This document shows positions 1 through 33,986 of a DNA stretch of 33,986 nucleotides, piece after piece. Source of the DNA: Chloroflexota bacterium. GTDB taxonomy: Bacteria; Chloroflexota; Limnocylindria; Limnocylindrales; CSP1-4. Location of the stretch: positions 1 to 33,986 of the forward strand of contig VEOW01000165.1 in the NCBI GenBank assembly GCA_012026785.1, read 5' to 3'. A model generated the notes under the pieces. That model had not been told where the DNA came from and did not search any database. It worked only from the letters and a program-made list of their open reading frames with translations. The first letter of the stretch is position 1; each line of letters begins with the position of its first letter. Position numbers and translations under genes: made by a program.

Positions 1-90
1 CCCCCCCCCCTTTTTTTTTTTATGTTACGCCTACCTCCGTGATCTACACGCGTAAGATCGTCGGCTGCGCCAGTTGTGTATAAGAGACTG
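1..90 (+). other. Sequencing adapter artefact (poly-C/poly-T, Illumina P5, i5 index, Nextera end)
   Basis: Bases 1-20 are ten C then ten T. Bases 21-49 align without gaps to the 29-nt Illumina P5 oligonucleotide (23 of 29 identical, including the terminal GATCTACAC). Bases 50-57 read GCGTAAGA, which I recall as the Nextera XT i5 index N/S517. Bases 58-90 align without gaps to the 33-nt Nextera Read 1 transposon end (29 of 33 identical, including TGTGTATAAGAGAC). Most mismatches are A-to-T, as expected of a low-quality consensus. This stretch is therefore library sequence left on a contig end. Any reading frame or start codon inside it (for example an ATG at 76) is spurious. Confidence 0.96.
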
Positions 91-2283
91 GCCTGGTTGC
101 GGGCCGGCCGCGGGACGGGCTACGGCGCCGAGCGGGTGACGGGGCCCCGCCCGGCCGAGGGCAACATCCGCGGCGGGATCGGGACCGACCGGCTCGGGCG
201 TCCGGATCCGCACTCGTCGGTGGCCCGCGTGGAGCCCGCGCCCGCGCCGCAGCCGCGCGGCGGCAGCACGGCCGGAATGAGCGATTGGGAGCGCTGGCTC
301 GAGTTCTGCGCCCGGATCGACGGCTTCCCCCGCCACCTGAGCATCCACTCCGGCGGGATGCTGGTCACGCGCGCCCCGCTGATCGACATCGCCCCGCTCG
401 AGCGGGCGACGATGAAGGACCGGGTCGTCGTCCAGTTCGACAAGCGCGACGTCGAGGAGCTCAAGCTCATCAAGCTGGACCTGCTCGGGCTCGGGATGCT
501 GGCCGCGATCGACGAGACCGTGCAGCTCATCGAGCACGACTGCGGGACGTGCGTCGTCCTCGATTCGATTCCCGAACAGGTGCCCGAGGTGTTCGACATG
601 CTCCGGGCGGCCGACACCGTCGGGGTCTTCCAGGTCGAGAGCCGGGCCCAGATGCAGACCCTGCCCAAGTCGAGGCCCGGATCGCTCGACGATCTCGTCG
701 TCGAGGTCGCGATCATCCGGCCGGGCCCGATCCAGGGCAACGCGGTCCATCCGTACCTGCGGCGCAAGCAGGGTCTCGAGCCGGTGACCTACCTGCATCC
801 GAGCCTCGAGCCGGTGCTCAGGGATTCGATGGGCGTGATCCTGTACCAGGAGCAGGTCATGCGGATCGCGATCGAGGTCGCGGGCTTCAGCCCGGCCGAG
901 AGCGACGGCTTCCGGCGGGCGATGGGCACGTGGCGCTCGACGCGGGAGATGGAGAAGCTCCACCAGCGCTTCCACGACGGCTGCCTGCGCCAGCCGGGCA
1001 TGACCGAGGAGATCGCCGAGGAGCTGTTCCGCCAGGTCGCGGCATTCGCAAGCTTCGGGTTCGCCAAGAGCCACGCCGCGGCGTTCGCGCGGACGGCCTA
1101 CGAATCGGCCTTCCTGAAGCTGTTCTATCCGGCCCAGTTCCTCGTCGGCCTGATCAATGCCCAGCCGATGGGCTTCTACCCGGTCGAGGTGCTGGTGAAC
1201 GATGCCAAGCGCCACGGCGTGGCCGTCCTGCCGGTCGATCTCAACGCGAGCGGCTACAGGACCACGACCGAGTGGGTCGGCCGGCCGGGCTGGGCGCTCG
1301 CGGGAGCGGCGGGCGACGACGGCTCCCTCGACGACGAGACCGCCCATCCCGGCGAGCCGCTGCCAGAAGGTTCCGGGATCGAGGCCCGGCCGCGACCGGT
1401 CAGGTCCGCCGCGTGCGTCATGCCGGGCGCCGCGGCGCGAGACCGCTGGGCGGCCGAAAGCGCGGTCGGCTGGGGCGTTCGACTGGGACTGGGCCTGGTC
1501 AAGGGCATCGGCGAGCAGCACGAGGAGCTCCTGGACCGGGAGCGGGAGCGCGGGCCGTACCGCTCCCTCGCCGACGTGGTGGAGCGCACGGGATTGCCCG
1601 AAGAGACGATCGAGCGTCTGATCCGGGTGGGCGCGCTGGATTCGCTCGGGCGGCCGCGGCGGGAGCTGCTGTGGCAGCTGCGCGAGGTCGCCGGGTCGGC
1701 ACGGGGACGCGTGGACGGCAAGGCGCTTCGAACCGCGGCGCGGGCCGGTGGCCGGCGCTCGAAGGCGGCCGGGCGGCCCCTGGACCTCCGGCTGCCGGCC
1801 ACCGATGCCCCGGACCTGCCGCCGATCAGCGAGCCGGAGCGCCTCGGTGACGCCTACGCGGTCGTCGGCCTCGATGCCCGTCGCCAGGCGGTGTCGCTGT
1901 TCCGCGATGCTCTCGAACGGCTCGGGGCCGTTCCGAACGCGGCGCTCGCCGAACGCCGCCCCGGTCCGGTTCGAATCGGCGGCCTGGTCGTCACCCGCCA
2001 GCACCCCATGACCGCCCGCGGAACCGTCTTCCTGGCGCTCGAGGACGAGACCGGCATGGTCAACGTCACCCTCTGGCCCGACACCTGGGCGAGGCTGCGC
2101 GGCGTCGTTCGACGCCACGCCCTGCTCCTGGTCGACGGCGACCTCCAACGGGACGCGTCGGTCGTCAACATCGTGGCTCGCGAGGTCGTGCCGCTGACCA
2201 CCGCCGCCGAATCGGTCGACGGACCCGAGTCCCCGTCAGGGGTTCGACAGCTCGGCTACGCCGGGATGCGGCGGCTCGGGTAG
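91..2283 (+). CDS. dnaE2: Error-prone DNA polymerase DnaE2 (ImuC), 3' part
   Basis: C-terminal 730 residues of a C-family polymerase that performs translesion synthesis, normally with ImuA/ImuB as part of the SOS mutasome. DnaE2 hallmarks are FPRHLSIHSGGMLVT (about 325-370), the third palm aspartate in LIKLDLLGLGML (codon 478-480), and GVFQVESRAQMQTLP followed by VVEVAIIRPGPIQGNAVHPY (about 625-755), which separates DnaE2 from replicative DnaE1. Fingers and the helix-hairpin-helix region follow, then a C-terminal OB fold (about 1960-2200, VRIGGLVVTRQHPMTARGT). The PHP domain and the first two palm aspartates lie beyond the contig end. Full-length relatives are about 1,000-1,100 residues. The first 60 or so residues (91-280) are Gly/Arg/Pro-rich and look like a disordered insertion before the conserved block. 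The true start is missing; imuA/imuB, if present, would lie off the contig. Confidence 0.93.
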   Translation, partial: AWLRAGRGTGYGAERVTGPRPAEGNIRGGIGTDRLGRPDPHSSVARVEPAPAPQPRGGSTAGMSDWERWLEFCARIDGFPRHLSIHSGGMLVTRAPLIDIAPLERATMKDRVVVQFDKRDVEELKLIKLDLLGLGMLAAIDETVQLIEHDCGTCVVLDSIPEQVPEVFDMLRAADTVGVFQVESRAQMQTLPKSRPGSLDDLVVEVAIIRPGPIQGNAVHPYLRRKQGLEPVTYLHPSLEPVLRDSMGVILYQEQVMRIAIEVAGFSPAESDGFRRAMGTWRSTREMEKLHQRFHDGCLRQPGMTEEIAEELFRQVAAFASFGFAKSHAAAFARTAYESAFLKLFYPAQFLVGLINAQPMGFYPVEVLVNDAKRHGVAVLPVDLNASGYRTTTEWVGRPGWALAGAAGDDGSLDDETAHPGEPLPEGSGIEARPRPVRSAACVMPGAAARDRWAAESAVGWGVRLGLGLVKGIGEQHEELLDRERERGPYRSLADVVERTGLPEETIERLIRVGALDSLGRPRRELLWQLREVAGSARGRVDGKALRTAARAGGRRSKAAGRPLDLRLPATDAPDLPPISEPERLGDAYAVVGLDARRQAVSLFRDALERLGAVPNAALAERRPGPVRIGGLVVTRQHPMTARGTVFLALEDETGMVNVTLWPDTWARLRGVVRRHALLLVDGDLQRDASVVNIVAREVVPLTTAAESVDGPESPSGVRQLGYAGMRRLG

Positions 2284-2293
2284 CGCGGGATGG

Positions 2294-3004
2294 TTAGCGG
2301 CGGGCGCTTCGTCGCTGGCTGGTGGAGCGACTCGAGGTCCGGCTCGCGGGCCGGCGGCTGGTGAGGGCCAGGAAGCGGCGGTACCAGGCGGCCGACGCGG
2401 CGAAGAGCATGCCCCCGAACGGTCCGCTCACGAAGCCCAGGAACAGCAGGTTCGACATCTGCTCCGGCGGCACCGCGGCGCCGAGACGATCGCCGAGCGT
2501 CGTCAGGATGGTCGTGAAGATGACGCCCTGGATGAGCCCCACGCCAAAGCCGAGGAGATAGCTGGCCCGCGGCGCGAAGAACCCGGCGACGAGCTGCGGC
2601 GCGATCGCCGCGCCCGGCCAGACGAGGAGCTCGAAGGCGAAGGCCGAGCCGTCGTAGCCGGGGAATGCGACGAGCAGCGCCGCCCCGGCGAAGCCCAGCA
2701 GCGTTGCGGCCACGAAGGCGCGGGTCGTCAGCAGCTTCGGCAGGAGCACGAGATCCTCGCGCAGCTTGGCCGGGCGGTAGGCCTCCCGGAAGGCGGCACC
2801 GAAGCCGAGGCGAGCATTCGGATCGCGCTTCTCGGGCTTGATGTCGGCCTGGCGCGCCGGCCGTCCCGAGGAACGGCGCTCTTCCGACCCGGTCGACTCG
2901 TCACCCTCGGCGTCGAGCTCGGTGTCCGCCGTGACGGCCTCGGCCGCCTGCTGGCGATGGCGGCGGCGCGCTTCCGCGCGGGCGGTGTGCTTGGCTCGAG
3001 CCAC
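2294..3004 (-). CDS. Hypothetical four-helix membrane protein with basic N-terminus
   Basis: Unrecognised protein of 236 residues. I place the start at a GTG (3004-3002, VARAKHTARAEARRR) because CGAGGAGA lies just upstream on the same strand (3016-3009). The longer frame to 3064 has no such site and would start inside the predicted promoter. The first 85 residues are charged and soluble (Arg/Lys-rich, then acidic). Four hydrophobic segments follow: one in RAFVAATLLGFAGAALLVAF, one around FELLVWPGAAIAPQLVAG, one around YLLGFGVGLIQGVIFTTIL, one around LLFLGFVSGPFGGMLFAAS. The C-terminus is a Ser/Arg-rich tail. The gene converges on dnaE2 with an 11-bp gap. Its upstream region carries the phased 11-bp repeat array with a TACGAT -10-like hexamer, so it may be regulated from there. 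Function unknown. Confidence 0.75.
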   Translation of the reverse strand: MARAKHTARAEARRRHRQQAAEAVTADTELDAEGDESTGSEERRSSGRPARQADIKPEKRDPNARLGFGAAFREAYRPAKLREDLVLLPKLLTTRAFVAATLLGFAGAALLVAFPGYDGSAFAFELLVWPGAAIAPQLVAGFFAPRASYLLGFGVGLIQGVIFTTILTTLGDRLGAAVPPEQMSNLLFLGFVSGPFGGMLFAASAAWYRRFLALTSRRPASRTSSRSTSQRRSARR

Positions 3005-3055
3005 GGTGTCTCCTCGGGACAGCGCTCGGTTCGGGAATCGCGAGCGGGAGACGAA

Positions 3056-3061
3056 ATCGTA
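3056..3061 (-). promoter_or_regulatory. Candidate -10 element for the membrane-protein gene
   Basis: The minus strand reads TACGAT here, the same hexamer as the hrcA -10. No TTGACA-like -35 is present. Instead, the proximal unit of the 11-bp array (TCACCG on the minus strand, 3079-3074) ends 12 bp upstream. That is how PhoB-class activator boxes replace the -35. The predicted transcript would start near 3049, giving a leader of about 45 nt. Confidence 0.4.
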
Positions 3062-3068
3062 CACGCGA

Positions 3069-3167
3069 TCCGGCGGTGAGCGGCGGGTGATCGGCGCGTG
3101 ATCCGCGGATGATCGGCGGTTGACCGGCCGGTGACCGGCCGGTGATCCCCGGATGAGCGACGCGTGA
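3069..3167. repeat. Nine-unit 11-bp phased direct-repeat array in a divergent intergenic region
   Basis: Nine consecutive 11-bp units each end in TGA, at 3077, 3088, 3099, 3110, 3121, 3132, 3143, 3154 and 3165, with no slip in register. Examples are GCGGCGGGTGA, TCGGCGCGTGA and the identical pair CCGGCCGGTGA. On the other strand the core is TCAC or TCAT every 11 bp. The units differ in their first seven bases, so this is not a simple slippage microsatellite. Eleven-bp direct repeats are the classical architecture of OmpR/PhoB-family binding sites; Mycobacterium PhoP, for instance, uses 7-bp TCAC motifs with 4-bp spacers. The array lies between the membrane-protein gene and the surface-protein gene and could act on either. 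Regulator identity is inference. Confidence 0.8.
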
Positions 3168-3229
3168 GCGAGGCCTGCTAGAACGAGGGCTGCCGTCTCG
3201 CCCGGCGCACCGAACCCGCCGGGAGGGTC

Positions 3230-6200
3230 GTGCTCGTGGAACGCGTCCGAGCTGCGCTCGTCGCCGCTGTTGCCGTGATCCTGGTCCTGGGCGGGGCGGC
3301 AGCTGCTGCACCCGCGCTGCCGACCGCCGAGGAGGCGGCCGCCGGCGGCTGGCCTCCCGCGACGCTGCTGCTGTCCGAGGTCCAGACCGGCGGTGCCTCG
3401 GCGTCGGACGAGTTCGTCGAGATCACGAACGCGGGGGCCGCGGCCGTGGACCTGGCCGGCCTGGAGATCGTCTACGTCACCGCGACGGGCGGCACGATCA
3501 CCCGCAAGGCGTCATGGGCGGAGGCGCAGGCCCTCGATCCCGGGCAGCACCTGCTCGTCGCGAACGGTTCGGGTACCTACGCCGGCCTGGCGGATGGCAC
3601 GTACAACGGGGGCTTCGCGGCGACGGGCGGCGCGCTCGTCCTGCGGCCCATCGGCGGCGCGCCGATCGATGCGATCGGATGGGGCGACGCGACGAATGCC
3701 TTTGTCGAGGGGACGCCAGCCCCGGCGCCCAGCGCCGGCTCGAGTCTCGAGCGGCTGCCCGGCGGCGCGCTCGGAAACAGCCTCGACACGAACGACAACC
3801 TGGCCGACCTCTTCGTCCAGGCAGCGCCGAATCCCCAGTCACTGGCCGCGCCCCCGGTGCCCGCGCCGGAGCCCTCGCCAACGCCGGACGCCACCGGCAC
3901 GCCGACCGAACCTCCCGCGCCGACGGCCGAGCCGACGCCGGAGCTGACCCCCGCGCCGACCGACACGCCCGCACCCACCAGCACGCCTACCCCGACCGAC
4001 ACGCCCGCCCCGAGCCCGTCAGCGACACCGGCGCCGACGCCCAGTCCGGCTCCCTCCGCCTCCGCTCTGCCGGCCATCTCGATCCTGGCCGCGCGAGGCC
4101 TGCCCGACGGAACGGTTGTCCGGCTCGTCGGCGTCCTGACCACCCGCCTGGGCGCTCTCGAGGGTGGCCGGAAGGCCTTCGTCCAGGATGACGGCGCCGG
4201 GATCGCGCTGTATCTCGACGCTCCCGTGGTCGACGGTCTGCCCGGCGACACGCTGGTCGACGTCGTCGGCACGCTCGACGCGCGGTACGGCGAGCGAACG
4301 ATCCGGGCCAGCATCACCGACGTCGTCGCCCTTGGCGAGCAGCAACGCCCCCAGCCGTGGTTGCGCCAGACGAGCGAGATCGACGAGTCGACCGAGGGCT
4401 ACCGCGTCATCGTCGAGGGCACGACGGTCGGCTCGCCGACCGCCTATGCCGACGGGCTCGGCCTGCTCGTGGACGACGGCAGCGGGGCCGTCCGGGTGAT
4501 CGTCAGCCCCGACGCCCTCGGCGGGGCCAGCGTCCCTGCCGGGACGCGGGTCGTTGCGGTCGGTCCCGTCGGCCAGCGGGACTCGAGCGGTACCGGGGCC
4601 TCCGGCTACCGGATCCACGCGACCGAGCAGGTCGAGTTCGCGATCCTGCCGCCGCCGACCCCGTCCCCATCGCCGACTGAAAGCCCGACCACGCCGCCCA
4701 CGCCGACCCCCACGGCGACGCTCATGCCGACGCCCACTCCGATTCCGACACCTTCTCCTTCAGCGACTGCGACGCCGACACCCTCGCCGAGCCCGAATCC
4801 CGCCCCGGTGCTCACGATCGTCGAGGCCCGTGGCGCCGGCGTCGGCACGACGGTCACCGTCTCGGGCGCCGTCAGTGCCGAGGCAGGGCGGATCGGGACC
4901 CCGAACCTCATCGCGATCGCCGATGCCAGCGGTGGGATCGCCGTCCGCGTGCCGAAGGGTGTCACTCCACCGGAGCGAGGGGCGACGGTCCGCGTCACAG
5001 GGCCCCTGGCGGACCCCTACGGCCAGTTGGAGGTGCGGCCCACGGCGTCTGGTTTCAGCGTCACCGGCAGCGGCTCGCTGCCCGCGCCGGTCGAGATCGG
5101 GGCAGCCGAGCTCGGCGAGGAGACCGAGGGCTCGCTCGGCGTCATCGTCGGCAGCGCCGGCTCGAAGGCAAAGAAGGCATCCGGCGGCGACCTGTCGCTC
5201 GACCTGGTCGATGCTGCGGGCGACACCTTCCGGGTGATGATCGATGCGTCCAGCGACATCGAGGCGACGGATGTCCCGGTCGGCACGAGCCTCCGGCTGA
5301 CCGGGGTCGTCGGTCAGCGGGCGACTCGAAAGGGCGCCCTCGATGGCTATCGCATCTGGCTTCGCGATCGGTCCGACATCGTCGTGATCCCGTCCGGTGG
5401 CGGCGGCGCGTCGACGAGCACTGCGGCAACGCCGATCGAGGCGGTCCTCGAGCTGCCTGACGGGCGCGCCGTCGTCATCGAGGGCATCGTGACCGCGGGG
5501 ACGGCGCTGCTGGACGGCAGCGGGCGGCGACTCGTGGTCCAGGACGAGAGCGGTGCGGTCGAGGTCGTCCTGCCGGCCGGGACCCCCGGCCCGGCGGTCG
5601 GGACGCGCCTCCGGATCTCGGGTGAAACGGGCCACGCCTGGGACGCGCCACGCGTGGTCGCGGCCGAGGTGGTCGTTCTCGGCTCAGGCAGCGTCTCGCC
5701 GTCACCCCGACAGCTGCCTCCGGGGGCCCGCGACGAGTGGCAGCTCGTCCGGGTTGCCGGGACGATCCTCAAGGTCGAGCGGCTGGGCGATCGCTGGCGG
5801 GCCGAGCTGGCCCTCGGCGGCAGCGAGGCGGTCCGGGTCCCGATCGTGGGCCAGGTCGGCGCCGGGATCCCCTCGACCTCGATCATCGTCGGCCGCCAGG
5901 CGACGATCGTCGGGATCGTGAAGCGACCGTACCCGACCGCCACGGATCGTCGCTTCGCGGTGATGCCCCGCAGCCGCTCCGACGTCGCCATCGGGCCGGA
6001 GAGCGGAACGGCATCGGGTGGTGGCGGGTCGGCTGCCGCGGGCGAGCCAGGCGGGAGCGCTGGGAGCGGCGCCGCCAGCTCGCCGGCTGCCGGGTCCGCG
6101 AATCCAGCGGTGGTCACGCCGGACACCGATCTCGCGACGCTGTCCGAGCACCTCGGCGAGGTCGTTCGGGTTGGCGGCCTCGTCACCAGCGTCACCCTCG

Positions 6201-6622
6201 AGGGCTTCGCTCTCGACGATGGGACGGCCGTTGTCCCGGTCGTTCTCCAAGACGAGTTCGCGGGCTTGCTACCGCACGTCCGCAGCGGTGAGGCGGTCGC
6301 CGCGACGGGGCGGGTGGAGCTGCTGGACGGTCAATACGGGGTGATCGTGGACGCCGGCGGGACGCTCGTCCGGGTGGGCGACCTTGGCCAGGCCATGCCG
6401 TTCGTCGAGGCGCCGAGCCCGCAGCCGTCCGAGGGCCCGCCTGCCCTGGCCCTCGATGCCGTCTGGCTGGGACCCGATCCGGCGTCGACGAGCATCGCGG
6501 CGATGCTCGTGGTGGCCGCGCTGTCGGCCCTCGTGACCATCGCCCGGCGGCAGCGCCTGGAGCGGCGGCTTCGGGCGGTCGTCGTCGCCCGCCTGGCGAG
6601 GCTCCGCGATGACGCCGCCTGA
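3230..6622 (+). CDS. Surface-anchored lamin-tail / multi-OB-fold repeat protein
   Basis: A 1,130-residue exported protein starting at GTG with GGGAGGG upstream (3221-3227). A basic N-terminus and hydrophobic stretch (about residues 8-28) form a signal sequence. A lamin-tail-like domain follows (about 43-190, LLLSEVQTGGASASDEFVEI). A Pro/Thr/Ser linker (bases about 3850-4070) leads to two OB-like modules, a second Pro/Thr linker (about 4650-4808), then four more OB-like modules. A Gly/Ser/Ala linker (about 6003-6115) precedes a seventh OB-like module. A transmembrane helix (about 1088-1105) and an Arg-rich cytoplasmic tail end the protein. Module pairs repeat as units: STEGYRVIVEG and ETEGSLGVIVG open equivalent modules, and GYRIHA and GYRIWL close them. 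Lamin-tail and OB modules accompany secreted nucleases such as the ExeM class, but I see no nuclease active-site domain here. Likely a cell-surface binding or scaffold protein; the ligand is unknown. Confidence 0.85.
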   Translation: MLVERVRAALVAAVAVILVLGGAAAAAPALPTAEEAAAGGWPPATLLLSEVQTGGASASDEFVEITNAGAAAVDLAGLEIVYVTATGGTITRKASWAEAQALDPGQHLLVANGSGTYAGLADGTYNGGFAATGGALVLRPIGGAPIDAIGWGDATNAFVEGTPAPAPSAGSSLERLPGGALGNSLDTNDNLADLFVQAAPNPQSLAAPPVPAPEPSPTPDATGTPTEPPAPTAEPTPELTPAPTDTPAPTSTPTPTDTPAPSPSATPAPTPSPAPSASALPAISILAARGLPDGTVVRLVGVLTTRLGALEGGRKAFVQDDGAGIALYLDAPVVDGLPGDTLVDVVGTLDARYGERTIRASITDVVALGEQQRPQPWLRQTSEIDESTEGYRVIVEGTTVGSPTAYADGLGLLVDDGSGAVRVIVSPDALGGASVPAGTRVVAVGPVGQRDSSGTGASGYRIHATEQVEFAILPPPTPSPSPTESPTTPPTPTPTATLMPTPTPIPTPSPSATATPTPSPSPNPAPVLTIVEARGAGVGTTVTVSGAVSAEAGRIGTPNLIAIADASGGIAVRVPKGVTPPERGATVRVTGPLADPYGQLEVRPTASGFSVTGSGSLPAPVEIGAAELGEETEGSLGVIVGSAGSKAKKASGGDLSLDLVDAAGDTFRVMIDASSDIEATDVPVGTSLRLTGVVGQRATRKGALDGYRIWLRDRSDIVVIPSGGGGASTSTAATPIEAVLELPDGRAVVIEGIVTAGTALLDGSGRRLVVQDESGAVEVVLPAGTPGPAVGTRLRISGETGHAWDAPRVVAAEVVVLGSGSVSPSPRQLPPGARDEWQLVRVAGTILKVERLGDRWRAELALGGSEAVRVPIVGQVGAGIPSTSIIVGRQATIVGIVKRPYPTATDRRFAVMPRSRSDVAIGPESGTASGGGGSAAAGEPGGSAGSGAASSPAAGSANPAVVTPDTDLATLSEHLGEVVRVGGLVTSVTLEGFALDDGTAVVPVVLQDEFAGLLPHVRSGEAVAATGRVELLDGQYGVIVDAGGTLVRVGDLGQAMPFVEAPSPQPSEGPPALALDAVWLGPDPASTSIAAMLVVAALSALVTIARRQRLERRLRAVVVARLARLRDDAA

Positions 6623-6639
6623 CCGTCCCAGCCGCGGTG

Positions 6640-6683
6640 GCTGGCGGTGGGCCAAGCGTGACCCGAGCGTGATTCGTGCGTAA
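6640..6683 (+). repeat. Second 11-bp phased GTGA-type repeat cluster
   Basis: Three units end at 6661, 6672 and 6683: GCCAAGCGTGA, CCCGAGCGTGA and TTCGTGCGTAA. A degenerate in-phase unit precedes them (6640-6650, ending GGTGG). Period and core (GCGTGA or GGTGA) match the nine-unit array 3.5 kb upstream. The cluster abuts the -35 of the promoter ahead of the phosphorylase gene, where a class-II activator would bind. Confidence 0.6.
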
Positions 6684-6689
6684 ACGTGC

Positions 6690-6719
6690 TTGACGCTCGT
6701 TCGAAGCCGCGACTACGCT
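6690..6719 (+). promoter_or_regulatory. Sigma70-type promoter of the uridine-phosphorylase-like gene
   Basis: TTGACG (6690-6695), an 18-bp spacer and TACGCT (6714-6719) form a near-consensus promoter. Transcription would begin near 6726, about 40 nt ahead of the chosen TTG start. This excludes the upstream in-frame start at 6690. Confidence 0.7.
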
Positions 6720-6764
6720 TGCCCGAGCCCCGCAGCCGCGGGTGAACGAGGAGGAGAACGCTAC

Positions 6765-7604
6765 TTGCCGATCGCGGATCGCCGCGTCGCGCTTCCCACC
6801 GGGGAGCGTCAGTACCACATCGGCCTCGGCCCGGGCGAGCTGGCCGAGTACATCCTCCTCCCCGGTGATCCGGATCGGACGGCGAAGATCGGCCGACGCC
6901 TCGACGACATCGAGCTCGAGCGTCGGAATCGAGAGTTCGCCACCGTCACGGGCACCTACCGCGGCGAGCGCGTATCCATCGTGTCGACCGGGATTGGCAC
7001 CGATAACGTCGAGATTGTGATCGCCGAGATCCTCGCGATCACAAGCCGGCCGACGTTCATTCGCGTCGGCTCGTCCGGCGGACTGCAGCCGGACATGCGG
7101 CCGGGGGACCTCGTGATATCCACGGGCGCCGTCCGGCTCGAGACGACCACCAGCTGGTTCGTCCACGACGGCTACCCGGCCGTCCCGGACTACGAGGCGG
7201 TCGTCGCCCTGATCGAGGCCGCCGAGCGGCTGGGGAAGCGCTACCACGTGGGAGTGACGGCGACGGCACCCGGGTTCTACGGAGCGCAGGGCCGCCCGAT
7301 CCCGCAACTTCCCATCCGGTACCCTGACCTCGCCGAGGACATGGCACGCCAGCGTGTCATGAACTTCGAGATGGAAGCCTCGGCACTGTTCGTTCTGTCG
7401 GGCTTGGCGGGCTGTCGAGCCGGGGTCGTCTGCACGGTCTTCGCGCAGCGCACCACGGGCGAGTTCCCCGTCGGGGACGCCAAGGACGAGGCGGAAGCGG
7501 CGTGCGTGGAGACGGGGCTGGAGAGCCTCCGGATCCTCGCCGAGATGGACCGCCGAAAGAAGCGTGCGGCGACGGACCGATGGCGGCCGTCGTTGGGAAT
7601 CTGA
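6765..7604 (+). CDS. Nucleoside phosphorylase, uridine phosphorylase-like
   Basis: Cytosolic enzyme of the PNP/UDP phosphorylase family, cleaving a nucleoside with phosphate to free base and (deoxy)ribose-1-phosphate. The 279-residue reading begins at TTG, chosen because GAGGAGGAG (6748-6756) lies 8 bp upstream and the promoter makes earlier starts impossible. Family motifs in order are PGDPDR (about 33-38, phosphate-binding), VSTGIGTDNVEI, RVGSSGGLQPDMRPGDLVIS, GVTATAPGFYGAQ, and VMNFEMEASALFVLSGLAG (sugar-binding EME). The spacing and the RTTGEFP segment resemble E. coli Udp more than PNP, but base preference cannot be fixed by eye. Phased GTGA repeats precede the promoter, so expression is probably activator-dependent. 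The next gene follows 61 bp later. Confidence 0.88.
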   Translation: MPIADRRVALPTGERQYHIGLGPGELAEYILLPGDPDRTAKIGRRLDDIELERRNREFATVTGTYRGERVSIVSTGIGTDNVEIVIAEILAITSRPTFIRVGSSGGLQPDMRPGDLVISTGAVRLETTTSWFVHDGYPAVPDYEAVVALIEAAERLGKRYHVGVTATAPGFYGAQGRPIPQLPIRYPDLAEDMARQRVMNFEMEASALFVLSGLAGCRAGVVCTVFAQRTTGEFPVGDAKDEAEAACVETGLESLRILAEMDRRKKRAATDRWRPSLGI

Positions 7605-7665
7605 TCACAGCGCGGCCACGGGCACTGGGCTCGTTGGCGCAAGGGAGCTCGAGGAGGACCACCCC

Positions 7666-7806
7666 ATGGCGATGGCCTACTGCGTGAAGGACAAGATGAA
7701 GGTCGAAGTCCAGAACCCGCAGCAGATCACGATGAAGAACGGCAAGCCGGCGCTCCAGGGCACCTGCCCGAAGTGCGGCACCAAGGTCTTCAAGATCGGC
7801 GGCTGA
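7666..7806 (+). CDS. DUF5679-type small zinc-ribbon-like protein
   Basis: A 46-residue protein with an ideal ribosome-binding site (GAGGAGGA, 7651-7658). The pattern YCVKDKMKVEVQNPQQI, then a conserved K-NGKPALQGTC segment, then CPKCGTKVFKIGG, matches the DUF5679 family of tiny proteins from Chloroflexota and relatives. Those carry two Cys pairs. Here the first pair is C-x-x-D (CVKD) and only the second (CPKC) is intact, so zinc binding may be three-Cys/Asp or lost. It could be co-transcribed with the phosphorylase gene and is followed at once by a strong terminator. Function unknown. Confidence 0.8.
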   Translation: MAMAYCVKDKMKVEVQNPQQITMKNGKPALQGTCPKCGTKVFKIGG

Positions 7807-7828
7807 TCGGCCCCTTCATGCGGCAATC

Positions 7829-7866
7829 GACCCCCGTCGGGCAACCGACGGGGGTCATGTTGTTTC
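7829..7866 (+). terminator. Rho-independent terminator after the DUF5679 gene
   Basis: A perfect 12-bp stem GACCCCCGTCGG / CCGACGGGGGTC (7829-7840 and 7845-7856) with a GCAA tetraloop is followed by ATGTTGTTTC. It closes the phosphorylase-DUF5679 unit and insulates the glycolytic operon. Confidence 0.9.
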
Positions 7867-7925
7867 GGGACAGGTGTCTGTAATCCTCGGTGCCGGGGTG
7901 GCCAGGGGGTTCGGAGGGGGCCCCT

Positions 7926-7934
7926 TGGTAGAAT
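7926..7934 (+). promoter_or_regulatory. Extended -10 promoter of the ROK-gap-pgk-eno operon
   Basis: TGGTAGAAT matches the extended -10 consensus TGnTAnnnT. No -35 is recognisable at 17 bp. Transcription would begin near 7941, leaving about 29 nt before the predicted CTG start. Confidence 0.6.
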
Positions 7935-7969
7935 GACCTGGCACCCCGTTCGAACTTCGAGGTTTCGCC

Positions 7970-9043
7970 CTGTCCTCTCCGCCGGTCCTCGCTCTCGATC
8001 TCGGCGGCACCCGAATCCGTGCCGCGGTCGTGTTGCCTGATGGCGATCGCGTGGCCCGCGTCGAGACCGAGACGCCGAGCGCCGATGGGCCCGCCGCCGT
8101 CGTTCGAGCGTGCCAGGAGACCGTGGCGGCAGCCCGCGCCGATGCGCCATCGGAGGTCGTATCAGCGGTGGCCGGCGTGGGCATCTCGTCACCCGGTCCC
8201 CTCGACCCCTATGCCGGCATCGTCCTTGAGCCGCCCAACCTCGGGCCCGAGTTCCGCGACATCCCGCTCGCGGCGGCCCTCGCCGATTCGACCGGCCTGC
8301 CGGCCTTCCTCGATCGGGACACCAATGTCGCCGCCCTGGGTGAGCACGCCTTCGGCGCCGCCCGGGACGGCGCCGACTTCATCTACCTGACGGTCTCGAC
8401 CGGCGTCGGCGGCGCGATCGTCGCCGGCGGGCGCGTCTTCCACGGACCCGACGGGCTTGCCGGCGAGCTCGGCCACGTCCAGGTCGCGCTCGACGGGCCG
8501 CGCTGCGGCTGCGGCGGCGAGGCCCACGTCGAGGCCTTCGCCGGTGGCGCCTCGCTGGCGCGAGAGGCGCGGGCGCTCGTGATCGCGGGTGCGTCGCCAT
8601 TCCTGACGGAGCGGGCTCGGGCACTTGGTGAGGCCGAGGAGCTGTCGGCGAAGGATGTCGCCGAGGGCGCCCTGGCGGGCGATCCGGCCTGCGTCGAGCT
8701 CATGGATCGGGCCCGCCGGGCGCTGGCCGCGGCCTGCGTCGGCTACGTCCACGCCTTCAACCCGCACCGGATCGTCATCGGCGGCTCCATCGCCGAGGGC
8801 GAGGGCGAGCGGCTGCTCGAGCCCATCCGCGCCGCGATCGCTCGCGACGCCTTCGCCGTCTTCGCGCGGCGCGTCCGCGTCGTGCCGGCAGGGCTCGGCG
8901 GCGACGTCTCGCTCGCCGGCTGCCACCCGCTCGTCCTCAGCCGCCTCGAGGGCGAGCCCGCCACGACCAGGAGCGCCACGTCCATGCCATCGACCGCGCC
9001 GGCTGTCCCCGCCGGTGCCAGCCCAGGAGGTACCTCACGATGA
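7970..9043 (+). CDS. ROK-family sugar kinase, probable glucokinase
   Basis: Cytosolic ATP-dependent sugar kinase that would feed glucose-6-phosphate into glycolysis. The phosphate-1 motif [15 protein letters not shown] is encoded at about 7988-8029, before the first GTG (8030). In that frame the stop lies at 7934-7936 and the only plausible start codon between is CTG (7970), with GAGG upstream. A CTG start is therefore predicted. Other motifs are [13 protein letters not shown] (catalytic Asp), [17 protein letters not shown] and the zinc-type segment [10 protein letters not shown]. The usual third zinc Cys is His here. A tail of about 30 residues (Ala/Pro/Ser/Thr-rich) follows the fold. The stop overlaps the gap start (ATGA), indicating translational coupling. 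Substrate is inferred from context. Confidence 0.88.
9025..9031 (+). promoter_or_regulatory. Consensus ribosome-binding site for gap
   Basis: AGGAGGT lies 8 bp before the gap ATG, inside the last codons of the ROK gene. Such a strong site allows gap to be made at a higher level than the coupled kinase. Confidence 0.8.
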
Positions 9044-10074
9044 CCGTCCGCGTCGGCATCAACGGCTTCGGCCGAATCGGCCGCCAATCGCTCAAGGCGA
9101 TCCTCGAGCGGGCGCCCGATCTCGAGGTCGTGGCCGTCAACGACCTCGTCGACACGAGCCTCAATGCGCTGCTGTTCAAGCACGACTCAACGTACGGGGC
9201 CTACGAGGGCACGGTGGACCACACCGACGACGCGCTGGTCATCGACGGTCGCGAGATCAAGGTCCTCAAGGAGAAGGATCCTGCCAACCTGCCGTGGGGC
9301 GACCTGGGCGTGGACATCGTCCTGGAGTCGACGGGGAGCTTCACCGACGCCGAGAAGGCCCGCGCCCACATCACCGCGGGGGCCCGGAAGGTCGTCATCA
9401 GCGCGCCCGCCAAGAACGAGGACATCACCGTCGTCCTGGGCGTGAACGAGGACCGCTACGACCCCGACAACCATCACATCATCAGCAACGCCAGCTGCAC
9501 CACCAACTGCCTGGCCCCGGCTGCGAAGGTCGTCCACGACGCGTTCACGATCGAGCGCGGGCTGATGAACACGATCCACAGCTACACCAACGACCAGCGG
9601 ATCCTCGACGTCGCCCACAAGGATCCCCGCCGGGCCCGAGCGGCCGGTCAGAACATCATCCCGACGACGACCGGCGCGGCGAAGGCCCTCGCGCTCGTCA
9701 TCCCCGATCTCAAGGGCAAGTTCGACGGCTTCAGCCTCCGCGTCCCGACCCCGACGGTGAGCGTCGTCGACTTCACGGCGGACGTCTCGCGGTCCACGAG
9801 CGCGGAGGAGCTCAACGCGGCCTTCCAGGCCGCGGCCGAGGGCCCGATGAAGGGCATCCTGGGGGTTTCGGAGGAACCGCTGGTGTCATCCGATTTCCGG
9901 GGTGACTCGCGCTCCTCGATCATCGACGCCAGGAGCACGATGGTGCTCGGCGGCACCATGGTCAAGGTCATCGCCTGGTACGACAACGAGTGGGGCTACA
10001 GCTGCCGCTGCGCCGACCTGCTGGCCCTCGTCGCCTCGCGCCTCCCCGCCGGGACGGCCCGGACCGCCGCCTGA
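9040..10074 (+). CDS. gap: Glyceraldehyde-3-phosphate dehydrogenase
   Basis: Oxidises glyceraldehyde-3-phosphate with phosphate and NAD+ to 1,3-bisphosphoglycerate. The 344 residues include the Rossmann motif INGFGRIGR at the N-terminus, VAVNDLVDT (an Asp after strand 2, favouring NAD over NADP), and the catalytic segment [13 protein letters not shown] with Cys and downstream [22 protein letters not shown] sits near the C-terminus. Length is close to the usual 330-340, with a short Ala/Thr tail. It is the second gene of the operon; pgk follows after 41 bp and uses the product. Confidence 0.97.
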
Positions 10075-10115
10075 CGGCGAGCGGCTGACCCCTGGCACGC
10101 TTCGGAGAGAGAACC

Positions 10116-13329
<3,214 letters not shown>

Positions 13330-13347
13330 CGACCCGCGATTCGAAGA

Positions 13348-13376
13348 TTGAGTCGCCGTCCCCGTTCGGCTACCCA
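13348..13376 (+). promoter_or_regulatory. Tentative promoter of the sigma-factor operon
   Basis: TTGAGT (13348-13353), 17 bp, then TACCCA (13371-13376). The -35 is good and the -10 lacks the final T. Alternatively this is an ECF-type self-recognised promoter that I cannot resolve. Confidence 0.3.
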
Positions 13377-13423
13377 TACCGAACAATGGCGCCGCACCCA
13401 GCGGCCCCATGGTCGGGAGAGGC

Positions 13424-13972
13424 ATGGACACCGAGCTGGTGATCCGGGCGCAGCGCGGCGACGAGGAGGCCTTCGCGAGCCTCGCCGTGGCCGTCGGCGA
13501 CCGGCTCCATGCCGTGTCGTGCAGGATCCTGCGCGACATCGACCTCGCCGAGGACGCCACGCAGCAGGCGCTGCTCGCCATCTGGCGGGACCTCCCGACC
13601 CTTCGCGATCCGGCCCGCTTCGAGGCCTGGTCGTACCGGCTCCTGCTGCGTGCCTGTTACGCCGAGGGACGCCGGACCCGCCGCTGGGCGCCGAACCTTC
13701 GCCTGCTGCCGGCTGACGAGCCGGCCGGCGGCGACGGTCTGAGCTCGGTCCACGATCGGGACCAGCTCGAGCGCGGCTTCCGCCGGCTATCGATCGACCA
13801 TCGCGCGGTGGTGGTCCTGCACCACTTCCTCGACATGCCGCTCGAGGCGGTCGCCGAGACCCTCTGCGTCCCGCCCGGGACGGTCAGATCCCGACTACAT
13901 CACGCGATGCGCGGGCTCCGCGCGGCGCTCGACGCCGACGCCCGTCCTGCCGCGCAGGAGGCGATCCGATGA
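13424..13972 (+). CDS. ECF-type RNA polymerase sigma factor
   Basis: A 182-residue sigma-70-family protein consisting of regions 2 and 4 only, hence ECF class. Region 2 (about residues 5-75) has LVIRAQRGDEEAFASLA and IDLAEDATQQALLAIWRDL. Region 4 (about 110-170) has FRRLSIDHRAVVVLHHFLD and a helix-turn-helix with VPPGTVRSRLHHAMRGLR. I chose the ATG at 13424 (MDTELVIR) over one at 13409, because GGGAGAGG precedes the former. The stop overlaps the next start (ATGA), which pairs it with the membrane protein downstream, as is usual for sigma/anti-sigma pairs. The target regulon is unknown. Confidence 0.9.
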   Translation: MDTELVIRAQRGDEEAFASLAVAVGDRLHAVSCRILRDIDLAEDATQQALLAIWRDLPTLRDPARFEAWSYRLLLRACYAEGRRTRRWAPNLRLLPADEPAGGDGLSSVHDRDQLERGFRRLSIDHRAVVVLHHFLDMPLEAVAETLCVPPGTVRSRLHHAMRGLRAALDADARPAAQEAIR

Positions 13973-14898
13973 GCACCGAACGCGAAACGACGCGCGTCGT
14001 CCGGGCGTGGCTGGAGGAGGGCGTGACGGCACTCCCGGACCGCGTCCTGGATGCCGTCCTCGACCAGCTCCCCGCGACCCCACAGCGCCGGCCGTGGTGG
14101 CGGGCGTGGAGGTCTCCCTATATGAACAATCCCGTTCGCATCGCGATCGCGGCCGCGGCCGTGCTCGTGGTGGCACTCGTCGGCTACGAGTTCCTGCCGT
14201 CGAACACCGGCAGTGGCGGTCCGCCGACGACCACTCCATCCGCGGCGCCATCGCCCACGCTCGCGGCAGCGCCGACCTCGACTGTCCTGCCAACCCTTCC
14301 GGGCTCCGGGCCGATCGGGGCCGGCAAATACACGATCTTTCCGGACGGCCTGCGCGGCTACGTTTCGCTCACGATGGAGGTCCCGGCCGGCTGGGAGGGC
14401 TGCTGCGCCGCGCCAGGTTGGATCGTCTACAACGGAGGGGCGAGCGCCTGGCTCACCGGTGCCGCGATCCTCGTTGGTGATGTCACGGGCCTTGTCGTGT
14501 ACGGCGACTCCTGCCGGTGGCAGTCGAGCCCGACATCGAAACCGGTTGGCGCCGACGCGTTCGCGGCGGCCCTCGCCGCTCAACCCGGACGGCAGGCCAG
14601 CCAGCCTCGAGCCGTCACGGTCGCGGGTCTGCCTGGCGTTCACGTACGCCTTACCGTCCCGGATGACCTGCAGACCACGACCCAGTCCGACGGGGACCTC
14701 ACGTTCGTCGACTGCGACGCCGGCGAGTACCGGAGCTTCGACGGGCGGCATCACCAGGGCCTGTCGCAGATCGACGACTTCTACTTCGTCGACGTCGGCT
14801 CAAGGACTCTGGTGTTCGACATCTTCTCCTTCCCCGGCAGCCCCGCATCGGCCGTCCCCGAGCTCGAGGCGATGCTCGCGTCCGTGGAGATCGACTGA
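13969..14898 (+). CDS. Putative membrane-anchored anti-sigma partner with extracytoplasmic domain
   Basis: A 309-residue single-pass protein. A cytoplasmic segment of about 55 residues (RVVRAWLEEGVTALPDRVLDAVLDQL) is followed by one transmembrane helix (about 57-77, AIAAAAVLVVALVGYEFL) and a Ser/Thr/Pro linker (about 80-115). A secreted domain of about 190 residues then has several Cys (GCCAAPGW, DSCRW, VDCDAG). The order and the four-base overlap with the ECF gene are those of an anti-sigma factor. The canonical zinc anti-sigma motif (H-x3-C-x2-C) is absent from the N-terminal segment, so inhibition would need another interface. The extracytoplasmic domain could sense an envelope signal. Function is inferred from context only. 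Confidence 0.7.
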   Translation: MSTERETTRVVRAWLEEGVTALPDRVLDAVLDQLPATPQRRPWWRAWRSPYMNNPVRIAIAAAAVLVVALVGYEFLPSNTGSGGPPTTTPSAAPSPTLAAAPTSTVLPTLPGSGPIGAGKYTIFPDGLRGYVSLTMEVPAGWEGCCAAPGWIVYNGGASAWLTGAAILVGDVTGLVVYGDSCRWQSSPTSKPVGADAFAAALAAQPGRQASQPRAVTVAGLPGVHVRLTVPDDLQTTTQSDGDLTFVDCDAGEYRSFDGRHHQGLSQIDDFYFVDVGSRTLVFDIFSFPGSPASAVPELEAMLASVEID

Positions 14899-14915
14899 CA
14901 ATCTCGAACGGCAAA

Positions 14916-14955
14916 CGCCGCCGGCGACCTCGTGGCCGGCGGCGCCTTCGTCGCT
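14916..14955 (+). terminator. Hairpin terminator after the sigma/anti-sigma genes
   Basis: A 10-bp perfect stem CGCCGCCGGC / GCCGGCGGCG (14916-14925 and 14935-14944) with a 9-nt loop follows the stop by 17 bp. The downstream CCTTCGTCGCTG holds only scattered T, so termination may be incomplete. Confidence 0.6.
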
Positions 14956-15222
14956 GCCCGGAACTCGGCGCGCCTATCTTTGAACGGTTCGGACGCGAAT
15001 CCCGCCATTACCGCGTTCGACCAGAAGGTCGACACAAAGGCGAGGGATGAGTAGCGACAACCGACCTGGTACGACGGGCGAGGGACGGGGACCGGGCCGC
15101 GTACGATGTCCTCGTCACGCACTCGATCGACGCCGTCCGTGATCGCGATCGCCTCGCATCCGGACTCCAGCGCGGACCTCGCCAACCCGCCGGTGTTCGA
15201 TCGTTCTGCAGAGCTCGAGGAC
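14956..15222. other. Intergenic stretch without a supported gene
   Basis: Between the hairpin terminator and the convergent S20 gene I find no RNA gene, convincing small CDS or repeat. A TACGAT hexamer at 15101-15106 runs directly into an ATG, but the frame it opens lies antisense to S20 for most of its length and shows only the shadow of the Lys/Ala codons. No terminator is evident for S20 on the minus strand. Confidence 0.5.
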
Positions 15223-15873
15223 TTAGCTCTTCGCCGCCTTCTTCGCGGCGGGCTTCGTGGCCGTCGCCTTCTTCGCGGCGGGTTTGGTGGCCGTCGCCTT
15301 CTTGGTTGCGGCGGGCTTCGTGGCCGTCGCCTTCTTGGTTGCGGCGGGCTTCGACGCCGTGGCTGCGTGCTTCGCCGGCGACACCGTCGCCTTCGGCGCC
15401 ATGTCCGCGGTGGTCTCGGCGCGGGCCGTCTTCGTGAGCGCGGCGCGGGCCTTGCCGGCGGCGGTCTGGGCGCCCTTGGCCTTGTCGGCCTTGCCGGCTG
15501 CGATGCGGGCCTTGGCGGCTTTCTGGGCCGCGGCCTTGCCCACGGTCTTGGTCTTGCCCTTGGCAACGACGGCCGTGCCTTCGAGCAGGTCGTTGATCTT
15601 GATCGCCAGGCGCGACTTGCGACGAGCGGCCGCGTTCGGGTGGATCGCGCCGACCTTGGCCGCCCGATCGAGGGCGCTCATCGCCTCGGACAGGGCTGCC
15701 TGGGGATCCTGACCGTCGGTCGGCGTCGAGGCGACGTCGAGCGCCTTGCGAACCAGGGTCTTCGCGGCGGTGCGCCGCGGGGCGAGGACCTCGTGCCGGC
15801 GCTCGGAGCTGCGGACGCGCTTCAGGCCGGACGGCGAGCGAGCGCCGGTCCACTTGCGGGGCGTTCTGGCCAA
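15223..15873 (-). CDS. rpsT: Ribosomal protein S20 with long histone-H1-like tail
   Basis: Small-subunit protein that binds 16S rRNA. Residues 1 to about 95 form the S20 three-helix domain: VRSSERRHEVLAPRRTAAKTL, then ALSEAMSALDRAAKVGAIHPN, then AAARRKSRLAIKINDLL. S20 is normally about 85-90 residues, but this protein has 216. The extra 120 are almost only Ala, Lys and Thr, ending in repeats of KKATATKPAA, and resemble eukaryotic H1 or bacterial HU/histone-like C-terminal tails. Start is TTG (15873-15871) with GAGAGG upstream (15889-15884). The gene stands alone, with its own extended -10 promoter. No stop or frameshift separates domain and tail. The tail could bind rRNA or DNA non-specifically. 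Confidence 0.9.
   Translation of the reverse strand: MARTPRKWTGARSPSGLKRVRSSERRHEVLAPRRTAAKTLVRKALDVASTPTDGQDPQAALSEAMSALDRAAKVGAIHPNAAARRKSRLAIKINDLLEGTAVVAKGKTKTVGKAAAQKAAKARIAAGKADKAKGAQTAAGKARAALTKTARAETTADMAPKATVSPAKHAATASKPAATKKATATKPAATKKATATKPAAKKATATKPAAKKAAKS
15233..15361 (-). repeat. rpsT: Tandem 30/33-bp coding repeats in the S20 tail
   Basis: Four imperfect units (30 to 33 bp) each encode a KKATATKPAA-like decapeptide with an optional extra Ala or Thr. On the plus strand they share the segment GCCGTCGCCTTCTT. The near-identity at DNA level suggests recent duplication, so the copy number may vary between strains or be misassembled. Confidence 0.8.
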
Positions 15874-15965
15874 GGAGTCTGAACCTCTCGAGATGCGCGC
15901 CGGGTCGCGCTGCTGATCGGGTCCGGGCGCGGGCGGGGCGGGTAGAGCCCCGGGCGCGAACGCGG

Positions 15966-15974
15966 ATGGTACCA
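15966..15974 (-). promoter_or_regulatory. Extended -10 promoter of rpsT
   Basis: The minus strand reads TGGTACCAT, matching TGnTAnnnT. No good -35 accompanies it. Transcription would begin near 15959, giving a leader of about 85 nt. That is long enough for S20 autoregulation, although I see no specific structure. Confidence 0.5.
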
Positions 15975-16030
15975 GAAGGCACCGTCGAAACCGTCACGAG
16001 GGGCTTCCGCGGCTGTCACACTCGCGCTCG

Positions 16031-16894
16031 ATGGTGGCGATCGTCGGCGGCCTCGGTGCCGCACTGTCGTGGGCCATCGCCACCCTGGCCTCCTCTCGCT
16101 CGAGCCGGATGATCGGCGCCGCGTCGGTCCTCGGGTGGGTGATGGCGGTCGGCCTGGTCGTGGCGATCGGACCGGCCCTGCTCGTTCGCCCGAACCAGTT
16201 CGGGCCGCCCGAGCTCATCGGGCTGATCGTGCTCGGGCTGGCCCACAACACCGGCCTGCTACTCGCGTATCGGGCCCTCTCGATCGGCCAGGTCGCGATC
16301 GTGGCCCCGATCGTCGCCACCGAGGGCGCGGTCGCGGCGCTGCTGTCCGTTGCCCTTGGCGAGGAGCTGGCGATCACCACCGCGGCCCTGCTGGGGGTCA
16401 TTGCCGTGGGCGTCGTCCTCGCCGCGGCCGAGCGACCTCGCCGCGGCCAAACCACGGCCTCCCTGGACACCGCCCCTGTTCGACGCGCCGCGCTCCTCGC
16501 GATCGCCGCGGCCTGTGCGTTCTCGGTCGGGCTCGTGCTGTCGGGCCGCATGGGCGCCGCGGGCATGCCGCCGGCGTGGGTCATCGTCGCGTCGCGGAGC
16601 GTCGGGGTGGCGATCATCGTCGTGCCATTGCTGGCCCTGCGGCAGTTCCGAATCTCGCGCCCTGCAGCGCCGCTGGTCGTCCTGTCGGGGATCCTCGAGG
16701 CCGCCGGGACCGCGCTCTACGTCGTGGCCGGCAGCCACGGCGTGGCGGTTGCGGCCGTCCTGTCCTCGCAGTTCGCGGCGATCGCGGCGATCGGCGGGTT
16801 CCTGCTCTTCGGCGAGCGCCTGCAGCGCCTCCAGTTCGTCGGCGTCGCGACGATCGCCGTCGGGATCACGCTGCTCGCCGCCATGACCGCGTAG
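16031..16894 (+). CDS. EamA-family (DMT superfamily) transporter
   Basis: A 287-residue polytopic membrane protein with about ten hydrophobic helices in two tandem EamA halves. The first half opens with [18 protein letters not shown] and contains [20 protein letters not shown], then [20 protein letters not shown]. The second half, starting near residue 155 ([18 protein letters not shown]), has [21 protein letters not shown] and [19 protein letters not shown]. Such proteins export metabolites or amino acids; the substrate cannot be read from sequence. No strong ribosome-binding site precedes the ATG. The gene is divergent from rpsT and 15 bp upstream of the DinB-like gene. Confidence 0.88.
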
Positions 16895-16909
16895 CCTCAC
16901 AATCGGAAC

Positions 16910-17413
16910 GTGACCGATCAGGCCTGGCTGACGAGCCTTCGAACCCAGCTTCTGGAGCTCCTGGACGCGCATGGTGCCCACATGCCGTTCGAGGCGGCCG
17001 TTGCCGATTTCCCGATCGAGGCGATCAACCGGCCGTGCCCCGAGCTGCCCTACACGCCGTGGCACCTGCTCGAGCACATCCGGATCGCCCAGTTCGACAT
17101 CCTCGACTACATCCGCAATCGCGGCTACCTGGAGCCGACGTGGCCCGACGAATACTGGCCCGCGCGCGACGCGACCACGACCCGCGAGGGCTTCGACGAG
17201 ACGATCGCCGCCTTCCACCGCGACCGCGACGCCCTGAAGGAGATCGTCTCCGACCCGGCGACGGACCTGTTCGCGACGATCCCCGGCACGCCCGGACACA
17301 GCCTCGTTCGCGAGATCCGGATCCTCGGCGCCCACAACGCCTACCACCTCGGCGAGTTCGCCATCCTCCGCCAGGTGATGGGCACCTGGCCGCCCGACCG
17401 CGAGGGCCCGTGA
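16910..17413 (+). CDS. DinB-like four-helix metalloprotein
   Basis: A 167-residue protein of the DinB/YfiT-like superfamily, which binds a divalent metal through three His within a four-helix bundle. Visible candidate ligands are the His residues in [13 protein letters not shown] (about 45-57) and in [16 protein letters not shown] near the C-terminus. Some family members are thiol-dependent transferases (bacillithiol, mycothiol); others have no known role. Start is GTG. CACAAT six bases upstream could be a -10 for a leaderless transcript. The stop overlaps the lepA start. Confidence 0.85.
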
Positions 17414-19218
17414 TCCCAGCCGACCGCCTGCGGAACTTCTCGATCATCGCCCACATCGACCACGGCAAGTCGACGCTGGCCGATCGGCTGCTGGAGCTGA
17501 CCCATACGATCGATGCCCGCCAGATGACGAGCCAGGTCCTCGATTCGATGGATCTCGAGCGCGAGAAGGGCATCACGATCAAGGCCCGCGCCGTCCGGCT
17601 GGAATACACGGCGAACGACGGGCAGCTGTACGGGCTGAACCTCATCGACACGCCCGGGCACGTCGACTTCAGCTACGAGGTTAGCCGCAGCCTCCAGGCC
17701 TGCGAGGGCGCGATCCTCGTCGTCGATGCGGCCCAGGGCGTCGAGGCCCAGACACTGGCCAACGTCCACCTCGCGCTGCGCGAGGGACTGACGATCATCC
17801 CGGTCCTCAACAAGATCGACCTGCCCTCCGCGCAGCCGGAGGTCGTGATGGAGGAGCTGGAGACCGCGCTCGCGATCCCGCGCGAGGAGGTCCTCCTCGT
17901 CTCGGCCAAGGAGGGCACCGGCGTGCCGGAGGTTCTCGAGGCGATCGTGGCCCGGATCCCGGCGCCGAAGGGCGACGCCCAGGCGCCCCTGCGCGCGCTC
18001 GTCTTCGACTCGCACTATGACCCCTACAAGGGCGTCATCGTCTACGTCCGCCTGGAGGAGGGGACGCTCCACGACCACGACCGGGTCCGGCTGATGGCCT
18101 CGAAGGCCGAAACCGAGTTGCTCGAGCTGGGGGTGTTCCGGCCGCAGCTCGTGCCGGTGAAGGCATTGCGGGCCGGCGAGGGCGGCTACGTGGCCACGGG
18201 CCGCAAGAACGTCCGCGAGGCCCAGGTCGGCGACACCATCACGACCGTTGCCCGTCCCGCGTCACAGCCCCTGCCGGGGTACCAGGAAGCCAAGAGCCTC
18301 GTCTTCGCCGGCATCTACCCGGTCTCGGGGGAGGACTATCCGCTGCTCCGCGACGCGATCGAGAAGCTCCACCTCAACGACGCCTCGTTCACCTTCGAGC
18401 CGGAGAGCTCGGTGGCGCTCGGCTTCGGGTTTCGGTGCGGCTTCCTGGGCCTGCTCCACATGGAGATCGTCCAGGAGCGCCTCGAGCGCGAGTTCGACCT
18501 CGAGCTGATCGCCTCGGCACCGTCGGTCGAGTACGAGGTCGTTCGAACCCAGGGCCGGGGGATCGTTCGAGTCGACAACCCGTCCAAGCTGCCGCCGGTC
18601 GGCGAGATCGAGGAGATCCGCGAGCCGTGGGTCCGGGTCTCGGTCGTCACGCCGGCCCAGTACATCGGCGCCCTCATGGAGCTGTCGACGAACCGCCGTG
18701 GCGAGTTCATCGACCTCGAGTACCTCGATCCGACGCGGGTCCTGATGCGCTTCGAGATGCCGCTCGCCGAGCTGATCGTCGACTACTACGACCAGCTCAA
18801 GACCCGGACCGCCGGCTACGCCTCGATGGACTACGAGGAGGCCGGCTATCGCCCCGCGAACCTCGTCCGGCTCGACGTCCTCGTCGCCGGCGAGCCGGTC
18901 GACGCGCTGTCGATGATCGTCCACCGCGAGGCCGCCGCACCCCTCGGCCGAACGCTGGTCGGTCGCCTCCGCGAGCTGATCCCGCGGCAGATGTTCGAGG
19001 TCCCGATCCAGGCCGCCATCGGCTCGAACGTCGTTGCGAGGGAAACCGTCCGGGCCATGCGCAAGAACGTCCTCTCCAAGTGTTACGGTGGCGACATCAC
19101 CCGGAAGCGGAAGCTGCTCGAGAAGCAGCGGGAGGGCAAGCGCCGGATGAAGCGGGTCGGTTCGGTCGAGATCCCCCAGGAGGCGTTCCTGGCCATGCTC
19201 CGGACGGACGCCTCGTGA
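17410..19218 (+). CDS. lepA: Elongation factor 4 (LepA), ribosomal GTPase
   Basis: Translational GTPase of 602 residues, the normal length, affecting ribosome assembly or back-translocation under stress. Start is GTG ([22 protein letters not shown]), overlapping the DinB-like stop by four bases. G motifs are AHIDHGKST (G1, 14-22), [11 protein letters not shown] (G2), IDTPGHVDF (G3), LNKIDLP (G4) and VSAKEGTG (G5). EF-G-like domains follow (FCRC-type [16 protein letters not shown]). The LepA-specific C-terminal domain ends with [20 protein letters not shown] and [17 protein letters not shown]. Any longer frame reading from upstream is not coding. Confidence 0.98.
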
Positions 19219-19994
19219 GCGAGCTGCTCGGCCTCGTCAACGCCATTCCGACGGATTTCCGGATCCTGATGGGCCTGGCCCTCACGGGCCTCCTCGTGAT
19301 GCTCCGCCTGGAGGCCGAGCGCTTCGGCACCGCCGAGTACGACGAGCCGGTTCGCGGCTACCGGCCACCGCTCTTGCGCCGGTTGGCCTGGTACCTGCTC
19401 GGGGTCGTCGGCATCGCCATGCTGCTCGTCGTCCACCCGAGCGCCCAGCGCGACCTGTTCCTGTTCGTCGGCGAGCGCTCGGGCATCCTCGTGGCGGTCG
19501 TCCTCGTCCTCGCCGGCGTGGGCCAGGCGGTGATCCTGGCGTGGCTGCACTACCGGCGCCTGCGGCTGCCGGACATCACGGCCTACCCGGGTGCCCTCGC
19601 CAACGAGATCTTCACGGCCCTCATCGACGAGGCGGTCTTCCGGGGTGCGGTCCTCGGCTACTTCCTGTGGGCCAGCGACGGCAACATCAACCTGTCGATC
19701 CTGGGCCAGGCCTTCCTGTACGTGCTGGCGACCCGCCTCGGCGCCCCGGGGCGCGATCGCTACGTGTTCCTGCTGGCCCTCGTCATCGGCCTCGGCGGCG
19801 GCTGGGCGACCCTCGAGACGGGCGGCATCGGGGCTGCCTTCCTGGGCCACGCCGCCACCCGAGTCGCGCTGTTCCTGACGACCGGCCACGCCGGTCAGCC
19901 GGCTCCCCGCGGAACCGAGGTCGAGGACATCGAGCGGCGGCGCCGGACGCCCGACGGCTGGCGGGTGGTGGGCCGCGGTGGCCGGGAGCGCTGA
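19215..19994 (+). CDS. CPBP/CAAX-protease-like membrane protein
   Basis: A 259-residue polytopic protein starting at GTG (GTGA overlap with the lepA stop). Helices occur around [65 protein letters not shown] and [15 protein letters not shown]. The segment [18 protein letters not shown] resembles the CPBP motif EExxxR, but with Asp in place of the first Glu. [12 protein letters not shown] supplies the expected later His. These resemble intramembrane glutamic protease motifs used in prenyl-protein processing or bacteriocin self-immunity. The degenerate motif makes activity uncertain. The C-terminus is a charged soluble tail. It overlaps hemW by 17 bp. Confidence 0.7.
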
Positions 19995-21234
19995 GCCGGC
20001 GCCGATCGAGGATTCGCCGCGACCCCCGGCCGCGCTGTACCTCCACGTCCCGTTCTGCCGGTCGATCTGTCCGTACTGCGACTTCGCGGTCGTCGCCGGC
20101 CGAGCGACGACGGGGCCTTCGAGCCGGATCGCTGCCTTCGTCGACGCCCTGCTGGCCGAGCTCGGGCTGCGAGCCTCCGCCCTGGATGCCCGGTGGGGAC
20201 GGCCGCCGCTTCGGCCGCCGCTTCGATCGGCCTACCTGGGCGGTGGTACGCCGAGCCTGCTGCCTGCCGAGGCGGTCGCGCGCATCCTCGAGGTCGTCCA
20301 AGAGCGCTTCGGGCTTCAGCCCGGGGCGGAGGTGACGATCGAGGTCAATCCGGGCCCGGACGCTCGTGGCGACCTGGCGGGCTTCCGGCAGGCGGGTGCG
20401 AATCGCCTCTCGATCGGGGCCCAGAGCCTCGACGGGTCGGAGCTCCGGCGCCTGGGCCGGCGGCACGAGCCCGGGGACGTCTCGGAGACCCTCACCCTTG
20501 GGCGAGCCGGGGGCTTCGAATCGATCTCGCTCGACCTGCTGTACGACACGCCCGGCCAGTCGCTCGACGGTTGGCTTCGAACCGTGGACGCCGCACTGGC
20601 GCTCGAGCCCGACCACCTGTCGCTCTATGCGCTGACCCTCGACGATCCCGACGCCGAGGGCCTGACGGGACCGCTCGGGGACCACCTGCCGCTGCGGCCG
20701 GGCGCGCGCCGCTGGCGCGAGCACGCGCGCCGGGGCCAGGACGAGGACCGCGCCGCCGCCCTGTACGAGGCCGCCGACCGGCGCCTGGCGGCTGCCGGCT
20801 TTGCCTGGTACGAGATCAGCAACTGGAGCCGGCCAGGCCACGAGAGCCGCCACAACCTCGCGTACTGGCACCACGAGCCATACGAGGCCGTCGGGCCGGG
20901 TGCCCATGCCTTCGACGGCCGAACGCGGCGCTGGAACGCCGCCCGGTTGGACGCGTATCTCGGCGCGCTCCTGCCGTCAGGGGCCGCCGAGCCGTCCCTC
21001 CCACCCGGGGGCCACGAGCTCCTCGATGCTCGGACGCAGGCGCTCGAGAGCATCATCCTGGCCCTTCGAACGTCCGACGGACTGCTGCACTCGGTCGCGT
21101 CCCGCCCGCCGTTCGAGGGCCCGATCCGATGGGCGCTCAACCACGGCCTCCTGGAGCTCGAGCCGCCCCGCCTCCGACTGACGACGCGGGGTCGCCTGCT
21201 CTCGAACGAACTGTTTGCACGACTCGCTGCTTGA
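19978..21234 (+). CDS. hemW: HemW-like radical SAM protein (heme chaperone)
   Basis: A 418-residue radical SAM protein. The [4Fe-4S] cluster motif CRSICPYC (Cys27, 31, 34) follows YLHVPF, and AYLGGGTPSLLPAE and EVNPGPD follow as in the HemN/HemW family. Other typical segments are RLSIGAQSLD, LGRRHEPGDV, SLDLLYDTPGQSLDGW and WYEISNWSRPGHESRHNLAYW. The C-terminal HemW domain ends in LEPPRLRLTTRGRLLSNELF. HemW was long mislabelled as coproporphyrinogen dehydrogenase and instead handles heme delivery. The lepA-hemW-hrcA-grpE-dnaK order is conserved in many Gram-positive-type genomes. GTG start inside the previous gene. Confidence 0.92.
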   Translation: MAGSAEPAPIEDSPRPPAALYLHVPFCRSICPYCDFAVVAGRATTGPSSRIAAFVDALLAELGLRASALDARWGRPPLRPPLRSAYLGGGTPSLLPAEAVARILEVVQERFGLQPGAEVTIEVNPGPDARGDLAGFRQAGANRLSIGAQSLDGSELRRLGRRHEPGDVSETLTLGRAGGFESISLDLLYDTPGQSLDGWLRTVDAALALEPDHLSLYALTLDDPDAEGLTGPLGDHLPLRPGARRWREHARRGQDEDRAAALYEAADRRLAAAGFAWYEISNWSRPGHESRHNLAYWHHEPYEAVGPGAHAFDGRTRRWNAARLDAYLGALLPSGAAEPSLPPGGHELLDARTQALESIILALRTSDGLLHSVASRPPFEGPIRWALNHGLLELEPPRLRLTTRGRLLSNELFARLAA

Positions 21235-21285
21235 TGGCCCGGCACGCCGCGGCACAGCGGAGCCGGTGACCCTGGCAAACCCCAA

Positions 21286-21311
21286 CGCGGAGCCTGACCG
21301 GCGGCTCCGCG
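21286..21311 (+). terminator. Hairpin between hemW and the hrcA promoter
   Basis: A 9-bp stem CGCGGAGCC / GGCTCCGCG (21286-21294 and 21303-21311) with an 8-nt loop. The T-poor sequence that follows is the hrcA -35 region. A weak intrinsic terminator, or a barrier to read-through from hemW. Confidence 0.45.
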
Positions 21312-21313
21312 CG

Positions 21314-21343
21314 TTGACACCCGAGCGCGATCCGGGCTACGAT
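21314..21343 (+). promoter_or_regulatory. Sigma70-type promoter of the hrcA-grpE-dnaK operon
   Basis: Consensus TTGACA (21314-21319), an 18-bp spacer and TACGAT (21338-21343). Transcription would start near 21350, just before the CIRCE operator, which fits repression by HrcA. Confidence 0.88.
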
Positions 21344-21355
21344 GCCGATCAGCTG

Positions 21356-21382
21356 TTAGCACTCTGGCCGGGAGAGTGCTAA
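21356..21382 (+). promoter_or_regulatory. CIRCE operator (HrcA binding site)
   Basis: A perfect TTAGCACTC-N9-GAGTGCTAA inverted repeat, matching the canonical CIRCE element at every position. It lies at about +6 to +33 of the predicted transcript and 23 bp before the hrcA ATG, so HrcA represses its own operon until heat shock titrates GroEL. Confidence 0.98.
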
Positions 21383-21405
21383 CGAATCGAACTCCAGGTG
21401 GTGAG

Positions 21406-22497
21406 ATGGCGCTGGTGCGAAGCGACGCGCGAGCCCGGCGACGGGCCCGCCGCTCCAGCGGCCCGCTGGACCTCCGAACACAGTCAATCCTGCGGGCCGT
21501 CATCGAGGAATACGTGACCACCGCTCAGCCGGTGGGCAGCCACGCGCTCGTGGAGCGCTACCGGTTCGGCGTGTCCAGCGCCACGATCCGCAACGTCCTT
21601 GCCGAGCTCGAGTCGGCCGGCCTGCTCAGTCATCCGCACACCTCGGCCGGCCGGACGCCGACCGACGCCGGCTACCGCTGGTACGTCGAATCGATCATCG
21701 ACGTCGCGCCGCTGCCGCCGGTCGAGCAGCTGATGATCCGACACCAGTTCGGCCAGGTGGAGTATGCCAGCGAGCAGTGGTTCCGCCTCGCCGCCTCGAC
21801 GATCGCCTCGATGACCCGGGCGGCCGGATTGGCCACGCCAGCCAAGCCCGCCGCGGCGCACGTCAGGCGGATCGATCTCGTGTCCATCAACGCCCGCCTC
21901 GCGAGCCTCGTCGTCGTCCTCCGCGAGGGCGCCATCAAGCAGACCCTCGTGGCCCTCGACGCGCCGGAGGACCAGTCGGCCCTGACGATCGTCGCTTCTG
22001 TCCTGAACGACCTCGTCCACGACCGGGCCGCCTCGGAGGTGGCCGCTGCGCTGCAGGGCCTGGATCGGCGGCTGCCCCACATGGACCTGATCGAGGACGT
22101 CGGCGAGCGGATCGTCCGGATGCTGCGGGACTACGACGCGGCGGCTGTCGAGGAGGTCTTCAGCGACGGCCTCCTCAACGTGATGGGCGCACCGGAGTTC
22201 GACCGCAGCGACAAGCTGCGGCGGGTCTTCGCGGCGCTCGAGAACCGGGCCTACCTCGGCGAGCTGGTGACGACCGTCGCTGCCGCGGGTGCCGTCCGGG
22301 TCTTCATCGGGCATGAGAACCCGCCGGCGGACATGCGCGACGTGGCGCTCGTGCTGGCGCCCTATGGGCGGCCGGACCAGGCCGTCGGCGTCGTCGGCGT
22401 GCTCGGGCCGACGCGGCTCGCGTACCCCGAGGCGATCGGCACCGTCCGCTTCGTGTCGGGACTGATGAACGAGCTCGTCGAGCACCTCTACAACTGA
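21406..22497 (+). CDS. hrcA: Heat-inducible transcription repressor HrcA
   Basis: A 363-residue DNA-binding repressor of CIRCE-controlled chaperone genes. I start at the ATG (MALVRSDARARRRARR) behind AGGTGG. The in-frame start at 21376 would lie inside the operator. An Arg-rich lead of about 20 residues is followed by the winged-helix domain LDLRTQSILRAVIEEYVTTA, FGVSSATIRNVLAELESAGL and SHPHTSAGRTPTDAGYRWYV. The GAF-like and dimerisation domains follow, with VVLREGAIKQTLVALDA and VFIGHENPPADMRDVALVLA, and GVLGPTRLAYPEAI near the C-terminus. First gene of the operon; grpE follows after 38 bp. Confidence 0.97.
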   Translation: MALVRSDARARRRARRSSGPLDLRTQSILRAVIEEYVTTAQPVGSHALVERYRFGVSSATIRNVLAELESAGLLSHPHTSAGRTPTDAGYRWYVESIIDVAPLPPVEQLMIRHQFGQVEYASEQWFRLAASTIASMTRAAGLATPAKPAAAHVRRIDLVSINARLASLVVVLREGAIKQTLVALDAPEDQSALTIVASVLNDLVHDRAASEVAAALQGLDRRLPHMDLIEDVGERIVRMLRDYDAAAVEEVFSDGLLNVMGAPEFDRSDKLRRVFAALENRAYLGELVTTVAAAGAVRVFIGHENPPADMRDVALVLAPYGRPDQAVGVVGVLGPTRLAYPEAIGTVRFVSGLMNELVEHLYN

Positions 22498-22535
22498 CCA
22501 AATCTCGAGACGGAACAGGGGAAGCAACCATCGAC

Positions 22536-23213
22536 ATGGAACGATCGGGACGAACCACCAGAGCCCAGGAGCGCGCCGCGGCAATCGATGTCTCACCGGC
22601 GCGGCTGGCGGCCGAGATCGAGCGGATCACCCGCGAGCGCGACAAGGCACGGCGCGAGGTCGAGGCACTGCAGGCCCGCCTCGAGGGACTCGTGCCGGCC
22701 GAGGGAGGCGACGACATCGAGAGCCTCCGCCGCGAGCGCGAGGAGTACCTGACCGCGCTCCAGCGCGAGCGGGCCGAGTTCCAGAACTTCCGGCGCCGCA
22801 CCGCCGAGGAGCGCGAGGCGATGCTCGGGCTTGCCGGGGAGGACCTCATCCGCAAGGTCCTCGCCCTCGCCGACGATTTCGACCGCGCCATCGACCACCG
22901 GCCCGAGGCGATCGCCGAGGACCCCTGGGTCGAAGGCATCGCGGCGATCGACCGCAAGCTCCGCGCGCTCCTCGAGAGCGAGGGCGTGAGCGCCATCGAA
23001 GCCGCGCCGGGAACCCGCTTCGACCCTCGAGCCCACGAGGCCGTCGCCAACGTCCCGGGTACGGGCCGCGATGGCGGCGAGATCGTCGAGGAGCTGCGGC
23101 GAGGCTATCGGCTTCGCGACCGGGTCATCCGGCCGGCGCTCGTTGCCGTCGCTGCCGAATCCGGGGAAGAAGCCGGCGCCGGCACCGCCGAGCCCCCGCC
23201 GCCCATCCACTGA
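22536..23213 (+). CDS. grpE: GrpE nucleotide exchange factor
   Basis: Releases ADP from DnaK, acting as a homodimer. The 225 residues comprise a long charged coiled coil (about 30-90, IERITRERDKARREVEALQARL, continuing through REREEYLTALQRERAEFQNF) and FRRRTAEEREAMLGLAGEDL. A four-helix region has LALADDFDRAIDHRPE and VEGIAAIDRKLRALLESEGV. The beta domain has FDPRAHEAV and LRRGYRLRDRVIRPALVAVA. An acidic/proline tail ends it. Length and order are standard. GGGGAAG lies upstream of the ATG. It sits between hrcA and dnaK in the CIRCE operon. Confidence 0.96.
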   Translation: MERSGRTTRAQERAAAIDVSPARLAAEIERITRERDKARREVEALQARLEGLVPAEGGDDIESLRREREEYLTALQRERAEFQNFRRRTAEEREAMLGLAGEDLIRKVLALADDFDRAIDHRPEAIAEDPWVEGIAAIDRKLRALLESEGVSAIEAAPGTRFDPRAHEAVANVPGTGRDGGEIVEELRRGYRLRDRVIRPALVAVAAESGEEAGAGTAEPPPPIH

Positions 23214-23260
23214 CCACCGTCGTCTGACCGACAGAACCAGAACAGGAGCGCACCAGGACC

Positions 23261-25234
23261 ATGGCCAAGATCATCGGAATCGACCTCGGAACGCCCACCT
23301 CCGTCGTTGCCGTCATGGAGGGCGGCGAGCCGCCCGTCATCCCGTCCGCCGAGGGCGGCCGGATCGTGCCGTCGGTCGTCGCGTTCAGCAAGAGCGGCGA
23401 GCGCCTCGTCGGCCAGCTCGCCAAGCGCCAGGCGGTGACCAACCCCGGCAACACGGTCTATTCGATCAAGCGCTTCATGGGTCGCCGCTGGGACGACCCC
23501 GAGGTCCAGCGCAGCAAGGGCCTCGTGCCCTACATGGTCGAGAAGGACCCGAAGTCGGACGGCATCCTCGTCAAGCTGGCCAACGACAAGACCTACACGC
23601 CGCCCGAGATCAGCGCCATGATCCTGCAGAAGCTCAAGGCCGATGCGGAGGCGTACCTCGGCGAGAAGATCACCGAGGCGGTCATCACCGTCCCGGCCTA
23701 CTTCGACGACACCCAGCGCCAGGCGACCAAGGATGCCGGCCGGATCGCCGGCCTGGACGTCAAGCGGATCATCAACGAGCCGACGGCGTCGGCTCTCGCC
23801 TACGGGCTCGACAAGAAGCACGACGAGAAGATCGCCGTCTACGACCTCGGCGGCGGAACGTTCGACATCAGCATCCTCGAGCTCGGCGACGGGGTCTTCG
23901 AGGTGAAGGCCACCAACGGCGACACCCACCTCGGCGGCGACGACTTCGACCAGAAGGTCATCGACTGGCTGCTGGCCGAGTTCAAGAAGGACCAGGGCAT
24001 CGACCTGTCGAAGGATCCGCAGGCCCTGCAGCGGCTCAAGGAGGCGGCCGAGAAGGCCAAGATCGAGCTGTCCTCGACGGCCTCGACCGAGATCAACCTG
24101 CCGTACGTCACGGCCGATGCCTCAGGCCCCAAGCACCTCGTGATGACGCTCACCCGGGCGAAGCTGGAGGACCTCGTCAAGGACCTCGTGGCGAAGACCC
24201 GCGGTCCCGTCGAGGCCGCGCTCAAGGATGCCGGTCTCAAGGCGTCTGACATCGACGAGGTCATCCTCGTCGGCGGCCAGACCCGGATGCCGGCCGTCCA
24301 GGAGCTCGTCAAGGACACCTTCGGGAAGGAGCCCCACAAGGGCGTCAATCCCGACGAGGTCGTCGCCGTCGGCGCGGCCATCCAGGCCGGCGTGCTCGGC
24401 GGCGAGGTCAAGGACGTCCTCCTGCTCGACGTCACGCCGCTGTCGCTCGGCATCGAGACGCTCGGTGGCGTCATGACCCGGCTGATCGATCGCAACACCA
24501 CGATCCCGACGAGCAAGTCGCAGGTCTTCTCGACCGCGTCGGACAACCAGAACCAGGTCGAGATCCACGTCCTCCAGGGCGAGCGTGACTTCGCGGCCGA
24601 CAACAAGACCCTCGGTCGGTTCATCCTCGACGGCATCCCGCCGGCGCCGCGGGGCATCCCGCAGATCGAGGTCGCCTTCGACATCGACGCCAACGGCATC
24701 CTCGACGTGCGGGCCAAGGACCGCGCGACCGGACGCGAGCAGCAGGTGCGGATCACGGCCTCGTCGATGCTCTCCAAGGACGACGTCGACAAGATGGTCC
24801 GCGAGGCCCAGGAGCACGCCGACGAGGACAAGAAGCGGCGCGAGGAGGTCGAGATCCGCAACCAGGCGGAGCAGCTGACCTACCAGGCCGAGCGGACCCT
24901 CTCGGACCTCGGCGACAAGGTCTCGGCCGACGATCGAGCCGAGGTGGAGCGCCAGGTCGAGTCACTGCGCGAGGCCCTCAAGGGCTCCGACGTGACCGCC
25001 ATCCAGACGGGCATGCAGTCGCTCGCCGGGACGCTCTCGCGCGTCTCGACGGCCGCCTACCAGGCCGCCAGCCCGATGGACGGACCGGGCCAGCCGGGGC
25101 CCGGCGAGAGCGACGGTTCCGCTGGGCCGGGCGAGGACCAGGGCGAGCCGGCCGGCGCCGGTGCCCGCTCCGGTGGCGAGGGCGCCGAGGGTGGCGCCGA
25201 CGAGGCGGTCGAGGGCGAGTACAAGGAGGTCTAG
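23261..25234 (+). CDS. dnaK: Chaperone DnaK (Hsp70)
   Basis: ATP-driven chaperone of 657 residues. Nucleotide-binding domain: [19 protein letters not shown] (4-22), [55 protein letters not shown] and [15 protein letters not shown]. The linker [19 protein letters not shown] leads to the substrate domain ([40 protein letters not shown]). An alpha-helical lid and a Gly/Glu-rich tail ending EYKEV follow. The phosphate loop, almost always GTTNS or GTTxS in Hsp70, reads GTPTS (T12P and N13T), an uncommon change next to the ATP phosphates. The rest is intact, so activity is expected. dnaJ does not follow; a phosphoesterase gene does. Confidence 0.97.
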
Positions 25235-25237
25235 ACC

Positions 25238-25266
25238 CGCGGGGCGCCGGCCGCCGGTGCCCCGCG
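25238..25266 (+). terminator. Strong hairpin after dnaK
   Basis: A 13-bp stem CGCGGGGCGCCGG / CCGGTGCCCCGCG with one G-U pair and a CCG loop begins 4 bp after the stop. No T-tract follows, so it may terminate or stabilise the 3' end. Confidence 0.6.
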
Positions 25267-25348
25267 ACCAGATCGTCGCATCTCCGTCACGCTTCGAGCG
25301 AGTCGGCGACGAGCGGAATCGCTCCTCGGCGCGTCTACTTGGCTCGTC

Positions 25349-26314
25349 ATGTCCAGTGGCCGTCGATCGGGGAGCCTGGTTCGTCACCGGATGGCCGGGA
25401 ATGCGCTGGCGGCCGTCGTGGCCGTCGCGCTCATGGCGGGCTCGGTCGGGCTCGTGGCCCAGCTCGTTCGCCGTGCGAACCACCTGACCGACCTGGAGGC
25501 CACCCCATCCGGGTCGATCGTCCCGGTTCGGCCGTTCGGCCACGTCTTCCTCATCGTGCTCGAGAACAAGACCGAGCAGGACATCGTCGGGTCGCCCGAG
25601 GCTCCCCACCTCGCCGACCTCATCGCGCGCTACGGGCTCGCGACCCGCTACCAGGCGATCGCCCACCCGTCCCAACCGAACTACCTGGCCCTGTTCAGCG
25701 GCTCGACCCAGGACGTCCTCGATGACGACGTCCATGACGTCGCCGCGCCGAGCCTCGCCGACCAGCTGGAAACCGCGGGTCGGACGTGGAGGGTCTACGC
25801 CGAGAACCTGCCGTCCGGCAGCTGCTTTGCCGGCGAATCGTCGACGGGCGGACCGGACGGCTCGGGCCAGTACGTTCGAAGGCACAACCCGGCGATCAGC
25901 TTCGCCGCGATCCGGACCGTGCCGGAACGCTGCGCCAACGTCCGACCGCTGGCCGAGTTCCGGCCCGACGCCGCCGATTTCACGATGATCGTCCCGAACG
26001 CCTGTCACGCGATGCACGACTGCCCGGTCGCGAGCGGCGATGCCTGGTTGGGCGAGATCCTTCCGCGGATCCTCGATTCCCCGGCCTGGCGCGACGGGGG
26101 CGTCCTGTTCATCACCTTCGACGAGGGATCCGACCGCTCACCGCGGAACGAGGTTCCGACCCTGGTCATCGCGCCCGACGTCCCGCCCGGGTTCCGATCC
26201 GACACGCCACATTCCCACTTCTCGCTGCTCCGGACGATCGAGGAGGGTTTCGGCCTGCCCTGCCTGGCCGACAGCTGCCACGCCAACACGCTGGGGGAGT
26301 TCTTCGACCGCTGA
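25349..26314 (+). CDS. Membrane-anchored phosphoesterase (acid phosphatase / phospholipase C-like)
   Basis: A 321-residue PF04185-type phosphoesterase. The N-terminal helix (about 15-38, MAGNALAAVVAVALMAGSVG) is a signal anchor, so the enzyme faces outside. The core begins with VFLIVLENKTEQDIVG, continues with YQAIAHPSQPNYLALFSGS, and near the end has LFITFDEGSDRS, VPTLVIAPDVPPGF and THSH-like PHSHFSLLRTIEEGFGLP. These are the metal/phosphate motifs of the family. Several Cys (SCFAG, RCANV, ACHAMHDC, LPCLADSCHA) may form disulfides. The substrate is unknown; family members hydrolyse phosphomonoesters or phospholipids. TACTTG lies 7 bp before the ATG, a possible leaderless start. No tie to the heat-shock operon. 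Confidence 0.82.
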   Translation: MSSGRRSGSLVRHRMAGNALAAVVAVALMAGSVGLVAQLVRRANHLTDLEATPSGSIVPVRPFGHVFLIVLENKTEQDIVGSPEAPHLADLIARYGLATRYQAIAHPSQPNYLALFSGSTQDVLDDDVHDVAAPSLADQLETAGRTWRVYAENLPSGSCFAGESSTGGPDGSGQYVRRHNPAISFAAIRTVPERCANVRPLAEFRPDAADFTMIVPNACHAMHDCPVASGDAWLGEILPRILDSPAWRDGGVLFITFDEGSDRSPRNEVPTLVIAPDVPPGFRSDTPHSHFSLLRTIEEGFGLPCLADSCHANTLGEFFDR

Positions 26315-26332
26315 TCCGGCTCGGCGAGCCGA

Positions 26333-26338
26333 TAGACT
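26333..26338 (+). promoter_or_regulatory. -10 element with probable leaderless start of the K+ channel gene
   Basis: TAGACT ends 7 bp before the GTG start codon, the distance expected when the transcript begins at or one base before the start codon. No ribosome-binding site is present. Confidence 0.45.
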
Positions 26339-26345
26339 CGGACGG

Positions 26346-27800
26346 GTGCCGCCCCGGCTGCCACCGCACCGCGATCCCGCCGGCATCCAGGGCCGCCGGC
26401 CCGGGGACAGGCGCGTCCGCGTCGAGTTGGTCAAGCCCCGGGAATACGCCGTTCGCCCGCCGCGGCGCGTCCGCCGTCCGACCTCGCCGGCCGTCGTCCT
26501 GATCGCCGGGTTCGCGATCCTGATCGCGGTCGGAGCGGTCGTGCTGGCGCTGCCCGTGTCGTCGGCCAGCGGGACCTGGACGGATCCGATCGTGGCCCTG
26601 TTCACGGCGACCTCCGCGGTCTGCGTGACGGGTCTGATCGTCGTCGACACCGGGACCTACTGGAGCCCGTTCGGCCACCTCGCGATCGCCCTGTTGATGC
26701 AGGTCGGTGGGTTCGGCTTCATGACCGGCTCGACGCTCCTGCTGTTCCTGCTCGTGGGCCGGCGCACCGGCCTCCGTGATCGGGTCCTCGTGCAGGCCAC
26801 GACGGACACGGCGAACCTCGGCCACGTCACCACCCTGGTGAAGCGAATTGCGGTCTTCACGCTCATCGCGGAGGTGGCCGGGACGGTGCTCCTCGGCGTG
26901 GCCTTCGCGCTCCGAGGCCAGGATCTCCTGGGCGCCGCGTGGTGGGGCGTCTTTCACTCGATCTCGGCGTTCAACAACGCCGGGTTCGACCTCGTCGGCG
27001 AGTTCCGCAGCCTCTCGCCGTACGTCGACGATCCGCTCGTCCTCGCGCCGATCGGCATCCTCATCGTGATCGGCGGCCTCGGCTTCGCGATCATCGGCGA
27101 CGCCGTCGCCAAGCGCCGCTGGAGCCGCTGGGCCCTCGAGACGAAGCTCGTCCTGCCGACAACCCTGGCCCTCATCGCGGCCGGCACGCTGGCCATCGGC
27201 TGGTTCGACTGGAACAACCCCGAGACGCTCGGTGCGCTGCCCTCGGAGCAGCGTCCCCTCAACGCCCTGTTCGAGGCGGTGACCCTCCGCACGGCCGGCT
27301 TCTCGACGCTCCCCACCGGCTCGCTCGCCGAGCCATCGCTCATCGTGTTCATGGCCCTGATGTTCATCGGCGGCGCCTCGGGCTCGACCGCCGGCGGGAT
27401 CAAGGTCAACACCTTCGTGATCCTGCTGGTGGCGATCGTGTCGACCGCCCGCGGGTTGCCGTCGGCGGTCGCCTTCGGCCGGCGGATCGCCCACCTGCTG
27501 ATCTACCGAGCCCTGGCGATCGCCCTCCTCGGGATCGCGGGCGTGTTTCTCGTGGCCCTCGGTCTCGAGGCGCGCGGCGGGGGCCCCTTCCTCCGGGCGT
27601 TGTTCGAGACGATCTCGGCGGTCGGCACTGTCGGCGCGTCGACCGGGATCACGCGCGAGCTCTCCGATCCGGCTCGCCTCCTGATCGCCGTCGGGATGTT
27701 CGTCGGCCGCCTCGGACCGCTTACGCTCGTCGTGGCGTTGACCGCTCGGGCGCGGCCGGTGTCGCATCGGCCGGCCCTCGAGACGATTCGAATCGGGTGA
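26346..27800 (+). CDS. K+ uptake channel subunit, TrkH/KtrB family
   Basis: Integral membrane K+-transporting subunit; the assigned reading gives 484 residues. The start at GTG (26346) is uncertain; the first 40 residues are Arg/Pro-rich. Four pore loops with selectivity-filter glycines are visible: FTATSAVCVTGLIV (P1), FHSISAFNNAGFDLV (P2), VTLRTAGFSTLPTGS (P3) and FETISAVGTVGASTG (P4). Transmembrane helices flank each, for example LIAGFAILIAVGAVVLALP and PIGILIVIGGLGFAIIGDAV. LVLPTTLALIAAGTLAIGW separates the second and third pore units. All loops are complete, so function is likely. Seventeen bp separate it from the regulatory RCK subunit, suggesting one operon. Length matches KtrB-class proteins (about 450). 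Confidence 0.94.
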   Translation: MPPRLPPHRDPAGIQGRRPGDRRVRVELVKPREYAVRPPRRVRRPTSPAVVLIAGFAILIAVGAVVLALPVSSASGTWTDPIVALFTATSAVCVTGLIVVDTGTYWSPFGHLAIALLMQVGGFGFMTGSTLLLFLLVGRRTGLRDRVLVQATTDTANLGHVTTLVKRIAVFTLIAEVAGTVLLGVAFALRGQDLLGAAWWGVFHSISAFNNAGFDLVGEFRSLSPYVDDPLVLAPIGILIVIGGLGFAIIGDAVAKRRWSRWALETKLVLPTTLALIAAGTLAIGWFDWNNPETLGALPSEQRPLNALFEAVTLRTAGFSTLPTGSLAEPSLIVFMALMFIGGASGSTAGGIKVNTFVILLVAIVSTARGLPSAVAFGRRIAHLLIYRALAIALLGIAGVFLVALGLEARGGGPFLRALFETISAVGTVGASTGITRELSDPARLLIAVGMFVGRLGPLTLVVALTARARPVSHRPALETIRIG

Positions 27801-27816
27801 TCGTGAAGGGAGCGAG

Positions 27817-28464
27817 ATGAAGCAATCCGTCCTCGTCATCGGCATGGGCCGCTTCGGCAGCGCCGCCGCGCGGGAGCTGATGGCCCTCGGCCACGAGGTC
27901 CTGGCCGTCGATCGCGACGAGGCGCCGATCAACGACATCGCGCCCGACGTGACCCACGCCATCCAGGCCGACGCCAGCGACGAGGACGCCCTGCGCGACA
28001 TCGGCGCCGGTGAGTTCGACCACGCCATCGTCGCGATGTCCAGCGCGACCGAGGCCAGCATCTTCGCGACCATGGCCCTCCGCAATCTCGGCGTCCGGAA
28101 CGTCATCGCCAAGGCGGCCTCGACGCTCCACGGCCGGATCCTCGAGCGGGTCGGCGCGTCCCGGGTCGTCTATCCGGAGCGCGAGATGGGCGCCCGCGTC
28201 GCGCATTCCTTCAGCGTCCCGAACGTCATCGACTATCTCGACGTGGCGCCCCAGTTCGGGATCGTCAAGGTTCGACCACCGGCGTCGTTCGTGGGCCGGT
28301 CGCTGCGCGAGCTCGACATCCCGGGCCGGCTGTCACTCACGCCGATCGCCATCCGGCGAGGCAACAATGTGACGGTCAACCCCCATCGCGACGACCGCAT
28401 CGGCGAGGGCGACGAGCTGATCCTGATCGGCCTCGACGAGCGCCTCGCGGGCCTCGAGGGGTAG
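27817..28464 (+). CDS. K+ uptake regulator, TrkA/KtrA (RCK) family
   Basis: A 215-residue cytosolic RCK protein that gates the TrkH-type channel by nucleotide binding. The N-terminal Rossmann domain has the dinucleotide motif VIGMGRFGS (7-15) with an acidic residue after strand 2 (VLAVDRDEAPI) and QADASDEDALRDIG. The RCK-C domain (about 135-215) contains YLDVAPQFGIVKVRPPASF and GRSLRELDIPGRLSLTPIAI and ends in GEGDELILIGLDERLAGLEG. The size is that of single-module KtrA, not the double-module TrkA. ATG preceded by GGGAGCGAG. It converges with the prenyltransferase gene on the other strand. Confidence 0.93.
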   Translation: MKQSVLVIGMGRFGSAAARELMALGHEVLAVDRDEAPINDIAPDVTHAIQADASDEDALRDIGAGEFDHAIVAMSSATEASIFATMALRNLGVRNVIAKAASTLHGRILERVGASRVVYPEREMGARVAHSFSVPNVIDYLDVAPQFGIVKVRPPASFVGRSLRELDIPGRLSLTPIAIRRGNNVTVNPHRDDRIGEGDELILIGLDERLAGLEG

Positions 28465-28473
28465 GCGGGCGAC

Positions 28474-29865
28474 CTAGCCGAGGAACAGCGGCACGCCGGG
28501 CGCGAACGCCTGGACGACGAGGACGACCAGGTACGCCGCGAGCAGCAGCAGGCCGACCACGAGGTGAAGCTGGATGTTCGCGGCCATGACCGCCATCAGC
28601 CCATAGGGGTTGTCGTAGTTCGGCCGGAGGCCGTCGTGGACGCGCTTGGCCAGCGGGATCGTGACGAGGACGAGCAACGCCGTGATCGGCAGCAGGCCGA
28701 CGCCCACGCCGCCGACGACCGCGGCGTAGACCGCGACGACCGCGGCGTCCCAGCCGAGAACGACCGTCTCGGGTGACCATCGAACCGGCAGCGTTCGCTT
28801 GCCGGCGTGGGCATCGCCGCGACGGTCCGGGATCTCGTTGACATACAGGATCAGGGCGACCAGTACGGCCACCGGGATCGAGGCGACGAACGGCTCCCAC
28901 GACAAGCTGCCGCCGCTCTGGACCACGTAGGCGCCCAGGAGCATGAGCGGCCCGAAGCCGACCGCGACCGTGATCTCGCCGAGCCCCCGGTAGGCGAGCT
29001 TCAGCGGTGGCGCGGTGTAGGCGAGGCTGAGGGCCAGACCCACGACGCCGATCGCGAGCAGTGCCATCGAGCCCCGCGTCGCGAGCAGGACCAGGCCGAT
29101 GAGCGCGGCGGCCACGTACAGCCCGCCCGCGATCGTGGCCATCTGCCGCAGCGACAGCAGCCCGTACTGGATCACCCGCGAGCCGCCGCTGTACTTCGTC
29201 GGCGTGACGTTGGCGTCGTCGGCGCCCTGGGCCGTGTCGAGCACGTCATTGGCGGTGTTCACGCCGAGGTGGACCAGCGACGCCCCGACCACGGTCAGCA
29301 GGGCCGCCAAGGGGTCGAAGAACCCGTGAGCCGCGGCGACGGCAATGCCCAGCACGACCGGCACGATCGTGGCCGACAGGAACGGCAGGCGCGTCGCGCG
29401 GAGGGTCAGCCAGCCAAGCGAGAGGCGGGGCTTCACGGGCGTCCCACGCTCCGCCGAGAGGGCGTCGAAGTAGCGCCGCGACTGACCGACGGAGCGCTCG
29501 GAGTACTCGAAGAACGGCGTCTCCTGCTCGTCCCAGCCCCACGCTGCCTCGCCGTGGAGGATGAGCCGGCCGTCGCCACCCGCCGTCGCACGGCCCCAGA
29601 CCGTGACGTGCCGACGCTCGTCGTAGCCGTAGCCGGGCTGGGGCCGGATGTGGGAGCCGGTCAGCGAGACCTCGGCGTCGGCGGGGACCGCCAGGCCGGC
29701 CGGCGGCTCGAAGGCAGCCGTCGAAGCCTCCGGGTCGATGGTGGCCGTGACCGCGACGCTGAGGGGGTAGCCGGCGTCGTCGATCCACGTCAGGACGTGG
29801 TGGGGATAGCCCGCCAGCTTTCGCAGGCCGGCCTGGGCGTCGAGCGGCGGCGTCCGGCGCATCAC
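28474..29865 (-). CDS. UbiA/MenA-like prenyltransferase fused to an N-terminal flavin-barrel-like domain
   Basis: A 463-residue two-part protein. Residues from about 150 on form a UbiA-superfamily membrane prenyltransferase with some eight helices. Motif 1 lies in NTANDVLDTAQGADD and motif 2 in YVNEIPDRRGDAHAGKRTL, the Asp-rich sites that bind Mg-diphosphate. TPTKYSGGSRVIQYGLLS is typical of MenA-like members, which attach a polyprenyl chain to a quinone precursor. Residues 1 to about 145 resemble a pyridoxamine-oxidase-type split barrel (HHVLTWIDDAGYPLSVAVTA, then SLTGSHIRPQPG, then HVTVWGRATAGGDGRL). MenA/UbiA normally lacks this. Start is GTG overlapping the upstream stop (GTGATGA-type junction), with an ATG one codon later. 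Substrate unknown. Confidence 0.85.
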   Translation of the reverse strand: MMRRTPPLDAQAGLRKLAGYPHHVLTWIDDAGYPLSVAVTATIDPEASTAAFEPPAGLAVPADAEVSLTGSHIRPQPGYGYDERRHVTVWGRATAGGDGRLILHGEAAWGWDEQETPFFEYSERSVGQSRRYFDALSAERGTPVKPRLSLGWLTLRATRLPFLSATIVPVVLGIAVAAAHGFFDPLAALLTVVGASLVHLGVNTANDVLDTAQGADDANVTPTKYSGGSRVIQYGLLSLRQMATIAGGLYVAAALIGLVLLATRGSMALLAIGVVGLALSLAYTAPPLKLAYRGLGEITVAVGFGPLMLLGAYVVQSGGSLSWEPFVASIPVAVLVALILYVNEIPDRRGDAHAGKRTLPVRWSPETVVLGWDAAVVAVYAAVVGGVGVGLLPITALLVLVTIPLAKRVHDGLRPNYDNPYGLMAVMAANIQLHLVVGLLLLAAYLVVLVVQAFAPGVPLFLG

Positions 29866-30344
29866 GCGGCGACCCTTCGAACGTCGATGACCTCGGGTTG
29901 GCTGCCGGCGTCGCCGTCGGCCCAGTAGATCGCCCGGCGGGGCGTGATCTCGATCAGGGCCCGTTCGAAGAACAGCGGCAGGGCGACTCGCTGCTTCAGG
30001 AAGGCGACGATTGCCGGCTCCTTGCGCTCCCAGATCGGCAGCAGCCGCTCCCAGCCACCGTGCGGGTCCTCCTCGATGACCCGCGCATCGCCCTGGATCG
30101 TCGCCCGGTCGGTCCGACCGCCGACCGCCACCGAATCGGTGATCGACAGCGCGACCTTCGGGTTGACTCGAATGTGGTCCAGCTTGCGGCTGAACAACGC
30201 CGACGAGGTCAGGTAGATCCGCTCGCCGTCGTACAGCGGGATGAGCGGGTAGGTGATCGGCCGTCCGTCGGCGCGGACGACGGTCAGCTCGCCGACGAGC
30301 GCGGCGTCGAGGAGGCGCTCGATGGGCTCAGGCAGCGTACCCAT
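29862..30344 (-). CDS. Pyridoxamine 5'-phosphate oxidase-like split-barrel flavoprotein
   Basis: A 160-residue protein of the PNPOx-like flavin/F420-binding split-barrel superfamily: LLDAALVGELTVVRADGRP, then PLIPLYDGERIYLTSS, then LFSRKLDHIRVNPKVALSITD, ATIQGDARVI and YWADGD at the end. Such proteins bind FMN, F420 or heme; the cofactor cannot be told from sequence. It lies directly upstream of the prenyltransferase, overlapping it, so both are translated together. The RBS is AAGGGG (revcomp of 30354-30359), about 10 bp ahead of the ATG. The first residues MGTLPEPIERLLDAAL are typical of short family members. Confidence 0.85.
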   Translation of the reverse strand: MGTLPEPIERLLDAALVGELTVVRADGRPITYPLIPLYDGERIYLTSSALFSRKLDHIRVNPKVALSITDSVAVGGRTDRATIQGDARVIEEDPHGGWERLLPIWERKEPAIVAFLKQRVALPLFFERALIEITPRRAIYWADGDAGSQPEVIDVRRVAA

Positions 30345-30388
30345 GCGGTAGGTCCCCTTGGAGAGTTAAGTGCTACCGCACGATAGCA
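30345..30388 (-). promoter_or_regulatory. Extended -10 promoter with overlapping inverted repeats
   Basis: The minus strand reads TGCTATCGT (30388-30380), an extended -10. It overlaps the right arm of an inverted repeat TGCTA-N8-TAGCA (30371-30388), a plausible operator. A second inverted repeat, GCGGTAG / CTACCGC (30345-30351 and 30373-30379), flanks the ribosome-binding site. The predicted transcript starts near 30374, so the 5' arm may be mostly retained in RNA. It could form a stem that hides the AAGGGG site. Confidence 0.5.
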
Positions 30389-30434
30389 TGTTTCACCGGC
30401 GGGTGTCGAGCAGCGCGATGGCATCCGGCGCCGG

Positions 30435-31259
30435 TCAGTCGCGCGCGACGAATCCCTCGACCAGGCGCCGCCGGGTCCGCGGCCCGATCGCGAGACCGCA
30501 CTCGACGTAGCCATCCACGGAGCCGAAGCCCCGCCGCATCTCGTCGAGTCCCGTCTGGAGATAGTCGGGTCGGGCCTCCATGAACGGCTCGAGGATCTTG
30601 GGGTCGCCGCCCTGGGCGGCAAACTGGTCGTAGAGCTCGCCGCGCAGCGATTCGAGCTCATCGTTGCTCGCCAGGTAATCGGCCATGACCTCGTCCTCGT
30701 TGACCCCGAGGAGCAGCAGCAGAACGGCCAGGATCCAGCCGGTTCGATCCTTGCCGGTCGTGCAGTGGACGACGGCGGGCGCGGTGCCGGCCGTCGCGAG
30801 GTCGACCAGAACTCGGTGGTAGGCCTGGCGGGCGCTGGTCAGGTTCACGAAGTCGCGGTAGCGCGCAGCGAACAGTCGCTCGCCCCGTCCGCGTCCGAGC
30901 AGCTGCCGCGCCCGAACGGGGTCGGCGAGCAAGGCGACCATCTGCGCCGGATTGCTCTCGGGTCCCGTGGCGTCGCGCAGGACGTCCGCGACGACGTAGG
31001 ACGCCCCGCCAGGCACTCGATGGGTCTCCGGCCACAGCTCGCGCTCGCCCGCGGTTCGAAGGTCGAAGATCGTTCGAACGCCGAGCTCGGCGAGGAACTG
31101 GCGAACCCCGGGCCCCGAACGAGCCAGGTCGGTGGAGCGGAAGAGCAGCCCCCGTCGGACAACCCGGCCGTCGCGCGTTCGATGGCCACCGACGTCACGA
31201 AAATTGGACATGGCCGACGGCGCCGGCGGCGGGAGCAGCTGGCTGATCGGGGGCGTCAT
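30435..31259 (-). CDS. Protein tyrosine phosphatase (Tyr_phosphatase 3 type)
   Basis: A 274-residue cytosolic phosphatase of the protein-tyrosine/lipid type. NFRDVGGHRTRDGRVV followed by RGLLFRSTDLARSG is the N-terminal family signature, and VRTIFDLRTAGERE follows. VVHCTTGKDRTGWI carries the catalytic C-x5-R loop (Cys nucleophile, Lys-Asp-Arg). The C-terminal part has DYLASNDELESLRG and a DLQTGLDEMRR-like region. I start at ATG 31259 (MTPPISQLL). A second ATG (31211, MSNFRDVGG) would remove 16 residues and leave only two residues before the conserved block, so it is less likely. Neither start has a clear ribosome-binding site. TACCGT at 31300-31295 on the minus strand is a possible -10. Substrate unknown. 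Confidence 0.9.
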   Translation of the reverse strand: MTPPISQLLPPPAPSAMSNFRDVGGHRTRDGRVVRRGLLFRSTDLARSGPGVRQFLAELGVRTIFDLRTAGERELWPETHRVPGGASYVVADVLRDATGPESNPAQMVALLADPVRARQLLGRGRGERLFAARYRDFVNLTSARQAYHRVLVDLATAGTAPAVVHCTTGKDRTGWILAVLLLLLGVNEDEVMADYLASNDELESLRGELYDQFAAQGGDPKILEPFMEARPDYLQTGLDEMRRGFGSVDGYVECGLAIGPRTRRRLVEGFVARD

Positions 31260-31391
31260 GAGGGCGTTCGTGGCGGACTCCCAGGCTCTCGATGACGGTA
31301 CCGCGCCGGCCCGAGTCGGTTGGAGGGCCGTTCGGCCCGAAGTGCCGCGACCGCCTGCCCCTCGATCCCGGCCGGCCCGCCCCGTCTCGGA

Positions 31392-31397
31392 TACGAT
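31392..31397 (+). promoter_or_regulatory. -10 element of the ABC transporter operon, near-leaderless
   Basis: TACGAT ends 9 bp before the chosen ATG (31407). The transcript would begin within about 2-4 nt of the start codon, and no ribosome-binding site exists. Its -35 is not recognisable. Confidence 0.45.
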
Positions 31398-31406
31398 TCC
31401 GCGCCC

Positions 31407-32357
31407 ATGTCCAGCGCATCCCCCATGTCGAGCGCCGCCCCACTGATCCGCGCCCGCGGACTGACGAAGCGCTTCGGCGCCTTCACCGCCGTCGACGGCA
31501 TCGACTTCGACGTCGCCAAGGGCGAGGCGTTCGGTTTCCTCGGACCGAATGGCGCCGGCAAGACCTCGACGATGCGGATGATCGGCTGTACCTCGCCGAT
31601 CAGCGATGGTCAGCTGGAGATCCTCGGCCTCGATCCCGTCCGCGACGGCCCCCGGATCCGGTCGCGGCTCGGTGTCGTGCCCCAGGAGGGCAACCTCGAC
31701 AACGAGCTGACCGTCCGCGAGAACCTGATCATCTATGGCCGCTACTTCGGCCTGCCGCGCGACGAGTGCGCCCGCCGCGCCGACGAGCTGCTGGAGTTCG
31801 TGCAGCTGGCCGACCGCGGCAAGGACCTCGTCGAGCCGTTGTCGGGCGGCATGAAGCGGCGCCTGACGATCGCCCGCTCGCTGATCAACGAGCCCGACCT
31901 CATCCTGCTCGACGAGCCGACGACCGGGCTCGATCCCCAGGCCCGGCACCTGCTGTGGGATCGCCTGTATCGCCTCAAGCAACGCGGCGTGACGCTGGTC
32001 CTGACGACCCACTACATGGACGAGGCCGAGCAGCTGTGCGATCGGCTCGTCGTCATGGACAAGGCCCGGATCGTCGCCGCGGGCTCGCCGCAGCAGCTCA
32101 TCGACCGCTACTCCAGCCGCGAGGTCGCTGAGTTCCGGTTCGCGCCCGGAATCCAGGAGACTCTCGACGGCCAGCTGGCGGGCCTGGCCGAGCGGATCGA
32201 GCGGCTGCCGGACCGGGTCCTCCTCTACGCCGACGACGGCGAGGCGGTCGTGATCGCCGCCCGCGACAAGGGCATCCACCCCGAGACCGTGCTCGTCCGG
32301 CGTTCGACGCTCGAGGACGTCTTCCTGCGGCTGACCGGCCGCTCGCTGATCGATTAG
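31407..32357 (+). CDS. ABC exporter ATPase (DrrA/NodI type)
   Basis: A 316-residue ATPase of an ABC-2 exporter. Motifs in order: GPNGAGKTST (Walker A, about 49-58), VVPQEGNLDNELTVREN (Q loop), LSGGMKRRL (signature), LILLDEPTTGLDP (Walker B and D loop) and LTTHYMDEAEQL (H loop). The C-terminal 70 residues (FRFAPGIQETLDGQLAGL; STLEDVFLRLTGRSL) are the accessory domain of DrrA-like ATPases. The start at the ATG following TACGAT removes 29 residues of low-complexity upstream frame. The first permease begins 11 bp later. Likely exports a hydrophobic compound; the substrate is unknown. Confidence 0.95.
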   Translation: MSSASPMSSAAPLIRARGLTKRFGAFTAVDGIDFDVAKGEAFGFLGPNGAGKTSTMRMIGCTSPISDGQLEILGLDPVRDGPRIRSRLGVVPQEGNLDNELTVRENLIIYGRYFGLPRDECARRADELLEFVQLADRGKDLVEPLSGGMKRRLTIARSLINEPDLILLDEPTTGLDPQARHLLWDRLYRLKQRGVTLVLTTHYMDEAEQLCDRLVVMDKARIVAAGSPQQLIDRYSSREVAEFRFAPGIQETLDGQLAGLAERIERLPDRVLLYADDGEAVVIAARDKGIHPETVLVRRSTLEDVFLRLTGRSLID

Positions 32358-32368
32358 GCGGGCCCGGG

Positions 32369-33196
32369 ATGGCGGCAATCACCCGGCCGGCGCCGCAGCC
32401 CGCCGCCGCCCGCTGGCCGGCGATGGCCCGGGTCGTCGAGCACCGCGCGCTGCAGTACCGACGGACCTTCCGGGCCTCGATCTTCGGCTCGTTCGTCCAA
32501 CCGGTGCTGTTCCTGGCGGCGATGGGCATCGGCCTCGGGAGCTACGTCGATCGGGCCGGCGGCGGGCTCTTGGGTGACCTCAGCTACCTCCAGTTCCTGG
32601 CTCCGGGCCTGCTGGCCGCGGCGGTCATGCAGACCGGGTCGTTCGAGGCGATGTTCCCGATCCTGGGAGGCCTGCAGTGGAACCGAACGTTCCACGCGAT
32701 GTACGCGACCCCGATCCGGCCCCGCGACATCGCCCTCGGCAACTTCGCCTGGATCACGATCCGGCTCTTGATGGTCGGGACGTCGTTCGCCGTCGTGATC
32801 GCGGCCTTCGGGGCGGTCCGGCAACCGGCCGCGCTGCTGCTGGCCGTTCCGGTCGCCGTCCTGACCGGGCTGGCCTTCGCCATCCCGATCGCGGCCTTCT
32901 CGGCGACCCAGCGGCGGCCCGACGGCTTCTCGACGATCTTCCGCTTCGGGCTCACGCCGCTGTTCCTGTTCAGCGGCACGTTCTTTCCGATCACGAACCT
33001 GCCGGAGCTCATCCGGCCGATCGCGTGGCTCTCGCCGCTGTGGCACGGCGTGGACCTCTCCCGCGCGATTCTCCTCGGCACCGTCGCTGACGCGCCGCTC
33101 CTGGCGATCGCCCACCTGGCCGTCCTGGGTGCCCTCATCGTGATCGGCGCGCTCGTCGCGTTCCGGACGGTCGCCGCGCGCCTGGAGCGTGGCTGA
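32369..33196 (+). CDS. ABC-2 type permease, first
   Basis: A 275-residue permease with a cytoplasmic N-terminus and about six helices: IFGSFVQPVLFLAAMGIGLG, QFLAPGLLAAAVMQ, IRLLMVGTSFAVVIAAFGAV, ALLLAVPVAVLTGLAFAIPI, LTPLFLFSGTFFPITNLPEL and LAIAHLAVLGALIVIGALVA. WNRTFHAMYATPIRPRDI is the conserved coupling segment of NodJ/DrrB-type permeases. It starts at ATG 11 bp after the ATPase stop and ends 9 bp before the second permease, so the three form one transport operon. Confidence 0.92.
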   Translation: MAAITRPAPQPAAARWPAMARVVEHRALQYRRTFRASIFGSFVQPVLFLAAMGIGLGSYVDRAGGGLLGDLSYLQFLAPGLLAAAVMQTGSFEAMFPILGGLQWNRTFHAMYATPIRPRDIALGNFAWITIRLLMVGTSFAVVIAAFGAVRQPAALLLAVPVAVLTGLAFAIPIAAFSATQRRPDGFSTIFRFGLTPLFLFSGTFFPITNLPELIRPIAWLSPLWHGVDLSRAILLGTVADAPLLAIAHLAVLGALIVIGALVAFRTVAARLERG

Positions 33197-33205
33197 GGCC
33201 GCTCG

Positions 33206-33986
33206 ATGACGGCGCTGCGCATCACCCCGCTCATGGCCTTCGGGAGCCGGCGCGCGCTGTGGGTCGTCGAGCGGAACCTGCTCGTCTACCGGCACTCGTG
33301 GCTGATGCTGTTCTCGGGCTTCTTCGAGCCGCTCTTCTACCTGCTCTCGATCGGCTTCGGCCTCGGCGCCCTGGTCGGCCAGGTGAGCGGGCCCGGCGGC
33401 CAGCCGATCCCGTACTCGGTCTTCGTCGCGCCGGCGCTCCTGGCCGCGTCATCGATGAACGGGGCCATCGTCGAAAGCACCTTCAACTTCTTCTTCAAGA
33501 TGACCTACGACAAGACGTTCGCCTCGATGCTTTCGACTCCCCTCTCGCCGGCCGACATCTCGCTCGGCGAGCTGCTGTGGGCGCTGATGCGCGGCGGCCT
33601 CTACGCCATCGGCTTCCTCGCGGTCATGGTCGTCCTCGGGCTCGTGCGCTCGCCGCTGATCGTGCTGGCCTTGCCGGGCGCGCTGCTCATCGGCTTCGCC
33701 TTCGCGGCGGTCGGCATGGCGGCCACGTCGTTCATGCGGACGTGGCAGGACTTCGACCTCATCCAGCTCGTGATCCTGCCGATGTTCCTGTTCAGCGGGA
33801 CGTTCTTCCCGCTCGAGTCGTACCCGGAGCCGCTGCGCCTCGTCGTCCAGCTGACTCCGCTGTACCACGGCGTCGACCTGCTGCGCGGCTTCGTGACCGG
33901 CGTCGTCGGCCCCCAGACGCTCGTCCACGTCGCCTACCTCACGGTCCTCGGCGTGGCCGGCCTGGCGGTCGTCTCGCGCCGCCTCG
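33206..33986 (+). CDS. ABC-2 type permease, second (3' end off the window)
   Basis: Open frame of 260 codons running off the window end without a stop. ATG (MTALRITPLMAFGSRR) is followed by helices at LMLFSGFFEPLFYLLSIGFG, FVAPALLAASSMNG, LYAIGFLAVMVVLGLV, LIVLALPGALLIGFAFAAVG and LVILPMFLFSGTFFPLESYP, and LVHVAYLTVLGVAGLAVVS. It contains KMTYDKTFASMLSTPLSPAD, the same coupling element as the first permease, and LYHGVDLLRGFVTG. It is clearly homologous to the first permease (FLFSGTFFP, YHGVDL versus WHGVDL), pointing to a heterodimeric channel. A few residues at most are missing, judged by the first copy. Confidence 0.9.
   Translation, partial: MTALRITPLMAFGSRRALWVVERNLLVYRHSWLMLFSGFFEPLFYLLSIGFGLGALVGQVSGPGGQPIPYSVFVAPALLAASSMNGAIVESTFNFFFKMTYDKTFASMLSTPLSPADISLGELLWALMRGGLYAIGFLAVMVVLGLVRSPLIVLALPGALLIGFAFAAVGMAATSFMRTWQDFDLIQLVILPMFLFSGTFFPLESYPEPLRLVVQLTPLYHGVDLLRGFVTGVVGPQTLVHVAYLTVLGVAGLAVVSRRL

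Follow-up and report, generated by a model that had tools for sequence, protein, structure and literature searches.

An array of nine 11-bp direct repeats between two divergent genes is quite probably the operator of the gene for a lamin-tail domain (LTD) protein, would be bound by a predicted OmpR-type activator, and would place this gene's promoter in a competence regulon. The array was found in a window of 33,986 nucleotides, the whole stretch of contig VEOW01000165.1 of a Chloroflexota bacterium that was analysed. It appears to be the longest member found of a competence/recombination regulon that is apparently undescribed; the literature searched describes no competence regulon from this lineage.

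The whole array sits inside the 225-bp gap that separates the divergent genes (starts at 3004 on the minus strand and 3230 on the plus strand). Its nine GTGA-type units start at 3076, 3087, 3098, 3109, 3120, 3131, 3142, 3153, and 3164, a pitch of exactly 11 bp, and it reads toward the LTD gene, with the last unit at 3164 to 3174. The preliminary description had reported nine TGA triplets at exact 11-bp spacing between divergent genes, which we confirm, and had placed the start of the array at 3069, about 7 bp too early. TGA (unit positions 2 to 4) and C at position 6 are invariant in all nine units and the remaining columns vary; a G follows TGA in three units and is absent from six. With the window simulated 100 times under a Markov-1 model, the longest run that any 3-mer formed at period 11 averaged 3.85 and reached at most 5, and the array is the sole case in the 3.77-Mb genome of TGA recurring at least five times at 11-bp spacing, the reversed control pattern of this run having no match in the same genome. 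Because no simulated window exceeded five repeats and the genome holds no other run of at least five, chance does not explain the array. The features of the region are as follows.

2294 to 3004, minus strand: P0002, small basic membrane protein, family not recognised, divergent from the LTD gene
3056 to 3061, minus strand: -10-like TACGAT of the divergent membrane-protein gene, to which the array is not phased
3065 to 3075, plus strand: possible degenerate tenth, most distal unit GCGATCCGGCG, in register, proposed from sequence only
3076 to 3174, plus strand: array of nine 11-bp direct repeats of GTGAnC type (GTGA of the last unit ends at 3167), read from the sequence and kept in orthologs
3164 to 3169, plus strand: proximal unit GTGAGC, 15 bp upstream of the -10, with an equal offset at ssb, radC, comEA, comM, tag, and LTD promoters
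3176 to 3184, plus strand: extended -10 TGCTAGAAC of the LTD gene (TAGAAC at 3179 to 3184); orthologs keep TGSTA[CG]AAC
3221 to 3227, plus strand: predicted ribosome-binding site GGGAGGG of the LTD gene
3230 to 6622, plus strand: LTD gene, putative array target, with signal peptide, lamin-tail domain, OB-fold (PF01336), and C-terminal membrane anchor

The LTD product has 1130 residues, is predicted to be secreted, and resembles DNA-binding proteins. An error-prone DNA polymerase gene (DnaE2-like, PRK05672; window positions 97 to 2283) converges on the membrane-protein gene beside the array. Gene calls were made with a simple codon-usage script, and part of the genomes are incomplete.

Orthologs of the membrane protein were detected in 53 of 81 related genomes, and the intergenic gap was read in 30 of those. 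Arrays of the same kind are widespread in these gaps, with unit number differing between species. With one -10 candidate (TAGAAC or TACAAC) taken per locus, 61 RTRA words in 23 orthologous LTD promoters lie at 15 + 11n bp from the LTD -10, compared with 7, 1, 1, 1, 0, 0, 0, 0, 1, and 7 in the other ten phases, so that the remainder is mainly one base to either side; six of 29 LTD loci have no clear -10, and in three (L019, L020, and L030) the LTD-side units are shifted out of register by one base. In the window, the 15 bp from the proximal GTGAGC (3164 to 3169) to TAGAAC (3179 to 3184) match the ortholog rule. The preliminary description had also linked the array to the membrane-protein gene by a TACGAT placed as in PhoB-activated promoters. 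The hexamer does exist (3061 to 3056, minus strand), is conserved, and lies close to the array in the window, but the array is unphased to it: across the 30 orthologs, the units are spread over all 11 phase classes relative to the membrane-gene -10 (13, 11, 8, 4, 4, 4, 3, 14, 11, 7, and 4). Control of the membrane-protein gene through TACGAT is accordingly very improbable. Since phase is fixed to the LTD -10 and takes every value relative to the membrane-gene -10, the array belongs to the LTD promoter, and as far as phasing can tell, it is the operator of the rightward LTD/OB-fold gene and not of the membrane gene.

The preliminary description had proposed a search of the genome and its relatives for such arrays, and they are kept in orthologous promoters and recur at many other loci; the proposal of a protein site thus survives the refutation that the preliminary description had set for it. 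A search for three consecutive TCAC/GTGA units with an 11-bp pitch gave 71 matches in 49 family genomes, compared with one control match, and the GTGA strand of three-unit arrays is mostly oriented toward a gene. Three GTGA units alone were rejected as a regulon marker: only about 10 of 40 loci had an in-phase -10, the rest including coding junctions and XRE genes. With the -10 at offset 15 included in the pattern (RTGAN7RTGAN10STANNNT), there were 39 matches and no control matches in the 49 family genomes, and at least 23 of the 39 lie before ssb (10) or radC (13), with tag and yraN among the others. A position matrix was next built from 23 ssb and radC sites and applied to comEC and dprA loci outside the building set, where it identified a module with ATAAGC units before the comEA-comEC operon of the window's genome and of one relative; the module is found upstream of comEA-comEC in 10 of the 20 comEC regions examined, the window's genome included. 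The widened form RTRAGN6RTRAGN9STANNNT matched 94 times in the 49 family genomes and seven times in 32 others, and its reversed control had no match in the genomes scanned. A narrower form scanned over the whole class (177 genomes) matched 97 times in 107 family genomes and three times in the 70 other genomes, with no control matches; those three lie in two f4 genomes. By these matches, the module is specific to one bacterial family.

Strict classification of the module targets gave 15 radC, 11 ssb, 11 comM-dprA, seven comEA-comEC, and one tag. ComM/YifB, RadC, Ssb, and Tag were confirmed by domain searches, and the identity of ComEA is supported by SLBB and HHH_3 domains, with TIGR01259 below its cut-off. 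The widened form brought out comM-dprA operons, in which comM starts 13 to 14 nt after the -10; this start is leaderless and speaks for the -10 as assigned. In the window's own genome, the module was seen before comEA. The comM of this genome (L344, G000:C176) lacks its 5′ part, being N-terminally truncated, and is split into two frames; either transformation may be compromised in this strain or the contig may be faulty. Several module matches precede noncompetence genes (toxin-antitoxin, secreted proteins, and CoA-transferase). The reading as a competence regulon follows from the fact that the only gene sets matched repeatedly are DNA-uptake and recombination genes, and the presence of one shared element before uptake genes (comEA-comEC and dprA) is what would be expected of a competence-regulon promoter.

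Across L239, L292, and L308, together with L294, L302, and L260, the genes behind the module comprise apparent toxin-antitoxin genes (BrnT confirmed in L239), one DNA-methylase-like gene, and one recombinase-like gene; together, these would apparently be mobile-type cargo under a competence-type promoter. The g3 genomes (L286, L289, L340, L341, and others) carry an almost invariant module, ATAAGCCGCAGGTAAGCGCCGATGAGTAAGGT, which in L286 precedes a leaderless gene resembling a CoA-transferase subunit. The f4 genomes G073 (L299) and G071 (L301), which are outside the family, have a module with near-identical units before an orthologous 334-residue secreted protein, and both also carry a response regulator of the L361 type described below. 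A short, conserved transcript-like locus (first ~450 bp) follows the module at L257, L262, L265, L267, L269, L274, L275, and L276. A conserved 5′ region comes first, followed by an ORF of 31 to 32 residues whose last residues are MRRW (or KRW); behind the ORF lie a CCUUCCUCCCGG stretch and then a hairpin resembling a terminator. In three genomes, the window's included, the micro-ORF MRRW alone replaces the longer ORF. An Rfam search of this small-RNA-like gene returned subthreshold matches only. From its layout, the locus looks like a small RNA with an anti-Shine-Dalgarno sequence, as in the csRNAs driven by CiaR.

The best-conserved module units read RTAAGC, not GTGA; neither these units nor the competence/recombination regulon had been foreseen in the preliminary description. 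Two ATAAGC-type units are present in six of seven classified comEA promoters (three units in the other), and comM promoters have two units in 10 of 11 cases. The ssb promoters have two to five units and the radC promoters two to four, mostly GTGA, and at LTD promoters the number rises to as many as seven in relatives and to nine in the window; the site is unusually large, as first described. This correlation, judged by eye, suggests that many weak GTGA units may replace two strong ATAAGC units.

Could the array be a neutral tandem repeat, grown by slippage and without function? Unit number does vary among species, and a few arrays elsewhere (L087 and L106) have nearly identical units. However, only TGA and C6 are invariant in the window while the other columns vary, the units keep one phase to the -10 from genus to genus, and the module recurs before mutually unrelated sets of homologous genes with zero control matches; slippage is the least credible explanation of all and is refuted by the conserved phase. 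The original proposal of a protein site on one helical face holds up, given conserved orthologous arrays with variable unit number and strict phase. A regulon that answers to DNA damage in an SOS-like manner, instead of serving competence, is a more substantial alternative: the matches include ssb, radC, tag (DNA-3-methyladenine glycosylase), and pcrA (overlapping its start), and an error-prone DNA polymerase gene lies nearby in the window. Yet the strongest units are borne by comEA-comEC and comM-dprA, which act in uptake and transformation, and the array at recA (L108) is far from the start and out of phase, so we regard a damage regulon as unlikely.

The competence regulon would need a regulator, and the preliminary description had looked to a co-conserved response regulator, for which no good match emerged. 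The window's genome encodes 16 clear OmpR-type response regulators (strong matches to PF00486, Trans_reg_C), and the module, which autoregulation would place upstream of the regulator's own gene, was found before none of the 13 with a modelled start. The best candidate, L361, is an orphan response regulator whose recognition helix (VSRVRRKL) is the best match to that of CiaR (VSKVRKKL). Its distribution is suggestive: about 73 of 107 family genomes carry it, as do five f4 genomes, including the two with the module, and it is absent from f2/f3; among the best 15 candidates per genome, it was not found at E ≤ 1e-70 in the module-positive G014, G019, G020, G025, G031, G032, and G036. Absence from several module-positive family genomes rules out L361 as the sole regulator. 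The L355 regulator-kinase pair, which is 81 to 83% identical across three other family genomes and 48% identical to the best f2/f3 match, is a possible regulator. Across the window's genome and the comparison set, which excludes 22 unparsed loci, no response regulator was tied to the module by linkage, autoregulation, or co-occurrence. This last result is consistent with a real module coated by a binder outside the OmpR family, such as an XRE protein, a small winged-helix protein like BldC, or a member of another family. An XRE-family gene lies directly downstream of seven of about 40 arrays of at least three GTGA units, the GTGA strand being oriented toward it, and a BldC oligomer can span a variable number of repeats (PMC5859096). 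The XRE-linked arrays (L074, L087, L091, L093, L094, L096, and L106) have three to seven units directed toward XRE-family HTH genes. However, they have no phased -10, BldC recognises 9-bp, not 11-bp, repeats, which have AATT cores, and the box sequence, pitch, and -10 distance here match CiaR exactly; a non-OmpR binder, though worth bearing in mind, is therefore rather unlikely.

We propose that a direct-repeat-binding activator, most likely a response regulator of OmpR/PhoB/CiaR type, would bind one molecule per 11-bp unit, with successive molecules arranged head to tail on the same face of the helix. The proximal molecule, 15 bp upstream of the -10, would stand in for a -35 element and recruit RNA polymerase, and through cooperative binding, a long row of weak GTGA units would probably equal two strong ones. 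The same module would drive comEA-comEC, comM-dprA, ssb, radC, and further genes as a family-specific competence regulon, in which the LTD protein may have a role in DNA uptake. A cooperative OmpR-type activator is the most likely binder because of the match to CiaR, the rows of units known for Streptomyces PhoP, and the differing pitch of BldC. A bolder version, which we put forward as possible but doubtful, is that a new, lineage-specific competence regulator assembles with up to nine molecules head to tail, that the number of weak units is tuned against their strength, and that the regulon couples DNA uptake (comEA-comEC, comM-dprA, ssb, and radC) both to a small RNA and to a new DNA-handling protein, the secreted LTD/OB-fold product. 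The module names genes that are likely to be induced jointly for natural transformation, among them the uncharacterised LTD/OB-fold protein and the small-RNA-like gene, and it points to an undescribed control switch for this process. Promoters with anywhere from one to nine in-phase units also form a natural series in which the trade-off between site strength and site number could be studied.

Several known systems resemble the module in part. The E. coli PhoB pho box, with two units per box, consists of 11-bp direct repeats that replace the -35 element about 16 bp from the -10; its core, TGTCA, is read toward the promoter, and no competence genes are involved. The core bound by Streptomyces PhoP is GTTCACC. 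Direct repeats of 11 bp near the -10 are common to the E. coli pho box and the array, but the cores differ, and we rejected a Pho regulon or pho box for the module, whose core is RTRAG/GTGA and whose examined matched genes include none recognised as a phosphate gene. RpaA of Synechococcus elongatus is an OmpR-type regulator. In competence of that species, it acts upstream of the DNA-uptake genes via a sigma factor SigF2 cascade, and the part of the source drawn on here describes no phased multi-unit module, unlike that found in the present family (PMC7125226). BldC binds 9-bp direct repeats with AATT cores as a head-to-tail oligomer covering a varying number of repeats and is partly a repressor (PMC5859096); the 11-bp pitch and GC-rich units here, as opposed to 9-bp AT-rich ones, rule out a BldC-type site. 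Streptomyces PhoP is closer, its PHO boxes being 11-nt direct repeat units, core and weaker ancillary, with four core units and two more at pitH2, so that OmpR-type regulators evidently can cover such tandem rows cooperatively; its targets are phosphate genes, and about six units are the most described there compared with nine here (PMC7866108). In the CiaR box of the OmpR family, NTTAAG-N5-TTTAAG, the -10 follows after ten more bases, and three letters are invariant: the third T, the second A, and the final G. Streptococcal CiaRH has an effect on competence, and the small RNAs that it drives are complementary to Shine-Dalgarno sequences (PMC3091779). The module differs in having R for one T, units that are often GTGA(G/T/C), and up to nine units in tandem; unlike the CiaR system, its host is GC-rich and the DNA-uptake genes themselves bear it. 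The T-x-A-G core of CiaR is found at the strong promoters (RTRAG), and six of the nine window units have no G at that place. The OmpR/PhoB-like architecture first suggested for the array is borne out in its 11-bp direct-repeat pitch and in the fixed spacing from proximal repeat to -10 (ten bases after the G), both as in the CiaR box, and xRTRAG-N5-xRTRAG-N10-TAnnnT equals that box in pitch, -10 distance, and invariant letters.
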